Source: Bradyrhizobiaceae bacterium (GTDB lineage: Bacteria > Pseudomonadota > Alphaproteobacteria > Rhizobiales > Xanthobacteraceae). Taken from it: a stretch of 64,000 nucleotides of DNA. Made by a program: the position numbers and the translations under genes. This document shows positions 1 through 64,000 of the stretch, piece by piece. Location of the stretch: assembly GCA_947481685.1 (NCBI GenBank), contig CANKHA010000003.1, positions 62,001 through 126,000 of the forward strand. Direction: 5' to 3'. The notes beneath the pieces are model-generated. The model was not told the origin of the DNA. It was given only the letters and a program-made list of their open reading frames with translations, and did not search any database. Each line of letters begins with the position of its first letter. Within the stretch, counting starts at the first letter, position 1.

Positions 1-46
1 CGCTCGCATTTCATCATTACAGAGCGTGGCAAGGCCAGCTCACGCG

Positions 47-787
47 CTACAGCGCGATCCTCCAATAAGCCATTGCGTCTCTCACTTCCTGACGGGGATA
101 GAACGGACCAGCATGTTCCAAGTCGTGCCGGATGTCCGCAAGACGCTTGTTCGCCGATGCGCGAATTGTCGGGCTTAACTCGATTATGCCCATTGGCCGC
201 TTTTCATTTGGCGAGCGCGGCCAGCTTTGCGGGTAAGCCTCCCAATCAGTCCAGCCATCAAGCGCTGTGTTTGTGGCGAGCAGATTGTCATGGTCGCATT
301 GCCAGCCGTAGAGATTGCGCGCGCAAATCCGAAGCATTGCCTTTACCTCGGGCATCGTGTCGGTAAACGCCTTGAGCGGCGTCGGAAGCAAGACCATGTT
401 GCCGACGCATGAATAGAAACGCCGGTCCATCACAACGACGTTGGAAAGCTGGTAGCTCGCGTCATCAGCGCCCCAGATATGACAGCACGACCAGTTGGGC
501 CGTAGTTTCTTCTTCAGTCCGAGCGCAAGCGTCAGCGCCTCATTCGCGTTCACGTTCCCTTCTGACTTGTGTACTGAGATGTTGGTTGTCCTGTTCTTGT
601 TCAACTGCGGCTCCGACCAGTTCTTTTTGTAGAACGGGCTTCGGCGCGCGTGTTCAGGATACCAGAGTGGCAGCAGCTTGAATGTTTCAGGCGAAACCCA
701 CAGTGCCGTCCGCTCAATGAAGGTGGTGATATCCCGTGTGCTGATAACTTTGCGCAGAGCCTCAAGCCCGTCCGATATTTCTGTCAT
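47..787 (-). CDS. Uncharacterised HNH-like protein
   Basis: A 246-residue protein of unknown function. The reading frame is open further upstream, but the extension is Arg/Pro-rich noise, so the ATG at 787 was chosen. The middle holds Cys-His-Ile-Trp at residues 101-105 (His103) and the string GNMVLLP at 129-135. A His-Ile followed about 25 residues later by Asn-hydrophobic-Leu-Leu-Pro resembles the beta-beta-alpha core of HNH endonucleases, but a complete third His is not obvious. The gene has less GC-rich stretches than its neighbours. It stands alone, next to an unrelated secreted protein on the same strand. It may be an orphan of a defence or mobile locus; this is inference from the motif and base use only. 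I do not recognise the family with confidence. Confidence 0.6.
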   Translation of the reverse strand: MTEISDGLEALRKVISTRDITTFIERTALWVSPETFKLLPLWYPEHARRSPFYKKNWSEPQLNKNRTTNISVHKSEGNVNANEALTLALGLKKKLRPNWSCCHIWGADDASYQLSNVVVMDRRFYSCVGNMVLLPTPLKAFTDTMPEVKAMLRICARNLYGWQCDHDNLLATNTALDGWTDWEAYPQSWPRSPNEKRPMGIIELSPTIRASANKRLADIRHDLEHAGPFYPRQEVRDAMAYWRIAL

Positions 788-916
788 TACAACCGCGCCC
801 GAATCCCATTTTCCTGAAATTCTACCATTAGCGAGAGGCCGGGGTCCCGGTTGGGAGGATGGCCAGAAACCTAGTCCTGAAGTCACGGGCCTAATTTTTT
901 GAGTGCTCAAGGCGAT

Positions 917-935
917 GCGAGGGCGCCGCCCTCGC
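917..935 (-). terminator. Hairpin downstream of the secreted TIM-barrel gene
   Basis: Perfect 8-bp inverted repeat GCGAGGGC/GCCCTCGC with a 3-nt loop, just past the stop of the gene ending at 957. There is no adjacent T-run, so it may be a weak terminator or a 3'-end stabiliser. Confidence 0.4.
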
Positions 936-956
936 GCGCGCAAGCCTTCGTTTCGA

Positions 957-2096
957 TCAGTTGCCGCCGGCAGTCGTCGCCGGTTTCGGGCATTGCGACG
1001 AACCTGACTGCGGAAGCGCGGCAAGATTCGACGTTGCCGCCCCGGCAGGGTTCTTCTCGATCATCGCAGCCAGCTTTTTGAGCGTCCCGTTGGAGACAAA
1101 GGGAAAGCCACCGTAGTCCTGATAGAGCTCAATCGCGCTGGCGCCGTTCTTGACACTAAGCTTGATCGTCGCTTCGAGATTTTCCGGCGATGCGCACAGC
1201 GTCTGAAACTCGATCTCGGGGCCGAGGCTCTTCATGTACGCATAGATGGGCAGCAGGGGCTTGGGCGGGTTGCTGTCGAGGTCATGGTTGTCGAAGACAC
1301 AGCGCGCGCCGATCGCCTGGCGGCATGCCAGCATCACTTGTTCGGTGAAAGCGGCATCGCCGGGCCCCGGCGCGGGATTGAGGCGCAACGGGTTGACGGA
1401 CAGCACCAGCCGCGTCCGCTGCCACTGCGCGTAGTCGTTGACGGCCTGTGTCAGGCAAAACCGGTAAGGGGCAGGCTTGAAGCCCGCGGCCTGCAGCGGC
1501 TGCATCACGGTTGTCTCAGTAACCGGCACGAAGAACGGTTCGGCCGTGTAAGACATGCATGAGGTGATCGCGACCTCGCGGATCAGCGGCTCGTCGTCGT
1601 AACGCGCGGCAAGTTTGTCCTGCAGGTCTGCCCAGGCGCGCCGATAGTCCGGGCTCCAGAATCGGCCGACCGTCCGCGGCTTGCCATTGTGGACCGTGCT
1701 GATCGGCGGGCCGCCGATGCTCTTTGCCCAGTCCGGCGCCTCAAAGCCGCCCCAGATCCGCAGCTTTACCCCAAGCGGCTTCTGGGGATTGCGTCTGTTG
1801 TAGGCGCTGACCTGCGTGAGCGCGCGATCGATGACATTGTCATCGCCGATTTCCGCGCCCGGCGTCGGCTGGAGCTGGCTCCAGCTTGCGACGATGACGA
1901 TGCCGCCGAAAATTCCGGGCTTCTTGTTGAGCGGCACGAGCGTGTTGATCGGGTCGCCGCCCGCGCCGACGAAACGGTAAGCGCCCATGGAGACGAGACC
2001 GCGGACCGGCGGCTTGACGTCATCGGCGCGTGACAGGGAAGCCGACAGCAGCATCAGCCCTGCGCAGGCAAGCGCCATCCGGTGAATGTTTTGCAC
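957..2096 (-). CDS. Secreted glycoside-hydrolase-like TIM-barrel protein
   Basis: 379 residues with a clear Sec signal peptide (residues 1 to about 24, cleavage near SRA-DD). The mature part carries segments typical of (beta/alpha)8 glycosidase-like proteins: a YNRRNP-type N-terminal strand, KLRIWGG, a WSPDYRRAW segment, a VREVAITSC-like strand and ELYQDYGG near the C-terminus. Candidate acid residues are scattered, and I cannot assign a catalytic pair. It is probably exported to the periplasm to act on a sugar polymer or glycoside, but neither substrate nor CAZy family can be named. Low-complexity residues at the C-terminus look like a tail. It is a single gene with its own upstream region; the nearest gene on this strand (YegP) ends 144 bp upstream of its start. 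Confidence 0.6.
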   Translation of the reverse strand: MQNIHRMALACAGLMLLSASLSRADDVKPPVRGLVSMGAYRFVGAGGDPINTLVPLNKKPGIFGGIVIVASWSQLQPTPGAEIGDDNVIDRALTQVSAYNRRNPQKPLGVKLRIWGGFEAPDWAKSIGGPPISTVHNGKPRTVGRFWSPDYRRAWADLQDKLAARYDDEPLIREVAITSCMSYTAEPFFVPVTETTVMQPLQAAGFKPAPYRFCLTQAVNDYAQWQRTRLVLSVNPLRLNPAPGPGDAAFTEQVMLACRQAIGARCVFDNHDLDSNPPKPLLPIYAYMKSLGPEIEFQTLCASPENLEATIKLSVKNGASAIELYQDYGGFPFVSNGTLKKLAAMIEKNPAGAATSNLAALPQSGSSQCPKPATTAGGN

Positions 2097-2240
2097 AACG
2101 TTTCTTCGGGCAAGCCAGCGCAGGGAAGTCCAGCAAACTAAGCGCTCAAATCACTATGACCCTTTGTTATGGATCATGCGTGTTTGAATCAATTTGTTGC
2201 CGCGCAATCCCCGGGGCACGCAGCAACGACAGACGGCCGT

Positions 2241-2573
2241 TCAGCTCTGGTCTTCAGTTGCTGCACTCGCGGCATTGGTCTTGACGGAAGCAATGCCGGC
2301 GTCGCGCGCGGATTCCGATGAGTAGGATTCACTCGTTCCGATGACCTGCCCGTTGCTGGCCTTGAGGTTGAACCTTGGCTTTCCGGTCTTGTCGTTCTTC
2401 CGCTCGTAATTTTTGTCGTCTGGCGCGTGTTTTTGCACCGAAGCGATGCCATTCGTTGCCGACGGCTTGGCGGCGTACATTTCGCTCGTCAGAATAGTTT
2501 CGCCGTTGCTTGCCTTGAGCTGGAAGTAGAACTGACCATCGCTTGCCTTCTTCAACAAAAATTTCCCGGCCAT
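2241..2573 (-). CDS. yegP: YegP-like protein, two DUF1508 repeats
   Basis: A 110-residue protein made of two tandem DUF1508 units, each with the pattern G-x-F-x-F-x-L-K-A-S-N-G-x-x-I (around residues 13-27 and 64-79) followed by an SE-x-Y segment and GIASV (41-45 and 92-96). Length and tandem layout match E. coli YegP. The start at 2573 is fixed by an AAGGAG ribosome binding site 8 nt upstream; the longer open frame upstream is not coding-like. The molecular role of this family is unknown. Members are small cytoplasmic proteins often linked to stress conditions. The C-terminal tail is Ala/Ser/Thr-rich. Confidence 0.85.
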   Translation of the reverse strand: MAGKFLLKKASDGQFYFQLKASNGETILTSEMYAAKPSATNGIASVQKHAPDDKNYERKNDKTGKPRFNLKASNGQVIGTSESYSSESARDAGIASVKTNAASAATEDQS

Positions 2574-2938
2574 GATGAAAATCTCCTTGGTGGAAAATGA
2601 AGCGGTCCCCAAAACGAGGATATCAAGTCTGATACAGAGGCAATAACCTGTATAGGAGACCGCGCGGGTTTCTGTCGCAATTTTTGGCCCCCCAGGCGCA
2701 CCGATGGCCGCAGCAAAGATTTCCAATAAAGATTTCCATGCATGTCCGGCGTCCTTCTTTTTTCTGACATGTTTGGCGGGATCAGTTGACATCAGCCCGC
2801 CTGCCCGGAAAACAGGCTGTCGGCATGACGGCCTCATTTTCAGTCGAATGAGTCCACGGTTTAAGGTTAAAGCCATCTCGCCCATGATCGTCGCTATCGT
2901 CCTCGCACCCCAACGCCACATCTGCTAGTGCAGGGCCG
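2574..2938. other. Intergenic region between yegP and the YbhN-like gene
   Basis: 365 bp divergent spacer that must hold promoters for both flanking genes. I see the yegP Shine-Dalgarno at its left edge, a 13-bp-periodic direct repeat AAAGATTTCC at 2715-2724 and 2728-2737 that could bind a regulator, and no convincing -35/-10 pair or small ORF. Confidence 0.5.
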
Positions 2939-4012
2939 ATGAGCGATTCAGTCAAACCCGTGCCGGCGGAGAAGGCTTTGTCTACACTGTCCGCTGTGTT
3001 GTGTTTTTGCCGCGAGAAGATCGGCTGGAATCGGGTAGGCGTGGTCGTAAGCGTTGCGATCATCGGCTTCGCCTTCTGGGTGCTCTGGCACATCCTCAAA
3101 GACATCGAAGTCCATGAGGTGATAACTGCGATCGAGGCCACGCCAATGCACAGGATCGTGCTGGCGGGCGTGTTCGTCGCGGCCGCTTATTTCACCCTCA
3201 CGTTTTACGACCTGTTCGCGCTGCGCACGATCGGTCGCGGCGAGGTGCCGTATCATGGCGCCGCCCTTGCCAGCTTCACCAGCTATTCGATTGGCCACAA
3301 CGTCGGCGCCAGCGTCTTCACCGGCGGCGCCGTGCGCTACCGCATTTATTCCACCTGGGGCCTGGATGCTGCGGAAGTCGCGAAGATCTGTTTCGTCGCG
3401 GGCCTGACGTTCTGGCTCGGCAATGCCACCGTGCTCGGTCTTGGCATTTCCTATCATCCGGAGGCCGCAAGCGCGATCAATCACGTCCCGCCGTGGGTGA
3501 ACCGCAGCATTGCGCTGGTCACGCTCGCTCTGCTTGCGTCCTATGTCGTGTGGGTCTGGCGCCGGCCGCGCGCCATTGGTGTTGGCCAATGGCAGGTGAC
3601 GCTGCCCGGTGGCCCTTTGACTCTGCTGCAGATGGTGATCGGCATTCTCGATCTCGCCTTCTGCGCGCTGGCTATGTACATGCTGGTGCCAACCGAGCCG
3701 AATATCGATTTCATCACCCTTGCGGTGATCTTTGTGTCGGCGACTCTGCTCGGGTTCGCCAGCCATTCTCCCGGCGGGCTCGGGGTTTTCGATGCCGCGA
3801 TGCTGGTGGCGCTCTGGCAATTCGACAAGGAAGATCTGCTGGCCGGGCTGCTGCTCTTCCGCCTGTTGTATTACATCGTGCCGTTCGTCGTCTCGCTTGC
3901 CATCCTGGGCGGGCGCGAATTGCAACTGAGCTTCTTCCCGCGCGTGCTTCCCCAGCCGTCCGGGCCGGAATCGCCGTCGAATAAAGCCGTCAACAAGAAC
4001 GACGGGGCTTGA
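2939..4012 (+). CDS. YbhN/LPG-synthase-type membrane protein
   Basis: 357 residues with 7-8 predicted membrane helices, matching the lysylphosphatidylglycerol-synthetase N-terminal transmembrane family (PF03706, YbhN/AglD2-like). Recognisable parts are the SYSIGHNVGASVFTGGAVRYRIY block (about residues 115-137), typical of the family, and ASHSPGGLGVFDAAML (about 275-290), which carries the conserved S-x-P-G-G-L-G-x-x-E/D motif. There is no soluble aminoacyltransferase domain, so it is the flippase-like half only and may move a lipid or lipid-linked substrate across the inner membrane. The ribosome binding site is weak. It is followed by a small secreted protein 67 bp downstream in the same direction. 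Confidence 0.8.
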   Translation: MSDSVKPVPAEKALSTLSAVLCFCREKIGWNRVGVVVSVAIIGFAFWVLWHILKDIEVHEVITAIEATPMHRIVLAGVFVAAAYFTLTFYDLFALRTIGRGEVPYHGAALASFTSYSIGHNVGASVFTGGAVRYRIYSTWGLDAAEVAKICFVAGLTFWLGNATVLGLGISYHPEAASAINHVPPWVNRSIALVTLALLASYVVWVWRRPRAIGVGQWQVTLPGGPLTLLQMVIGILDLAFCALAMYMLVPTEPNIDFITLAVIFVSATLLGFASHSPGGLGVFDAAMLVALWQFDKEDLLAGLLLFRLLYYIVPFVVSLAILGGRELQLSFFPRVLPQPSGPESPSNKAVNKNDGA

Positions 4013-4079
4013 AAAAAGCCGATGCGAGGCGCTGACTAGATCGCCAGCCTGAAGGCGCCGGGGGCGCCTGGAGCGACCG

Positions 4080-4424
4080 ATGAAGTTTGTCCGTAGTCTT
4101 GTTGTTGTCGCGGCATTGTCCACAGCGTCGTCTGCTTTTGCCAGCCCCGCAGGGAAGGGCGGCAAGGACGAGCTTCTCACTCTTTATCTCTTGTCGGTCG
4201 CTGCCGACCGCTGCGGCTTCCCCATGACCAACAAGCAAACCGATGCGATCGAACAGGAAACCAAGACCCTGGTTGAAAAACTGAAACTCGGATCGAATGA
4301 AAACGACGCCGTCTATTCGGAAGCCGACATCGCCTTTGAGAAACAGGGCGCTGCGGCGTGCGACCGGAACGGCAATTTTGCCAAGGGTTTCCGGCAGACG
4401 CTGCAAAGCCTGACGGGCCCCTGA
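4080..4424 (+). CDS. Small secreted protein, unknown function
   Basis: 114 residues with a Sec signal peptide (1-21, ending AFA-SP). The mature part of about 90 residues is mostly helical and contains two cysteines (in DRCGFP and AACDRN), probably a disulfide in the periplasm. No family recognised. Its stop codon is separated by one base from the start of phoR, so the two are likely co-transcribed. The small-protein-then-phoR arrangement raises the possibility of a periplasmic accessory to phosphate sensing, but nothing in the sequence proves this. Confidence 0.65.
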   Translation: MKFVRSLVVVAALSTASSAFASPAGKGGKDELLTLYLLSVAADRCGFPMTNKQTDAIEQETKTLVEKLKLGSNENDAVYSEADIAFEKQGAAACDRNGNFAKGFRQTLQSLTGP

Positions 4425-4425
4425 A

Positions 4426-5712
4426 ATGTCGGGCTTCCTGCGGCGATGGGGCGTCGCCTCCGGTGAGAGATTTCGCGCCGGCGTCATCATCGCGGCCACG
4501 GCCCTCGTCCTGACCGCGCTCGTTCTGTTTTCACCGCTCGATGCGAACCACGCCCTCGTGGCCTTCATTATTCTGACGCTCGTGGTGTTGATCGCGGAAA
4601 CCGGCGAGGGCGATCAGCCGCAGGTCGTCGCCAGCAAATCTCCCGATTTTGGCACTCTGCTGGATGCTGTTTTGTCGGGCCTGCCGGATGCTGCCGTCGC
4701 ACTGAACCCGCGCGGGCTGGTGCTCGCCTTCAACGAGCAGGCTACGCAAATCGCCCCGGCGCTGCGTCGTGGCGAACATGGCTTGATCGCTATCCGTATT
4801 CCCGCGCTGATGGATGCCGTGCAGCAAGCCAGCCGCAACGGTCAGCCGCAACGCGTGGAATTCTCCACACGGGTTCCGGATCGCTGGTTTGAGGTTTTCA
4901 TCTTCCCGGTCACCAGCCAGATATCCGAAACCACTGTGCCGGACGTTTTTCTCCTCACATTCCACGACCTGACGCCGATGCGGCGCGTGGAAGAGATGCG
5001 GGTCGATTTTGTCGCCAATGCGAGCCACGAGTTGCGCACGCCGCTGGCGGCGCTGTCGGGCTTCATCGAAACGCTGCAAGGCCCCGCGCGCGAAGACACA
5101 GCGGCGCGCGAACGCTTTCTTGAGATCATGCGGGCGCAGGCGATGCGCATGGCGCGGCTGATCGACGATCTGCTGTCGCTGTCGCGGATCGAGCTCAGCG
5201 CGCATATGCGGCCGGAAACGCCGGTCGATCTCATTCCCATTGTGAGGCAGGTAGCGGATGGCCTGCAGACTCTGGCGCGCGACCGCGAAGTCAAAATCCA
5301 GATCAACGCGCCTGCCGAGCCTGTGATTGTTCTCGGCAACCGCGATGAATTGATCCGGGTGTTTGAGAACCTGATCGAAAATGCATTGAAGTATGGCGCA
5401 TCGGGCAAACGGGTGGAGATCGACTTCACGCGCGACAAGAGCGCCGACGAAGCGCGGGTCAGTGTCCGCGATTTCGGCCCCGGTATTGCGCCTGAGCATC
5501 TGCCCCGGCTGACGGAGCGCTTCTATCGCGTCGATGTCGCCGACAGCCGCGCGCAAGGGGGCACCGGTCTTGGTCTGGCGCTGGTCAAGCACATCATGAA
5601 CCGCCACCGGGGCCGGATTTCCATTGCCAGCATCTGGGGGCAGGGCGCGACCTTCACGGTTCAACTGCCAATCCCCAGCGCCGGATCCCCTGCTGCCGAG
5701 ATTGTCAAGTAA
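4426..5712 (+). CDS. phoR: Phosphate regulon sensor histidine kinase PhoR
   Basis: 428-residue membrane histidine kinase. Two hydrophobic segments at 17-35 and 43-57 form a short hairpin with almost no periplasmic domain, as in PhoR. A PAS-like domain spans about 75-185. The dimerisation/phosphoacceptor box is NASHELRTPLAALSG with His201. ATP-binding boxes follow: N-box ENLIENALKYG (314-324), G1 DFGPGI (349-354) and G2 GGTGLGL (378-384). The kinase would phosphorylate PhoB (gene at 10543) under phosphate limitation and be held off by the Pst transporter and PhoU. It lies directly upstream of pst-phoU-phoB on the same strand. The identification as PhoR rests on domain layout plus this context. 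Confidence 0.92.
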   Translation: MSGFLRRWGVASGERFRAGVIIAATALVLTALVLFSPLDANHALVAFIILTLVVLIAETGEGDQPQVVASKSPDFGTLLDAVLSGLPDAAVALNPRGLVLAFNEQATQIAPALRRGEHGLIAIRIPALMDAVQQASRNGQPQRVEFSTRVPDRWFEVFIFPVTSQISETTVPDVFLLTFHDLTPMRRVEEMRVDFVANASHELRTPLAALSGFIETLQGPAREDTAARERFLEIMRAQAMRMARLIDDLLSLSRIELSAHMRPETPVDLIPIVRQVADGLQTLARDREVKIQINAPAEPVIVLGNRDELIRVFENLIENALKYGASGKRVEIDFTRDKSADEARVSVRDFGPGIAPEHLPRLTERFYRVDVADSRAQGGTGLGLALVKHIMNRHRGRISIASIWGQGATFTVQLPIPSAGSPAAEIVK

Positions 5713-5727
5713 TAACAGTCACTTGCA

Positions 5728-5756
5728 GTGTCATACCAGTGTCACCGATCTTTCAT
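5728..5756 (+). promoter_or_regulatory. Pho box upstream of pstS
   Basis: Three direct repeats with exact 11-bp spacing: TGTCAT at 5729, TGTCAC at 5740 and TTTCAT at 5751. The first two form a classical 7-4-7 Pho box (GTGTCAT-ACCA-GTGTCAC against consensus CTGTCAT-N4-CTGTCAT). A weaker fourth unit may begin near 5718. It sits about 190 bp before the pstS start and just after the phoR stop, as expected for PhoB activation of the pst operon. Confidence 0.8.
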
Positions 5757-5943
5757 AGAACGGTGACAGGCGGCCCTTAACGCTCGCTCGTCAGTGGACC
5801 GGTTCCGAGAAGAACACCTGGTCCGCGATGAACGAAAACTGGCCGTCAAACGATACGCGGTGACCCTTGTCGGGTTTTGGAAGCGAAAGGCGCGGATCGC
5901 CGATCCGCTCTTCGGCTTTTCACCGCTAAAATGGAGAGAGACC

Positions 5944-6960
5944 GTGAACCTTTTCAAAACATTTACCGCTGCCGGCCTGTTCGCCGCATTTTCGATCCTG
6001 CCCGCGGCCGCCATAGATATTACGGGCGCCGGCGCGACCTTCCCCTATCCACTTTATGCCAAGTGGGCCGATGCCTACAAAAAGGAAACCGGCAGCAGCC
6101 TGAACTACCAGTCGATCGGCTCCGGCGCCGGCATCAAGCAGATCCAGGCCAAGACCGTGACCTTCGGCGCGACCGACATGCCGCTGAAGGGCGCCGATCT
6201 CGACAAGGACGGCCTCATCCAGTTCCCGACCGTCATTGGCGGCGTGGTGGCGGTGGTCAATATCGAAGGCATCAAGCCGGGCGAAATCACCCTCGACGGC
6301 CCGACCCTCGCCAGGATCTTCCTCGGCGAAATCAAGACCTGGGACGATGCCGCGATCAAGAAGCTGAACGCCAGCGTCAAGCTGCCGTCGCAGCCGATCG
6401 TCAGTGTGCACCGTTCGGACGGGTCCGGCACGACCTTCGTGTTCACCAACTACCTCTCGAAGGTCAGCGCTGACTGGAAGAGCAAGGTCGGTGAAAACAC
6501 TGCCGTCGAATGGCCGAATGGCCTCGGCGCCAAGGGTAACGAAGGCGTCGCCAACAACGTGAACCAGACCAAGGGCTCGATCGGTTACGTCGAGTATGCT
6601 TATGCGAAGCAGAACAAGATGTCGCACACCCGGATGATCAACAAGGACGGCAAGGCTGTAGAGCCGAACCTTGCGTCCTTCACCGCTGCGGCCGCGTCTT
6701 GCGAATGGGGGGCACCCGGCTTCGGCGATATCCTGACCGACGAATCCGGCGCCGCTTCCTGGCCGATCGCCAGCGCAACCTTCATCCTGATGCACAAGAA
6801 GCCGCAGGACGCGGCTGCTTCCGCAGAAGCCCTGAAGTTCTTCACCTGGGCCTATGCAAAGGGCGGCAAGATGGCTGAGGAACTCGACTACGTTCCGATG
6901 CCGGCGAAGGTCGTCGGCGAGGTCAAGAAGGTCTGGAACGCTGACGTCAAGACCAACTAA
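5944..6960 (+). CDS. pstS: Phosphate ABC transporter substrate-binding protein PstS
   Basis: 338 residues from a GTG start at 5944, preceded by GGAGAG; this start gives a clean signal peptide (about 1-23, ending AAA) followed by the mature motif [16 protein letters not shown]. Phosphate-binding landmarks are present: the [10 protein letters not shown] loop, ATDMPL, and [16 protein letters not shown]. It binds inorganic phosphate in the periplasm and hands it to PstC/PstA. Length and composition are typical. It is the first gene of the pst operon, separated from pstC by a strong hairpin that probably lets PstS be made in excess. Confidence 0.97.
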
Positions 6961-6972
6961 CGCGCGACATTG

Positions 6973-7000
6973 GGAGAAGGCGCCAACCGGCGCCTTCTCC
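6973..7000 (+). terminator. Intra-operon hairpin between pstS and pstC
   Basis: Perfect 12-bp stem (GGAGAAGGCGCC/GGCGCCTTCTCC) with AACC loop, followed by TCTTTCC. Either a leaky terminator or a 3'-protecting structure that sets the high PstS to PstC ratio. Confidence 0.75.
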
Positions 7001-7092
7001 TCTTTCCAAGATGAATTTTACTGTTCCCATTTTGCGTCTCCCCGCAAGGACTGTTCGAGTAGGCTCCCGCAGTTTGATCGAGGAGAGCCTGC

Positions 7093-8112
7093 ATGGCGCG
7101 TCAGGAGAATAAATCCGTGGCCGATGTAGCGTTACAGACGGGGAACCTCGCGCGAACGGAATCCACAACGCGCAGCAAGATGCTCGCGCGCATGCGGCTC
7201 GGCGACAAGTCCTTCCATCACATCACCCGGGCTGCCGCGATTATCGTTCTGGTGATCTTCGGCGGCGTGATGTTTTCGCTCGTATTCGGATCGATTCCGG
7301 CGATCAAAACGTTTGGCTTCGACTTTCTCACGACACAGAGCTGGAATCCGGTCACCGAGAAGTTCGGTGCGCTGGCACCCATCTACGGCACAATCGTCAC
7401 CTCGTTTATTGCGATGCTGATCGCGGTCCCGGTGGGACTGCTGATCGCGATGTTCATCACTGAGCTTTGTCCGATGTTCCTGCGCCGGCCGATCGGCATT
7501 GCCATCGAACTGCTGGCCGGCATTCCCAGCATCATCTACGGCATCTGGGGGTTGTTCGTTTTAGCGCCGTTTCTTCAGGCGACCTTGCAGCCCTTCCTGA
7601 TCGGTGCCTTCGGCAATATCCCGATCCTGTCTTCCATCTTCGAGGGGCCTCCCTATGGCATCGGTGTGCTGACGGCGAGCCTGATCCTCGCGATAATGGT
7701 GCTGCCCTTCATCACTTCGATCTCGTGCGATGTTTTCGAAGCTGTTCCCCCGGTGCTCAAGGAAGCGGCTTACGGCGTCGGCTGCACGACGTGGGAGGTG
7801 GTGCGTTACGTGGTGCTGCCCTACACGCGCGTCGGCGTGATCGGTGGCGTCATGCTCGGGCTTGGCAGGGCGCTCGGCGAAACCATGGCTGTGACCTTTG
7901 TCATCGGCAACGCGCACAAGATTTCAGCTTCCCTGATCGCGCCTGGCACCACCATATCGGCTACCATCGCTAACGAATTTACCGAAGCCGTCGGTAAAGT
8001 TTACACGTCGTCTTTGATCGCGCTTGGCCTCATCCTGTTCGTGATCACCTTCATCGTCCTTGCGTGCGCACGTCTGATGCTGGCGCGCATGGACCGCCGG
8101 TCAGGAGCCTGA
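7093..8112 (+). CDS. pstC: Phosphate ABC transporter permease PstC
   Basis: 339 residues; ATG at 7093 follows GAGGAG. About 40 cytoplasmic residues precede the first of six membrane helices. The binding-protein-dependent permease EAA loop is seen in [24 protein letters not shown], and the family signature [25 protein letters not shown] lies in the first half (about 92-116). It forms the membrane channel with PstA. Its stop is two bases before the pstA ATG, so translation is probably coupled. Nothing unusual except the slightly long N-terminus. Confidence 0.95.
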
Positions 8113-8114
8113 GC

Positions 8115-8954
8115 ATGTCTCTTTATGCAAGACGCCGCCGCCGCAATATCCTCGCCAAGGGGTTGGCCTTTGCCGGCACCGCTTTCGGCCTCGGCTGGCT
8201 TGCGCTGATCCTCGGCGTTTTGTTCTACGAAGGCGTCAGCGGGCTTTCCCTCGCTGTATTCACCGAGATGACGCCGCCCCCCGGCTCTGCCGGCGGATTG
8301 CTGAATGCGATTGTGGGCAGTCTGATCATGACGGTTCTGGCAGTTCTGATCGGCACGCCGATCGGCATACTCGCCGGCACTTACCTGGCGGAATACGGCC
8401 GTCACGACCGGCTGAGCACCATCGTGCGCTTCATCAACGATATTCTGCTCAGCGCGCCTTCGATCGTGATCGGATTGTTCATCTACGAGGTGATGGTGGC
8501 TCCGATGGGGCACTTTTCCGGCTGGGCGGGTGCTGTAGCGCTGGCGGTCATTGTTATTCCGGTGGTGGTGCGCACCACCGAAGACATGCTGAACCTGGTG
8601 CCCAATGCGTTGCGCGAGGCCGCCGCTTCTATCGGCATGCCCCGGTCGATCGCCATCCGCAACATCTCCTACCGCGCGGCGCGCGCCGGAATGATCACCG
8701 GCGTACTTCTGGCTGTGGCGCGCATCAGCGGCGAAACCGCGCCGCTCTTGTTTACCGCCCTCAACAACCAGTTCTGGAGCGCCAATCTCCATGCTCCGAT
8801 GCCGAGCCTGCCGGTCGTGATCTTCCAGTTCGCGCTCAGTCCTTACAAGGACTGGCAGAACCTTGCCTGGACCGGGGCCTTGATCATCACAATGTCAGTG
8901 CTCGTCCTGAGCATCACCGCGCGAGCGCTCGCTGCCAAAAGTAGGTCGTCATGA
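8115..8954 (+). CDS. pstA: Phosphate ABC transporter permease PstA
   Basis: 279 residues with six predicted membrane helices. The ATG at 8115 was chosen because it directly follows the pstC stop and gives the expected basic start (YARRRRRN) before the first helix; an upstream in-frame start would overlap pstC. Landmarks: [22 protein letters not shown] and the EAA loop [20 protein letters not shown]. Partner of PstC in the inner-membrane phosphate channel. The end overlaps pstB by four bases (ATGA). Confidence 0.95.
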
Positions 8955-9781
8955 ATCTCACCCCTGTCTCTGCGTCGATGGCTTTGCCGGCTGCTGCGGC
9001 CGCGCGTTCGGCTGCTGCTGCGAATTTGAACGACAAGATTACGTTACGGGATCTGAAATTCTTTTACGGCGATCACCTCGCATTGAAGAACATTACGATG
9101 TCGCTGTACGAGCGGCAGGTGACGGCCTTTATCGGCCCGTCGGGCTGCGGCAAATCCACGTTGCTGCGCATTCTGAACCGCATGTACGATCTCTATCCCG
9201 GTCAGCGCGCGGAAGGGCAGGTCATGCTCGATGGCGCGAACATCCTGGCGCCGGGGCTGGATCTCAATCTGTTGCGCGCCCGTGTCGGCATGGTTTTTCA
9301 GAAGCCGACGCCGTTCCCGATGACGATCTACGAAAACATCGCCTTCGGCATCAGGCTCTACGAGCAGTTGCCGCGCGTGGAGCTTGACGCGCGCGTCGAG
9401 CAGGCATTGCGCCGTGCCGCATTGTGGGGAGAGGTCAAGGACAAGCTCAACGCCAGCGGCCTCAGTCTGTCCGGCGGCCAGCAGCAGCGTTTGTGTATCG
9501 GGCGTACTGTTGCTGTGCGTCCGGAAGTGATCCTGCTCGACGAGCCGTGCTCCGCGCTCGATCCGATTTCGACCGCCAAGATCGAAGAATTGATCGGTGA
9601 ACTGGCAGCCGACCACACCATCGTGATCGTCACACATAATATGCAGCAGGCTGCGCGCGTCTCTGACTATACGGCGTTCATGTATCTGGGTGAGCTCGTG
9701 GAATTCGATGCCACCCAGCAGATGTTCACAACACCGAACGACAAGCGGACGCAGGATTATATCACCGGCCGCTTCGGCTGA
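8951..9781 (+). CDS. pstB: Phosphate ABC transporter ATPase PstB
   Basis: 276 residues. ABC ATPase with Walker [10 protein letters not shown] (about 59-67), Q-loop in [19 protein letters not shown] (the PTPFPM stretch is diagnostic of PstB), signature LSGGQQQR, Walker [14 protein letters not shown] and switch His in IVTHNM. It powers phosphate import. About 20 Ala-rich residues at the N-terminus precede the usual start of homology. The stop lies 31 bp before phoU, with a GAGGAA ribosome binding site in between. Confidence 0.97.
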
Positions 9782-9812
9782 GACATTGGGGTAAATCCCC
9801 GCGAGGAATTGA

Positions 9813-10526
9813 ATGATGTCCGAACATACGGCGAAAGCTTTCGACGTCGATCTGCAAGAGCTCAACAAGCTGGTGGCTCAGATGGGCGGCCTTGTGGAAA
9901 AAGGTATTGCGGATTCGGTCGATGCGTTGGTGGGGCTCGATACCGCACTCGCCACCAAGGTCATCACGGTCGATCACACCATCGACGGCTTGCAGCGTGA
10001 CATCGAGGAGCGGGCCATTCTCACCATCGCCCGCCGCCAGCCGATGGCGATCGATCTGCGTGAGATCGTGAGCGCGTTGCGCGTTTCCAACGATCTGGAG
10101 CGCATCGGCGACCTGTCGAAGAACATCGCCAAGCGGGTGGCCGAGTTGAGCGGCGAGTTTAGCCCGCCCAAGCTTATCCGCGGTGTTGAGCACATGGCGG
10201 GCCTGGTTTTGGCGCAGGTGAAGAAGGTGCTGGACGCTTACGCCGGCCGGAATCTCGTCAATGCGCTCGAAGTCTGGCGGAAGGATGAGGAGGTGGACGC
10301 CATCTGCACCTCCCTGTTCCGCGAATTGCTCACCTATATGATGGAAGATCCGCGCAACATCAGCTTCTGCATCCACCTGATGTTCTGCGCCAAGAATATC
10401 GAGCGTATGGGCGACCACGCGACCAACATCGCCGAGACGGTGCACTATATGATCGAAGGGCGTGCGATCACAGACGAGCGGCCGAAAGGCGACACCACCA
10501 AACTTGCCGCAAGCGCGGCCGGTTAA
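9813..10526 (+). CDS. phoU: Phosphate signalling protein PhoU
   Basis: 237 residues, two tandem three-helix PhoU repeats. Metal-binding E/D-x-x-x-D segments appear in the first repeat (LRVSNDLERIGDLSKNIA) and again in the second (KNIERMGDHATNIAE). It relays Pst transport state to PhoR and prevents PhoB activation when phosphate is plentiful. Two adjacent ATG codons (9813 and 9816) are possible starts. It lies between pstB and phoB, 16 bp before the latter. Confidence 0.96.
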   Translation: MMSEHTAKAFDVDLQELNKLVAQMGGLVEKGIADSVDALVGLDTALATKVITVDHTIDGLQRDIEERAILTIARRQPMAIDLREIVSALRVSNDLERIGDLSKNIAKRVAELSGEFSPPKLIRGVEHMAGLVLAQVKKVLDAYAGRNLVNALEVWRKDEEVDAICTSLFRELLTYMMEDPRNISFCIHLMFCAKNIERMGDHATNIAETVHYMIEGRAITDERPKGDTTKLAASAAG

Positions 10527-10542
10527 GGGAGATTGAATCCGA

Positions 10543-11244
10543 ATGGCTGCGCGCATCCTGATCGTCGAGGACGAAGAGCCGCTCACGCTGCTGCTGCGCT
10601 ACAATCTCGAAGCCGAAGGCTATGAGGTCGATACCGCGGCGCGCGGCGACGAGGGCGACGTCAAGCTGAAGGAAAATGCGCCCGATCTGGTGGTGCTGGA
10701 CTGGATGCTGCCGGGACTTTCCGGCATTGAATTGTGCCGCCGCCTGCGCGCGCGCCCCGAGACCCGGCAATTGCCGATTATCATGCTCACGGCGCGTGGT
10801 GAGGAAAGCGAGCGCGTCCGCGGGCTTTCCACCGGCGCGGACGACTACATCGTCAAGCCGTTCTCGGTTCCTGAACTGGTCGCCCGCGTCCGCGCGCTGT
10901 TGCGCCGCGCCAACCCTGACCGGGTGGCCAACCTGCTGGCCTTTGGCGATATCGAGCTCGACCGGGAAAAGAAGCGCGTCTCGCGCACCGGCAAGGCGGT
11001 CGATCTCGGTCCGACGGAATATCGCCTGCTGGAGTTTTTGATGGAGCGGCCCGGCCGGGTGTTTTCCCGCGCGCAGCTTCTCGATGGCGTCTGGGGCAAC
11101 GAGATCTACATCGACGAGCGCACGGTCGATGTCCATGTCGGCCGGTTACGCAAGGCGCTCAATCGCGGGCACAGCGACGATCCGATCCGCACCGTGCGCG
11201 GCGCCGGTTATGCGCTGAATGATCTGTTCGGCAAGACGGCGTAG
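10543..11244 (+). CDS. phoB: Phosphate regulon response regulator PhoB
   Basis: 233 residues of the OmpR/PhoB class. Receiver domain with acidic pocket E9/D10/E11, phosphoacceptor Asp53 (VLDWMLPG) and Lys105 (YIVKPFS). The C-terminal winged helix ends with the recognition helix region ERTVDVHVGRLRKALN and RTVRGAGYAL. It would bind the Pho box at 5728. The last 46 bp or so of the gene are repeated 540 bp downstream (see the repeat entries), which suggests that something was inserted at its 3' end. Confidence 0.96.
   Translation: MAARILIVEDEEPLTLLLRYNLEAEGYEVDTAARGDEGDVKLKENAPDLVVLDWMLPGLSGIELCRRLRARPETRQLPIIMLTARGEESERVRGLSTGADDYIVKPFSVPELVARVRALLRRANPDRVANLLAFGDIELDREKKRVSRTGKAVDLGPTEYRLLEFLMERPGRVFSRAQLLDGVWGNEIYIDERTVDVHVGRLRKALNRGHSDDPIRTVRGAGYALNDLFGKTA
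11196..11244 (+). repeat. phoB 3'-end repeat, copy 1 (inside phoB)
   Basis: The end of phoB. Bases 11221-11243 are identical over 23 bp to 11761-11783, and the similarity extends upstream with a few mismatches. Similarity stops at the last base of the stop codon (TAG here, TAA in copy 2). Confidence 0.85.
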
Positions 11245-11285
11245 CATTTCCTTGATTTTCGCCCACTGTGTGGGAGGCTGGGCAA

Positions 11286-11687
11286 ATGCCGATAAAAAAT
11301 AATGCCGATTACGATCTTGATCTCATCAAAGGCTTAGAGTTCCAGCTGCTCGATCCCGCAATCCGGCGTTCCCCTGAAGCGTTAATGGGTCTTTTGGCGG
11401 ACGACTTTATCGAGTTAGGGCAATCGGGCGTTGTGTACGGCAGGGCCGAGGTGGTTCGCTGCCTTGCAGCCGAACTAAACGACGAGTCGTCGAAGCTGGA
11501 GACATGCGGGCACGAATTGCGCGAGCTGTCGGTAGGCGTGTTCCTTCTGACCTACCGGAGCATACGAACTCGCACCGGTGCAGCGGACCTTCATACGTTG
11601 CGAAGCTCTGTATGGAAGCTGATCAATGGCTCTTGGCGGATGGTGTTCCACCAAGGTACGCCAACGCAACCCCTGCAAAATCGTTGA
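11286..11687 (+). CDS. DUF4440/SnoaL-like (NTF2-fold) protein
   Basis: 133 residues. ATG at 11286 is preceded by GGGAGG about 11 nt upstream. The N-terminal pattern, LLDPAIRRSPEALMGLLADDFIELG followed by a G-x-x-Y-G-R-A-E segment, matches the nuclear-transport-factor-2-like DUF4440 family; the C-terminal half, with SSVWKLINGSWRMVFHQGTP, is the usual last strand pair. The family includes binding proteins and small enzymes, and substrate cannot be assigned. The gene is less GC-rich than its neighbours and uses three TTA leucine codons (GGC-TTA-GAG, GCG-TTA-ATG, GAG-TTA-GGG), rare elsewhere in this window. It lies exactly between two copies of the phoB 3' end, so I infer recent acquisition. Confidence 0.75.
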   Translation: MPIKNNADYDLDLIKGLEFQLLDPAIRRSPEALMGLLADDFIELGQSGVVYGRAEVVRCLAAELNDESSKLETCGHELRELSVGVFLLTYRSIRTRTGAADLHTLRSSVWKLINGSWRMVFHQGTPTQPLQNR

Positions 11688-11736
11688 TTGAAGCGCTGGC
11701 CGCCGCGCGCCGTCGCCTGAAACCAGTGTACCACTA

Positions 11737-11784
11737 GCGCGGGCGGGCTACGCGCTGAACGATCTGTTCGGCAAGACGGCGTAA
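11737..11784 (+). repeat. phoB 3'-end repeat, copy 2 (orphan)
   Basis: Orphan copy of the last codons of phoB (ALNDLFGKTA plus stop) without the rest of the gene, offset by 540 bp from copy 1. The terminator at 11824 follows this copy, so it is probably the ancestral phoB end or an attachment-site-like remnant. Confidence 0.8.
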
Positions 11785-11823
11785 GCCGTCAGGGCATCGA
11801 AGACGGCGCAGGCCTGAAACGCA

Positions 11824-11847
11824 TCAAGCCGGCTTTCGCCGGCTTGA
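11824..11847 (+). terminator. Terminator of the pst-phoB region
   Basis: Perfect 10-bp stem TCAAGCCGGC/GCCGGCTTGA with TTTC loop, followed by a weak T-containing stretch. It lies between the convergent phoB-side genes and gcrA and could serve both directions. Confidence 0.7.
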
Positions 11848-11873
11848 GTTCGCTCAATTTTGAAGACGAAAGC

Positions 11874-12374
11874 TCAGCTGCGGAACGGCGGTCGCGGGTT
11901 CTTGCGGCGGTCGCTGATCGGCTGGTAGGCGACGCGCGAATGATGCGAGCAGTAGGGCAGGCTGTTGAGGGTGTTGCCGCCGCAGAAAAAGAATTCCGGG
12001 CTGCCCGGATCGCCGATCGGCCAGCGGCAGGTGTCTTCATTGAGTTCAAGGATCGTCCGGCGCTGGCCCATCGGGATGACGTTGTCGATCAGCTCCGGCA
12101 CCGGCTCCATGTCATGCTCGTAAGCATGGGCAAGCGCGGTGTTGCCGCGCGACATCGGCCGCGACACCCGCATCATGCCAGGCGCGCGCTGTTTGCGCGG
12201 GCGGGCGACACCCGGAGATGAGCTTTTGGCACGGCCTGACAGCCCCAGCCGGTGAACCTTGCCGATCACGGCATTGCGCGTGACCCCGCCCAGTTCTCCC
12301 GCAATCTGGCTTGCCGAAAGTCCATCCGACCAAAGCTTTTTCAGCAGCTCCACGCGTTCGTCGGTCCAGCTCAT
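11874..12374 (-). CDS. gcrA: Cell cycle regulator GcrA
   Basis: 166 residues beginning MSWTDERVELLKKLW. The N-terminal helix-turn-helix (about 5-45) has the GcrA signature SASQIAGELGGVTRNAVIGKVHRLGL. The C-terminal sigma-70-interacting part contains TCRWPIGDP and the FCG...YCSHH cysteine/histidine segment. In alphaproteobacteria GcrA joins sigma70-RNA polymerase at promoters carrying CcrM-methylated GANTC sites and drives S-phase genes. The longer upstream frame is not homologous, so the ATG at 12374 was taken. Three GANTC sites lie upstream (12405, 12546, 12594). Confidence 0.95.
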   Translation of the reverse strand: MSWTDERVELLKKLWSDGLSASQIAGELGGVTRNAVIGKVHRLGLSGRAKSSSPGVARPRKQRAPGMMRVSRPMSRGNTALAHAYEHDMEPVPELIDNVIPMGQRRTILELNEDTCRWPIGDPGSPEFFFCGGNTLNSLPYCSHHSRVAYQPISDRRKNPRPPFRS

Positions 12375-12673
12375 GTGCCCATTCTCCCCGATCAGCACCG
12401 CTCGGAATCCAACCCCGTTGTCCGGCAGCCATGATGGCCGCCCGACCCGTCCGCAGTCGAAACTCAAGGGAACTGATCTGTCTCGTCACAATAGATGTCG
12501 TATGCGACAGATAGAAAACTACAATATGGTGGGACTCCCGCGCAAGAGTCGCTGTCCGGCGTCCACACATTCCTCGCAGAAACGCGCAAAAATGAGTCAC
12601 AGCGGTGGATAAAGCCGCGCGTTAACGATTGCGGTGGTATCCGGCAGGGGTGCGATGGGCGCTGGAGGGCGTG

Positions 12674-12702
12674 TTGACCGTCTAACACCGTCCAAATACA
12701 AT
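12674..12702 (+). promoter_or_regulatory. Sigma70-type promoter for argD
   Basis: TTGACC at 12674-12679 and TACAAT at 12697-12702 with an exact 17-bp spacer, five of six consensus matches in each hexamer. Predicted transcription start is near 12709, about 63 bp before the argD GTG. Confidence 0.75.
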
Positions 12703-12710
12703 GTTTGTGT

Positions 12711-12733
12711 TGTGCCGCCCCGAGGGCGGCACA
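12711..12733 (+). terminator. Hairpin with T-run in the argD leader
   Basis: Perfect 9-bp stem TGTGCCGCC/GGCGGCACA with a 5-nt loop, followed by GTCATTTTT. Given the promoter at 12674, this hairpin would sit at the very 5' end of the argD mRNA. It is shaped like an intrinsic terminator but may instead be a 5' stabiliser or regulator-responsive leader. Confidence 0.6.
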
Positions 12734-12771
12734 GTCATTTTTGGGACTGTTGTCCTTGAAAGAGCCTAACC

Positions 12772-13976
12772 GTGGCGTCGCATATCCTGCCGACTTACGC
12801 GCGTGTCGATCTCGCCTTTGAGCGGGGTGAGGGCGCTTGGCTGATCGCGACCAACGGCGATCGCTACCTCGATTTTGCCTCCGGCATCGCGGTCAATGTG
12901 CTCGGACATGCGCACCCGCGGCTGGTTGCGGCACTCACCGAGCAGGCGGGCAAGCTCTGGCACGTCTCCAATCTCTACCGCATCCCGGAAGCCGAGCGTC
13001 TCGCCGACCGGCTCTGCGAGGTCAGCTTTGCGGACACGGTATTTTTCACCAATTCTGGCGCTGAAGCGCTGGAATGCGCGATCAAGATGGCGCGGAAATA
13101 TCAGTCCGCCAGCGGAAAGCCCGGGCGCTATCGCATCGTCACCTTTGAAGGCGCCTTCCACGGTCGCACGCTCGCGACCATCGCGGCCGGTGGGCAGCCG
13201 AAGCATCTCGAGGGTTTCGGCCCTCCGGTCGATGGCTTCGACCAGGTGCCGTTCGGCGATCTCGCTGCGGTGAAGCGCGTCATCGGTCCGCAGACCGCTG
13301 CCATCCTGATCGAGCCGATCCAGGGCGAGGGCGGCGTGCGCGTTCCGCCGGAAGGTTTTTTGCGTGCGTTGCGGCAGCTCTGCGACGAGCATGGCCTGCT
13401 GTTGATGTTCGACGAGGTGCAGACCGGTATCGGCCGCACCGGCAGTCTGTTTGCGTATGAGCGCACCGGCGTGACGCCCGATGTCATGCCGATCGCGAAA
13501 GGCATCGGCGGCGGCTTTCCGCTCGGCGCCTGCCTCGCCTCTGCGGAAGCGGCCAAGGGCATGACTGCCGGCACGCACGGTTCGACCTACGGCGGCAATC
13601 CACTTGCGACGACGCTCGGCAACGCCGTGCTCGACGCGGTGCTTGAGCCCGGTTTCCTCGACCACGTGAAGCGCATTGGCCTGCTGTTCAAGCAACGGCT
13701 CGCTGAGTTGAAGGACCGGCATCCATCGGTGATTGCGGAAGTGCGCGGCGAGGGGCTCCTGGTGGGCCTGCGCTGCGTTGTCCCGAACAACAAGGTTGTC
13801 GAGGCGCTGCGGGCCGAAAAAATGCTGGTGCCGGCGGCGGCCGACAATGTCATCCGGCTTTTCCCGCCGCTGATCGCGGGCGAGACCGAAATCGGTGAAG
13901 CCATTACGCGCATCGACCGCGCCTGCAGCGCGATCGAGCGCGAGCTGCAACAGCCGCTGAAGCAGGGAGCGGCCCA

Positions 13977-13980
<4 letters not shown>
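12772..13980 (+). CDS. argD: Acetylornithine aminotransferase ArgD
   Basis: 402 residues from a GTG start. PLP-dependent class III aminotransferase: SGAEAL (about 95-100), Gly/Thr-rich FHGRT (129-133), acid Asp214 in [12 protein letters not shown], and the Schiff-base Lys243 in [13 protein letters not shown]. It converts N-acetylglutamate semialdehyde to N-acetylornithine (and possibly succinyl-diaminopimelate) using glutamate. It overlaps argF by four bases (GTGA), so the two arginine biosynthetic steps are translationally coupled, preceded by the promoter and leader described separately. Length is normal. Confidence 0.96.
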
Positions 13981-14912
<932 letters not shown>

Positions 14913-14987
14913 ACCTCCGGACATACCTACTATTCTGCTGAATCCTCAGGGGTCGCATTCGCGATCTCGCGAACTACATATAGCGGC

Positions 14988-16010
14988 ATGATGACAAATA
15001 TCGATGTATCGACCCCCGTCCGCGCTCCGGCCCTCACGTCGGAGGATGACACCCTTTTGCCGTTTGAAGTGGCTGCGCTCGATCTGCGCGGGCGCGTGGT
15101 CCGTCTCGGCCCTGTGGTCGACGAGATCCTGAGGCGGCACAATTATCCGCTGCCGGTCGCCAAGCTGTTGGGCGAGGCCATCGTGCTCACCTCGCTGCTT
15201 GGCTCATCGCTGAAATTCGAGGGCCGCTTCCTCCTGCAGAGCCAGACCGATGGCCCGGTGAAGATGTTGATCGTCGATTTCGTTTCGCCGGACAAGGTGC
15301 GTGCCTGCGCGCGGTTCGACCGGGCGCTGGTCGATGCCGCGATTGCCGCCGGGGAAACCACGCAGGGCGTTTTGCTTGGGCGTGGCCATCTCGCCATGAC
15401 GATCGACCGTGGACCGGACATGAACCGCTATCAGGGTCTCGTGGCGCTGGACGGCGGCACGCTGGAAGACGCCGCTCATGAATACTTCCTGCGCTCCGAG
15501 CAAATCCCGACCCGTGTCCGTCTCGCGGTCGCGGAGGAATTGCGCCCGGGCACCGATGGACACCACTGGCGCGCCGGCGGCATTTTGCTGCAATTCCTGC
15601 CGAAGGCGCCTGACCGTCTGCGCACGTCCGATCTCGATCCGGGCGACGCGCCCGAGGGCACGGAAAAGCATGAGGTCGCCGAGGACGATGCCTGGATGGA
15701 AGGCCGCGCGCTGGTCGAAACCGTGGAGGCGATCGAGTTGATCGATCCAGCGGTATCGAGCGAGGCCTTGCTCTATCGTCTGTTCCATGAGCGCGGCGTG
15801 AAGGTGTTCAATGAGGTGCCCTTGCTGGCGCAGTGCTCATGCTCACGCGATAATGTTGCCGGCATGCTGCGGACCTTTTCGCAGGACGACCGCGATCATA
15901 TGGTGCAGGATGGCAAGATCCAGGTGACCTGCGAATTCTGCAACACGAGCTATGATTTCAAGCCGGACGACATCAAACCCGAGGAACAGGACGCGGAGCA
16001 GCCGAACTAG
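14988..16010 (+). CDS. hslO: Redox-regulated chaperone Hsp33
   Basis: 340 residues. The C-terminal redox switch is intact: C283-S-C285 and C315-E-F-C318 form the zinc-binding C-x-C...C-x-x-C motif. Under oxidative stress these cysteines form disulfides and release the holdase activity. The N-terminal domain has the usual GEAIVLTSLLGSSLKFEGR and GPVKMLIVDF stretches. The C-terminus has an acidic tail of about 20 residues. The argF-argD-hslO neighbourhood is common in Rhizobiales. The end of the gene overlaps the next reading frame by 59 bp. Confidence 0.95.
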   Translation: MMTNIDVSTPVRAPALTSEDDTLLPFEVAALDLRGRVVRLGPVVDEILRRHNYPLPVAKLLGEAIVLTSLLGSSLKFEGRFLLQSQTDGPVKMLIVDFVSPDKVRACARFDRALVDAAIAAGETTQGVLLGRGHLAMTIDRGPDMNRYQGLVALDGGTLEDAAHEYFLRSEQIPTRVRLAVAEELRPGTDGHHWRAGGILLQFLPKAPDRLRTSDLDPGDAPEGTEKHEVAEDDAWMEGRALVETVEAIELIDPAVSSEALLYRLFHERGVKVFNEVPLLAQCSCSRDNVAGMLRTFSQDDRDHMVQDGKIQVTCEFCNTSYDFKPDDIKPEEQDAEQPN

Positions 16011-16737
16011 CTCCGCGCTTGTTCTGTTGATCGTCGCCGCCGCGGCGCTCGCGCCATTTCCCGCTTTTGCGCAATCCTGCCCCGAGCCTTTGAACAGCGC
16101 GCGGCGGCTGGTGCTGGTGACAAGCGAAAGCCTCAAGGCAACGACCGGTGCTGCGCGCATGTTCGAGCGCGCCTCTCCGCAGGACACCTGGCAACCTGTT
16201 GGACCGGCGGAGCCGGTGGTGCTCGGCGGAAAAGGCATGGCCTGGGGTTTGGGTTTCCATCAGTTCGCCGTCGAGCAGGAACCAAAAAAGGCGGAAGGCG
16301 ATGACCGCACGCCCGCCGGCGCCTACCGCATCGGGAAGAGTTTCGGTTTCGAAGCCTCGCCGCAGCCGGGCTACATTCCGATAAAAGACGACACGGTCTG
16401 CGTCGATGACGTGACGTCACCGGCCTACAACACCATCACCTCGCGCCGGATCGTTGGTCGCAAGGTCCATGGCGAACATATGCGCGGCGTTCCGCGCTAT
16501 CGTCATGGGCTCGTCGTGGATTATCCGACCGATGCGAAAGCCCGTGGCGGCTCCTGCATCTTCATCCACATCCAGCGTTCGCCGACATCGCCGACGGCGG
16601 GATGCGTCGCGCTTCCGGAGGCGCGTGTCGTGGCGTTGCAGGAGTTCAGCGCGCCGGGCGCGGTGCTGGTCACATTGCCGCAGGATGCGCTTGGCCGGTT
16701 ATCCGGCTGCCTGCCGGCGCTCGCCGACGGCCAGTAA
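15952..16737 (+). CDS. L,D-transpeptidase-like (YkuD-fold) exported protein
   Basis: 261 residues. A basic N-terminus and hydrophobic segment (21-40, ending AFA-QS) form a signal peptide. The catalytic-type motif is IFIHIQRSPTSPTAGCVAL, with His206 and Cys218 in the H-x(n)-S/T-x-G-C order of the YkuD L,D-transpeptidase family. DDRTPAGAYRIGKSFG is also typical (R/K-x-T-P-x-G-x-F/Y). Probable role is peptidoglycan remodelling, such as cross-linking or anchoring, in the periplasm. The assigned ATG lies 59 bp inside hslO; a later non-ATG start would shorten the signal peptide. The stop abuts the convergent apaG stop. Confidence 0.8.
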   Translation: MISSRTTSNPRNRTRSSRTSSALVLLIVAAAALAPFPAFAQSCPEPLNSARRLVLVTSESLKATTGAARMFERASPQDTWQPVGPAEPVVLGGKGMAWGLGFHQFAVEQEPKKAEGDDRTPAGAYRIGKSFGFEASPQPGYIPIKDDTVCVDDVTSPAYNTITSRRIVGRKVHGEHMRGVPRYRHGLVVDYPTDAKARGGSCIFIHIQRSPTSPTAGCVALPEARVVALQEFSAPGAVLVTLPQDALGRLSGCLPALADGQ

Positions 16738-17130
16738 TCAGTTGATCGTGCGCCGGCCGTAGGAGCTGTCGAGCGAGAAGGTCGGTATCTCAATATTGAA
16801 ATGCTCGCCGGTATCGGTTTCCATGCCGTAGCTGCCGGTCATGAAGCCTGATGGCGTCTGCAGCGGCACGCCGCTGGTATATTCGAACGATTGCCCGGCC
16901 TTGAGCACCGGCTCTTCGCCCACCACGCCTTCACCTTTCACCTCCTGGAGCTTTCCCGAAGCATCGGTAATGCGCCAGTGCCGCGTCCGCAGCTGCACCG
17001 TTTCATCGCCGGCATTGGTGATGGCAATCGTATAGGCCCAGAAGAAATAGCTTTTGTCCGGCGAAGACCGGTCCGGAAGGAAACGCGGGGTCACCGTGAC
17101 TTCGATTTTGCGCGTGACAGCGCGATACAT
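16738..17130 (-). CDS. apaG: ApaG family protein
   Basis: 130 residues, the full length of ApaG, with the conserved core PDKSYFFWAYTIAITNAGDE, the VQLRTRHWRITDASG segment, GVVGEEPVLKAGQSFEYTSG and TPSGFMTGSYGM. An FnIII-like beta-sandwich protein originally linked to Co2+/Mg2+ resistance in Salmonella; molecular function unsettled. Convergent with the transpeptidase-like gene and divergent from opgC, 47 bp apart. Confidence 0.93.
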   Translation of the reverse strand: MYRAVTRKIEVTVTPRFLPDRSSPDKSYFFWAYTIAITNAGDETVQLRTRHWRITDASGKLQEVKGEGVVGEEPVLKAGQSFEYTSGVPLQTPSGFMTGSYGMETDTGEHFNIEIPTFSLDSSYGRRTIN

Positions 17131-17177
17131 AGTGTATCCTTCGGTGACCTTGAGATAAAACGAAGCGAGCCGGGATA

Positions 17178-18431
17178 GTGAACAGCGTCAGCCAGCAGCT
17201 GGCAACCGCAGAACCGGCCGCAGTGGCGGAAGTTCGTCCTGCGGACATGGCCGAGTCCAGCGCGCCGCGCAAGGTGTCGCCGCCGAGCCAGCGTGACTAT
17301 CGGCTCGATCTGTTTCGGGGGGTGGCGCTCTGGCTGATCTTCCTCGACCACATCCCGACCAACATCGTGAGCTGGGTCACGATCCGTAACTACGGATTTA
17401 GCGACGCGACGGAAATTTTCATCTTTATCTCGGGCTATACCGCGGCCTTCGTCTACGGCAAGGCGATGACCGAGCGCGGATTTCTGGTTTCCGGTGTGCG
17501 CATTTTGCGCCGTGCCTGGCAAATTTACGTCGCCCACATTTTCCTGTTCTGCATCTACATGGCGGAGATCGCCTATGTCGCATCGAGCTTCGAGAACCCG
17601 CTCTACGCCGAAGAAATGGGCGTGCTGGATTTCCTCAAGCAGCCGGACATCACGATCGTCCAGGCGCTGCTGTTGAAATTCAAGCCGGTGAACATGGACG
17701 TGCTGCCGCTCTACATCGTGCTGTTGTTGTTGTTTCCGCCGGTGCTGTGGCTGTTGCTGCGCAGGCCGATGCTGGCGCTGAGCGCCTCGGTGGCGCTGTA
17801 TGCGGTGAGCTGGGAGTTCGAGTGGAACCTGGAGGCCTATCCGAGCGGAACCTGGTACTTCAATCCGTTCGCCTGGCAACTGCTGTTCGTGTTCGGCGCC
17901 TGGTGCGCCATGGGCGGGTCCGAACGGCTATCCGGCGTGCTGCGTTCGCGCGTCACGCTTGTCATCGCCATTTCCTATCTGGTGTTTGCATTCCTGATCG
18001 CGATGACGTGGCACATCCCGCCCCTGACGCCACTGGTGCCGGAATGGCTGAGCGCGCTGCTTTATCCCATCGACAAAACCAACCTCGACGTTCTGCGCTT
18101 TGCGCATTTCCTGGCGCTTGCCGTCGTGGTCGTCTGCTATGTCCCGCGCGACTGGCCGGGGCTGCAATGGCCGATCTTCCGCCCCGCGATCTGGTGCGGC
18201 CAGCATTCGCTGGAAATCTTCTGTTTCGGGGTGTTCCTCGCCTTTGCCGCTGTTTTCATCATGGGTGAAATTTCGGGCGCGGTGGCGATGCAGTTCTTCG
18301 TCAGCTTTGCGGGGGTCGCTTTAATGATTGCGGCGGGCGGTCTGTTGTCGTGGTATAAGACTGTCGAGGGGCGGAATCCTGGTTCGCGGACAAAAACCAC
18401 CGACGCGGACATGGCGGGAGGGGAAGCATGA
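17178..18431 (+). CDS. opgC: OpgC-type membrane acyltransferase
   Basis: 417 residues from a GTG start, with about ten membrane helices. The opening RDYRLDLFRGVALWLIFLDH, with its conserved D-x-x-R-G and DH, and the SDATEIFIFISGYTAAFVYG block are typical of OpgC proteins, which succinylate osmoregulated periplasmic glucans. Other recognisable segments are PLYIVLLLLFPPVLW and GQHSLEIFCFGVFLAF. It overlaps the downstream SGNH-like gene by ATGA, and a second SGNH gene follows, giving a three-gene cell-envelope glycan cluster. Substrate is inferred from family only. Confidence 0.9.
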   Translation: MNSVSQQLATAEPAAVAEVRPADMAESSAPRKVSPPSQRDYRLDLFRGVALWLIFLDHIPTNIVSWVTIRNYGFSDATEIFIFISGYTAAFVYGKAMTERGFLVSGVRILRRAWQIYVAHIFLFCIYMAEIAYVASSFENPLYAEEMGVLDFLKQPDITIVQALLLKFKPVNMDVLPLYIVLLLLFPPVLWLLLRRPMLALSASVALYAVSWEFEWNLEAYPSGTWYFNPFAWQLLFVFGAWCAMGGSERLSGVLRSRVTLVIAISYLVFAFLIAMTWHIPPLTPLVPEWLSALLYPIDKTNLDVLRFAHFLALAVVVVCYVPRDWPGLQWPIFRPAIWCGQHSLEIFCFGVFLAFAAVFIMGEISGAVAMQFFVSFAGVALMIAAGGLLSWYKTVEGRNPGSRTKTTDADMAGGEA

Positions 18432-19174
18432 AGGCGCTTGTTGCTGCGCTCTTCCTTACCTATCTACTCGTGGGCGGCGCGGAAGCGCAGCGCGCGGATA
18501 TTTGCGATGTGCCCGGCTATCTTTTGTTTGGTGAAAGCGAGCTTGGCAACGTCACCAAGTCGGTGAAGGAAAAGCGCCGCCTCGACATCATGATTTTCGG
18601 CAGCGCCTCCTCGACCCTTGGGGGCCCGGAGGGCAAGGCCTACCCGGCCCGGCTGGAAGCGACTTTGAAGGCCCGTCTTCCGGATATTGAGGTTCATATC
18701 ACCATCCATGCTGCACCGCGGCAAACCGTTACCGATATGTGGAATGAGCTCAAAAAAATCATACGGGAACAAAAGCCGGCCTTGATTGTGTGGCAAACAG
18801 GCACAGTTGATGCTATGCGAGGCGTGGAACCGGACGAGTTTGGGTCGGTGCTGAACAAGGCGGTTGAGAATATTCAGGCCAACGGTACTGACGTCGTTTT
18901 AATGAATATGCAGTATAGCCCACGCACGGAAAGCATGATTGCTGTGGGCCCTTATGCCGAGAATATGCGGTGGGTTTCGCAGCAGCGCGGCGTGCCTTTG
19001 TTTGATCGCCTCGGCGTCATGCGGCATTGGAGCGATACGGGCGTGTTCGACTTCTACACTCCGACCAAGGCTTTCTCCGTCGCGCAAAAGGTGCACGAAT
19101 GCATCGGCCGCGCACTTGCAACCCAGATTATCGACGCTGCGCAACTTGGGCCTATGGCTAAAGTCGCTCAATGA
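18428..19174 (+). CDS. SGNH hydrolase-like protein, active site degenerate
   Basis: 248 residues with signal peptide (1-20, ending AEA-QR). Its fold-defining stretches align with the next gene: IFGSASSTLGG (block I, keeps the Ser), WQTGTVDAM (block III, where the neighbour has WQVGTNAVL) and DVVLMNMQYSP. Compared with its paralogue it lacks the block III Asn, the block II Gly and the block V D-x-x-H. It is therefore probably not a conventional esterase and may be a binding or partner protein. Translation is coupled to opgC through a 4-bp overlap. Confidence 0.8.
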   Translation: MKALVAALFLTYLLVGGAEAQRADICDVPGYLLFGESELGNVTKSVKEKRRLDIMIFGSASSTLGGPEGKAYPARLEATLKARLPDIEVHITIHAAPRQTVTDMWNELKKIIREQKPALIVWQTGTVDAMRGVEPDEFGSVLNKAVENIQANGTDVVLMNMQYSPRTESMIAVGPYAENMRWVSQQRGVPLFDRLGVMRHWSDTGVFDFYTPTKAFSVAQKVHECIGRALATQIIDAAQLGPMAKVAQ

Positions 19175-19193
19175 CCCGAGAAACCAAGCGCGC

Positions 19194-20090
19194 ATGACCC
19201 ACCCGTTTCACCTTCCCTTGTGGCCAGTGATGGTTGCCGCCGTTCTGTCGGCTGCTGCGCCCGCGCTTGCGCAGCAGAAGGAAACGTTTGCGGCGGCGAC
19301 TGTGATCGATGCCGTCCTGCATAAGACTGCCGCTCCTGCCGAAGCTGTGGTGCCCGTTGCGCCTGCCGCACCGGCGCAAATCAGCGCGCAGCCCCAGTGC
19401 TCGGCGCCGAAGCAGTTCGCGCGGCTCGATCGTCCGCTCACGCGCACGTCGCGGCTTCTCGCTGCCGGCCTGCCGATCCGGATTGTCGCGCTCGGATCCT
19501 CTTCGACCGCGGGTGCAGGCGCGAGTTCGCCGGACGCGTCCTATCCGAGCCAGCTTGCGATCGAACTGCGCGAGCGGTTCCCCGATCACGAAATCACCGT
19601 GCTCAATCGCGGCGTCAATGGTGAGGAAGCCGCGGAAATGCTCGCGCGCTTCAAAACCAATGTCATTGATGAGCGTCCGGACCTCGTGTTGTGGCAGGTC
19701 GGCACCAATGCCGTGCTGCGCGACAACCCCATCGAGCCCGCCTCTTCGTTGATCGAAAAGGGCATCAGCCAGCTCAAGGCGCTCGGCGTGGACGTCGTGC
19801 TGATCGATCCGCAATTTACCCCGAAGGTGATCGCCAAGCACAAGCTGGCGCGCATGCTCGATGTGCTGGCCTTCAGAGCCAAGCAGTTCAACATCAGTGT
19901 ATTCCAGCGTTTCGCGGTGATGCGTGACTGGCGCGAGCATCAGGGCATTCCGTTCGAGACCTTCTCGGCGCCCGATCAGCTCCACATGAACGACTGGAGC
20001 TATGCCTGCGTCGCCAAGATCATGAGTACGGCGATCGCAGAAGCGGCCACGCGCCCGGTGGCTTCCGCACAGGCGCGCAGCCTCCGCTAG
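19194..20090 (+). CDS. SGNH/GDSL-type hydrolase
   Basis: 298 residues; start at 19194 gives a signal peptide (about 1-26, ending ALA-QQ), while the longer open frame overlaps the upstream gene. SGNH blocks are present: ALGSSSTAGAGAS (block I, nucleophile Ser), NRGVNGEEA (block II Gly), WQVGTNAVL (block III Asn) and the C-terminal DQLH (block V Asp/His). About 55 Ala/Pro-rich residues link signal and domain. Probably a periplasmic esterase or acyltransferase acting on acyl groups of a glycan, perhaps those placed by OpgC (inference from operon position). It starts 19 bp after its degenerate paralogue. Confidence 0.85.
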   Translation: MTHPFHLPLWPVMVAAVLSAAAPALAQQKETFAAATVIDAVLHKTAAPAEAVVPVAPAAPAQISAQPQCSAPKQFARLDRPLTRTSRLLAAGLPIRIVALGSSSTAGAGASSPDASYPSQLAIELRERFPDHEITVLNRGVNGEEAAEMLARFKTNVIDERPDLVLWQVGTNAVLRDNPIEPASSLIEKGISQLKALGVDVVLIDPQFTPKVIAKHKLARMLDVLAFRAKQFNISVFQRFAVMRDWREHQGIPFETFSAPDQLHMNDWSYACVAKIMSTAIAEAATRPVASAQARSLR

Positions 20091-20135
20091 CGCGATTTTA
20101 TTTTAGACTGAATCGCCACACGCCGTAGCTCTTCA

Positions 20136-20156
20136 CCTCTCCCCCACGGGGAGAGG
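20136..20156. repeat. Short CCTCTCCCC palindrome
   Basis: 9-bp perfect stem CCTCTCCCC/GGGGAGAGG with 3-nt loop between the convergent SGNH gene and metZ. This sequence type is a common dispersed intergenic palindrome in Bradyrhizobiaceae genomes; it may also help terminate transcription. Confidence 0.65.
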
Positions 20157-20206
20157 GAGCGCATCTCGCGTAAATCAACGCTTCGACGCCTCTCAGATAA
20201 TCGTCA

Positions 20207-21397
20207 TCAAGCCGCCTTCAGCGCCGTCAGCAGATCTTCCGTCAGATCGTCCGGATGCTCCAGCCCGACGGAGAGCCGCACCAGTCCATCGGTAATGCCA
20301 AGTTCCGCGCGCGCTTCCGGCGTGAGCCGCTGATGCGTCGTGGTGGCCGGATGCGTGATCAGGCTCTTGGCATCGCCGAGGTTGTTGGTGATCTTGATCA
20401 GCTTCAACGCATTCAGAAAACGGAATGCACCGGCCTTGCCGCCGGCGATCTCGAGCGCAATCAGGTTCGAGCCGGCGCGCATCTGCTTGCGCACGATGTC
20501 GGCCTGCGGATGGTCGGCGCGGCCGGGATAGATCAGCCGTGTGAGCTTGGCGTTTCCGGCGAGCGTGTCCGCGATCTTCGCCGCGGTCTCCGTCTGCCGT
20601 TCCACGCGCACGGATAAAGTCTCCAACCCCTTCAGCAACACCCAGGCATTGAACGGCGACATGGCTGGCCCGGTCTGGCGCAGCAGCATGTGAATATTGT
20701 CCTGGATGAATTTTTCAGAGCCCAGCACAACACCGCCGAGGCAACGGCCCTGGCCGTCGATATGTTTGGTCGCGGAATACACCACGCAATCGGCGCCGAG
20801 CTGCAGCGGGCTTTGCCACAGCGGTGTCGCGAACACGTTGTCGACGACAAGCGTTGCGCCACCCGCGTGTGCAATCTTCGCGACTTCCGCAATATCGACC
20901 ACTTCCAGCGTCGGATTGGTCGGCGATTCCAGGAAGAAAGTTTTGGTGTTGGGCCGCACCGCGTTGCGCCACTGGTTGAGGTCGGTACCGTCCACCAGCG
21001 TGCAGGCGACGCCGAAGCGCGGCATCAGGTCTTCCACCACATAGCGGCATGAGCCAAACAGCGCCTTGGCGGCAACGATGTGATCGCCGGCCTTCACCTG
21101 TCCCATCACCGAGGCGGTGACGGCGGCCATGCCGCTCGCGGTTGCGCGCGCGGCTTCCGCGCCTTCGAACGCGGCGATGCGGGCCTCAAACATTGCGACG
21201 GTCGGATTGGAAAAACGCGAATAGAGATAGCCCGGCTGCTCGCCCTTGAACCGCGCCTCGCAGGCTTCGGCGGTGTCATAGACGAAGCCCTGGGTGAGGA
21301 ACAAAGCCTCCGAGGTTTCGCCGAACTGGGAGCGCAGGGTGCCGGCGTGGAGCAGGCGGGTTTCGGGGCGATAATTGCGGTCGTCAGACGCGGACAT
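20207..21397 (-). CDS. metZ: O-succinylhomoserine sulfhydrylase MetZ
   Basis: 396 residues; the ATG at 21397 has AAGGAG at the right distance. Cys/Met-metabolism PLP enzyme: YSRFSNPT near the N-terminus, the SGMAA phosphate-binding turn, ESPTNPTLEV, and the PLP lysine in VYSATKHIDGQGRCLGG. It uses sulfide and O-succinylhomoserine to form homocysteine in methionine synthesis. Distinguished from MetB/MetC mainly by the SAM-II leader and by alphaproteobacterial habit; an O-acetylhomoserine preference cannot be excluded. Expression is predicted to be set by the riboswitch and terminator at 21447-21550. Confidence 0.92.
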   Translation of the reverse strand: MSASDDRNYRPETRLLHAGTLRSQFGETSEALFLTQGFVYDTAEACEARFKGEQPGYLYSRFSNPTVAMFEARIAAFEGAEAARATASGMAAVTASVMGQVKAGDHIVAAKALFGSCRYVVEDLMPRFGVACTLVDGTDLNQWRNAVRPNTKTFFLESPTNPTLEVVDIAEVAKIAHAGGATLVVDNVFATPLWQSPLQLGADCVVYSATKHIDGQGRCLGGVVLGSEKFIQDNIHMLLRQTGPAMSPFNAWVLLKGLETLSVRVERQTETAAKIADTLAGNAKLTRLIYPGRADHPQADIVRKQMRAGSNLIALEIAGGKAGAFRFLNALKLIKITNNLGDAKSLITHPATTTHQRLTPEARAELGITDGLVRLSVGLEHPDDLTEDLLTALKAA

Positions 21398-21446
21398 GCA
21401 CATCTCCTTTGGGGCCGGGTGCACGAAACGCCATGCGCGCGGCAAC

Positions 21447-21479
21447 AAAAAACCGGCCGAGGAAAAATATCCTGGCCGG
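21447..21479 (-). terminator. Riboswitch-associated terminator upstream of metZ
   Basis: On the minus strand, CCGGCCAGGA pairs with TCCTCGGCCGG (one bulged C) and is followed by six T (21452-21447), all before the metZ start. The 5' arm can instead pair with GGCCGGG at 21497-21491, forming a mutually exclusive 7-bp antiterminator. Confidence 0.8.
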
Positions 21480-21495
21480 GCACACGCGTCCCCGG

Positions 21496-21550
21496 CCTTT
21501 TAGCTCCTTGTTTAACGTGGCGGCAAGCCGGCCGGCTCAAATGACCACGG
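21496..21550 (-). ncRNA. SAM-II riboswitch aptamer
   Basis: Minus-strand leader of metZ. P1 is CGTGG/CCACG. The loop contains TCATTTGA and the GGCTTGCCG stretch, and the 3' part is TTAAACAAGGAGCTAAAA. CTTG in the loop can pair with CAAG downstream to form the SAM-II pseudoknot, and AGCTAAAA is the conserved 3' end. This matches the class known ahead of metA and metZ-type genes in alphaproteobacteria, where it binds S-adenosylmethionine. A single difference from the usual TGATTT (here TCATTT) is visible. Confidence 0.92.
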
Positions 21551-21561
21551 GATAAGGTCGG

Positions 21562-21590
21562 ATGATACGCCCGGCCTGTCTTCCCGTCAA
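21562..21590 (-). promoter_or_regulatory. metZ promoter
   Basis: Minus-strand TTGACG (21590-21585) and TATCAT (21567-21562) with a 17-bp spacer. The transcript would start near 21555, immediately before the SAM-II aptamer, which supports both calls. Confidence 0.75.
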
Positions 21591-21596
21591 GACAGG
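21575..21596. promoter_or_regulatory. 22-bp palindrome over the metZ -35 element
   Basis: Perfect inverted repeat CCTGTCTT-N6-AAGACAGG covering the metZ -35 hexamer and lying 26 bp before dcd. Shape and position suggest an operator for a dimeric regulator; the protein is unknown. Confidence 0.55.
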
Positions 21597-21621
21597 TATC
21601 GTTTAGAGGGTCGAAGACCGA

Positions 21622-22740
21622 TTGGACCTGAAAAACGTGACACTTTCCTTCTCCGTCGAAGACAAGGGCATTCTGCCGGACCGCATGATCGCGGAACTGG
21701 CGGAGGCCGGCGGCATTCTTCCGGCCTATCCGTTCGTGCCCGACCAGATCCAGCCCGCGAGCCTCGACCTGCGGCTGGGCGAGGTCGCCTATCGCGTGCG
21801 CGCGAGCTTCCTGCCGGGCACCACGACGGTTGCCAAGCGCATCGACGAATTGAAGCTGCACGAGTTTTCGCTGTCCGACGGCGCGGTGCTGGAAACCGGC
21901 TGCGTCTATATCGTGCCGCTGCTCGAAAGCCTGGCGCTGCCCGACGACATCGCGGCCGCGGCCAATCCGAAAAGCTCCACCGGGCGCCTTGACGTTTTCA
22001 CCCGTGTCATCGCCGACGAGACACGCGGCTTCGATCGTGTGGAGGCCGGCTATCACGGCCCGCTCTATGCCGAGATCAGCCCGCGCACCTTTCCTGTGCT
22101 GGTGCGTGAAGGCTCGCGGCTGTCGCAGATCCGTTTCCGGCGCGGCCATGCGCAGCTCAATGCCGAAGCGTTGCGCGCGCTGCATCAGCGCGAGCCGCTG
22201 GTGTTTTCCGACAACGCCGATGTGAGCGACGGCATCGCGGTCGGCGTCGATCTTTCCGGCCTCGGTCCTGACGGCCTCGTCGGGTACCGCGCCAAGCGCC
22301 ACACCGGGTTGATCGATGTCGAGCGCCGTGGCGGCTACACGGTCGCGGATTTCTGGGAGCCGATGATCGCGCGGCCGGATCGCAGCCTCATCCTCGATCC
22401 GAACGAATTCTATATCCTGGCCTCGAAGGAAGCGGTGCAGGTGCCGCCGGATTTCGCCGCCGAGATGGTGCCGTTCGATCCGCTGGTCGGTGAATTCCGC
22501 GTGCACTATGCCGGCTTCTTCGATCCCGGCTTCGGCTACGAAGGCGCGGGCGGGCGCGGCTCGCGCGCGGTGCTGGAAGTGCGCTCGCGCGAGGTGCCCT
22601 TCATTCTCGAGCACGGCCAGATCGTCGGCCGCCTGGTCTATGAAAAAATGCTGGGCCGCCCCTCGAAACTTTATGGCGAAGGCATCGGATCCAATTACCA
22701 GGCGCAGAGCCTGAAACTCTCCAAGCATTTCAAGAGCTGA
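21622..22740 (+). CDS. dcd: dCTP deaminase, long two-domain form
   Basis: 372 residues, twice the length of E. coli Dcd, because the dUTPase-like fold is present twice, as in the alphaproteobacterial 2'-deoxycytidine 5'-triphosphate deaminase family. The N-half (1 to about 185) has QPASLDLRLG, the catalytic-type NPKSSTGRLDVF and YAEISPR. The C-half repeats the frame (DPNEFYILASKEAVQVP, HYAGFFDPGFG, VLEVRSREVPF) but lacks the K-S-S-x-G-R motif, so it is probably structural. It converts dCTP to dUTP for thymidylate synthesis. The start is a TTG at 21622 with AGAGGG upstream; GTG at 21637 is an alternative. Confidence 0.88.
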   Translation: MDLKNVTLSFSVEDKGILPDRMIAELAEAGGILPAYPFVPDQIQPASLDLRLGEVAYRVRASFLPGTTTVAKRIDELKLHEFSLSDGAVLETGCVYIVPLLESLALPDDIAAAANPKSSTGRLDVFTRVIADETRGFDRVEAGYHGPLYAEISPRTFPVLVREGSRLSQIRFRRGHAQLNAEALRALHQREPLVFSDNADVSDGIAVGVDLSGLGPDGLVGYRAKRHTGLIDVERRGGYTVADFWEPMIARPDRSLILDPNEFYILASKEAVQVPPDFAAEMVPFDPLVGEFRVHYAGFFDPGFGYEGAGGRGSRAVLEVRSREVPFILEHGQIVGRLVYEKMLGRPSKLYGEGIGSNYQAQSLKLSKHFKS

Positions 22741-22744
22741 TTTC

Positions 22745-22816
22745 CCCGTCCTGAGCCGATGGAACCGGATGCCCATCCGGGACTTATCGGCATGCTGCGC
22801 TGCAACTCAGGACGGG
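22745..22816 (+). promoter_or_regulatory. Structured leader overlapping the zinc-ribbon gene's RBS
   Basis: An 11-bp perfect inverted repeat, CCCGTCCTGAG (22745-22755) with CTCAGGACGGG (22806-22816), closes a 50-nt loop. Inside it are CCGAT/ATCGG (22756-22760 with 22786-22790) and the nested palindrome CCGGATG-CC-CATCCGG, so the RNA could form a branched structure. The 3' arm contains part of the GGGAG ribosome binding site of the gene at 22827. It could be a cis-regulatory RNA or the terminator of dcd. Not a class I recognise. Confidence 0.5.
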
Positions 22817-22826
22817 AGACGCGATC

Positions 22827-23009
22827 ATGGCCCTAATGGAAACAGTTCTCGCGCCTAGTTCTGCCCGGATGCCGACCTGCATGTGCGGCGAGGAAATGCA
22901 TCTCACGAAGATCGAGCCGCATGCCGTGGCCGAGGATACCGAGCTGCGCCGTTACGATTGCGAATCCTGCGCCCACGAGATGCGGGTGATGGTCTGGAAA
23001 GACCTCTGA
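22827..23009 (+). CDS. Small zinc-ribbon protein
   Basis: 60 residues with two knuckles, MPTCMCGEEM and YDCESCAHEM, giving a C-x-C...C-x-x-C zinc-ribbon-like arrangement spaced by about 25 residues, with basic and acidic residues between. Good GGGAG ribosome binding site. Function unknown; such small ribbons occur as RNA/DNA- or protein-binding modules. The leader is unusually structured (previous entry), which suggests regulated translation. No operon partner: dcd ends 86 bp upstream and a tRNA gene follows. Confidence 0.75.
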   Translation: MALMETVLAPSSARMPTCMCGEEMHLTKIEPHAVAEDTELRRYDCESCAHEMRVMVWKDL

Positions 23010-23037
23010 CCTGCGGCGCTAGCTCACGCCATTAGGC

Positions 23038-23067
23038 TTGACCTGCACACGCCCGGGACTGGATATT
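23038..23067 (+). promoter_or_regulatory. Putative promoter of tRNA-Gly
   Basis: TTGACC at 23038-23043 and GATATT at 23062-23067 with an 18-bp spacer, placing transcription start a few bases before the tRNA. Confidence 0.5.
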
Positions 23068-23079
23068 GCGAGCCGGTTC

Positions 23080-23153
23080 GCGGGCGTAGTTCAATGGTAG
23101 AACGGCAGCTTCCCAAGCTGCATACGAGGGTTCGATTCCCTTCGCCCGCTCCA
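23080..23153 (+). tRNA. tRNA-Gly (anticodon CCC)
   Basis: Acceptor stem GCGGGCG pairs with CGCCCGC. The D-arm contains AGTTCAATGGTAGAA. The anticodon stem GCAGC/GCTGC encloses loop TTCCCAA (anticodon CCC), and the T-arm contains GGTTCGATTCC. Discriminator T and encoded CCA at 23151-23153. It reads GGG codons. Confidence 0.96.
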
Positions 23154-23283
23154 AGCACTTAGCTCGGATTCGGGGGGCGAGTTTTGCTGGTCGTTTTGCA
23201 GTTTATGTTCCCTTTCTGTTGATTTGGCCGATGAGCTGCCGAGTGAACGCGGACCGACCGACGTAGCGGCGAATGATTTTACA

Positions 23284-23793
23284 GAGTCCATCAACAGGGC
23301 TTTGGCCCATGCCTTGATCAAGCTGGGCGACCGCCATTTCACCGCCTCCGTGATCTAGATCGACGATCTGCCGATGTACAACCAGGACATCGAAACCCCG
23401 GTGCCGGAGAAGGTCGCGCGCTACAAAGCAGCCATCGAAGGCTCCGATGCGCTGCTGTTCGTGACGCCCGAGCACAGCCGCTCGATCCCCGCGGTGTTGA
23501 AGAACGCCATCGACTGGGGCGCGCGGCCTTACGGCAAGACAAGCTGGCCGGGCAAACCGGGCGCGGTGATCGGCACGACGCCGGGCGCGATCGGGACAGC
23601 GGTGGCACAGCAGCATCTGAAGGCGGTGCTCGGCGACCAGGGCGTGATCCTGGCCGGTGGCGAAGCCTACATCACGTGGAAGCCCGATCTCGTCGCGGCG
23701 GATCACACTGTCGCCGACGAAAGCGTTCGCGGTTTTCTGCAGAGCTTCATCGACAAATTCGCAACCCTCGTTGGGAAATTGGTGCCCGCATAA
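23284..23793 (+). pseudogene. Decayed NADPH-dependent FMN reductase
   Basis: From 23374 the frame encodes 139 residues of a flavodoxin-like NAD(P)H:FMN reductase (ALLFVTPEHSRSIPAVLKNA, WPGKPGAVIGTTPGAIGTA, AYITWKPD). In the same frame upstream, ESINRALAHALIKLGDRHF resembles the family's N-terminal helix, but a TAG at 23356-23358 interrupts it just before IDDLPMYNQD. The usual GSLR FMN-binding loop is absent further upstream. The gene has therefore lost its start and carries a nonsense codon. A short translated remnant from the ATG at 23374 is possible. It lies about 130 bp past tRNA-Gly, where low-GC sequence of unknown origin intervenes. Confidence 0.75.
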
Positions 23794-23821
23794 TTAGATA
23801 CGCTTCGAGAGGAGTCAGGTC

Positions 23822-24724
23822 ATGTCCATTCGTCCCGTGAAAAGCATCACTCCGCCCCGGCCCACCATGGAAGGCGCCGGCGTGAAGCTGCGCCGCGCGT
23901 TCGGCTTCGGAGAAACCAGCGCGTTCGATCCGTTCCTGCTGTTCGACGATTTCCGCAACGACCGGCCGGAGGATTATGCCGCAGGCTTTCCGTGGCATCC
24001 GCACCGCGGCATCGAGACCATCACCTATGTGCTGGCAGGCGCCGTCGATCACGGCGACAGCCTCGGCAACAAGGGCAGTCTCGGCGCTGGCGACGTGCAG
24101 TGGATGACTGCGGGCAGCGGCATCATGCATCAGGAAATGCCGAAGGGTGACAGCAAAGGCCGCATGCATGGCTTCCAGCTATGGGCGAACCTGCCGTCGT
24201 CGCTGAAGATGACTGCGCCGCGCTATCAGGACATTCCTGCGAGCACCGTTCCCGAGATTGTCGAGGATGACGGCACCCGCGTGCGCATCGTCTGCGGCGA
24301 CTTCTGGGGCCAACGAGGCCCGGTGGAAGGCGTGGCCGCCGATCCGCGTTACCTCGACGTGTTCGTGCCGGCCGGCAAACGGAAAACCCTGCCGGTCGAG
24401 ATGGAGCGTCACGGCTTCGCCTGTGTGTTCGAAGGCTCCGGCACGTTCAATGCGGCGTCACAGTCGTTCGGCGTGCTGACCGAGAAGAGCACCGATGCGG
24501 GCGACATCATCGTGCGTGAGCAAACCGGCAACCGTTCGCTGGTGCTGTTCGACAGCGGCGACGAGGTCACGGTGCAGGCGGGCGACGAAGGTATTCGCTT
24601 CCTGCTGGTTTCCGGCAAGCCGCTGGAGGAGCCGATCGCCTGGCACGGGCCGATCGTGATGAACACGCAGGCGGAGTTGCAGCAGGCAGTGGCCGAGTTG
24701 CGCAACGGCACCTTCATCAAGTAA
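23822..24724 (+). CDS. Pirin family protein
   Basis: 300 residues, bicupin pirin. The N-terminal cupin has the metal ligands of the family: His59 and His61 (GFPWHPHRGIETITYV), His103 and Glu105 (SGIMHQEMP). The C-terminal cupin (about 165-290) lacks a full metal set, as usual. Bacterial pirins are either quercetin-2,3-dioxygenase-like or regulatory proteins; the substrate cannot be told. A GGAGTCAGGTC ribosome binding site precedes the ATG. A strong terminator follows at 24752, so it is a single-gene unit, possibly once paired with the broken FMN reductase upstream (29 bp away), both redox-related. Confidence 0.93.
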   Translation: MSIRPVKSITPPRPTMEGAGVKLRRAFGFGETSAFDPFLLFDDFRNDRPEDYAAGFPWHPHRGIETITYVLAGAVDHGDSLGNKGSLGAGDVQWMTAGSGIMHQEMPKGDSKGRMHGFQLWANLPSSLKMTAPRYQDIPASTVPEIVEDDGTRVRIVCGDFWGQRGPVEGVAADPRYLDVFVPAGKRKTLPVEMERHGFACVFEGSGTFNAASQSFGVLTEKSTDAGDIIVREQTGNRSLVLFDSGDEVTVQAGDEGIRFLLVSGKPLEEPIAWHGPIVMNTQAELQQAVAELRNGTFIK

Positions 24725-24751
24725 CCGGTCGCAACAGCCGCAAAATATCGC

Positions 24752-24783
24752 CCGGCGCTCTCACGAGCGCCGGTTTTGTTTTT
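24752..24783 (+). terminator. Rho-independent terminator after the pirin gene
   Basis: Perfect 9-bp stem CCGGCGCTC/GAGCGCCGG with TCAC loop and TTTTGTTTTT tail. Confidence 0.9.
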
Positions 24784-24994
24784 GGGGCCGGAAATGCGCG
24801 GAACGCCATTTCGAGGCCATAAAGTCAGGGTTAAAGCGAGATCGGCGCGATTAAGGTTGCCAGTCCAAAGTTCCATGGGATTGAATAAATTCTTTGGGAC
24901 TGTGCCCCGGGCGCGATAGGCTGGGTTCACCTGAGCAGCTACAAAGAATTCAGGCGGCCATAAAAACGAGGCCCAACAGGGGGAGTTTTTGGGG

Positions 24995-25525
24995 ATGCGG
25001 GGTGTTTTAGTGGCATTCGTGCTGGCTGCAGCGCTGGTCGGCGCCACCTTGAGCGGCGTCTCATCCGCTTCCGCCCAGTTCCGGATCTCCGAGGATCGCG
25101 GCGGCCAGATCGGCCCCTATCTCCAGCAATTCGCCATGGTGCGCGACTCCGGTTCGCGCGTCGTCATCGACGGCACGTGTCTCTCCGCCTGCACGCTGGT
25201 TCTCGGCACCGTGCCGAAAGACCGCATCTGCGTCACGTCGCGCGCCAACCTCGGCTTTCACGCCGCCTGGAACCTGGCGCAGAGCGGCCACGCTGTTTAC
25301 AGTGATGAAGGCACGCGCCTGTTGTGGGAAATCTATCCCACGCAGATCCGTAACTGGATCAAGCGCAAGGGCGGCCTGACGCCCCGCATGATCTTCCTGA
25401 AGGGCAAGGAGCTCGCGTCGATGTACGCGACCTGTCCGTCTTCGGCGCGCTATGCCGAGGCGCAAAGCCAGCCGAGCCAGGGCCGCAATGCCACTGGCGT
25501 GACATTGGCTGCCGCCACCCACTAG
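24995..25525 (+). CDS. Periplasmic ClpP-like (COG3904-type) protein
   Basis: 176 residues; the ATG at 24995 gives a signal peptide (1-28, ending ASA-QF). The segment VVIDGTCLSACTLVLG, with Ser64 between Cys62 and Cys66, followed by NLGFHAAW (His89), matches the C-x-S-A-C...H pattern of COG3904-like periplasmic proteins, predicted to share the ClpP/crotonase fold. Whether it is a working serine hydrolase is unknown. After His89, IYPTQIRNWIKRKGGLTP is typical of the family. Long upstream spacer (270 bp) with no obvious promoter; a small membrane ORF and sco1 follow. Confidence 0.75.
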   Translation: MRGVLVAFVLAAALVGATLSGVSSASAQFRISEDRGGQIGPYLQQFAMVRDSGSRVVIDGTCLSACTLVLGTVPKDRICVTSRANLGFHAAWNLAQSGHAVYSDEGTRLLWEIYPTQIRNWIKRKGGLTPRMIFLKGKELASMYATCPSSARYAEAQSQPSQGRNATGVTLAAATH

Positions 25526-25629
25526 GATATGTGAAGGCGAGCCTCGCCTCACACCTGTGATTTGAAGCGTGGTTCATCGCGTCATGATGGAGCCGCCTCG
25601 TGCCGAACGCCGCCACTTGCAATGACCGG

Positions 25630-25761
25630 ATGACGTCTGCGCTGGTGATTTTGGGCGCGTGCGGCGCTGTGTTGCTGGCGGGGGGCGCCACGCTGTGGGC
25701 CTATTATGGCAGCAGAGTATTCTTCGACATGCTCGCCTCCGGGCTGGCCTACTGCTTTTGA
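25630..25761 (+). CDS. Possible 43-residue membrane protein
   Basis: Short ORF beginning MTSALVILGACGAVLLAGGA. One strong hydrophobic helix (about 4-24) is followed by an aromatic stretch and a second short hydrophobic segment. It ends 26 bp before the SCO1-family gene, so the two could be co-transcribed. No homology recognised and the ribosome binding site is weak. Plausible as a small oxidase-assembly or envelope peptide, but could be non-coding. Confidence 0.4.
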   Translation: MTSALVILGACGAVLLAGGATLWAYYGSRVFFDMLASGLAYCF

Positions 25762-25787
25762 TTGTCCCTGAGAAAGTGAACTGACCG

Positions 25788-26387
25788 ATGACCGCGCGAA
25801 CGTCGCGTCTCATTCTTTTGATTGCCGTATTTTGCACAGCGACTGTGCTGTGCCTGAGCGTGGTGCTGCTGGTTGCGCAGCGTCCGGCGCTGCCGGTGCA
25901 ACAGTCATCCGCGGCGGTCGGCGGTCCGTTCAAGCTGGTCGATCAGGATGGCCGCACGGTCACCGAGCAAGATGTGAAGGGCAAACCTTCTCTCGTGTTC
26001 TTCGGCTTCACCCATTGCCCTGATGTCTGCCCGACCACGCTGTTCGACATTTCGGAAATCTTCCGCGCCCTCGGCCCGGATGCCGACCGCGCCTCGGCGC
26101 TGTTCTTCACCGTCGATCCGGAGCGCGATACGCCGGAAGCGATGAAGGCTTACCTCTCCAGCTTCGATCCGCATCTGCGCGGATTGACCGGCGACCAGGC
26201 GGCGGTCGACGGCGCCATCCGGGCTTACCGCGCCTATGCCAAGAAAGTACCGAACCCCGACGGTAGCTACACCATGGACCATACCGCGCTGGTCTATTTG
26301 ATGGACAAGAACGGGGGGTTCGTCTCGCCGTTCAGCCTCAAGCGCCGGCCGGAAGAGTCCGCCGCGGATTTGCGGAAATACTTCTAA
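25788..26387 (+). CDS. SCO1/SenC family copper protein
   Basis: 199 residues anchored by one N-terminal helix (8-30). The thioredoxin-fold domain carries the copper ligands Cys77 and Cys81 (FTHCPDVCPTTLFD) and His165 (TMDHTALVY), as well as the VDPERDTP segment. Family members deliver copper or reduce thiols for the CuA centre of cytochrome oxidase subunit II; CoxB is encoded at 58121, outside this operon. All ligands are intact. It follows the small membrane ORF closely. Confidence 0.93.
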   Translation: MTARTSRLILLIAVFCTATVLCLSVVLLVAQRPALPVQQSSAAVGGPFKLVDQDGRTVTEQDVKGKPSLVFFGFTHCPDVCPTTLFDISEIFRALGPDADRASALFFTVDPERDTPEAMKAYLSSFDPHLRGLTGDQAAVDGAIRAYRAYAKKVPNPDGSYTMDHTALVYLMDKNGGFVSPFSLKRRPEESAADLRKYF

Positions 26388-26471
26388 CAGGCCCCGCTTG
26401 GCCTCCGTCCCGGCACTGGAACCGCGCGGCAATTCGTCTATAAGCGGACGGCAAATAGCCAGGCTCGAGCG

Positions 26472-27383
26472 ATGTTTTCTTCGAAAATAACCGTCTCCTC
26501 AGCTTCCCGCGCGCCCGCGCGCGGACGGGGCTTTCGGGCATTGCTGCTGGCCTTGTTGGCGGCCGGCCTGTTGCTGGCGGATGCAGAGGCCGGGCGTGTT
26601 TTGGCGCAGGGCAATCCGGGCGTGGCGATCCCGAGCTTCTGGGATGCGCGGCGCAGGCCCGACCGGCCCGACCTGTCGCGCCTGACCGGAATTCGTTTCC
26701 TGACCGAGATCGATTATCCGCCGTTCAACTACGCGGGTCCCGATGGCAACCCGGCCGGCTTTAATATCGATCTCGCGCGCATGATCTGCGAGGAGATCAA
26801 GGTCCAGTGCACGATCCAGATGCGCCGCTTCGATACCCTGCTGGATGCGCTGGCGAGCAATCAGGGCGACGCGGTGGTCGCCTCCATCATGTCCACGCCC
26901 GATATTCGCAAGCGCGTGGATTTCAGCGATCCTTACTACCGCACGCCGGCGCGCTTCGTGGCGCTGAAGGACGCGGCGATCGAGGATGCGTTGCCCGAGA
27001 AGCTTGAGGGCAAGCGCGTTGCGGTTGTGGCCGGCACCGCCCACGAGGCCTATCTGCGGGCGCTGTTCACCGAAGTCGAAGTGAAGCCCTATTCGACGGC
27101 GGAAGCCGCGCGCAATGCCTTGCGCAAGGGCGAGGCCGATCTGCTGTTCGGTGACGGCATTTCCTTGTCTTTCTGGCTCAACGGCACCGACTCCGCCGGT
27201 TGCTGCGTGTTCCGCGGCGGTCCGTTCATGGAAAGCCGCTATTTCGGCGAGGGCATCGGTATCGCGGTGCGCCGCGGCAACGATCTCTTGCGCGGAGCGA
27301 TAAACTGGGCGCTTTTCCGTTTGTGGGAGCAGGGCAAGTTCACCGACCTCTGGCTCCGTTATTTTCCCGTCAGCCCGTATTGA
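26472..27383 (+). CDS. ABC transporter substrate-binding protein, family 3
   Basis: 303 residues with an unusually basic, long signal region (cleavage near residue 49, VLA-QG). The SBP_bac_3 domain begins at [20 protein letters not shown] and shows [14 protein letters not shown], the D-A-L-x-S-N-Q-G-D segment, [18 protein letters not shown] and the C-terminal [15 protein letters not shown]. It would bind a polar amino acid or similar ligand in the periplasm. No permease or ATPase is adjacent, so it may be an orphan receptor or serve a transporter elsewhere. The stop is 5 bp before lysK. Confidence 0.88.
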
Positions 27384-27388
27384 TCAGC

Positions 27389-29023
27389 ATGAATGAAACC
27401 GTGACGAGTGCGAGCCTGCGCGAGATTGCCGAGACTTCGAATGCCTGGCCGTTCGAAGAGGCCAAGAAACTTGTCGCGCGGCTGAAACGCAAGCCGAAGG
27501 ACGAGGTGATTTTCGAGACCGGCTATGGCCCCTCGGGTCTACCGCATATCGGCACCTTCGGCGAAGTCGCGCGCACCACCATGGTGCGTCACGCTTTCCG
27601 CGTGCTCACCGACGACAAGATCAAGACGCGGCTGATCGCCTTCTCCGACGACATGGATGGTCTGCGCAAGGTCCCGGACAATGTACCGAACAAGGATATG
27701 CTGACCGCGCATCTTGGCAAGCCGCTAAGCCGGATACCGGATCCCTTTTCTAACGAATATCCTTCGTTTGGCGCGCACAACAACGCGCGCTTGCGCGCCT
27801 TCCTCGATCACTTCGGCTTCGAATACGAATTCCTGTCTTCGACGGATTGCTACACATCCGGCCGGTTCGACGAGGCGCTGCTGCGCGTGCTGGAACGCTT
27901 CGACAAGGTGATGGCGATCATGCTGCCGTCGTTGCGCGAGGAGCGGGCATCGACCTATTCGCCGTTCCTGCCGATCGATCCCGATACCGGAATTGTTCTG
28001 CAGGTGCCGGTCACCGCGCACGACGCCAAGGCCGGTACGATTACCTACGAGCACCCGGACACGAAGCAACCGGTGGTGACGCCCGTCACTGGCGGGCATT
28101 GCAAGTTGCAATGGAAGCCGGACTGGGCGATGCGCTGGTATGCGCTTGGCGTCGATTATGAAATGGCCGGCAAGGACCTGATCGACTCCGTCAAGCTCTC
28201 CAGTGAAATCTGCAAGGCGCTCGGCGGCCTGCCGCCCGAAGGCTTCAACTACGAGCTGTTCCTGGACGACAAGGGACAGAAGATCTCGAAGTCCAAGGGC
28301 AACGGCCTGACCATCGACGAATGGCTGCGCTACGCCTCGCCGGAATCGCTGTCGCTATTCATGTATCGCGAGCCGAAGGCGGCGAAACGGCTCTACTTCG
28401 ATGTCATTCCCCGCGCGGTGGATGAATATCAGCAGCATCTCGATGGTTATGCGCGGCAGGAGACGAAGCAGCAGCTTTCCAATCCAGTCTGGCACATCCA
28501 TGCCGGCAAGCCGCCGGTGCCGGACATGCCGATCACCTTCCAGATGTTGCTGACGTTGGTGTCGTCGTCGAACGCCGAAAATGCCGAGACCTTGTGGGGT
28601 TTCATCGGCCGCTATCGTCCGGGCGTAACGCCGAAGACGCATCCCAAGCTCGATGCGCTGGTCGGTTACGCCATCCATTATTTCCGCGACTTCGTGTTGC
28701 CGACCAAGAAATTCCGCGAACCGACCCCTGCCGAGCGGGCAGCTTTGAACGACCTGCGCGATGCGCTGGGGCAATTGCCGGCGGAAGCGAGCGCGGAACA
28801 GATCCAGGATGTGGTCTACGAGATCGGGCGGCGCGAGCCTTTCCTCGATCACAAAAAGCAGGCCAAGGACGGCAAGCCGGGCGTTTCGCTCGACTGGTTC
28901 AACATGCTGTACCAAGTGCTGCTCGGGCAGGAGAAAGGCCCGCGCTTCGGGTCGTTCGTCGGCGTCTATGGGCTGAAGAATACGGTCGACATGATCGACG
29001 GCGCGCTGGCGCGATCGGCGTGA
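27389..29023 (+). CDS. lysK: Lysyl-tRNA synthetase, class I
   Basis: 544 residues; ATG at 27389 lies just after the upstream stop. Class I signatures: [16 protein letters not shown], with the HIGH-type motif at 52-55, and KISKS at 298-302. No class II motifs, so this is the archaeal-type LysRS that most alphaproteobacteria use in place of LysS class II. The domain order (Rossmann catalytic domain with zinc-less insertion, then alpha-helical anticodon-binding region from about 330) and length are normal. It charges tRNA-Lys. The TauE/SafE gene follows 14 bp later, probably co-transcribed. Confidence 0.95.
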
Positions 29024-29037
29024 GGCGCGGCCGATAG

Positions 29038-29802
29038 ATGTTCTCCCTCGGCGTCCTCGGCGCGGCGATCTTCCTGTCTTCTTTCGTCTCCGGCGTCTTC
29101 AACATGGCGGGCGGGATGATCCTGCTCGGCGTGCTGCTCGTCTTCTTTGACGTCTCCACCGGAATGATCCTGTTTTCGATCCTGTCGACGGCGGGAAACG
29201 CCTGGCGTGTCGCGACCTGGTGGAAGCACATCAACTGGCCCATCTGGTTCCAGTACACGATCGGCGCTTGCATCGCGCTGTTTGCCTTGCGCTTCATCGC
29301 CTTCATTCCGAGCAAGGCGATGGTCTATCTCATTCTGGGCTTGCTGCCGTGGATGGTGGAGCTGCTGCCGCGGCATTGGCATCCGAACATCCAGTGGCGC
29401 GGCGTGGCGCTGTTCACGGGCACCGCAACCACGACGATCCAGCTCATGGCCGGCAATGGCGGCATGTTCATGGATATCTTCTTTCAGAAAAGCGAACTCG
29501 GTCGCCACACGACCGTTGCCACCAAGTCGTTCTGCCAGACCGTCGGCAACCTGATGCGTATCTTTTATTTCGGCACGCTCGCCGGAATTGAAGACGCCAT
29601 TCCGCTGTGGTTTTTCGTTCCTGCCGCATTGCTGGCGATTGCCGGCACCATGCTGGCGCCGCTTGTGGTCAATCGCATGACCGACCACAGCTTCCGCCAG
29701 TGGACGCGCAAGCTGCTCTTTGTGGTGAGTGCGGTGTATCTGATGCGCGCGGGCTGGCTCTACTGGGGCCAGTGGGCAGCGAGCACAAGTTCAGGCGGCT
29801 GA
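29038..29802 (+). CDS. TauE/SafE (TSUP) family membrane protein
   Basis: 254 residues with about eight membrane helices. The N-terminal FLSSFVSGVFNMAGGMILLGVLLVF is the family's first repeat (glycine-rich G-x-x-x-M-x-G-G), and GTATTTIQLMAGNGGMF opens the second repeat. Such proteins export sulfite, sulfonates or other organic anions; the substrate is not identifiable. It starts immediately after lysK. Confidence 0.85.
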   Translation: MFSLGVLGAAIFLSSFVSGVFNMAGGMILLGVLLVFFDVSTGMILFSILSTAGNAWRVATWWKHINWPIWFQYTIGACIALFALRFIAFIPSKAMVYLILGLLPWMVELLPRHWHPNIQWRGVALFTGTATTTIQLMAGNGGMFMDIFFQKSELGRHTTVATKSFCQTVGNLMRIFYFGTLAGIEDAIPLWFFVPAALLAIAGTMLAPLVVNRMTDHSFRQWTRKLLFVVSAVYLMRAGWLYWGQWAASTSSGG

Positions 29803-29808
29803 GCCGCC

Positions 29809-30396
29809 TTACGTGAACATCTCGGCTTTGCCGTTGTCACCGACGAGGCCGATTTCGACCTGAAGCTCGGGGTTGCGTGCGAGCAACTGCTTGCGGAATT
29901 CCGCGAGCGTATAACGGTGCGTTTCGGTTTCGATCAGCCCGTCTTTCAGCTTGCCGACATCATATGCTGACTTCATTGCGGTGCAGCCGCGATGATCGAG
30001 CGCGATCACCCGCGTGACATCCGGTGTGATGGCGGCAGTCACCGTTCTCCAGGATGCAGCGCGCGACGATTTGAATTGATCCGAAACCAGCCCGATGGCG
30101 GCGCCTGCGACTTCCACCGGCGTATATTTGCCGGCAAGATTGCGGGTCTTCATGTAGTTGTTCGCCGTCTGCCAGGCGAGAGGTTCGTTGCAGATCAACA
30201 ACAGGGTTTTTCCTTCGACCGCCGGTGCTACCGGCGCGGCGAACGGCGGGACTGGCTGGGGTATCAGCGGCGTGCTTGGTGCCGGCGTCTGAGCGAACGC
30301 AGCGGCGGGAAGCGTCACGGTCAGTCCGGCGCCCAAAAGCTGCAGGAAGCCGCGGCGGTGGAGATGGCAGGAGCAGGAATGGAAGCGCGGTGGCAT
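29809..30396 (-). CDS. Tat-exported carbonic-anhydrase-like protein
   Basis: 195 residues from the ATG at 30396. The N-terminus has HRRGFLQLLGAGLTVTL, a twin-arginine signal with cleavage near AFA-QT, then a Pro-rich linker. The mature part has VTRVIALDHRGCTAMKSAY, the D/H-x-x-G-C turn seen in beta-carbonic anhydrase-like proteins, where His and Cys would help bind zinc. The first zinc Cys and Asp-Arg dyad of true beta-carbonic anhydrases are not evident, so activity is uncertain. It may be a periplasmic metal protein folded before export. Convergent with the TSUP gene. Confidence 0.65.
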   Translation of the reverse strand: MPPRFHSCSCHLHRRGFLQLLGAGLTVTLPAAAFAQTPAPSTPLIPQPVPPFAAPVAPAVEGKTLLLICNEPLAWQTANNYMKTRNLAGKYTPVEVAGAAIGLVSDQFKSSRAASWRTVTAAITPDVTRVIALDHRGCTAMKSAYDVGKLKDGLIETETHRYTLAEFRKQLLARNPELQVEIGLVGDNGKAEMFT

Positions 30397-30419
30397 GAGG
30401 CTGATTCTGACCGTTAATC

Positions 30420-31049
30420 TTACTGGCTCGCCCAAACAATGCGCGCAATCCATACCACGTCGGACACGGCGAGCGTGCGGTCAGGATGTTCAGAGTTAAT
30501 CGACTGCAGTTCGATGCTTTTCGACGTGCGCCGCTTTAACTGTTTTACCATGACCTCGCCCTTCCTCGTCTTTGCGACCACGCGGTCGCCGCGGCGGACG
30601 GGGGCGGCGGGCGATACGACGATCACATCGCCGTCGCGATAGGCGGGCAGCATGGAGTCGCCGGAAATTTCCAGCGCATAAGCATGTTCGTCGGTGACGG
30701 CGGGGAAGGCGATCTCGTCCCAGCCTTTGCCGACCGGAAAGCCGCCGTCTTCGAAGAAACCGCCCACGCCGGCTTGGGCAAAGCCGATCAGCGGCACCGC
30801 CTGCGCTGCGCCGCCGTTGTTGTCGCCGATCAGCTTCACGAAGGCGTCCATCGTGGTGCCAGTGGCGGTCAGTGCCTTGGCAACGGACTCGGTCGAGGGC
30901 CAGCGTGGGCGGCCATCCGGCGTGATGCGTTTGGAGCGGTTGAAGGTGGTGGGGTCGAGCCCGGCGCGCTTGGCCAGCGCCGAAGCCGAAAGTTCGGCGC
31001 GCTCGGCCAACCGGTCGAGCGCGTTCCAGATTTGGGCGTGGGTCAACAT
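30420..31049 (-). CDS. LexA-like repressor (HTH plus S24 peptidase)
   Basis: 209 residues. The N-terminal helix-turn-helix (about 12-60, LSASALAKRAGLDPTTFNRSKR) is Cro/C1-like. The C-terminal S24 domain has Ser132 (EISGDSMLPAYRDGD) and Lys169 (EVMVKQL) as catalytic dyad. The probable cleavage site is Ala93-Gly94 (GFAQAGVGG). It should therefore undergo RecA-stimulated self-cleavage like LexA or phage CI. The ATG at 31049 was preferred over an upstream TTG (31082) because homology starts there. A 17-bp palindrome lies just upstream. It sits beside DNA ligase/exonuclease genes, but its regulon is unknown. Confidence 0.88.
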   Translation of the reverse strand: MLTHAQIWNALDRLAERAELSASALAKRAGLDPTTFNRSKRITPDGRPRWPSTESVAKALTATGTTMDAFVKLIGDNNGGAAQAVPLIGFAQAGVGGFFEDGGFPVGKGWDEIAFPAVTDEHAYALEISGDSMLPAYRDGDVIVVSPAAPVRRGDRVVAKTRKGEVMVKQLKRRTSKSIELQSINSEHPDRTLAVSDVVWIARIVWASQ

Positions 31050-31068
31050 ACGCGACCTCAGTCCGAGA

Positions 31069-31085
31069 CTATTATCCGACAATAG
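31069..31085. promoter_or_regulatory. Candidate operator of the LexA-like repressor
   Basis: CTATT-N7-AATAG inverted repeat, AT-rich in a GC-rich context, 20 bp before the repressor's ATG; suits autorepression. Confidence 0.5.
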
Positions 31086-31120
31086 GAATTATAGCCCGGG
31101 GACTGAGGCGTCCAGCGGTT

Positions 31121-31426
31121 TTAGGGCACTTTCCGGTCGTTTATCGGGGCCGGCGACCGGTCGCGCGGGGCCTTGGCGAGCCGCATCACCAGCCAGACCG
31201 GGATCACGATGGCCGCGCCGAGCAGGAAATAGCGCCAGAGCCGGACGACCGCGTCGAAACCGAGGTCCCAGAACCAGCGAACGATGTTGTGCAGGCTTTC
31301 GAAGATGTTGCGCGGATCGAGACCGAGCGCGGCCAGCACGACGCCCACCAGCACCGACAGCAGCACAAGCTTGCCCGCTACTGCCAGCGGCGGACCACCC
31401 AGAAACCGGTTCATCGTGTCGTTCAT
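31121..31426 (-). CDS. DUF6460-type small membrane protein
   Basis: 101 residues, beginning MNDTMNRFLGGPPLAVAGKL, with two hydrophobic helices (about 13-37 and 67-84) separated by an amphipathic LDPRNIFESLHNIVRW stretch. This pattern matches small inner-membrane proteins common in Bradyrhizobiaceae (DUF6460). Function unknown. It sits between the ligase gene and the LexA-like repressor, all on the minus strand; linkage by transcription is possible. Confidence 0.7.
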   Translation of the reverse strand: MNDTMNRFLGGPPLAVAGKLVLLSVLVGVVLAALGLDPRNIFESLHNIVRWFWDLGFDAVVRLWRYFLLGAAIVIPVWLVMRLAKAPRDRSPAPINDRKVP

Positions 31427-31460
31427 GATTCCACTCTCCCTCTGCGTCTTTATATCATGT

Positions 31461-33164
31461 TTAGGTCGCGGCCGTCTTCCTGGCTGCGCGTTTCGGCTTC
31501 GGCAGCGCTAATCCAGCCTGCGCGCGCTCGGTGCCTTCCAGCATCTTCTCCAGCGTCTCCAGCCGGTCGGCTTCGGCCGGTGGCTTGTCCCAGCGCAGGC
31601 GGCTGATGCGCGGAAAGCGCATGGCGACGCCGGATTTGTGACGGGTCGAACGCTGCAATCCCTCGAACGCGACTTCCAGCACCAGTCCCTTGTCGGCTTC
31701 GTGCACGACTTCGCGCACCGGACCGAAACGTTCGATGGTGTTGCGTCGGACGAAGCGGTCGATCTGAATCAGTTCCTCGTCGGTGAAGCCGAAATAGGCT
31801 TTGCCGACCGGCACCAGCACGTCTTCGCCGTCTTCGGTGGTCCAGGCGCCGAAGGTGTAGTCGGAATAATACGACGAACGCTTGCCGTGGCCGCGTTGCG
31901 CATACATCAGCACCGCGTCAATGATGTGCGGCTCGCGCTTCCATTTCCACCACTGGCCTTTTGGGCGGCCGGGCAGATAGGGCGCGTCGCGGCGCTTGAG
32001 CATGATGCCTTCCACCGCCGTGGCATCATCGCCTGCGCCGGCGGATGCAGGGTCGGCGCGAGCCGCGGTCAATTGATCCCAGTTGTCGAACGGCACCAGC
32101 GGCGAGAGATCGACGCGCGGATCGTCCATTGCTGCGATGAATTTCTCCAGGCGCTTGCGGCGTTCCGCAAACGGCAATTCGCGCAGGTCTTCATCGCCAT
32201 CGACCAGCAGGTCATACGCGCGCAGATAGGCGGGAAACTCCGCCGTCAGTTTCGATGAAATGACCTTGCGGTTGAGCCGCTGCTGCAGATCGTTGAACGA
32301 CTGCACGCGGCCCTCGCGCATGATCAGCAATTCGCCGTCGAGCGCGCCGGGCAACCGGAACGATGAAACAAGATCGGGAAAGCTTTTGGAGATGTCCTCG
32401 CCGGTGCGGGAATAAAGCCGCGTCACCGGCTCGCCGTCTTCGTTCAGCCCGGTCACGGCTTGAATGCGTGTGCCGTCCCATTTCCATTCCGCCCTGTAGT
32501 GCGAGGGATCGAGCGCGGGAAAATCCGTTTCCTCGATGGCGTGCGCGAGCATCGCCGGGCGGAAGGGTGCAGGATCGGTGTTGAGCGGCTTCTCGCCGCG
32601 GTCTTCGAGCCAGGCGAACAGCTCGGTGTAAGGCGGCGCGAGACCCGGCCACAGCAGTTCGATCTCGTGCGGATCCTTGTCGCCGAGCGCGGCGGCAGCG
32701 GTTTTGACGAGCCGCGCCGAAACACCGATGCGCAACGCGCCGGTGATCAGCTTGAGCAGTGCCCAGCGTCCGGTTTCATCGAGTGCATCCAGCCAGCGCG
32801 CAATCTGCGCCGGCAGCTGCGCCTTGCCGAGGGTCGAGAGCGTTTCAACCACATCGGTGATCGAGGGGATCGCGTTCGGACGGTGATGCGGATCGGCGGG
32901 CCACATCAGCGCAACGGTTTCCGACAGGTCACCGACGTAATCGTAGGACAGCGCCAGCAGTACCGGATCGGTGCGTTCGGTGATCAGGGTGCGGATCATG
33001 CCGGCCTTGGCGCTCTTGAAGCTGAGCGCACCGGCAAGCGCCGCCATCGCATAGCCGCGTTGCGGGTCGGGCGTGGTGCGGAAATAGTCCGTCATCAGGC
33101 GCAGCTTGTTGTTGCGCCCGGGCTCGTAGGTCAGACGGTCGAGCAATTCGGCGAAGCGGTTCAT
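31461..33164 (-). CDS. Damage-associated ATP-dependent DNA ligase
   Basis: 567 residues. Adenylation lysine Lys228 lies in motif I EWKWDGTRIQAV; other nucleotidyltransferase motifs follow: LDGELLIM, VEGIMLKRRDAPY and WWKWKREP. An N-terminal domain (1 to about 200) and a C-terminal OB-fold flank the core. This is the ATP-dependent ligase type (LigC/LigB-like, named cisplatin-damage-response ligase in annotation pipelines) that accompanies an MBL exonuclease, Lhr helicase and PdeM in many bacteria. It seals nicks using ATP, distinct from the replicative NAD ligase. It overlaps the exonuclease gene by four bases. Confidence 0.92.
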   Translation of the reverse strand: MNRFAELLDRLTYEPGRNNKLRLMTDYFRTTPDPQRGYAMAALAGALSFKSAKAGMIRTLITERTDPVLLALSYDYVGDLSETVALMWPADPHHRPNAIPSITDVVETLSTLGKAQLPAQIARWLDALDETGRWALLKLITGALRIGVSARLVKTAAAALGDKDPHEIELLWPGLAPPYTELFAWLEDRGEKPLNTDPAPFRPAMLAHAIEETDFPALDPSHYRAEWKWDGTRIQAVTGLNEDGEPVTRLYSRTGEDISKSFPDLVSSFRLPGALDGELLIMREGRVQSFNDLQQRLNRKVISSKLTAEFPAYLRAYDLLVDGDEDLRELPFAERRKRLEKFIAAMDDPRVDLSPLVPFDNWDQLTAARADPASAGAGDDATAVEGIMLKRRDAPYLPGRPKGQWWKWKREPHIIDAVLMYAQRGHGKRSSYYSDYTFGAWTTEDGEDVLVPVGKAYFGFTDEELIQIDRFVRRNTIERFGPVREVVHEADKGLVLEVAFEGLQRSTRHKSGVAMRFPRISRLRWDKPPAEADRLETLEKMLEGTERAQAGLALPKPKRAARKTAAT

Positions 33165-34210
33165 GCCGGTGAGCCCGCGTTTTCACCGGTGTCGCTGACG
33201 CCATCGCTCTCGTCTTCGTCGCCATAGCCAACGATGTCGAGTGGGCGCGCTTTCAGGCCGCGCGTCGTGCACCAGTGCATCAGCGCATCTTCCTGGCCGT
33301 GCGTGACCCAGATTTCGCCGGCGCCGGTCGCGGCGATGGTGTTGGTCAGCCCGTCCCAGTCGGCGTGATCGGAAATCACCAGCGGCAATTCGATCTGGCT
33401 CTGTCTCGCACGCGCGCGCACGCGCATCCAGCCGGACGCAAAGCAGGCGACGGGATCGGGGAAGCGGCGCGTCCAGAGATCTTTCACTGCCGAGGGCGGC
33501 GCCAGCGTAATCGTGCCGGCGAGGTCCGCCTTCTTGGCACCGCGCACCAGCTCCAGCGGGCCGAGATCGATGCCGCGGCTGACATAGTAGTTGGTGATCT
33601 TCTCCATCGCGCCGTGGAGATAGATGGTCTTGTCGTAACCGGCCTTGCGCAGCAGTGCGATCACGCGCTGCGCCTTGCCGAGCGAATAGGCGCCGACGAG
33701 ATGCGCGCGCTCGGGAAACAGCGCCACCGAGCGCAGCAGCTTCGCAATCTCGCCATCGGTGTCGTGATGGCGGAACACCGGCAGGCCGAAAGTCGCCTCG
33801 GTGATGAACACGTCGCACTGGATCAGTTCGAATGGCAGGCAGGTTGGATCGGGCACGTCCTTGTAGTCGCCCGAGGCGACGATGCGCGTGCCCCCGTATT
33901 CCACTGCTATCTGCGCGGAACCGAGCACATGGCCGGCGGGCCGGAACGTGGCCTTGATGCCGTTGAGATCGACGGTCTCGCCGTATTTGATGGCCTGCGT
34001 CGTCCCGGCGAAATTCTCGCCATAGCGCAGGCGCATGATGTCGAGGGTTTCCTGCGTGGCCAGCACCGCGCCGTGGCCGGGCCGGGCATGGTCGGAATGG
34101 CCGTGGGTAATGAGCGCCTTGTCGACCGCGCGCGTCGGGTCGATATGGAACCCGCCGCGCTTGCAGCAAACTCCGGAAGGCGTGGGCAGAAGGATGTCTT
34201 CGGGACGCAT
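33161..34210 (-). CDS. Ligase-associated MBL-fold exonuclease
   Basis: 349 residues, metallo-beta-lactamase/beta-CASP-like nuclease family. The zinc motif is ALITHGHSDHARPG (H-x-H-x-D-H), with further ligands in VLGSAQIAVEYGG-T-RIVASGDYKD (Asp) and SDHADWDGL (His). The C-terminus has an acidic, Asp/Glu-rich tail. Belongs to the ligase-associated DNA damage response exonuclease family. First gene of the minus-strand pair, with ligase directly after it. Only 50 bp separate it from the divergent methyltransferase gene, so the two operons probably share regulatory DNA. Confidence 0.93.
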   Translation of the reverse strand: MRPEDILLPTPSGVCCKRGGFHIDPTRAVDKALITHGHSDHARPGHGAVLATQETLDIMRLRYGENFAGTTQAIKYGETVDLNGIKATFRPAGHVLGSAQIAVEYGGTRIVASGDYKDVPDPTCLPFELIQCDVFITEATFGLPVFRHHDTDGEIAKLLRSVALFPERAHLVGAYSLGKAQRVIALLRKAGYDKTIYLHGAMEKITNYYVSRGIDLGPLELVRGAKKADLAGTITLAPPSAVKDLWTRRFPDPVACFASGWMRVRARARQSQIELPLVISDHADWDGLTNTIAATGAGEIWVTHGQEDALMHWCTTRGLKARPLDIVGYGDEDESDGVSDTGENAGSPA

Positions 34211-34260
34211 AGTCCCTAGATATGCTTTGCTTCCACTTTCGCGACCCCTTGAGGTGAGAC

Positions 34261-35193
34261 GTGCAGCTTTCGACCCTATTCCTGTCTTCCGGCGATCTGA
34301 TCGCCGACCGCCGCTATGCCTGGGCGCAGGACCTGGAATCCAAGGGCGATCTCGCGGGCGCGGCGGAACTTCTGCAACAGGCGCTGGAACTCACGCCGGC
34401 CTACGCGCCAGCGTGGTTTGCGCTGGGTGAACTGCAGGAGAAAATCGGCGACATAGATGCGGCGGCTGCCGCCTATCGCAAGGCCTGCGAAGTCGATCCG
34501 CGCGACGACCGTGGCGCGCTGCTCAATCTCATGCGGCTCGGTGCGACAGCGCCGACCGATATGCCGGCGAGCTATGTGCGCACGCTGTTCGATACCTACG
34601 CATCCAAATTCGACCGCGCGCTGACGGAGGGGTTGAAATATTCCGCGCCGGCTCTGCTGCTTGCAGCCGTGGAGGCCACGGGCAAGCAGCATTTTTCCGC
34701 GATGCTCGATCTTGGTTGCGGCACCGGACTGGGTGGCGTGCCGTTCCGTTCGAAAGTGGACATGCTGGTCGGCTGCGATCTGTCGCCCCGCATGCTCGAT
34801 CAGGCGCAGCAAAAAAATATCTATGACCGGCTTGAGATCGGCGACGTGGTCGAATGTTTGAAGGAAGAAAAGACCGCGCTCCGCCATTACGACCTGATCA
34901 TCGCCGCTGACGTTTTCGCTTATCTCCCCGATCTGGCCCCTGTGGCGCAGGCCGCTTCCGACGTGCTCATGCCGGGCGGGATTTTTGCCTTTACCGTTGA
35001 AGCGCATGAAGGCGATGGCGTGCGCATGGGCGAGGCGCTACGTTTTGCCCACAGCGCCGCCCATGTTCGCGCGGCTCTGGAGCACGCCGGACTGAACGTG
35101 CTTGCCCTCAATTCCGCCTCGACGCGCATGGAGAAGGGCGCACCGGTTCCCGGACTGATCGCGTGCTTCCGCGGAAAGCAGATGAATTGCTGA
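34261..35193 (+). CDS. TPR plus class I SAM methyltransferase
   Basis: 310 residues from a GTG start with GAGGTGAG upstream. The N-terminal half has two TPR units (about 20-85, LEQALELTPAYAPAWFALGE-like). The C-terminal half is a Rossmann methyltransferase: motif I AMLDLGCGTGLGG, GCDLSPRMLDQA, YDLIIAADVFAYLPDL and LMPGGIFAFT. Substrate unknown; the TPR suggests a protein partner. It leads an operon in which its end overlaps the Lhr helicase gene by 31 bp and PdeM follows. It is not part of the four-gene ligase/exonuclease/helicase/PdeM set as usually described, so it may be a fifth component. Confidence 0.85.
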   Translation: MQLSTLFLSSGDLIADRRYAWAQDLESKGDLAGAAELLQQALELTPAYAPAWFALGELQEKIGDIDAAAAAYRKACEVDPRDDRGALLNLMRLGATAPTDMPASYVRTLFDTYASKFDRALTEGLKYSAPALLLAAVEATGKQHFSAMLDLGCGTGLGGVPFRSKVDMLVGCDLSPRMLDQAQQKNIYDRLEIGDVVECLKEEKTALRHYDLIIAADVFAYLPDLAPVAQAASDVLMPGGIFAFTVEAHEGDGVRMGEALRFAHSAAHVRAALEHAGLNVLALNSASTRMEKGAPVPGLIACFRGKQMNC

Positions 35194-37733
35194 AACGGAT
35201 CGAAGCCCAGCCTTTGCTGCCGGAGCCATTTGAAAAATGGTTCGCGGCGCGTGGCTGGACTCCGCGCGCGCATCAGCTCGAACTGCTGGCCAAAGCGGAA
35301 GCGGGCCGTTCGGCTTTGCTGATCGCACCGACTGGCGCCGGAAAGACGCTGGCGGGATTTCTGCCCACGCTGGTGGAGCTGAGCAAGGAGCGCGCAGCGG
35401 CGAAAAAGGGTGCGAAGAAGCTCGTCTCCACCGGTCGCGGTATCCGCCGCGACGGTGGGCTGCACACGCTCTACATCTCGCCGCTGAAGGCGCTCGCCGT
35501 CGATATCGCGCGCAACCTCGAAACGCCGGTCACCGAGATGGGCCTGCCGATCCGGCTCGAAACCCGCACCGGCGATACGCCGGTGTCGAAGCGTCAGCGC
35601 CAGCGCCGCGACCCGCCAGATATTCTGCTCACCACGCCCGAGCAACTGGCGCTGCTGCTCGCGAGTGCCGACAGCCCATTTCTGTTCGGCTCGCTCAAGC
35701 GCGTGGTGCTCGATGAATTGCATTCGCTGGTGACGTCAAAGCGCGGCGACCTGCTCTCGCTTGGCATGGCACGGCTGTTTCGGCTGGCGCCGCAGCTCAC
35801 CACCGTTGGGCTGTCTGCCACTGTCGCTGAGCCGGAAGACCTGTGCCGGTTCCTGGTGCCGCAACCGGTGGAAGGACAGGCGCAGGCCGATCTCGTTATC
35901 GCCGCAGGTGGCGCGAAACCTGACGTCTCGATGCTCGACACCAAGGAGCATCTGCCGTGGGCAGGTCACGGTGCGCGCCATGCGCTCGATGAAATCTACG
36001 ACCTGCTCAAGCGCCACAAGACCACGCTGCTGTTCGTCAACACGCGCAGCCAGGCGGAGCGCCTGTTCCAGGATCTCTGGCGCATCAACGACGATACGCT
36101 TGCCATCGCCTTGCATCACGGTTCGCTCGATGTCGCGCAGCGCCGCAAGGTGGAAGACGCCATGACCGCCGGAAAACTCCGCGCGGTGGTCTGCACCTCG
36201 TCGCTAGACCTCGGCGTGGACTGGGGCGACGTCGATCTGGTGATCAATGTCGGCGCGCCGAAAGGCTCGTCGCGCTTGTTGCAACGCATTGGTCGCGCCA
36301 ACCACCGGTTGGATGAGCCATCAAAAGCGGTGCTGATCCCGGCCAATCGCTTCGAGGTGCTGGAATGTCATGCCGCGCTCGGCGCCGTGGCGGATAATGC
36401 GCAGGACACGCCGCCTGCACGCACCGGCGCCCTCGACGTGCTGGCGCAGCATGTACTGGGGTGCGCGGTGGGTGAGCCGTTTCACAGCGACGAACTGTTT
36501 GAGGAGATTCGCACGACCTCGCCCTATGCTGTGCTCACGCGCAAGGATTTCGACGATGTGGTGGATTTTGTTGCCACCGGTGGTTACGCGCTGAAGGCTT
36601 ACGAGCGCTTCGCGAAAATTCGCATCGGGCAGGACGGCCGCTGGCGCATCACCCATCCGCGCATCGCGCAGCGTTACCGCATGAATGTCGGCACCATTGT
36701 CGAGGCGGACATGCTGAAGGTGCGGCTGGTGCGCTCGCGCGGAGGCAAGACGGCGATCCCGCGCGGCGGGCGCGTGCTCGGACAGCTTGAGGAATATTTC
36801 ATCGAGACGCTGGCGGTCGGCGACACCTTTGTGTTCGCTGGTGAGGTGCTGCGTTACGAAACGCTGGTCGAGGATGAAGTTTACGTTTCGCGCGCGACCG
36901 ATGAAGATCCGAAAGTGCCGTCCTATGAAGGCGGCAAGTTCCCGCTCTCGACCTATCTCGCCGCGCGCGTCCGCGATCTCGTCGCCGATCCCAAAGCCTG
37001 GCACGCGTTGCCGGAACAGGTGCGCGAGTGGCTGGAAATTCAGCAGTGGCGGTCGCTGCTGCCAAAGGCGGGCGATCTTCTGGTTGAAACCTTTCCGCGC
37101 GGCAGCAAGCATTATCTCGTCTGTTATCCGTTTGAAGGCCGGCTTGCGCACCAGACGCTTGGGATGCTGCTGACGCGAAGGCTCGAGCGTGCGCGGCTGC
37201 GTCCGCTTGGCTTTGTCGCCAACGAATATGCGCTTGCGGTATGGTCGCTGGGCGATGTCGGACAGGCCATCGATACCGGCAAGCTGTCGCTCGCGGAACT
37301 GTTCGATCAGGACATGCTGGGCGACGACCTCGAAGCCTGGCTCGCGGAATCCGCGCTGATGAAACGTACCTTCCGCACCTGCGCGATTATCGCCGGGCTG
37401 ATCGAACGCCGGTTCCCCGGTGAGGAAAAATCCCGCCGTCAGGTCACGATCTCGACCGATCTGGTCTATGACGTACTCCGCAAGCATCAGCCCGACCATC
37501 TGCTTTTGCGCGCGGCGCGAGCGGATGCGGCAACGGGCTTGCTCGATATCCGCCGTCTTGGCACCATGCTCGCGCGCATCAAGGGGCGAATCATTCACAA
37601 GCCGCTTGATCGCGTGTCCCCGCTGGCCGTGCCTGTGATGCTGGAGATCGGGCGGGAGCCGGTGTCGGGAGAAGCATCGGAAAGTTTGCTGGCGGAAGCC
37701 GCCGACGAACTGGTGAAGGAGGCGATGGGGTGA
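35163..37733 (+). CDS. Ligase-associated Lhr-type DEXH helicase
   Basis: 856 residues from a GTG start lying inside the methyltransferase gene. SF2 motifs: Q-motif RAHQLELL, Walker A APTGAGKT (55-62), YISPLKALA (Ia), DELH (184-187), GLSATV (III), TSSLDLGVDWGDVD (V) and QRIGRANHR (VI). The C-terminal winged-helix/Lhr-core part is present but the very long Lhr tail is not, matching the about 850-residue 'Lhr-Core' proteins of damage-response clusters. ATP-dependent 3'-5' helicase for DNA repair. Overlaps pdeM by four bases. Confidence 0.93.
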   Translation: MLPRKADELLKRIEAQPLLPEPFEKWFAARGWTPRAHQLELLAKAEAGRSALLIAPTGAGKTLAGFLPTLVELSKERAAAKKGAKKLVSTGRGIRRDGGLHTLYISPLKALAVDIARNLETPVTEMGLPIRLETRTGDTPVSKRQRQRRDPPDILLTTPEQLALLLASADSPFLFGSLKRVVLDELHSLVTSKRGDLLSLGMARLFRLAPQLTTVGLSATVAEPEDLCRFLVPQPVEGQAQADLVIAAGGAKPDVSMLDTKEHLPWAGHGARHALDEIYDLLKRHKTTLLFVNTRSQAERLFQDLWRINDDTLAIALHHGSLDVAQRRKVEDAMTAGKLRAVVCTSSLDLGVDWGDVDLVINVGAPKGSSRLLQRIGRANHRLDEPSKAVLIPANRFEVLECHAALGAVADNAQDTPPARTGALDVLAQHVLGCAVGEPFHSDELFEEIRTTSPYAVLTRKDFDDVVDFVATGGYALKAYERFAKIRIGQDGRWRITHPRIAQRYRMNVGTIVEADMLKVRLVRSRGGKTAIPRGGRVLGQLEEYFIETLAVGDTFVFAGEVLRYETLVEDEVYVSRATDEDPKVPSYEGGKFPLSTYLAARVRDLVADPKAWHALPEQVREWLEIQQWRSLLPKAGDLLVETFPRGSKHYLVCYPFEGRLAHQTLGMLLTRRLERARLRPLGFVANEYALAVWSLGDVGQAIDTGKLSLAELFDQDMLGDDLEAWLAESALMKRTFRTCAIIAGLIERRFPGEEKSRRQVTISTDLVYDVLRKHQPDHLLLRAARADAATGLLDIRRLGTMLARIKGRIIHKPLDRVSPLAVPVMLEIGREPVSGEASESLLAEAADELVKEAMG

Positions 37734-38455
37734 AAACCTCAGAGGTGAGCGCAGAGACTGCAACCGTCCGACAATTCGGCGGGGAAATCCGCATTGCCGG
37801 CGTTACGCTGGTGGCGGATTGCGGCGGCGCGCTTTACTGGCCGGAGGAAGGCATTCTTGTCGTTGCCGACCTGCATCTGGAAAAAGGCTCAAGCTTTGCG
37901 AAGCGCGGCGTGTTCCTGCCGCCCTATGATACCGCGGCGACATTGGCGCGGCTCGGCCAACTCATCGCGCGCTATGCGCCGCGTTGCGTGATTGCGCTCG
38001 GCGACAATTTTCATGACGGCGGCGGCGCTGATCGGTTGCAGGGCGGCGACCGCGACAACATCCGCGCGCTGCAGCGTGGGCACGACTGGGTCTGGATCAC
38101 CGGCAATCACGACCCTGAACCTGCGGAAGGCATCGGCGGGTTCTTTCCGGCAGCACTGGCGATCGGGGCGCTGACGTTCCGGCACGAGCCCACCGCGAAA
38201 GCCTGGAACGGCGAGATCGCGGGACATTTGCATCCGGTGGCGCGCGTCACGCAACGCGGCCGCACCGTGAGCCGCCGTTGCTTCGCCACCAACGGCAAGC
38301 AGGCGGTGATGCCGGCTTTCGGCGCTTACACCGGCGGGTTGAACATCCGGCATCCTGCGTTCGTTGAAGTCTTCGGTGGGATCGCCTTCACCGCGCATAT
38401 GCTCGGCGACGGCAGGCTCTATGCGTTTACCGCCAAGCGCTGCATGTCCGACTAA
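37730..38455 (+). CDS. pdeM: Ligase-associated metallophosphoesterase PdeM
   Basis: 241 residues, GTG start overlapping the helicase stop. Calcineurin-like phosphoesterase with the metal motifs D-L-H-L-E-K-G (VVADLHLEKGSSFA), GDNFHDGGGADR, GNHDP and GHLHPVARV. The conserved Lys-rich LEKGSSFAKRG segment is typical of PdeM. It would cut or trim DNA/RNA ends together with Lhr and the ligase. Last gene of the plus-strand operon; its end overlaps the convergent gene by four bases. Confidence 0.9.
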   Translation: MKTSEVSAETATVRQFGGEIRIAGVTLVADCGGALYWPEEGILVVADLHLEKGSSFAKRGVFLPPYDTAATLARLGQLIARYAPRCVIALGDNFHDGGGADRLQGGDRDNIRALQRGHDWVWITGNHDPEPAEGIGGFFPAALAIGALTFRHEPTAKAWNGEIAGHLHPVARVTQRGRTVSRRCFATNGKQAVMPAFGAYTGGLNIRHPAFVEVFGGIAFTAHMLGDGRLYAFTAKRCMSD

Positions 38456-39234
38456 TCCCTGCGGAACACCACACTGGCGAACCAGCCGGTCAGCAGTGCC
38501 ATCATCGCGGTGACGAGGCCATAAAGCAGCGCGTGGTCGTGTGCCGCATTGGCGACGAACTGTTCGAAGCCGACCTTGATGACTTCCAGCGCCGATGTGG
38601 ATTGCGCAATCATGGCATTGTCGGCGAACAACTTCACATCGATCTCGTAAATTCCGAAGGGTACGTTGGCCGGCATCGGCACGTCGGCGCGAAACAGCGT
38701 CGGCGTGAGGAAAGTGACGGCGCCATCGCGTGCAACGTAGAGTCCGTGTTCCTGCTTCAGCCGCACGAAGGCCTGACGGAAGGGATCGTCCTTCACCACG
38801 TCAGCGACGTCAGGGCCGATCTGCTGCGGCAGCTGGAAATTGTCGAAACCGACCTGCAGGCGGCGGAGTGTATCGGCCGCTGCGACCGACTGGGTAGGCT
38901 TGCTGGAAAGAATGGCCAGATAGCTCGGCACATTGACGAAGGTGCGATAATCTTCATTCACCCAGATGCCCAGCACGCGGCCTTTGCGCCGTGTGCGCTC
39001 GGTGTCGCGCGGGCCGCTGACCGTCACCACCACATCATAACCGCCACGTCGTATCGCCGATGAGGGATCGCGCTCTACGCTGCCAAACAGCACGAGATCG
39101 ACGCCGGTATAGCTCGAGGTCACCATGACGCGATGGTTGGACAGCGACGTGATCAGCCGTTCGGCTCCGGCCGGCGTGGCGGCCAGTGCAAGCCATGCAG
39201 CGAGAATGGAGGCGGCGATGCGGAATGCGATCAT
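38452..39234 (-). CDS. TIGR02186 family membrane-anchored protein
   Basis: 260 residues with a signal peptide (1-24, ending AGA-ER), a beta-rich periplasmic domain beginning LITSLSNHRVMVTSSYTGVDL, and one C-terminal helix (about 233-252) ending FRRD. This architecture is the TIGR02186 family of unknown function that repeatedly pairs with TauE/SafE proteins. It overlaps the TSUP gene by four bases (ATGA), so it is presumably a partner subunit on the periplasmic side of that transporter. An artefactual upstream frame extends to 39942 and was ignored. Confidence 0.85.
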   Translation of the reverse strand: MIAFRIAASILAAWLALAATPAGAERLITSLSNHRVMVTSSYTGVDLVLFGSVERDPSSAIRRGGYDVVVTVSGPRDTERTRRKGRVLGIWVNEDYRTFVNVPSYLAILSSKPTQSVAAADTLRRLQVGFDNFQLPQQIGPDVADVVKDDPFRQAFVRLKQEHGLYVARDGAVTFLTPTLFRADVPMPANVPFGIYEIDVKLFADNAMIAQSTSALEVIKVGFEQFVANAAHDHALLYGLVTAMMALLTGWFASVVFRRD

Positions 39235-40157
39235 GGCGCGGTCTCCGACACCCGGATCGAAAACAGCTCCGTTGGCGGGACGATCAGGGCGTAGGCAAAG
39301 CGCAGTCCCACTACCAGAACGAGGACACCGAGTAAGAGCCGGAGCCATTCGCCCGTCATTTTGTAACCGGTGCGGGCGCCAAATTGCGCGCCGATCACGC
39401 CGCCGACCATCAGGATCAGCGCCAGCACCGCATCGACCTGCTGGTTGGTGACGGCATGCATGACAGTGGCCGAGGCCATGGTCACCAGAGTCAGCACTTG
39501 CGATGTGCCGATCACGGTCGATGTCGGCACGCGCAGGAAGTAGATCAGCATCGGCACCAGCAGGAAACCGCCGCCGATGCCCATGATAGCGCCGATGAAG
39601 CCGATGATGAAGCCGATCACCCAGATCGGGATCGCCGACACATAGATGCGCGAGCGCTTGAAGCGAAACTTGATCGGCAACCCGTGAAACCAAAGATGGC
39701 TGCCGGCCCGGCGCAGCACCACCGGCCTGCCGGAACGCGTCCGCAGGATTGCGCGGATGCTTTCCCAGGCCATCAGTCCGCCGATGACCGTCAGCAGCGT
39801 CAGGTAGGAGAGGCCGATCATCAGATCGAGCTGGTCCAGCGCACGCATGAGGGTAAAAAGCCAAACGCCGGTGCCGGTGCCGAGAATGCCGCCGCCCAGC
39901 AACATCAGCGCCAGTGGAAGATCGACCGCGTTGCGTCGCCAATAGGAGATCGCGCCGGAACAGGACGAGGCCGCGATGTGGGTGGTCACACTGGCCACGG
40001 CGACACCCGGCGTCACCCCAATGAAGATCAGCAGCGGCGTCATCAGGAACCCGCCGCCGATGCCGAACATGCCGGAGATGAATCCGACCGCCAGCCCCAT
40101 TCCGAGAATGAGGAAAATATTGACCGGAAGGTCTGCGATCGGAAGATAGATTTGCAC
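39231..40157 (-). CDS. TauE/SafE (TSUP) transporter, TIGR02186 partner
   Basis: 308 residues, about eight helices. Both family repeats are visible: GFISGMFGIGGGFLMTPLLIF at the start and GFIGAIMGIGGGFLLVPMLIY in the second half. The MCH-like ASVTTHIAASSCSGAISYW segment lies between. Likely exporter or importer of a small sulfur-containing or organic anion, probably working with the overlapping TIGR02186 protein. Not closely related in sequence to the TSUP gene at 29038. Confidence 0.88.
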   Translation of the reverse strand: MQIYLPIADLPVNIFLILGMGLAVGFISGMFGIGGGFLMTPLLIFIGVTPGVAVASVTTHIAASSCSGAISYWRRNAVDLPLALMLLGGGILGTGTGVWLFTLMRALDQLDLMIGLSYLTLLTVIGGLMAWESIRAILRTRSGRPVVLRRAGSHLWFHGLPIKFRFKRSRIYVSAIPIWVIGFIIGFIGAIMGIGGGFLLVPMLIYFLRVPTSTVIGTSQVLTLVTMASATVMHAVTNQQVDAVLALILMVGGVIGAQFGARTGYKMTGEWLRLLLGVLVLVVGLRFAYALIVPPTELFSIRVSETAP

Positions 40158-40198
40158 GGAAGAAATCCGCCGGTTCGGGCTAGCGTTTAAGTGAGCGG

Positions 40199-40238
40199 GC
40201 GATCGGACGCAAAACCGGCATCCACTTTTGCTGATCGC
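40199..40238. repeat. GATC-ended palindromic repeat, locus 1
   Basis: GCGATC and GATCGC ends enclose inner arms of CGCAAAA/TTTTGC type with a core related to GTGGATGCCGG. Same architecture as the repeats at 45979 and 53688; dispersed Rhizobiales intergenic element. Confidence 0.6.
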
Positions 40239-40331
40239 CGCTGAGCGATATGGCCTTGTACGCCAAGTCGTCCGGGACCGTAACCCGCAAGCTCGACAGT
40301 TTTGCCGCGCCCGAAGACCGGGCGGCGCGGA

Positions 40332-43300
40332 TCACCGGGCGCCGACGCGAACGGGCTCGGCCCGCTTTGGCTTGGCTGGCGCGGGTGCCGATGGCGTGGA
40401 GGAAGCTGCGTCCCATCCGCCGGCCGGCATCCTCACCATCGTAGCAGCTTCCGGCTGGTCCTGCGGAGCGAAAGCTTTGACGGCGAGCTTGGCTGTTTTG
40501 AGCGATGTCGCATCGAGCCGCTTTGTGACTTCGTCGCGCTTCTTGGCGGCTTCCTGATCGCCCTGGTCGGCGGCAAGTGCGAACCACTTGTAGGATTCGA
40601 CCAGGTTCTGGTCGACGCCGATGCCGCGGGCATAGAGGATCGCGAGATTGTATTGGCTGTCGGAGACGCCGTGGTCGGCGGCAAGGCGGAACCATTGGGC
40701 CGCTGTGCGGTAATCCGGCTTCACCGCGGCGCCTTCGGCATAGAGCACGGCGAGATTGTGCATCGCCTTGGCGTTGCCTTGTTCGGCCGCGGTTTTGTAA
40801 AGCCGGCGGGCGGTCTCGGTGTCTTTCTTCACGCCGACGCCCTTTTCGTACAGCGCTGCGAGCCGGAACTGCGCCATCGCCAGACCCTGACGGGCCGCGA
40901 GTTCGAACCAGCGTGCCGCTTCCGGCGGATTTGCCGCAACGCTCTGGCCTTCGGCATAGCGAACCGCCACTTCGTATTCCGCGGCTGCATCGCCATTTTG
41001 AGCGGCATTGCGCAGGGTTGTGCTGCCGATCGCTGCCGGCAGTTTCTCGTTGCGCGGTGAAGGCTGCGATGACGGAAGTCCCGGCACCGTCAGCGAAGGC
41101 GGAAGCCCATAGGGTGCTGCGGATGACCGCACCGAACCGGTCACGTCAGCGGAGGGGGCGACGTCATATGTCGGAATCTGTTGCAGATGCGGTATTGCCG
41201 GCGCCGCCGATTGCGTCTCGATCATCGAAGGCATTGCCGGTGCAGGAGTTGAAGCCGCAGGCGGCACATCGGAACTGGCGACTTGCGGGGCCGGCGTTTC
41301 CCCGGACGTCATGAGATTGGTCGCGACACGGAAGCCGCCGCCGACAATCAGGATCACGCTGGCGCCGACAAAAAGCTGGCGCATGCGCTGGCCGAAGCTT
41401 TTGCCGCCTTTTTCTTCCGGCCCATTGTTCGACGATGCGGCAGCGCGCAAGTCGGCGGTGGTCGGTTCGGACGCCGCGGCCTTGGCGGCACGGCGAGCGG
41501 CTGCGATGAAATTCGATTTGTTGCCGCCGTTGCTGTCCATGGAACGCCGGGCCGGGCCCAGCGCGCGTTCGGAATCGGTAATACGGTCTGCGGGCGAACG
41601 CCCGCGGCCCGATCCCACGCCCGGCTCGAGCGGCTCGTCCGGCGGCAGGTCGGGATCGATCGGCGTCCGCACGGTGCGCGGGTTGGCGCGCGCCATCGCG
41701 GCGGCGGCCTGGGCATGGGCGACTTCGCGGCTCGGTGGCGGCGCAAGCTCGGCGGCGGGTTCCTGCCCGAACATGCGCGGCTCGGCGGCAAACGCGGGAA
41801 CTTCCAGCTGTGCCGCGGGCGGCATCTGCGGCTGGAATTCAGGATCGGGGTGCGATTCAAAATAAGGCTGTGGCGCAGGTTCAAACTGCTGCTGTTCCGG
41901 ATGGACCTGCGGCTCGAAATAGTCTTGCGCCTGAGGCTCGGTGTACGCTTGCGGCTGCGGCGCGACCTGCGGCTCGACATAAGCCTGCGGGTGCGGGGCA
42001 TATTGCTGCTGCGGGACGAACTCCGGTTGGGGCTGGGCGTAATGCTGCTGCGGTTGTGTCCGCGCGCCGCGCATGTCGGTTTCCAGCATCGCCAGACGAT
42101 CGACGACATGACCAAGCGTGCCATGCACGGCTTCGAGCGAGGTCTGCGTGCGCATGATATCGCGCTGCAGGCCATCCATCTGCGGCACGACTGTCGGCTG
42201 CGCATTGTTGGCGTGCTGCTGTTCGATATGGTTGAGCAGATCGGCAAGGCCGCGCTCAATGGCTTCAAGCTGGGCAAAGCGCGCGCCCGAAGCGTCAAGC
42301 TTTTCAACCAGCCCCGCGATCTGGCTTTCAAGATAGGATACGTCTTCACCGCGCGAATGCTGCAGGCGTTCGATCTTTTCGCTCAGCCCGCTGATCACAG
42401 CTTCGAGCTGCGGCGGCACGCTGCCGCCGTTCTGCACGCGCGACTCCAGCGCATCGGCGATGTGCGCGACGCGCTGGTCGAGGATCTCAAGCGCCTGGCT
42501 GTGGGCGATATCGCCGGCGCCCATGCCGGCGCTTGCAACGTGATCGACCTTTTCCGCCAGCGCATGCACCTCGCCGGCGAGTTGCTGCAGCGCTTCGTTG
42601 GATGCGACGTGGGAAACGATGCCTTGCATCGAGGCAATCGCGGTTTCCAGCTGCTGGAAAGCGCTCATGTCGGGCCCGGACGTGCCGAGCATCTCGACCT
42701 TCTGCGCCAGGCTGTGCACGGCTTCACGGAAGCCGGCGAGATTTTCTGCTGGCGTCAGCGTGCGCAGCGTGTCGCGGACTTCAGCGAGGCCATGCTCCAG
42801 CGAAGCAAGCGTATTGGTATCGACGCCGGCTTGCTTGGTGTTGTCTAGCCGTGCCGTCAGCGCGTGAATTTCGCCTTCCAGCGCTTCGATGGCGCGGCGC
42901 GGCATGGCGTCGAGCAGGGTGCGTGCGATGTCGCTCAGCGCCTGACGGAGTGCGGCAATGCCTTCTTCGAGCTGCGGCTGCTGGCGCAGCGCTTCGATCT
43001 GGCCGGTGATGTGGCGGAGGTGCTGTTCCAGCCCCGACAGATTCTGCGACGGCATGGGAGCGGGCGCAGGTGGCTGTTGGTAGACCGGCGCGTGCTGCTG
43101 CACCGGTTCGGCATAGTGTTGCGGCGCGGGTGTCGGGGGTGGTGCAGGCGCATCGGGATCGGCATCGAGAGCCTGCTGGCGTGCAGCGATTTCCGCCATC
43201 GCCTGGTCGATATCGGCGGTCCAGGCATCGCCGCCCGAGGCGCGGGGTTCCGGCGCATACGCTTGCGCCGGAGCATAAGCAGCGGCGGGAGCATAAGCCG

Positions 43301-43718
43301 GCGCAGCCACGCTGCGGTTGGCATTGACCAGCTCTTCCATCCGGCGATCGAGGCGAGCGATCGCTTCGGCGAGCTGATTGTTCTCGCGATTCTGATTGTA
43401 GGAGGGCGGGGCATAAGCCTCCGGCCCGGTTGCCGCTGGCGCGTAGGGCGCCCGCTTTGGCGGGGCTTGATAAATCCGGCCGAGCTGGCGGGTCAGTTCG
43501 TCGAGCCGCTCATGGACACCGAACATCTCGTCGCTGTCGTCTTCATCGTCGTCGTAGCCCCGGCGCGAAAGCCGGATGCCTTCTTCGTCGGCCGAATCGA
43601 TGATGACGGTGTTGAGCCATTCGCCGACCGACATGCCGGCGCGCCGCGCGGCTTCGCGCGCGGTCTCCCGCGCATCGGTGCGGATGCCCTTCACTCTCCA
43701 CGGAACGCCAGTTTTCAT
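40332..43718 (-). CDS. PodJ-like polar protein with coiled coils and Sel1 repeats
   Basis: 1128 residues from the ATG at 43718. The N-terminus is a helical motif (VPWRVKGIRTDARETAREAA, then GMSVGEWLNTVI). It is followed by Pro/Ala/Tyr/Gln-rich low complexity, long coiled-coil blocks (about 210-550) with many H-x-L-A/E-x-V-D repeats, a second Gln/Pro-rich stretch (about 570-680), one membrane helix near 784-804 (LFVGASVILIVGGGFRV) and four Sel1 repeats at the C-terminus (about 925-1075). This is the PodJ layout, except that the Sel1 part follows the helix and there is no peptidoglycan-binding domain. Probable organiser of a cell pole. Low-complexity segments make alignment unreliable. Confidence 0.8.
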   Translation of the reverse strand: MKTGVPWRVKGIRTDARETAREAARRAGMSVGEWLNTVIIDSADEEGIRLSRRGYDDDEDDSDEMFGVHERLDELTRQLGRIYQAPPKRAPYAPAATGPEAYAPPSYNQNRENNQLAEAIARLDRRMEELVNANRSVAAPAYAPAAAYAPAQAYAPEPRASGGDAWTADIDQAMAEIAARQQALDADPDAPAPPPTPAPQHYAEPVQQHAPVYQQPPAPAPMPSQNLSGLEQHLRHITGQIEALRQQPQLEEGIAALRQALSDIARTLLDAMPRRAIEALEGEIHALTARLDNTKQAGVDTNTLASLEHGLAEVRDTLRTLTPAENLAGFREAVHSLAQKVEMLGTSGPDMSAFQQLETAIASMQGIVSHVASNEALQQLAGEVHALAEKVDHVASAGMGAGDIAHSQALEILDQRVAHIADALESRVQNGGSVPPQLEAVISGLSEKIERLQHSRGEDVSYLESQIAGLVEKLDASGARFAQLEAIERGLADLLNHIEQQHANNAQPTVVPQMDGLQRDIMRTQTSLEAVHGTLGHVVDRLAMLETDMRGARTQPQQHYAQPQPEFVPQQQYAPHPQAYVEPQVAPQPQAYTEPQAQDYFEPQVHPEQQQFEPAPQPYFESHPDPEFQPQMPPAAQLEVPAFAAEPRMFGQEPAAELAPPPSREVAHAQAAAAMARANPRTVRTPIDPDLPPDEPLEPGVGSGRGRSPADRITDSERALGPARRSMDSNGGNKSNFIAAARRAAKAAASEPTTADLRAAASSNNGPEEKGGKSFGQRMRQLFVGASVILIVGGGFRVATNLMTSGETPAPQVASSDVPPAASTPAPAMPSMIETQSAAPAIPHLQQIPTYDVAPSADVTGSVRSSAAPYGLPPSLTVPGLPSSQPSPRNEKLPAAIGSTTLRNAAQNGDAAAEYEVAVRYAEGQSVAANPPEAARWFELAARQGLAMAQFRLAALYEKGVGVKKDTETARRLYKTAAEQGNAKAMHNLAVLYAEGAAVKPDYRTAAQWFRLAADHGVSDSQYNLAILYARGIGVDQNLVESYKWFALAADQGDQEAAKKRDEVTKRLDATSLKTAKLAVKAFAPQDQPEAATMVRMPAGGWDAASSTPSAPAPAKPKRAEPVRVGAR

Positions 43719-44180
43719 GCCCACGCCCAGTTGCCGACGGGAGGTGCGGGAAGCCGTATGGCCCAGCGGGAACAGCGCATTCGGAGGCGAAACAAACGAA
43801 CGGCGCGGTCCTTTTCCTCGGACTGGAGTCTTCCGTTTTTATGGTAAATGGCCGGTTAACAATCGGCCCCGGCGGGGCGGATTCTTAAGGAATTGCCGAC
43901 ATTTCGGGGCACGGTGGGCCTTCGCCGGTATCGCTTTCCCGGAGGGGACTTTGGGAATGCCTTCGGGCCATGCGCCGGAGCTGAAGGGGAATTGCCGATT
44001 CGCGGCCAAAACAGCCTTTTGGGTCACACGGAAGCGTGGAATTACTAGCTATTACAAATACTTAACGGCGCGCGACGCCGCTTTATGTTTATGTAATCCG
44101 AATCCGTGATCCTGATGCCGGCTCGCCGGGGCGAGGCAGACGCTGCGATAACGACGCAGCATCTGGGAGGGGAAACGACC
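43719..44180. other. Divergent spacer between the PodJ-like gene and fadE
   Basis: 462 bp. Four GANTC sites (43826, 43880, 43997, 44100) lie here, the CcrM/GcrA type of site, and there is a small palindrome ATTC-TTAAG-GAAT near 43881-43893. A GGGAGGGG ribosome binding site serves fadE. No small gene is convincing; the short frames here lack homology and good starts. Confidence 0.5.
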
Positions 44181-45977
44181 ATGCCGACCTACAAGGCTCC
44201 TGTGGATGACGTGATGTTCCTGCTGAACGACGTCTTCCATATGGAGCGGCACAACAATCTGCCCGGCTTTGCCGATGCGTCTTCCGATGTGGTCGAGGCG
44301 GTGCTGGGCGAGGCCGCCAAGCTTTGCGAGGAAGTGCTGACGCCGCTCAATCGGGTTGGCGACATGGAAGGCTGCACGCGCCATGACGACGGCAGCGTCG
44401 TCACACCTAACGGATTCAAGGATGCCTACAAGCAGCTCGTCGATGGCGGCTGGATCGGCATTTCGTCGCCGGAGGAGTACGGCGGGCAGGGACTGCCCTC
44501 GACGCTCACGCTGATCGTCAATGAATTCATGTGCGCGGCCAACATGGCCTTCGCCATGTATCCCGGGCTGACCCAGGGCGCGATCGCGGCGCTGCTCGCG
44601 CATGCCTCCGAAGAGCACAAGAAAAAATATCTGCCGAAGATGATCGCCGGCACCTGGACCGGCACGATGAACCTGACGGAGCCGCATTGCGGCACCGATC
44701 TCGGCCTGCTGCGCACCAAGGCGGTGAAACAGGAAGACGGCAGCTACAGGATCACCGGCACCAAGATCTTCATCTCCGCCGGCGAGCATGATCTGGCCGA
44801 AAACGTGGTGCATCTCGTGCTGGCGCGCATCGAAGGCGCGCCCGCGGGCACCAAAGGCATTTCGCTGTTCGTCTGCCCGAAATTCCTGGTGAACGAGGAC
44901 GGCTCGCTCGGCGCGCGCAACGGACTCTCGTGCGGCTCGCTCGAACACAAGATGGGCATCCACGGCAACTCCACCTGCGTGATGAATTACGATAGCGCCA
45001 CGGCCTGGCTGATCGGTGAGGAAAACCGTGGCCTGCCGGCAATGTTCGTGATGATGAACGACGCGCGCCTCGGCGTCGGTCTGCAAGGGCTCGCGCAGTC
45101 GGAGGTCGCCTATCAGAACGCGGCGATCTACACGAAAGAGCGGTTGCAGGGCCGCGCGCTCACCGGACCGAAATTCCCCGACAAGCCGGCCGATCCGATC
45201 ATCGTGCATCCGGACGTTCGCCGCACGCTGCTGACCATCCGCGCCTTCAATGAGGCCGCGCGTGCGCTGATCATCTGGACCGGGCTGAAGGCAGATGTTG
45301 GCCATCGCTCGTCCGACGAGAAAGTCCGTCAGTCGGCGGAAGATCACATGAGCCTGCTCACGCCTGTGATCAAAGGCGTGCTCACCGACACGGGCTTCGC
45401 CAACACCGTGCTGGCGCAGCAGATGTATGGCGGCCACGGCTATATCGCCGAGCATGGCATGGAACAGTTCGTGCGCGATGCGCGCATCGCCATGCTCTAC
45501 GAAGGCGCCAACGGCATTCAGGCGCTCGATCTTGTCGGACGCAAGCTCGGCAAGGACGGTGGCCGCGCGATCATGGCTTTCTTCAACGAAGTGCAGGGTT
45601 ATCTGAAAGAACACGCCAGCAACGAGGCGATGAATCCGTATCTCAAGCCGCTCGTGCAGGCGCTGGCACATCTGCAGCAGGCCACCATGTGGTTCATGCA
45701 GAATGCTGTGAAAAAACCGGAGAACGGCGGCGCGGGCGCCACCGATTACATGCATCTCTTTGGCCTGGTGGCGCTTGGCTATATGTGGTGCCTGATGGCC
45801 GAAGCGGCGCAGGCCAAGCTGGCTGCAGGCGCGACCGGCGCGGAACAGCGCCTGAATGCGAAACTCGTGGTGGGGCGTTTCTTCATGGAACGCATGCTGC
45901 CGGAAACGGTGGCGCATCTCGCGCGCATCCAGGCCGGTGCCGGCAGCATCATGGAATTGCCTGCGGACGCTTTCTAG
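44181..45977 (+). CDS. Acyl-CoA dehydrogenase
   Basis: 598 residues, long subfamily of the acyl-CoA dehydrogenases (DUF1974/AcdA-like N-terminal extension). Landmarks: EEYGGQGLPSTL, MNLTEPHCGTDL (FAD/substrate), TGTKIFISAGEHDL and MYGGHGYIAEHGME. It contains the extra acyl-CoA oxidase-like C-terminal domain and ends MELPADAF. Catalyses the first step of fatty acyl-CoA beta-oxidation, passing electrons to ETF. The ATG at 44181 was chosen for its GGGAGGGG ribosome binding site and homology start. The thiolase and FadB-type genes 2-6 kb downstream belong to the same pathway. Confidence 0.93.
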   Translation: MPTYKAPVDDVMFLLNDVFHMERHNNLPGFADASSDVVEAVLGEAAKLCEEVLTPLNRVGDMEGCTRHDDGSVVTPNGFKDAYKQLVDGGWIGISSPEEYGGQGLPSTLTLIVNEFMCAANMAFAMYPGLTQGAIAALLAHASEEHKKKYLPKMIAGTWTGTMNLTEPHCGTDLGLLRTKAVKQEDGSYRITGTKIFISAGEHDLAENVVHLVLARIEGAPAGTKGISLFVCPKFLVNEDGSLGARNGLSCGSLEHKMGIHGNSTCVMNYDSATAWLIGEENRGLPAMFVMMNDARLGVGLQGLAQSEVAYQNAAIYTKERLQGRALTGPKFPDKPADPIIVHPDVRRTLLTIRAFNEAARALIIWTGLKADVGHRSSDEKVRQSAEDHMSLLTPVIKGVLTDTGFANTVLAQQMYGGHGYIAEHGMEQFVRDARIAMLYEGANGIQALDLVGRKLGKDGGRAIMAFFNEVQGYLKEHASNEAMNPYLKPLVQALAHLQQATMWFMQNAVKKPENGGAGATDYMHLFGLVALGYMWCLMAEAAQAKLAAGATGAEQRLNAKLVVGRFFMERMLPETVAHLARIQAGAGSIMELPADAF

Positions 45978-45978
45978 A

Positions 45979-46022
45979 GCGCAATCCGGCGAAGTGGGAA
46001 CCGGTTCGCCGCAAGATTGCGC
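45979..46022. repeat. GATC-type palindromic repeat, locus 2
   Basis: Outer arms GCGCAATC/GATTGCGC (8 bp) and inner arms CGGCGAA/TTCGCCG around GTGGGAACCGG. Lies two bases past the fadE stop and could terminate its transcript. Confidence 0.7.
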
Positions 46023-46037
46023 GACAAACTCTAGCGT

Positions 46038-47150
46038 TTAGCGCAGGATCAGCAATCCAGCAGTCGCGACAGCGAGAATGACGACCGTCGTGCCGGTCAC
46101 GGTCGCGACATGCCGCCAGCCGAGCGCCGCGATGCCGGCGAAGGATGTGCGAAGGCCGAGGGCAGAGATTGCGATCAACAGGCCCCAGGTCGAAGCCTCG
46201 ATGCACATCGATTTGATCTGCGCGAAAACGGGCGCCGCTGCGCCAAACGAAGGCGCCAAGCTGTTCACGACGCACAGGATCAGGAAACCGACCGCAAACA
46301 ACGGAATGTGAATCTTGCCGGTGATGCTCTTGACGTTGCTGCGGGTGAAATACCAGCCGACGCCGAGCACAACCGGCAGCAGCAGGAAGACGCGAAACAG
46401 TTTCACGATCACCGCAGTATTTCCCGTTGGCTCCGAGATCGCATAGCCCGCGCCGACGACCTGCGCGACATCGTGGATCGTTGCGCCGATCATCGTGCCC
46501 GATGATCTTTCGTCGAAACCGAGCGCCGCGCAGATCACCGGATAGAGCATCATCGCAACGGTCGAGAGCGCGTTGACGGCGATGGCGACGAACGCCACGT
46601 CTGCGGCCTTGTTCTTGTAGTCCGGCAACACGATCGCGGTTGCAAGCGCCGCAGAAGCGCCGCATACGGCGGTCGCGACGCCGGCGAGCGCGCCGTAAGC
46701 GGATGTCTGGCCGAGCAGGCGGGCGAACAGAAGTCCTGCAACAATGGTTGCCGCCATCGACAGCATGACAAGAACTGCGGTGGTGATGCCGAGCGCCACG
46801 ATATCGCCGAGTGCGATTCTCAATCCGAGCAGTGCGACTGCAATCGGCAAAACGGTCTTCAGGCAAAATGACGTGCCGGGCTGGAACAGGTGCCGCCGCG
46901 CCAGCGGATTGAGTGCGATGCCAATGAGCAGCGCTACCACCATTCCGGGAATCGGGAAAAGCGGGGCAATCGACAGTGCGATTGCCGCCGCCGCAATGGC
47001 GACGACTGCTGACAGCAGCAAGCCGGGGAAAACCTTGACGATCGAGGAGACGGCTTGCGCCGGAAAATCCGTGGCGTCTGGCTGAGGGTCGGTCACGCGC
47101 ATTCCCGGCTTATTCAGCCGGTCGGGAAACACTTTCTCCCTTTCGGCCAC
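46038..47150 (-). CDS. YeiH-type putative sulfate exporter (UPF0324)
   Basis: 370 residues with about ten membrane helices. Family segments: FPGLLLSAVVAIAAAAIAL, PLARRHLFQPGTSFCLKTVLPIAVALLGLRI, VCGASAALATAIVLPD and TIHDVAQVVGAGYAISEPTGNTAVIVKLFRV. Belongs to the UPF0324/YeiH family annotated as putative sulfate exporters, with little direct functional evidence. The start is uncertain: a GTG at 47150 or the ATG at 47102 (354 residues), neither with a clear ribosome binding site. Confidence 0.85.
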   Translation of the reverse strand: MAEREKVFPDRLNKPGMRVTDPQPDATDFPAQAVSSIVKVFPGLLLSAVVAIAAAAIALSIAPLFPIPGMVVALLIGIALNPLARRHLFQPGTSFCLKTVLPIAVALLGLRIALGDIVALGITTAVLVMLSMAATIVAGLLFARLLGQTSAYGALAGVATAVCGASAALATAIVLPDYKNKAADVAFVAIAVNALSTVAMMLYPVICAALGFDERSSGTMIGATIHDVAQVVGAGYAISEPTGNTAVIVKLFRVFLLLPVVLGVGWYFTRSNVKSITGKIHIPLFAVGFLILCVVNSLAPSFGAAAPVFAQIKSMCIEASTWGLLIAISALGLRTSFAGIAALGWRHVATVTGTTVVILAVATAGLLILR

Positions 47151-47201
47151 ATCCAGAAAGACGAGTAGCCTATTTTTGGAAGCGAATGGAGAAAAAAATT
47201 C

Positions 47202-47750
47202 TCAATGGTGAATAGTTGCACACAGCGCCAGCGCAGGCGGCTTGGCAGGCGCCGTCATCAGGTCTCGGCTTTCGAACGGACCTTCCGGGCTGCTGATTTC
47301 GATCGACACCAGAAGGCCATCGACGGTGACGCCGTCCTCGCCGAACGGCAGCAGCAGGCGCTCGTAATGCACGATGCGCTCATTGCAGTCGCGCATGTCC
47401 AGCAGCGTATAGACCGGCAGCCGGGTCGTGATGGATTGATGGCACATCGCCAGCGACTGATCCTTGTAAGAAGGCCGCAGGATCTCGTCGAGGAATCGTC
47501 CGACCATATAACCGCCGTGGGATTCGATCAGCCGCGCGCCCTGCATGTTCACCAGCAGGCGATAGGAATCCTCGGAGCCGACGAGTTCGGCATAGGCGAG
47601 ATTGTCGGCGAACCTGAGAAGCTCGGGTGTTTCTTCAAGCCGCTCCCATTCCGGAAGCAGGGCATTACGACGCTTGCGATGCCAGTAGCTCAGAAGGCTG
47701 CGCTGCGTGTTCGACCCGACGATGTCGGGACGCGCTGTCAGAAATTCCAC
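47202..47750 (-). CDS. PAS_5 domain protein
   Basis: 182 residues. It has the typical PAS_5 (PF07310) opening, LLSYWHRKRRNALLPEWERL with the W-x-x-x-R...P-x-R-x-x-D-like frame, then a PAS fold (YAELVGSEDSYRLLVNMQGARLIESHGGYMVGRFLDEIL). Common as multiple paralogues in Rhizobiales. Ligand and partner unknown; no output domain, so it presumably works through protein contact. Divergent from the thiolase gene by 147 bp. Confidence 0.8.
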   Translation of the reverse strand: MEFLTARPDIVGSNTQRSLLSYWHRKRRNALLPEWERLEETPELLRFADNLAYAELVGSEDSYRLLVNMQGARLIESHGGYMVGRFLDEILRPSYKDQSLAMCHQSITTRLPVYTLLDMRDCNERIVHYERLLLPFGEDGVTVDGLLVSIEISSPEGPFESRDLMTAPAKPPALALCATIHH

Positions 47751-47897
47751 AGTAACGCCTTTGCTTGCGGCGCTAGCAGGCCCAGTTTCCGGTGCCGCTA
47801 TCGCACTCCCCTTGGATCGGGGGGTACCCTAGTGCAATGTGATTCGTCCATGCCTACCTGATAGGCTGGAGGCTTCAGATACCGCGGGAGAAACGTG

Positions 47898-49106
47898 ATG
47901 GCCGACGCCTTTATCTATGACCACGTGCGTACGCCGCGTGGACGGGGCAAGGCGGATGGCTCGTTGCATGAGGTCACGGCGCTAAGCCTCGCGGCACAGG
48001 CGCTGGAAGCGGTGCGCACACGTAGCCAACTCGATCCTGCGCTCGTCGACGACGTTATCCTGGGCTGCGTCGATCCGGTGGGGGAAGCGGGCGGCGACAT
48101 CGCGCGCGCCGCGGCCATCGTCGCGGGTTTTGGCGATAGCGTGCCCGGCGTCCAGATCAATCGCTTCTGCGCCTCGGGTCTGGATTCAGTGAATTTCGCG
48201 GCCGCGGAAGTGATGTCCGGTCAGCACGACATGGCGATCGGTGGCGGCGTGGAATCCATGAGCCGGATCGGTATCGGCGCATCCGGCGGCGCCTGGCCGG
48301 TGGATCCTTCCATCGCGGTCAAATCCTATTTCATGCCGCAAGGTATTTCCGCCGACCTGATCGCCACGCGCTACGGCATCTCCCGTGACGACGTCGATGC
48401 TTACGCAGTCGAGAGCCAGAAGCGCACGGCGACAGCCTGGGACGAGGGGCGCTTCAAGCGCTCGGTCGTGCCGGTGAAGGACGTCAACGGCCTTACGATC
48501 CTGGCGCGCGACGAGCACATGCGCCCGACCACAACGATGCAATCGCTTGCAGCGCTGCAGCCGTCCTTCGTGCAGATGGGCGAGATGGGTGGCTTCGATG
48601 CGGTGGCGATCCAGGCGCATCCGGAAATCGAAGCCATCAACCATGTCCATCACGCCGGCAATTCGTCGGGCATCGTCGATGGCGCGGCGGCGGTTCTTGT
48701 CGGCAACAAGGAAGCCGGCGACAAGGCGAGCATCAAGCCACGCGCGCGCATCAGGGCCTTTGCCAATATCGGCTCGGAACCCGCGATGATGCTGACCGGG
48801 CCGATCGACGTGACCCACAAGGTGCTCAAACGAGCGGGCATGACGTTGGGCGACATCGATCTGATCGAGGTCAACGAAGCTTTCGCCGCCGTCGTGCTAC
48901 GCTTCATGCAGGCTTTCGGCCTCGACAGCAGCAAGATCAACGTCAACGGCGGCGCGATTGCCATGGGCCATCCGCTCGGCGCCACCGGCGCGATGATCCT
49001 CGGCATTGCACTCGACGAACTGGAGCGACGCAATCTCAACACGGCGCTGGTCACGCTTTGCATCGGCGCGGGCATGGGTACCGCCACGATCATCGAGCGG
49101 GTGTGA
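47898..49106 (+). CDS. Acetyl-CoA C-acetyltransferase (thiolase)
   Basis: 402 residues from ATG at 47898 (a GTG one codon earlier is possible), with GGGAG upstream. Thiolase active-site residues: Cys91 in INRFCASGL, His in GGAIAMGHPLGATGA, and Cys in TLCIGAGMGTA near the C-terminus. It cleaves 3-ketoacyl-CoA in beta-oxidation; the AMGHPLG-type motif suits FadA or AcAT. It opens a likely operon of thiolase, cupin, FadB-type fusion and thioesterase, with two bases between its stop and the cupin GTG. Confidence 0.93.
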   Translation: MADAFIYDHVRTPRGRGKADGSLHEVTALSLAAQALEAVRTRSQLDPALVDDVILGCVDPVGEAGGDIARAAAIVAGFGDSVPGVQINRFCASGLDSVNFAAAEVMSGQHDMAIGGGVESMSRIGIGASGGAWPVDPSIAVKSYFMPQGISADLIATRYGISRDDVDAYAVESQKRTATAWDEGRFKRSVVPVKDVNGLTILARDEHMRPTTTMQSLAALQPSFVQMGEMGGFDAVAIQAHPEIEAINHVHHAGNSSGIVDGAAAVLVGNKEAGDKASIKPRARIRAFANIGSEPAMMLTGPIDVTHKVLKRAGMTLGDIDLIEVNEAFAAVVLRFMQAFGLDSSKINVNGGAIAMGHPLGATGAMILGIALDELERRNLNTALVTLCIGAGMGTATIIERV

Positions 49107-49108
49107 CC

Positions 49109-49567
49109 GTGCCGAAGATCGACATTGCCAAAGCCGTCGTGCGGACGACCACCACGTATCCCGAGCAGTTCAAGTCCGCTTGTGTCGGCCGTGAAAAGGT
49201 AGCGCTCGGCAATATTGCCGGGCTCGACCAGTTCGGCGTTAATCTCACGCGGCTGAAACCGGGTGCGGCGTCGGCTTTACGCCACTGGCACGAAAACGAG
49301 GACGAACTCGTCTATGTGCTGGAAGGCGAGGCGACATTGATTGAAGATGGCGCTGAGGTGACGTTGCGGGCAGGGGAGGCCGCCGGCTTCAAGGCCGGCG
49401 TCCCCAACGGCCATCACCTCATCAACAAGACCGAGCGTGATGTGCTTTATCTGGAGATAGGCACGCGTTGTGCGACCGAGCGTGCTCATTATCCGGGGAT
49501 CGACATGATCGCCGTCAAAGATGAGAACGGCTTTCACTTCACGCGGCTTTCGGGCGAGCCTTATTGA
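49109..49567 (+). CDS. Cupin protein in the beta-oxidation operon
   Basis: 152 residues, GTG start two bases after the thiolase stop. Single beta-barrel cupin with metal-type residues in RHWHENEDELVYVLEGEATLIEDG (H-x-H-x(4)-E) and NGHHLINKT (second-motif His). Binding specificity unknown. Its position inside the beta-oxidation gene order suggests a role in CoA or fatty acid metabolism, such as a sensor or hydrolase accessory, but this is inference. It ends 11 bp before the FadB-type gene. Confidence 0.85.
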   Translation: MPKIDIAKAVVRTTTTYPEQFKSACVGREKVALGNIAGLDQFGVNLTRLKPGAASALRHWHENEDELVYVLEGEATLIEDGAEVTLRAGEAAGFKAGVPNGHHLINKTERDVLYLEIGTRCATERAHYPGIDMIAVKDENGFHFTRLSGEPY

Positions 49568-49578
49568 GGAGAGCGGCG

Positions 49579-51792
49579 ATGGCGTTCACAAATTTCAAGC
49601 TCGAAGCCGATGCGGATGGCATCACCGTTGTGACCTGGGACATGCCCGGCCGCTCGATGAATGTGCTGGACGACAAGGTGATCGAGGAACTCGACGTCAT
49701 CGTCGGTCAACTGGCGGCGGACGCCACGGTCAAGGGCGCGGTCATCGCCTCGGCGAAAGAAGCTTTCTCCGCCGGCGCCGATCTCACCATGCTTGAGGGG
49801 CTGAGCCGCGCCTTCACCGAAATGGCGATGGCGCAGGGCGAGGAAGCAGCAATCGCGGAGTTGTTCACGCAAAGCCGCAAGCTGTCGCAACTGTTTCGCA
49901 AGCTCGAGACCAACGGCAAGCCGTGGGTCGCGGCGATCAACGGCACCGCGCTTGGCGGCGGACTCGAGCTTTGTCTCTCCTGCCACTACCGCGTCGCGTC
50001 GGACAACGCCAAGACGCGGCTCGGTCTTCCCGAGATCAAGATAGGCCTGTTCCCCGGCGCGGGCGGCACGCAACGGGTGGCGCGCATGATGCCGCCTGCG
50101 GACGCGCTGCAGATGCTGCTGAAAGGCGAACAGCTCAAGGTCGATCGCGCCAAGGCGATGAAGCTTGTGGATGCGGTTGTGCCGCCCGCCGATCTGATCA
50201 AGACGGCGAAGGAATGGATCAAGGCCGGCGGCAAGGGCGTAGCACCTTGGGATGTGCAGGGCTTCAAACTGCCCGGCGGTCCGGTCTATTCGAAAGCGGG
50301 GATGATGACGTTTCCCGCGGCCAATGCGATCTACCGCCGCGAGACCTACGACAATTATCCCGGTGCGCGCGCCATTCTTCAGGTCGTCTATGAAGGCCTG
50401 CAATTGCCGATGGATCTGGCGCTGCGGGTGGAGTCGCGCTGGTTCGCGAAAATCCTGCGCACGCCGGAAGCAGCGGCGATGATCCGCTCGCTGTTCGTCT
50501 CCATGCAGGAGCTGAACAAGGGCGCGCGGCGGCCGGCGAATGTTGGCCCATCGAAACTCGGCACCGTCGGCATCATTGGCGCCGGCTTCATGGGCGCGGG
50601 CATTGCCTATGTCACCGCGATGTCGGGCAAGGAAGTGATCCTGATCGACCGCGATCAGGAATCCGCCGACAAGGGCAAGGCGCATATTCACAAGCTGATC
50701 ACCGACCAGATCAACAAGGGCCGTGCCAAGACCACCGAGCGCGACGCGCTGCTGGCCAGAATCACGACCTCAGCGGATTACGCGGCGCTCACGCCCTGCG
50801 ATCTGGTGATCGAAGCGGTGTTCGAGGATCGCAAGGTGAAGGCGGAGGCTATCGCCAGGGCGCATGCGGTGATGCGTGAGGATGCGATCTTCGCGTCCAA
50901 TACCTCGACGCTGCCGATCACGTCGCTTGCAACCGAGTTCAAGGATCAGGCGCGTTTTATCGGCATCCATTTCTTTTCGCCGGTCGAGCGGATGATGCTG
51001 GTCGAAGTGATCATGGGGAAAAATACCGGCGATCAGGCGCTGGCTGCCGCGCTCGATTATGTGCGCACCATCCGCAAGACACCGATCGTGGTCAACGATG
51101 CGCGCGGCTTCTATGCCAACCGCTGCGTGCTGAATTATGTGCGCGAAGGCCATTTGATGCTGGTCGAAGGGGTGCCCGCGGCGATGATCGAGAATGTCGG
51201 CCGCATGGCGGGAATGCCGGTTGGCCCGCTGTCGCTTAACGATGAAGTTGCGCTCGATCTCGGCTGGAAAATCCTCAAGGCGACCGAGGCCGATCTCGGA
51301 CCGGAAGCGGTCGATCAACGTCAGAAGGCGCTGCTGGCGGAGATCGTCGAGAAGCAGGGCCGTCTCGGCCGCAAGAACGGCAAGGGCTTCTACGATTATC
51401 CTGCTGCCGGCGGGAAGAAGACGTTGTGGCCAGGGCTTGCCGCATTGCAGCCGGTGAAACTCGACCCTGACACCATCGACATCCGCGAGCTGAAGCATCG
51501 CTTTCTCGCGGTGCAGTCGCTGGAAGCGGCGCGTTGCATCGAGGAAGGCGTCATCACCGACGTGCGCGAAGCCGATGTCGGTTCGATCCTCGGCTGGGGC
51601 TTTGCGCCGTTCACCGGCGGCACGATTTCCTGGATCGACATGATGGGCGCCAAACGCTTTGTCGATCTCTGCCAGGCGCTCGAGAAAAAGTTTGGGTCGC
51701 GCTTTGCGCCGCCGAAGCTTCTGCTCGACATGGCCGCGAAAAATGAAACTTTTTATCAGCGGTTCGCGCCGCCAAGGAAGCAGGCCGCCTGA
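49579..51792 (+). CDS. fadB: FadB-type enoyl-CoA hydratase/3-hydroxyacyl-CoA dehydrogenase
   Basis: 737 residues, bifunctional fusion. The N-terminal crotonase domain (about 1-200) shows SAGADLTML and the NGTALGGGLEL oxyanion segment. The 3-hydroxyacyl-CoA dehydrogenase domain starts near 320 with the NAD Rossmann loop GIIGAGFMGAGIA, then FIGIHFFSPVERMMLVEVI and, further on, the C-terminal FVNRC-like GFYANRCVLNY. It performs hydration and oxidation of trans-2-enoyl-CoA in fatty acid beta-oxidation. The ATG at 49579 follows GAGGAGAG. The thioesterase begins one base after its stop. Confidence 0.94.
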   Translation: MAFTNFKLEADADGITVVTWDMPGRSMNVLDDKVIEELDVIVGQLAADATVKGAVIASAKEAFSAGADLTMLEGLSRAFTEMAMAQGEEAAIAELFTQSRKLSQLFRKLETNGKPWVAAINGTALGGGLELCLSCHYRVASDNAKTRLGLPEIKIGLFPGAGGTQRVARMMPPADALQMLLKGEQLKVDRAKAMKLVDAVVPPADLIKTAKEWIKAGGKGVAPWDVQGFKLPGGPVYSKAGMMTFPAANAIYRRETYDNYPGARAILQVVYEGLQLPMDLALRVESRWFAKILRTPEAAAMIRSLFVSMQELNKGARRPANVGPSKLGTVGIIGAGFMGAGIAYVTAMSGKEVILIDRDQESADKGKAHIHKLITDQINKGRAKTTERDALLARITTSADYAALTPCDLVIEAVFEDRKVKAEAIARAHAVMREDAIFASNTSTLPITSLATEFKDQARFIGIHFFSPVERMMLVEVIMGKNTGDQALAAALDYVRTIRKTPIVVNDARGFYANRCVLNYVREGHLMLVEGVPAAMIENVGRMAGMPVGPLSLNDEVALDLGWKILKATEADLGPEAVDQRQKALLAEIVEKQGRLGRKNGKGFYDYPAAGGKKTLWPGLAALQPVKLDPDTIDIRELKHRFLAVQSLEAARCIEEGVITDVREADVGSILGWGFAPFTGGTISWIDMMGAKRFVDLCQALEKKFGSRFAPPKLLLDMAAKNETFYQRFAPPRKQAA

Positions 51793-51793
51793 T

Positions 51794-52210
51794 ATGGATT
51801 TTCCGAATCTGAAGGTGGGGCTGACCGGCTCGGCCGAAATCACCGTGCAGGATGCCGACACCGCGCCGCGCATCGGCAGCGGTCGCGTCGCAGTTCTGGC
51901 CACGCCCGTCATGATCAACCTGATGGAAGCCGCGGCGCTCAACGCAGTGGAGCGGCTGCTCCCATTCGGTCACCAAAGCCTCGGCACCAAGCTTGAGGTC
52001 GGTCACTATGCGGCAACGCCGGTCGGCATGCATTTGCGCGCCACCGCAGAACTCACGAAAATAGACGGCCGTACGCTGGAATTCCGCGTTGAGGCTTTTG
52101 ACGACAGGGAACGCGTCGGCGATGGAGCGCACAGCCGCGTCGTGGTCAACGTGGCGCGCTTCGACGAACGGGTGCAGCGCAAGCTCTCGGGCGAAACCTC
52201 GAAAAAATAA
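51794..52210 (+). CDS. Thioesterase (hotdog fold)
   Basis: 138 residues, hotdog-type, starting one base after the fadB stop. VLATPVMINLMEAAALNAVERLLPFGHQSLGT matches FlK-like thioesterase patterns (active-site-type Thr/Glu/His spacing), and VEAFDDRERVGDGAHSRVVVN is a typical C-terminal strand pair. It could hydrolyse an acyl-CoA to release CoA in the same pathway. Exact substrate unknown. Confidence 0.85.
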   Translation: MDFPNLKVGLTGSAEITVQDADTAPRIGSGRVAVLATPVMINLMEAAALNAVERLLPFGHQSLGTKLEVGHYAATPVGMHLRATAELTKIDGRTLEFRVEAFDDRERVGDGAHSRVVVNVARFDERVQRKLSGETSKK

Positions 52211-52318
52211 TCTCCTGAACTGACCTCTGGCGGAACGCCATCATCGAAGCCATCTGGGCATTATTGCCCTTTCGCGGAGGCCGTGTTTAGGTCGCCGCCC
52301 TTCCTGCCGGAACCCTGC

Positions 52319-53689
52319 ATGGCGCGCGACCAAATCGACATGAGGCCGATCGAGAAACGCGACGAACTCGTCGCCTGGCTCGCGGCAGGCTGCAAGCCGA
52401 AGGCCGATTTCCGCATCGGCACCGAGCACGAGAAATTCGTCTTCACCACCGACGGCCACAATCCCGTTCCTTATGACGAGCCGCGCGGCATTCGCGCGCT
52501 GCTGGAAGGCATGAAGCTCCTGCTCGGTTGGGAACCGATCATGGAAGGCGAAAATATCATCGGCCTGTTCGATGTCACCGGTGGTGGCGCCATTTCCCTC
52601 GAACCTGGCGGGCAGTTCGAATTGTCCGGCGCGCCGGTCGAAACCGTGCATCAAATGTGCCGCGAGCTGCGCGCGCATCTGGCGCAAGTTCATGAGGTCG
52701 CGCAGCCGCTCGGTATCGGTTTCCTCGGCATGGGCATGACGCCGAAGTGGTCGCGGGCCGATATGCCCATGATGCCCAAGGGCCGCTATCGCATCATGAC
52801 CGATTATATGCCGAAGGTCGGCAAGCTTGGTCTCGACATGATGTACCGGACCTGCACGGTGCAGACCAATGTCGACTTCTCCAGTGAAGCCGACATGGTG
52901 AAAAAGCTGCGCGTGTCATTGGCGCTACAACCTGTCGGAACCGCGCTGTTTGCCAATTCGCCTTTCACGGAAGGCAAGCCCAACGGGTTTCTGTCGTTCC
53001 GCTCCGAAATCTGGCGCGATACCGATCCTGCGCGCTCGGGCATGCTGCCCTGGGCCTTCGAGTCCGGCATGGGCTTCGAGCGCTGGGTCGATTACGCGCT
53101 CGACGTGCCGATGTATTTCGTCAAGCGCGGCGACAAGTATATCGATGTCGCAGGGCAGTCCTTCCGCGATCTCATGGCGGGCAAGCTGGCATCGCTGCCG
53201 GGCGAGCACGCGACGATTTCCGACTGGGCCAACCATCTCTCCACGATTTTTCCGGAGGTGCGGCTCAAGCGCTACCTGGAGATGCGCGGCTCAGACTCTG
53301 TTCCTGAGAAGCGGCTGGCGTCCCTGCCGGCCTTTTGGACCGGCATTCTTTACGACGATGCCAGCCTCGACGCTGCCTGGGATCGGGTGAAGGACTGGAC
53401 CGCAGAGGAACGGCAGAAGCTGCGCGATGACGTGCCGACGCTGGGATTCAAGGCGGAAATTCGCGGCGTGAGCGTGCAGGAACTTGCCAGGCAGACCCTG
53501 GAGATTTCGCGCGCCGGACTGGCGCGGCGCAATCGCAAGGGCCGCGCTGGCAACGACGAGACTCAATATCTCGCACCACTCGAGGAATCTGTCGCGCGCG
53601 GCATCACGCCTGCGGAAGAGCTGCTGGAGAAATTTCACGGTCCGTGGAACGGCTCAGTTGAGCCGATTTTCAGCGAATACGCTTACTGA
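52319..53689 (+). CDS. gshA: Glutamate-cysteine ligase
   Basis: 456 residues, plant/alphaproteobacterial type gamma-glutamylcysteine synthetase. Landmarks: FRIGTEHEKFVF, GGAISLEPGGQFELSGAP, the CRELRAHLAQV helix, MMYRTCTVQTNVDF and FLSFRSEIWRDTDP. It makes gamma-glutamylcysteine, the first step to glutathione. The ATG at 52319 (MARDQ) was preferred to the GTG at 52283, which has a ribosome binding site too close to the codon. A palindromic repeat overlaps its stop. Confidence 0.92.
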   Translation: MARDQIDMRPIEKRDELVAWLAAGCKPKADFRIGTEHEKFVFTTDGHNPVPYDEPRGIRALLEGMKLLLGWEPIMEGENIIGLFDVTGGGAISLEPGGQFELSGAPVETVHQMCRELRAHLAQVHEVAQPLGIGFLGMGMTPKWSRADMPMMPKGRYRIMTDYMPKVGKLGLDMMYRTCTVQTNVDFSSEADMVKKLRVSLALQPVGTALFANSPFTEGKPNGFLSFRSEIWRDTDPARSGMLPWAFESGMGFERWVDYALDVPMYFVKRGDKYIDVAGQSFRDLMAGKLASLPGEHATISDWANHLSTIFPEVRLKRYLEMRGSDSVPEKRLASLPAFWTGILYDDASLDAAWDRVKDWTAEERQKLRDDVPTLGFKAEIRGVSVQELARQTLEISRAGLARRNRKGRAGNDETQYLAPLEESVARGITPAEELLEKFHGPWNGSVEPIFSEYAY

Positions 53690-53736
53690 GCGTGATCCCG
53701 AAAAGTGGGAACCTGTTTTCGGGCAAGATCACGCTC
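53688..53736. repeat. GATC-type palindromic repeat, locus 3, copy A
   Basis: GAGCGTGATC/GATCACGCTC outer arms (10 bp) and CCCGAAAA/TTTTCGGG inner arms (8 bp) around GTGGGAACCTG; overlaps the last bases of gshA. Confidence 0.8.
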
Positions 53737-53746
53737 TGGCAAGCAA

Positions 53747-53816
53747 CGTGATCCGAAAAGCTTGCCGCCGGACTTGATCCGATGGTGGGAACCGGTTTTC
53801 GGATAAGATCACGCTC
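53747..53816. repeat. GATC-type palindromic repeat, locus 3, copy B
   Basis: Second, longer and rearranged copy directly after copy A. It starts CGTGATCC and ends GATCACGCTC, with the GTGGGAACCGGTTTTCGG core, so the element has been duplicated or partly inserted into itself. Confidence 0.65.
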
Positions 53817-53832
53817 CAGAAATTAGCGTGTT

Positions 53833-55479
53833 TTACGGATTGCGCGTGACGGTTGACCGCACGATGGCGCGGCGGTCTTTCACCACGCCGATCGTCACGC
53901 CGAGGCGTGCGATATCGGTGATGGTTTCGCCGGCCATCCGCTTGTCGCAATCCATCTGCGTCGATGAGATGAAAAAATCCGCCTCATCCCATTCGTCGGT
54001 CAATATCCACTCGGGATGCTTCTTCGCTTCTTTCTCGAAGGATTGTTTCTCGCCGCAAACGCCGACCAGATAACGCGGGCGCGGCTTTCCCGTCTTCCCG
54101 TCGTGTTCGTCGAGATATTTCTCCAGGCTGCGCACCGCCTCGGGCATGACGAAGCTCCAGTAATCCATGTCGAAGCGGCGCGACGCGCCTTCGAGGCCGG
54201 AGACCAGCGGATTGAAGAATAGATATTCGTAAGGGTGCATGCGGACGAGCGTCACGGTGTTGCTCACGAAAGCCGTCGCGACCATCGCGAAGGCTCCTGC
54301 GAATAACACGCGATGCCTTGCGTGAAGCCCTGTCAGCAAGGCATCGAATCCGATGCCGGCGAGCACCGCCAGCGGCGGCACGACAAAGAGGAAATGCCGC
54401 ATCCCGGTGAAAGCCGGGCCCTGTCCGATCACCTGGCACGCCACCGGGAAGGCCGCGATGAAGATCACCATGAAGATTTCACGCTGGCGCATGGTGTGCA
54501 GCAGACCATCGCGCCTTGCGGCCAGGCCTGCCGCAACAAGACCGATCAAGGCACCGGACAAAATCGTCAGCGGCAGTTTGATGGCGAGGTAGGCGGGGAT
54601 GTACCAGCGCGGCGCGTCGAACATCTCATACATTTGCCCAAAGGCCAGCGTCTGGATGCTGTAGTGGAAGTGCGCAAAGGCGGAGATCGCGGTGATGGGA
54701 TTCAAAATTTCGAGCGATGCCCAGGGCCACGCTGCGATCATGATGACATAAGCCACCAGGAAAGCGGGCAGGGCGTACAGAAGCGAAAGCCCGGCGAACT
54801 TTGCGCGGTCGGTCCACGTCGGGAGTGCAGGCAACCGCATCAACACAATAAGCCCGGCATAACCGACCATCAGCAGGCCGGTGGCGCGCAGGCCGAGTGC
54901 GCAACCCAGCATCATGCCGAACATCAGGATGTCGAAAGCCCGCGGCCGCGGCAGATCGCGCGCGCCGCGCATCAGAAAATACGTCGCACCCATCATCGTG
55001 GCGGCGAAGGGGATGTCCTTGGTGTGGTTGAACATGGTCCCATACCAGGGACCGCAAACCGCCAGCGCCAGCAGCGCCAACAGGCCAGCGCGCGGGCCCG
55101 CAACCAATCGTGCAACAGCCCAGGTGGCGACAATGCCGCCGATGCCGAACAGCGCGCAGAGAAAGTGACGGATGCTGAAGACATCAAACGGCAGCATGCG
55201 CTCGAGCAGGATCGAGACCACATCGAACAAGCCGCCATAGAGATAGAGATTCTCGAAATGGAAGACGGCGTCGTCGGTAAAGCCGCTCGCGTAATACGAG
55301 AGGATCAACTCGCCATAGCGGTGCTGCACCCATTCGTCATTGGAGACCGCATAGTCCCTGAAGGTGGCCAGCACCGTGATGGCGAGCGCCGTAAAAGCCG
55401 CGAGCGCCAGCAGATCGTAGAGATCGACTGACGAAACGCGTGGCGACAGACGTTGCCGGAATGAAGCGACATGCGACAT
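53833..55479 (-). CDS. GT39-type integral membrane glycosyltransferase
   Basis: 548 residues with 11-13 membrane helices. The first periplasmic loop has NDEWVQHRYG after the first helix (FRDYAVSNDEWVQH), fitting the acidic metal-binding loop of GT-C enzymes (PMT/ArnT-like). FNHTKDIPFAATMMGATYF forms the next conserved loop. The C-terminal soluble part (about 450-548) carries three cysteines (GVCGEK, MDCDK). It probably transfers a sugar from a polyprenyl-phosphate donor to an envelope glycan or lipid. Substrate unknown. Separated from tldD by 248 bp in which I see no gene. Confidence 0.8.
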   Translation of the reverse strand: MSHVASFRQRLSPRVSSVDLYDLLALAAFTALAITVLATFRDYAVSNDEWVQHRYGELILSYYASGFTDDAVFHFENLYLYGGLFDVVSILLERMLPFDVFSIRHFLCALFGIGGIVATWAVARLVAGPRAGLLALLALAVCGPWYGTMFNHTKDIPFAATMMGATYFLMRGARDLPRPRAFDILMFGMMLGCALGLRATGLLMVGYAGLIVLMRLPALPTWTDRAKFAGLSLLYALPAFLVAYVIMIAAWPWASLEILNPITAISAFAHFHYSIQTLAFGQMYEMFDAPRWYIPAYLAIKLPLTILSGALIGLVAAGLAARRDGLLHTMRQREIFMVIFIAAFPVACQVIGQGPAFTGMRHFLFVVPPLAVLAGIGFDALLTGLHARHRVLFAGAFAMVATAFVSNTVTLVRMHPYEYLFFNPLVSGLEGASRRFDMDYWSFVMPEAVRSLEKYLDEHDGKTGKPRPRYLVGVCGEKQSFEKEAKKHPEWILTDEWDEADFFISSTQMDCDKRMAGETITDIARLGVTIGVVKDRRAIVRSTVTRNP

Positions 55480-55727
55480 GCGAATGGCTCGATGATGTCA
55501 GCTGTGCCGCGGCGAGGGGACAGACAGTCCCCCGTGCGTCGCTTTTGCAAATTGGCTTTGTTTTTGATTTTGAAGCATGCCCGTCCTCCCAGACACACTA
55601 CTTTACCGGCGAAACGTGCCGTTGGGCGAGAACTTCTTTACGGAGCAGGCAAAGGTGCGACATTGCAGTGCAGCATCAGCGGTGGAACTTTGTTTTCCTG
55701 AGGAGCGGCCCGCCGGCAGCCGAAAAT

Positions 55728-57152
55728 TTAGGCGGTGCCGCCGACGGTGATCCGATCCATCCGGAGTGTCGGCTGGCCGACACCTACCGGCACACCCTGG
55801 CCGTTTTTGCCGCAGGTTCCGATCCCCATGTCGAGCTTCATGTCGTTTCCGACCATGGTGATGCGGTTCAGGTCGGTCGGTCCGTTCCCGATCAGCATCG
55901 CGCCTTTCAGCGGCGCGCCGACTTTGCCGTTCTCAATCCGGTAGGCCTCGGTGCACTGGAACACGTATTTTCCCGACGTGATATCGACCTGGCCGCCGCC
56001 GAAGTTGACGGCGTAGATGCCGTTCTTCACCGAGGCAATGATCTCGCCCGGGTCATGCGCGCCGCCCAACATGTAGGTGTTGGTCATGCGCGGCATCGGG
56101 ACATGTCCATAACCCTCGCGCCGGCCGTTGCCGGTCGGCTTCATGTTCATCAGCCGCGCGTTCTGCCGGTCCTGCATGTAGCCAACGAGAATGCCGTCCT
56201 CGATCAGCACCGTGCGATGCGTGGGCGTGCCTTCATCGTCGATCGAGAGCGAGCCACGCCGCCCGTGGATGGTGCCGTCATCGACAACGGTGACGCCCGC
56301 CGCTGCGACGCGCTGGCCCATCAATCCGGCAAAGGCCGATGTCTTCTTGCGGTTGAAGTCGCCTTCGAGGCCGTGCCCGATGGCTTCATGGAGCATCACG
56401 CCCGGCCAGCCGGGGCCAAGCACCACGTCCATTTCACCTGCGGGAGCGGGGACGGAGGTGAGGTTCACCAGTGCCTGACGCACCGCTTCATCGACGGCTA
56501 ACTGCCACTGGGAGGCGTCGATAAAACGGGCATAACCTTCGCGTCCGCCGAAGCCGAAGCTGCCGGTTTCCTGACGGTCGCCTTCACCCGCCACCACGGA
56601 AACATTGACGCGAACGAGCGGGCGCACATCGCGGTAGATCTGCCCATCGGCGCGCAGGATCTCGACCATCTGCCAGGTCGCGCCGAGGCTTGCGGATACC
56701 TGCCGCACACGCGGGTCCTTGGCGCGGGCCGCCGCGTCGATGGTTTCGAGCAGTTTCACTTTTGCTTCGAAGCCGGGCTCGGCCAGCGGATTGTCGTCGG
56801 AATAAAGCTTCACGTTGCTGCGGGTGGGGGCATCGGCATAGCTGCCGCTGTAGCCGCCCTTGACCGCGCGCACCGTGTCGGCGGCGCGGCCGATCGCCTG
56901 CTCCGACATATCGGAGGCATGGGCATAGCCGACCGCTTCGTCCTTTACCGCACGCAGGCCGAAACCTTGCGAGGTGTCATAGGTCGCCTGCTTCAGGCGT
57001 CCGTTATCGAACATCAGGGCTTCCGACTGGCGATATTCCAGGAATAATTCGCCGTCATCGGCGCCTTCCAGCGCACGGTCGAGATGCTTGCCGACCTGCA
57101 CAGGGTCTAGGCCTGCGCGATCGAGGAGGGAGGTGGGCGAGGAATCAGCCAT
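55728..57152 (-). CDS. tldD: Metalloprotease TldD
   Basis: 474 residues. Zinc motif H255-E-x-x-x-H260 in GVMLHEAIGHGLEGD, as required in the TldD subunit; other landmarks are QGFGLRAV, GGREGYARF, GRREGYGHVPMPRMTNTY and VGQPTLRMDRITVGG near the end. TldD with TldE (PmbA) forms a heterodimeric protease that degrades unfolded or modified peptides and matures some microcins. TldE is not in this window. Normal length. Confidence 0.95.
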   Translation of the reverse strand: MADSSPTSLLDRAGLDPVQVGKHLDRALEGADDGELFLEYRQSEALMFDNGRLKQATYDTSQGFGLRAVKDEAVGYAHASDMSEQAIGRAADTVRAVKGGYSGSYADAPTRSNVKLYSDDNPLAEPGFEAKVKLLETIDAAARAKDPRVRQVSASLGATWQMVEILRADGQIYRDVRPLVRVNVSVVAGEGDRQETGSFGFGGREGYARFIDASQWQLAVDEAVRQALVNLTSVPAPAGEMDVVLGPGWPGVMLHEAIGHGLEGDFNRKKTSAFAGLMGQRVAAAGVTVVDDGTIHGRRGSLSIDDEGTPTHRTVLIEDGILVGYMQDRQNARLMNMKPTGNGRREGYGHVPMPRMTNTYMLGGAHDPGEIIASVKNGIYAVNFGGGQVDITSGKYVFQCTEAYRIENGKVGAPLKGAMLIGNGPTDLNRITMVGNDMKLDMGIGTCGKNGQGVPVGVGQPTLRMDRITVGGTA

Positions 57153-57245
57153 GAAGGTGGGTCCGGAGTGAATGTTTCAAACCGAAAGATAAGCGCTCGG
57201 CGGCTCAGCCGCGAGGGGGCAACCGGCCGGGATTTTGCGCCCCGA

Positions 57246-57794
57246 TCACGGCAATTTGTCGAAGCCCTGGGCAAAGCCTTTGAGGCTCAACGGGAATCCG
57301 ATGCCCTCTTCCGGCGTAAAGAAAATAATGAAGGTGGCGCTTTGGCCGGTGCGTAGCGCCTTTAACAGGGCGTCTTCCATCACCACTTCGGCCATGCAGC
57401 CACCCAGCACGCATTTGGTGAAACCGGCCCGGCCGACGTTCTGCTTGTCGATGGTCAAACCGAGTCCCGCGGGAATCAGCACTCCTAGCGGGGCGATCAC
57501 CCGCATTACCAAGGTTTTTGTGTCGGCAGTCTTGAGTATCAAAACCGTAAGGCCGGTATTGACCCGGTCTTCCGCAACCACGCTTTGCATCAGCGCGCAT
57601 TGCTCGCTTTGTGCCCCGGGCGGGGTGTCGCAACGAATCTGCCAGTCTTGATGGACGGAGCGGACCACCCCCTGTGCCTGAGCGGAACCCGGGAATCCGG
57701 CGAGTCCAGCCAGCGTTATGGCTGCGGCAACGGCCGTTTTCAGCGCACCTGTGCGCAAGTCACATCGGAAAAGGTCTTGGCGAAAAGTGCCCAT
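57246..57794 (-). CDS. Invasion-associated locus B (IalB) family protein
   Basis: 182 residues with signal peptide (about 1-40, ending AQA-QG). Family features: VHQDWQIRCDTPPGAQSEQCALMQ with a Cys pair, a second pair in KCVLGGCMAEVVM, and a beta-rich core. Named after the Bartonella erythrocyte-invasion protein, but widespread in free-living Rhizobiales as a periplasmic or outer-membrane protein; its usual role is not known. Divergent from coxB with 326 bp between. Confidence 0.88.
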   Translation of the reverse strand: MGTFRQDLFRCDLRTGALKTAVAAAITLAGLAGFPGSAQAQGVVRSVHQDWQIRCDTPPGAQSEQCALMQSVVAEDRVNTGLTVLILKTADTKTLVMRVIAPLGVLIPAGLGLTIDKQNVGRAGFTKCVLGGCMAEVVMEDALLKALRTGQSATFIIFFTPEEGIGFPLSLKGFAQGFDKLP

Positions 57795-58120
57795 CGTTCA
57801 ATCCCCGGCCGGCTGCTGCTGGCCTTTGGCGACCGAATCGCCCCGATACGGTCGATATCATAGCTTCGGCCACAATCCACGGGGCTTGTACGTGCCTTTT
57901 CTAAAAAGGCCCGGAAGCCACGTTGCGACATAGCAGAACTGGATTTGGTGCATTGCGACTGAGCCCGAATTGTGGTTTGAGAAACTGGGATTTCTCCCTG
58001 TCCCGCTGCCCCTGCCCAAGCGCCGCGCTTTGTGGCGGACGCCGCGAATCCAAGCCGCGGTGCATGGTTCGGCAGGAAGCTCACGGCCCGATTTTTTTCG
58101 TCGAAGGAGCGAATACGACG
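57795..58120. other. Divergent spacer between ialB and coxB
   Basis: 326 bp containing the 7-bp palindrome GCCTTTT-N3-AAAAGGC at 57894-57910 and a GAAGGAGC ribosome binding site for coxB. The upstream extension of the coxB frame is Cys/Arg-rich and not coding-like. I do not see a convincing -35/-10 pair. Confidence 0.5.
57894..57910. promoter_or_regulatory. Palindrome between ialB and coxB
   Basis: Perfect inverted repeat GCCTTTT-CTA-AAAAGGC, about 100 bp from the ialB start and 210 bp from coxB; it could be an operator or a weak hairpin. Confidence 0.4.
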
Positions 58121-60668
<2,548 letters not shown>

Positions 60669-60696
60669 GCCTCGGGCGAGGGCGAAAAGGAAACCG

Positions 60697-61629
60697 ATGT
60701 CGCTCGCAAGCGAAAGCGAAGATACAGGCGCTCATTTCAGCTCGGCCGAGGTAGGCGACTATCTCGCGCTGCTGAAACCGCGCGTGATGTCGCTTGTGAT
60801 CTTCACGGCTTTTGTCGGGCTGTTTCTTGCGCCTGTGCCGATGCATCCGCTGATGGCCTTCATCGCGCTGCTTTGCATCGCGGTCGGGGCCGGTGCCTCC
60901 GGTGCGTTGAACATGTGGTACGACGCCGACATCGACGCGCGCATGCAGCGCACCAGCGCACGCCCGATCCCGGCGGGTCGTATCCTGCCCGGCGAGGCGC
61001 TGGGTTTCGGATTGTTGCTGGCGGGTTTCTCGGTGGTGATCCTGTCGCTGCTGGTGAATCTCGTCGCCGGCGCGCTGCTTGCCTTCACCATTTTCTTCTA
61101 TGCGGTTGTCTACACGATGTGGTTGAAGCGCTGGACGCCTCAGAACATCGTGATCGGCGGTGCGGCCGGCGCATTCCCGCCGATGATCGGCTGGGCCGCC
61201 GCCACCGGTGGCATCAGCATGGAATCGGTGCTGCTGTTCCTGATCATCTTCTTCTGGACGCCGCCGCATTTCTGGGCGCTGTCGCTTTATCGCTCGGAGG
61301 ACTATGCGCGCGCGGGTATCCCGATGCTGCCGGTGGTCTCCGGTAAGCGCGAAACACGCAAGCAGATCCTGCTCTATACGCTGGTGCTGGTGCCGCTTGG
61401 CGTCGCGCCCTGGCTGATCGGTTTTGCCGGGCCGATTTACGGCGTCGTTTCGATCGTGACCGGTTTTGGCATGCTGGCGCTGGCGATACGGTTGATAACC
61501 GACAAGTCCGACCGCGCTGCCAAGCATCTCTTCGCGTTCTCGATCCTCTATCTGTTCCTGCTGTTTGCTTTCCTTCTGATCGATCGCGTCTTGAGCGTCT
61601 TTTTGGGTCCCCATTTGGGTTTCCTGTGA
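60697..61629 (+). CDS. ctaB: Protoheme IX farnesyltransferase CtaB
   Basis: 310 residues, UbiA-type prenyltransferase with eight to nine helices. First Asp-rich motif [15 protein letters not shown]; second, in [14 protein letters not shown]-like context after the SLYRSEDYA segment. It attaches the farnesyl group to heme b to make heme o, needed before heme a formation. Sits between coxA and coxF as usual in this order. Its stop is 16 bp before coxF. Confidence 0.95.
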
Positions 61630-61645
61630 GTTTGGAACGAGCGTC

Positions 61646-61810
61646 ATGAGCGAACCGCAGCAAGAAAAAGGGATCGTGCTCACCGATGAGCAGAAGCGCC
61701 GCCGCCGCGCGCGCTCCGTTGCCATCGCGGTGGTGCTTGGGTGTCTGGCCGTGTTGTTTTATCTGGTGACTCTGGTGAAGGGTCCCGGTGTGCTGCAACG
61801 GCCGCTGTGA
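61646..61810 (+). CDS. coxF: Small oxidase-operon membrane protein CoxF
   Basis: 54 residues, [20 protein letters not shown] then one hydrophobic helix (about 25-45) and a short tail ending LQRPL. Position between ctaB and ctaG and the basic-helix layout match the small coxF/ctaF-like ORF found in many alphaproteobacterial oxidase operons; its function is not established and it may be an assembly peptide. Its stop lies 7 bp before the ctaG ATG. Confidence 0.75.
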
Positions 61811-61817
61811 GAACGTC

Positions 61818-62414
61818 ATGACCACGGGCACCACACACGCATACAAAAGCCGGCGCGACGTCGTCGTGGCTGGCGCTTGCGGCGCAACCGTCGCGCTCAT
61901 GGTCGGTGCAGCCTATGCGGCGGTACCGCTCTACAACTGGTTCTGCCGCGCCACCGGTTTTGGGGGCACCACACAAGTTGCAAAGGCGGCGCCGGATCAG
62001 ATGCTTGGCCGCACCGTCTCGGTGCGCTTCGATGCCAATGTTGCGCCCGGACTGCCGTGGCGTTTCGTGCCGGAGAAGAACATCATCGACGTTCGCATCG
62101 GCGAGGTGCTCACGGTCAACTACACCGTAACCAACCTTGCCGCCCGCGTAACCGTCGGGCAGGCGGCCTATAATGTTACCCCGCCCACCACCGGCGCCTA
62201 TTTCCAGAAGATCAACTGCTTCTGCTTCACCGAGCAGACCATGAATCCGGGCGAAACCCGCGAAATGCCTGTTGTCTTCTATGTCGATCCGGCGCTGGCG
62301 AAGGACGCGGAGCAGGACGGGCTCAATACGATCACGCTTTCCTACACCTATTTCCCGGTGAAGGCCGAACCAGTGGCGGTCAACGCGCAGCCGGGTGCAA
62401 AGCAGTTTAACTAG
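61818..62414 (+). CDS. ctaG: Cytochrome oxidase assembly protein CtaG (Cox11)
   Basis: 198 residues. One N-terminal membrane anchor (about 17-35), then the Cox11 signature [16 protein letters not shown]-type region (here [15 protein letters not shown]) and the copper-binding CFCF ([12 protein letters not shown]). It inserts CuB into subunit I from the periplasmic side. Normal length; coxC starts 62 bp later. Confidence 0.95.
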
Positions 62415-62476
62415 GACGACGCGACAACCGAGCGCGCGCCAGCGCCGCTCAGAGACGAAGGACGGAGAAGATCACG

Positions 62477-63331
62477 ATGGCCGACGCACACGCAGCAAAG
62501 CATCACGATTATCACCTGGTCGATCCGAGCCCGTGGCCGGCCGTCGGATCGGTCGCGGCCTTCATCGCCGCGGTCGGCGCCATCGCCTGGATGCATCACA
62601 TGTTTGCCGGTGCGCCGATCGTGTTCGCCATCGGCTTCGCCGGCATCCTCTATACGATGATGATGTGGTGGCGCGACGTGATCCGCGAAGCGGAGTTTCA
62701 GGGACATCACACCCGCGTGGTGCAGCTGCATCATCGCTACGGCATGCTGCTGTTCATTGCGTCCGAGGTGATGTTCTTCGTTGCCTGGTTCTGGGCTTAT
62801 TTCAACACCGCGCTGTTCCCCGACGAATTGAAAGACGTTGCGCGCGTTGCAGCCACTGGCGGCGTCTGGCCGCCGAAGGGCATCATAACCTTCGATCCAT
62901 GGCACCTGCCGCTGTTGAACACGCTGATCCTGCTCACGTCGGGCACCACGGTCACCTGGGCGCATCACGCCCTCCTGCATAACGACCGCGAAGGCGTAAA
63001 GAAGGGCTTGATTCTGACGATCCTGCTCGGCCTCACTTTCACCTGCGTGCAGGCTTACGAATACATGCACGCCGCGTTTGCTTTCAAAGGCAACATCTAT
63101 GGCGCTACCTTCTTCATGGCGACCGGATTCCACGGCCTGCATGTCATCATCGGCACCATCTTCCTGTTTGTGTGCCTGATCCGCGTTCAAAAAGGACAGT
63201 TCACCTCAACGCAGCATCTCGGCTTCGAGTTTGCCGCCTGGTACTGGCATTTCGTTGACGTGGTCTGGCTGTTCCTGTTTGCCTGCATCTACGTCTGGGG
63301 CGCGGGCGCACACGTCGCTATCGAGCACTAG
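62477..63331 (+). CDS. coxC: Cytochrome c oxidase subunit III
   Basis: 284 residues with seven helices. Typical segments: [17 protein letters not shown] at the N-terminus, [39 protein letters not shown]-like stretch, [16 protein letters not shown] and [18 protein letters not shown]. It stabilises the proton-uptake pathway of subunit I. Followed by two hairpins. Confidence 0.96.
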
Positions 63332-63340
63332 AATAGCCGC

Positions 63341-63360
63341 TGCGTGGCTTGATCCACGCA
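63341..63360 (+). terminator. Hairpin after coxC (first)
   Basis: TGCGTGG/CCACGCA with 6-nt loop, 9 bp past the coxC stop. No T-run; probably part of a tandem 3'-end structure. Confidence 0.5.
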
Positions 63361-63380
63361 TCTGCGACGACCAGATAGGT

Positions 63381-63405
63381 GATGGCCGGGGTAATCCCGG
63401 CCATC
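63381..63405 (+). terminator. Terminator-like hairpin between coxC and the DUF983 gene
   Basis: Perfect 10-bp stem GATGGCCGGG/CCCGGCCATC with 5-nt loop, then GCGTTTT. It may lower expression of the downstream assembly genes relative to coxBAC. Confidence 0.75.
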
Positions 63406-63446
63406 GCGTTTTCAGGCGGCAAGGATCATTGCCAAGGAACGTTGCC

Positions 63447-63839
63447 ATGGCCGAGGCCGACATTCCGACCACGCCTCCATCCCCCTATGTGACGGGATTG
63501 ACCTGCCGCTGTCCGGCCTGCGGCAAGGGCCGCATGTTCCAGAATTTCCTGTCGGTGCGTCCACGCTGCGAGGCCTGTGGCCTCGACTATAGCTTTGCCG
63601 ATGCGGGCGACGGCCCCGCGATCTTCATCATGATGTTTTCAGGTTTCGTCGTGGTGGCGGCTGCCCTCGCGGTGGAGGTGCTGTATCAGCCGCCATACTG
63701 GGTGCATGCGGTCTTGTGGTTACCGCTGATCTTGGTGGTGACGTTGTTGCCGTTGCGCGCGGTGAAGGGCCTGCTCATTGCCTTGCAGTACCACCACAAG
63801 GCAGCGGAAGGCCGGCTCGAGAAGCGGAGTGAATCATGA
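63447..63839 (+). CDS. DUF983 zinc-ribbon membrane protein
   Basis: 130 residues. N-terminal zinc ribbon with C-x-C-x-x-C and C-x-x-C (LTCRCPACGKGRMF and RCEACGLDY), then two membrane helices (about 58-76 and 84-103). DUF983 proteins sit between coxC and surf1 in many alphaproteobacteria and are presumed oxidase assembly factors. It overlaps surf1 by four bases (ATGA). Confidence 0.9.
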   Translation: MAEADIPTTPPSPYVTGLTCRCPACGKGRMFQNFLSVRPRCEACGLDYSFADAGDGPAIFIMMFSGFVVVAAALAVEVLYQPPYWVHAVLWLPLILVVTLLPLRAVKGLLIALQYHHKAAEGRLEKRSES

Positions 63840-64000
63840 GTGCAGCGCGGCGCGGTTTTTTGGTGCCCGGCATTGCGACACTGATTGCCTTGGCGATCCT
63901 GCTTGCGCTCGGGACCTGGCAGCTTCAGCGCAAGGCCTGGAAGGAAGACCTGATTGAGACGCTGACGCGCCGGCTCGGTGCCCCGCCAATCGATCTTCCT
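63836..64000 (+). CDS. SURF1 family protein, 5' part only
   Basis: The first 55 codons of a protein starting MSAARRGFLVPGIATLI, with a membrane helix (about 8-28) followed by LGTWQLQRKAWKEDLIETL. That G-x-W-Q-x-x-R-x-x-W/K-K motif is diagnostic of SURF1, an assembly factor for heme a insertion into oxidase subunit I. The gene runs off the window end. Confidence 0.9.
   Translation, partial: MSAARRGFLVPGIATLIALAILLALGTWQLQRKAWKEDLIETLTRRLGAPPIDLP

Follow-up and report, generated by a model that had tools for sequence, protein, structure and literature searches.

A SAM-II riboswitch upstream of metZ predicted to act by transcription termination, with its pseudoknot strand doubling as an antiterminator arm

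A SAM-II riboswitch very probably turns metZ off through transcription termination in a Bradyrhizobiaceae bacterium, as judged from the sequence of its leader. The leader lies on the minus strand of the window, by which we mean the whole stretch of 64,000 nucleotides analysed (assembly GCA_947481685.1, contig CANKHA010000003.1, positions 62,001 to 126,000). It holds an identified SAM-II aptamer and four strands, labelled A to D (Table 1), whose complementarity is conserved among relatives beyond chance expectation. Strand B is complementary to both A and C, and C to D, so that A:B together with C:D excludes B:C. That the window's copy binds SAM, and that it then terminates transcription rather than permitting it, are predictions. 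The metZ leader offers a clean example of a SAM-II pseudoknot strand that doubles as an antiterminator arm.

A SAM-II aptamer precedes metZ

A preliminary description of this DNA had placed a promoter, a SAM-II aptamer and the motifs GGCCGGG, CCCGGCC and GGCCGG-TTTTTT on the minus strand, and every one of them was found there. The promoter has 10 of 12 consensus letters, and shuffles of the region contained a mean of 0.1 such sites; its spacing suggests a transcription start at about 21555. The covariance-model search that had been proposed as a check returned a match along the entire RF00521 model (positions 1-79 of 79) with 73.4 bits (E-value of 1.3e-14), above the curated gathering score of 36. 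The P1 helix is present, with no non-standard pair marked in the Rfam alignment. Each of the SAM-II core segments AUUUGA, CUUGC, GUUAAACAA and GCUAAA was found in that alignment, and these letters presumably take part in the binding pocket. The window's copy is expected to bind SAM.

The gene downstream belongs to methionine biosynthesis. Its product scored above the cut-offs of two NCBIfam equivalogs for metZ, with 741.6 bits for NF005696 (cut-off 675) and 559.7 bits for TIGR01325 (cut-off 510.05). The likely start codon is the ATG at 21397-21395; a second in-frame ATG lies nearby at 21403. The ATG at 21397 is 82 nt past the Rfam match and 90 nt past GGCCGGGGAC, close to the distance of about 100 nt beyond the aptamer given earlier. 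A dCTP deaminase gene lies on the opposite strand, divergent from metZ. A second CCCGGCC occurs on the minus strand at 21413-21419, directly ahead of the metZ Shine-Dalgarno sequence, and may offer strand B or D another partner; the leader of the most similar metZ (L126) has no CCCGGCC at the matching place.

Table 1. Features of the metZ leader and gene, in positions of the window
Feature	Position	Strand	Remarks
Sigma-70-type promoter TTGACG-17-TATCAT	21562..21590	minus	TTGACG 21590-21585, 17-nt spacer, TATCAT 21567-21562
SAM-II aptamer (SAM_alpha, RF00521)	21480..21558	minus	Rfam covariance-model match
P1 helix CGTGG/CCACG and loop	21516..21549	minus	CGTGG 21549-21545, CCACG 21520-21516; Rfam alignment
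Strand A, GCCGGCCGGC	21527..21536	minus	likely 5' strand of P2; CCGGCC 21535-21530 pairs strand B
Strand B, GGCCGGGGAC	21488..21497	minus	likely 3' strand of P2 and antiterminator 5' arm; GGCCGGG 21497-21491
Strand C, CCCGGCC	21474..21480	minus	common to antiterminator B:C and terminator C:D
Strand D, GGCCGG, and U tract TTTTTT	21447..21458	minus	terminator 3' side; GGCCGG 21458-21453, TTTTTT 21452-21447
metZ Shine-Dalgarno sequence AAAGGAG	21404..21410	minus	6 nt to ATG 21397; outside aptamer
metZ, O-succinylhomoserine sulfhydrylase, 396 aa	20207..21397	minus	NCBIfam equivalogs NF005696, TIGR01325

Four strands and two exclusive hairpins

The RF00521 model scores only P1 and not the P2 pseudoknot, and P2 was recognised through complementarity alone, between CCGGCC at 21535-21530 and GGCCGG at 21497-21492. 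We take GCCGGCCGGC and GGCCGGGGAC to be the two P2 strands known from SAM-II structures. Together with joint changes of both strands in leaders L012, L028 and L170, this complementarity and those structures indicate that strand A, in the loop of P1, and strand B most likely form P2. The self-complementary GCCGGCCGGC, of which the preliminary description had said that it might join the switch, is thus most likely no optional addition but the 5' strand of P2 and the segment that would link SAM binding to the relay. The SAM-II pseudoknot has been described as the part that meets the expression platform (PMC2258182).

Between P2 and the start codon, strands C and D form a hairpin of -17.6 kcal/mol followed by six U, which has the form of an intrinsic terminator. 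Built on the end of the aptamer, the B:C hairpin (-18.5 kcal/mol) has the form of an antiterminator, and the two exclude each other through their common strand C. Their near equal energies fit the need of a switch. A simple terminator scan of the region reported 0 sites here, probably because the hairpin has a bulged base.

A ligand-free fold computed without the terminator 3' arm and without pseudoknots consisted of P1 and B:C. In the minimum-energy fold of the complete leader, which takes no account of pseudoknots, ligand or the order of transcription, P1 was broken, A paired with D and B paired with C. The A:D pairing arises because the strands copy each other, A being like C and B like D, and we claim no importance for it in the cell.

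On these pairings, bound SAM would keep P2 (A:B) closed, leaving C free to form the C:D hairpin before the U tract. This terminator would stop RNA polymerase near 21447 and release an RNA whose length we infer to be roughly 110 nt. Without SAM, B would pair with C once C is transcribed, the terminator would be blocked and metZ would be transcribed.

Comparison with known SAM-II systems

This mechanism, on which the preliminary description was right, is not new in principle, since the Sinorhizobium meliloti metZ element has already been predicted to terminate and terminators are known in many SAM-II elements. That description erred in presenting transcription termination as unusual for the class. 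Termination is the most frequent association of SAM-II in alpha- and beta-proteobacteria according to PMC2258182, and Corbino et al. 2005 (PMC1273637) remarked that in many SAM-II elements a putative terminator separates P2 from the gene. Their metA element (RF00521) resembles the window's leader in aptamer sequence and length, in a promoter just before P1, in a methionine-biosynthesis gene downstream and in a terminator between P2 and that gene; within the portion of PMC1273637 that describes it, we found no difference of substance. Leyn et al. 2014 report SAM_alpha ahead of genes that they name metY, and of metA and metX genes (PMC4239095).

The closest counterpart is the S. meliloti metZ SAM-II element with the sRNA RZ, which has the same gene and class and for which Scheuer et al. 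2022 predicted termination on SAM binding (PMC9373788). At high SAM, its leader gave more of a ~100-nt sRNA and less metZ mRNA, compared with about 110 nt inferred for the window's leader. The S. meliloti element comes with RNA data, whereas the window's copy is known from sequence, and the two were compared in gene, class, predicted mechanism and sRNA length. Activity of the S. meliloti metZ promoter depends on the medium as well, and high SAM stabilises the RNAs (PMC9373788). Termination as such is therefore predicted, rather than isolated, for metZ in the results of that paper.

These S. meliloti results bear on a second reading, in which a constitutive terminator limits metZ and mainly makes a small RNA containing the riboswitch, with SAM acting on RNA stability or translation. 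It would agree with the stabilisation of both metA and metZ RNAs at high SAM in S. meliloti, and with the metA riboswitch of that species, whose terminator was not predicted to be affected by SAM (PMC9373788). The authors could, however, predict no SAM-II-driven antiterminator for metA in the account given there, whereas here strand C can pair with B as well as with D. This double complementarity is kept in 113 of 174 leaders (0.7 expected; see below), and we consider a constitutive terminator unlikely.

A translational switch is the best-understood SAM-II mechanism (PMC9373788). In the Sargasso Sea metagenome element, which shares the aptamer class and the P2 pseudoknot, the Shine-Dalgarno sequence lies within the pseudoknot (PMC9373788), so that SAM-bound P2 hides the ribosome-binding site. 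Some relatives that lack a terminator could also use this output, as the partner strand of B could pair with their Shine-Dalgarno region. In the window, however, no Shine-Dalgarno sequence was found within P2: GGCCGGGGAC ends at 21488, and AAAGGAG (21410-21404, start codon at 21397) lies 77 nt beyond strand B, with the U-tract terminator between them. We rejected translational control of the window's own copy on this position outside P2, and hold it to be very unlikely.

Conservation of the relay in relatives

A search of relatives gave RF00521 in 57 of 61 genomes, and a search of the family, among the matches listed, gave it in 118 of 119; both searches include the window's own genome and have 37 genomes in common. 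The matches listed gave 187 leaders, the window's own included, of which 127 precede metZ in 62 genera; weaker family-search matches and the partial match G050:C303 were left out. Removing 13 leaders of a divergent SAM-II subtype (L173-L186 without L178) left 174 classic leaders. Start codons were picked by script from the metZ alignment.

We applied two criteria. The loose one is energy-based and asks for a hairpin at a T tract, with an energy of -8 kcal/mol or lower, and for an antiterminator that overlaps it. The strict relay consists of two runs of at least 6 pairs with at most 1 G-U each, at least 4 nt of strand C in common and the second run ending at the T tract. Composition alone makes hairpins of the loose kind easy, as 452 of 2000 shuffled versions of the window's leader passed and 93 of 2000 were as strong. 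The argument therefore rests on the strict pairing criterion, which was reached by 53 of 10000 such shuffles.

By the loose criterion, 155 of the 174 classic leaders have a hairpin, and in 139 of the 155 an antiterminator overlaps it. Against an expectation of 0.7, the strict relay occurs in 113 of the 174, and this result, together with the anatomy of the window's leader, supports well the earlier proposal that CCCGGCC is common to a terminator and an antiterminator that exclude each other. By gene, the relay occurs in 72 of 127 metZ leaders (0.5 expected) and 41 of 47 others. A terminator-type hairpin is found in 109 of 127 metZ leaders, and by the loose criterion 100 of the 109 have an overlapping antiterminator. 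At least one such terminator-antiterminator metZ leader occurs in 36 of 44 genera in the family and 15 of 18 outside. These counts bear on whether the arms are lost in relatives keeping the aptamer, which would have spoken against the mechanism; 55 of 127 metZ leaders are without the strict relay. A simple pattern picked out the aptamer core at 48 of 80 named metZ loci; a T tract occurs in 39 of the 48, and 13 show the strict relay.

GC-rich DNA of this kind abounds in GGCCGG-type words (71 GGCCGG and 60 CCGGCC on the plus strand of the window), and shuffles readily pass the loose criterion. It is nevertheless hardly credible that the three copies are chance words unrelated to regulation, and this reading was rejected: the strict relay is rare in shuffles and turns up in one or more metZ leaders of 38 of 62 genera (31 of 44 in the family and 7 of 18 outside), and the terminator pattern CCGGCC-N8-20-GGCCGGTTTTTT has a single match in the window but none in 100 window shuffles.

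Two observations concern individual leaders. In the metZ leaders L105, L018 and L099, strand B and the terminator are separated by an insertion of some 40 nt that brings a second GGACAT segment, which looks like a partial duplication of the leader. The record named Bacillus subtilis SK6B4 has a metZ locus (L251) whose leader is near-identical to that of Pseudochrobactrum (L249); this assembly is probably mislabelled or contaminated.

Covariation of the pairing arms

Covariation of the arms among relatives, which had also been put forward as a check, was analysed in 121 distinct leaders after duplicate removal, with L160 left out. At six of the seven strand B positions, 118 or more of the 121 leaders have the identical base. 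Such near-invariance is expected if the aptamer needs strand B, and makes covariation little informative. B position 1 lacks a pairing partner in 15 of the 121, and position 6 does so in 9. Matched changes were found in three distant relatives, with A-U replacing G-C in the B:C pairing of L012 and L028 and U-A replacing C-G in L170; strands A and B changed jointly in the same three leaders. Other leaders show one-sided G-U changes, chiefly at B positions 1-2. The predicted covariation is thus present in these informative leaders but thin, as most B positions barely vary.

Leaders without a terminator

By the criterion used, 18 of 127 metZ leaders lack a terminator. In most of them, a long partner for strand B lies a little upstream of the Shine-Dalgarno sequence, for example AGGCCGGGGA with TCCTCGGCCT, and the end of this partner is able to pair with the Shine-Dalgarno region (GCCTC/GAGGC). 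Genus g23 has another partner, CCCCGGTT, with CCGGT/ACCGG. A first criterion for such a Shine-Dalgarno relay was passed by 8 of the 18 leaders (1.0 expected). A second, different criterion, drafted after the first result and the sequences were seen and with the start codon of L120 changed to the TTG shared in its genus, was passed by 13 of 18 (1.1 expected). Sixteen of the 18 passed either criterion, and L165 and L178 passed neither. The test is not fully specific, as 14 and 7 of the 109 terminator-bearing metZ leaders also passed the first and second criterion, respectively (3.3 and 3.7 expected).

The 16 leaders with a predicted Shine-Dalgarno relay come from six genera, which form two groups in a metZ tree. 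This tree was made by a quick method from 72 of the 127 proteins, namely a single terminator-type row for each genus plus the 18 others. A supported branch unites the two groups with four terminator-bearing genera. On this tree, 2 changes are required for the translational type; it may have had a single origin. In three of the four terminator genera, g16, g32 and g71 (L029, L102, L107, L108, L122 and L123), the antiterminator is predicted to extend 3-6 nt into the terminator 3' arm. In the fourth, g24, B pairs with the 5' arm as usual.

These pairings predict that the relay was rewired from a terminator to a Shine-Dalgarno hairpin. We see about an even chance that strand B is a fixed adaptor whose partner has been exchanged within one family, being the terminator 5' arm in most genera, a strand extending into the 3' arm in g16, g32 and g71, and, in the six genera without a terminator, a strand that shares letters with a segment able to pair with the Shine-Dalgarno region. 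Orthologous leaders would then have switched between control of transcription and of translation with the same logic. As part of this proposal, the window's four strands may swap partners, with A:B and C:D on one side and B:C and A:D on the other, an exchange that the terminator, being effectively a copy of the P2 helix, makes possible. The 127 metZ leaders in 62 genera include orthologous leaders of both predicted output types, and this set could show how a riboswitch that stops transcription becomes one that blocks translation while its sensor stays unchanged.

A divergent SAM-II subtype

Nine of the leaders of the divergent SAM-II subtype set apart above (L173-L177, L179 and L182-L184) have scores of 31-42 bits, four of the nine under the Rfam cut-off. 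They have a P1 of the GCGCC/GGGCGC kind, a CAGCTTGCGGG core and a different P2, and precede proteins that by eye resemble sulfonate-type ABC substrate-binding proteins. The window's genome itself contains a second, sub-threshold SAM-II-like leader with 33.6 bits (L180, G000:C90:3055-3130, minus strand), which has its own GC-rich hairpin and T tract followed by a reading frame of 85 aa. L181, a leader of the divergent subtype with 32.8 bits, precedes a protein that by eye is like LLM-class flavin monooxygenases, and has a terminator-like hairpin and T tract between aptamer and gene.
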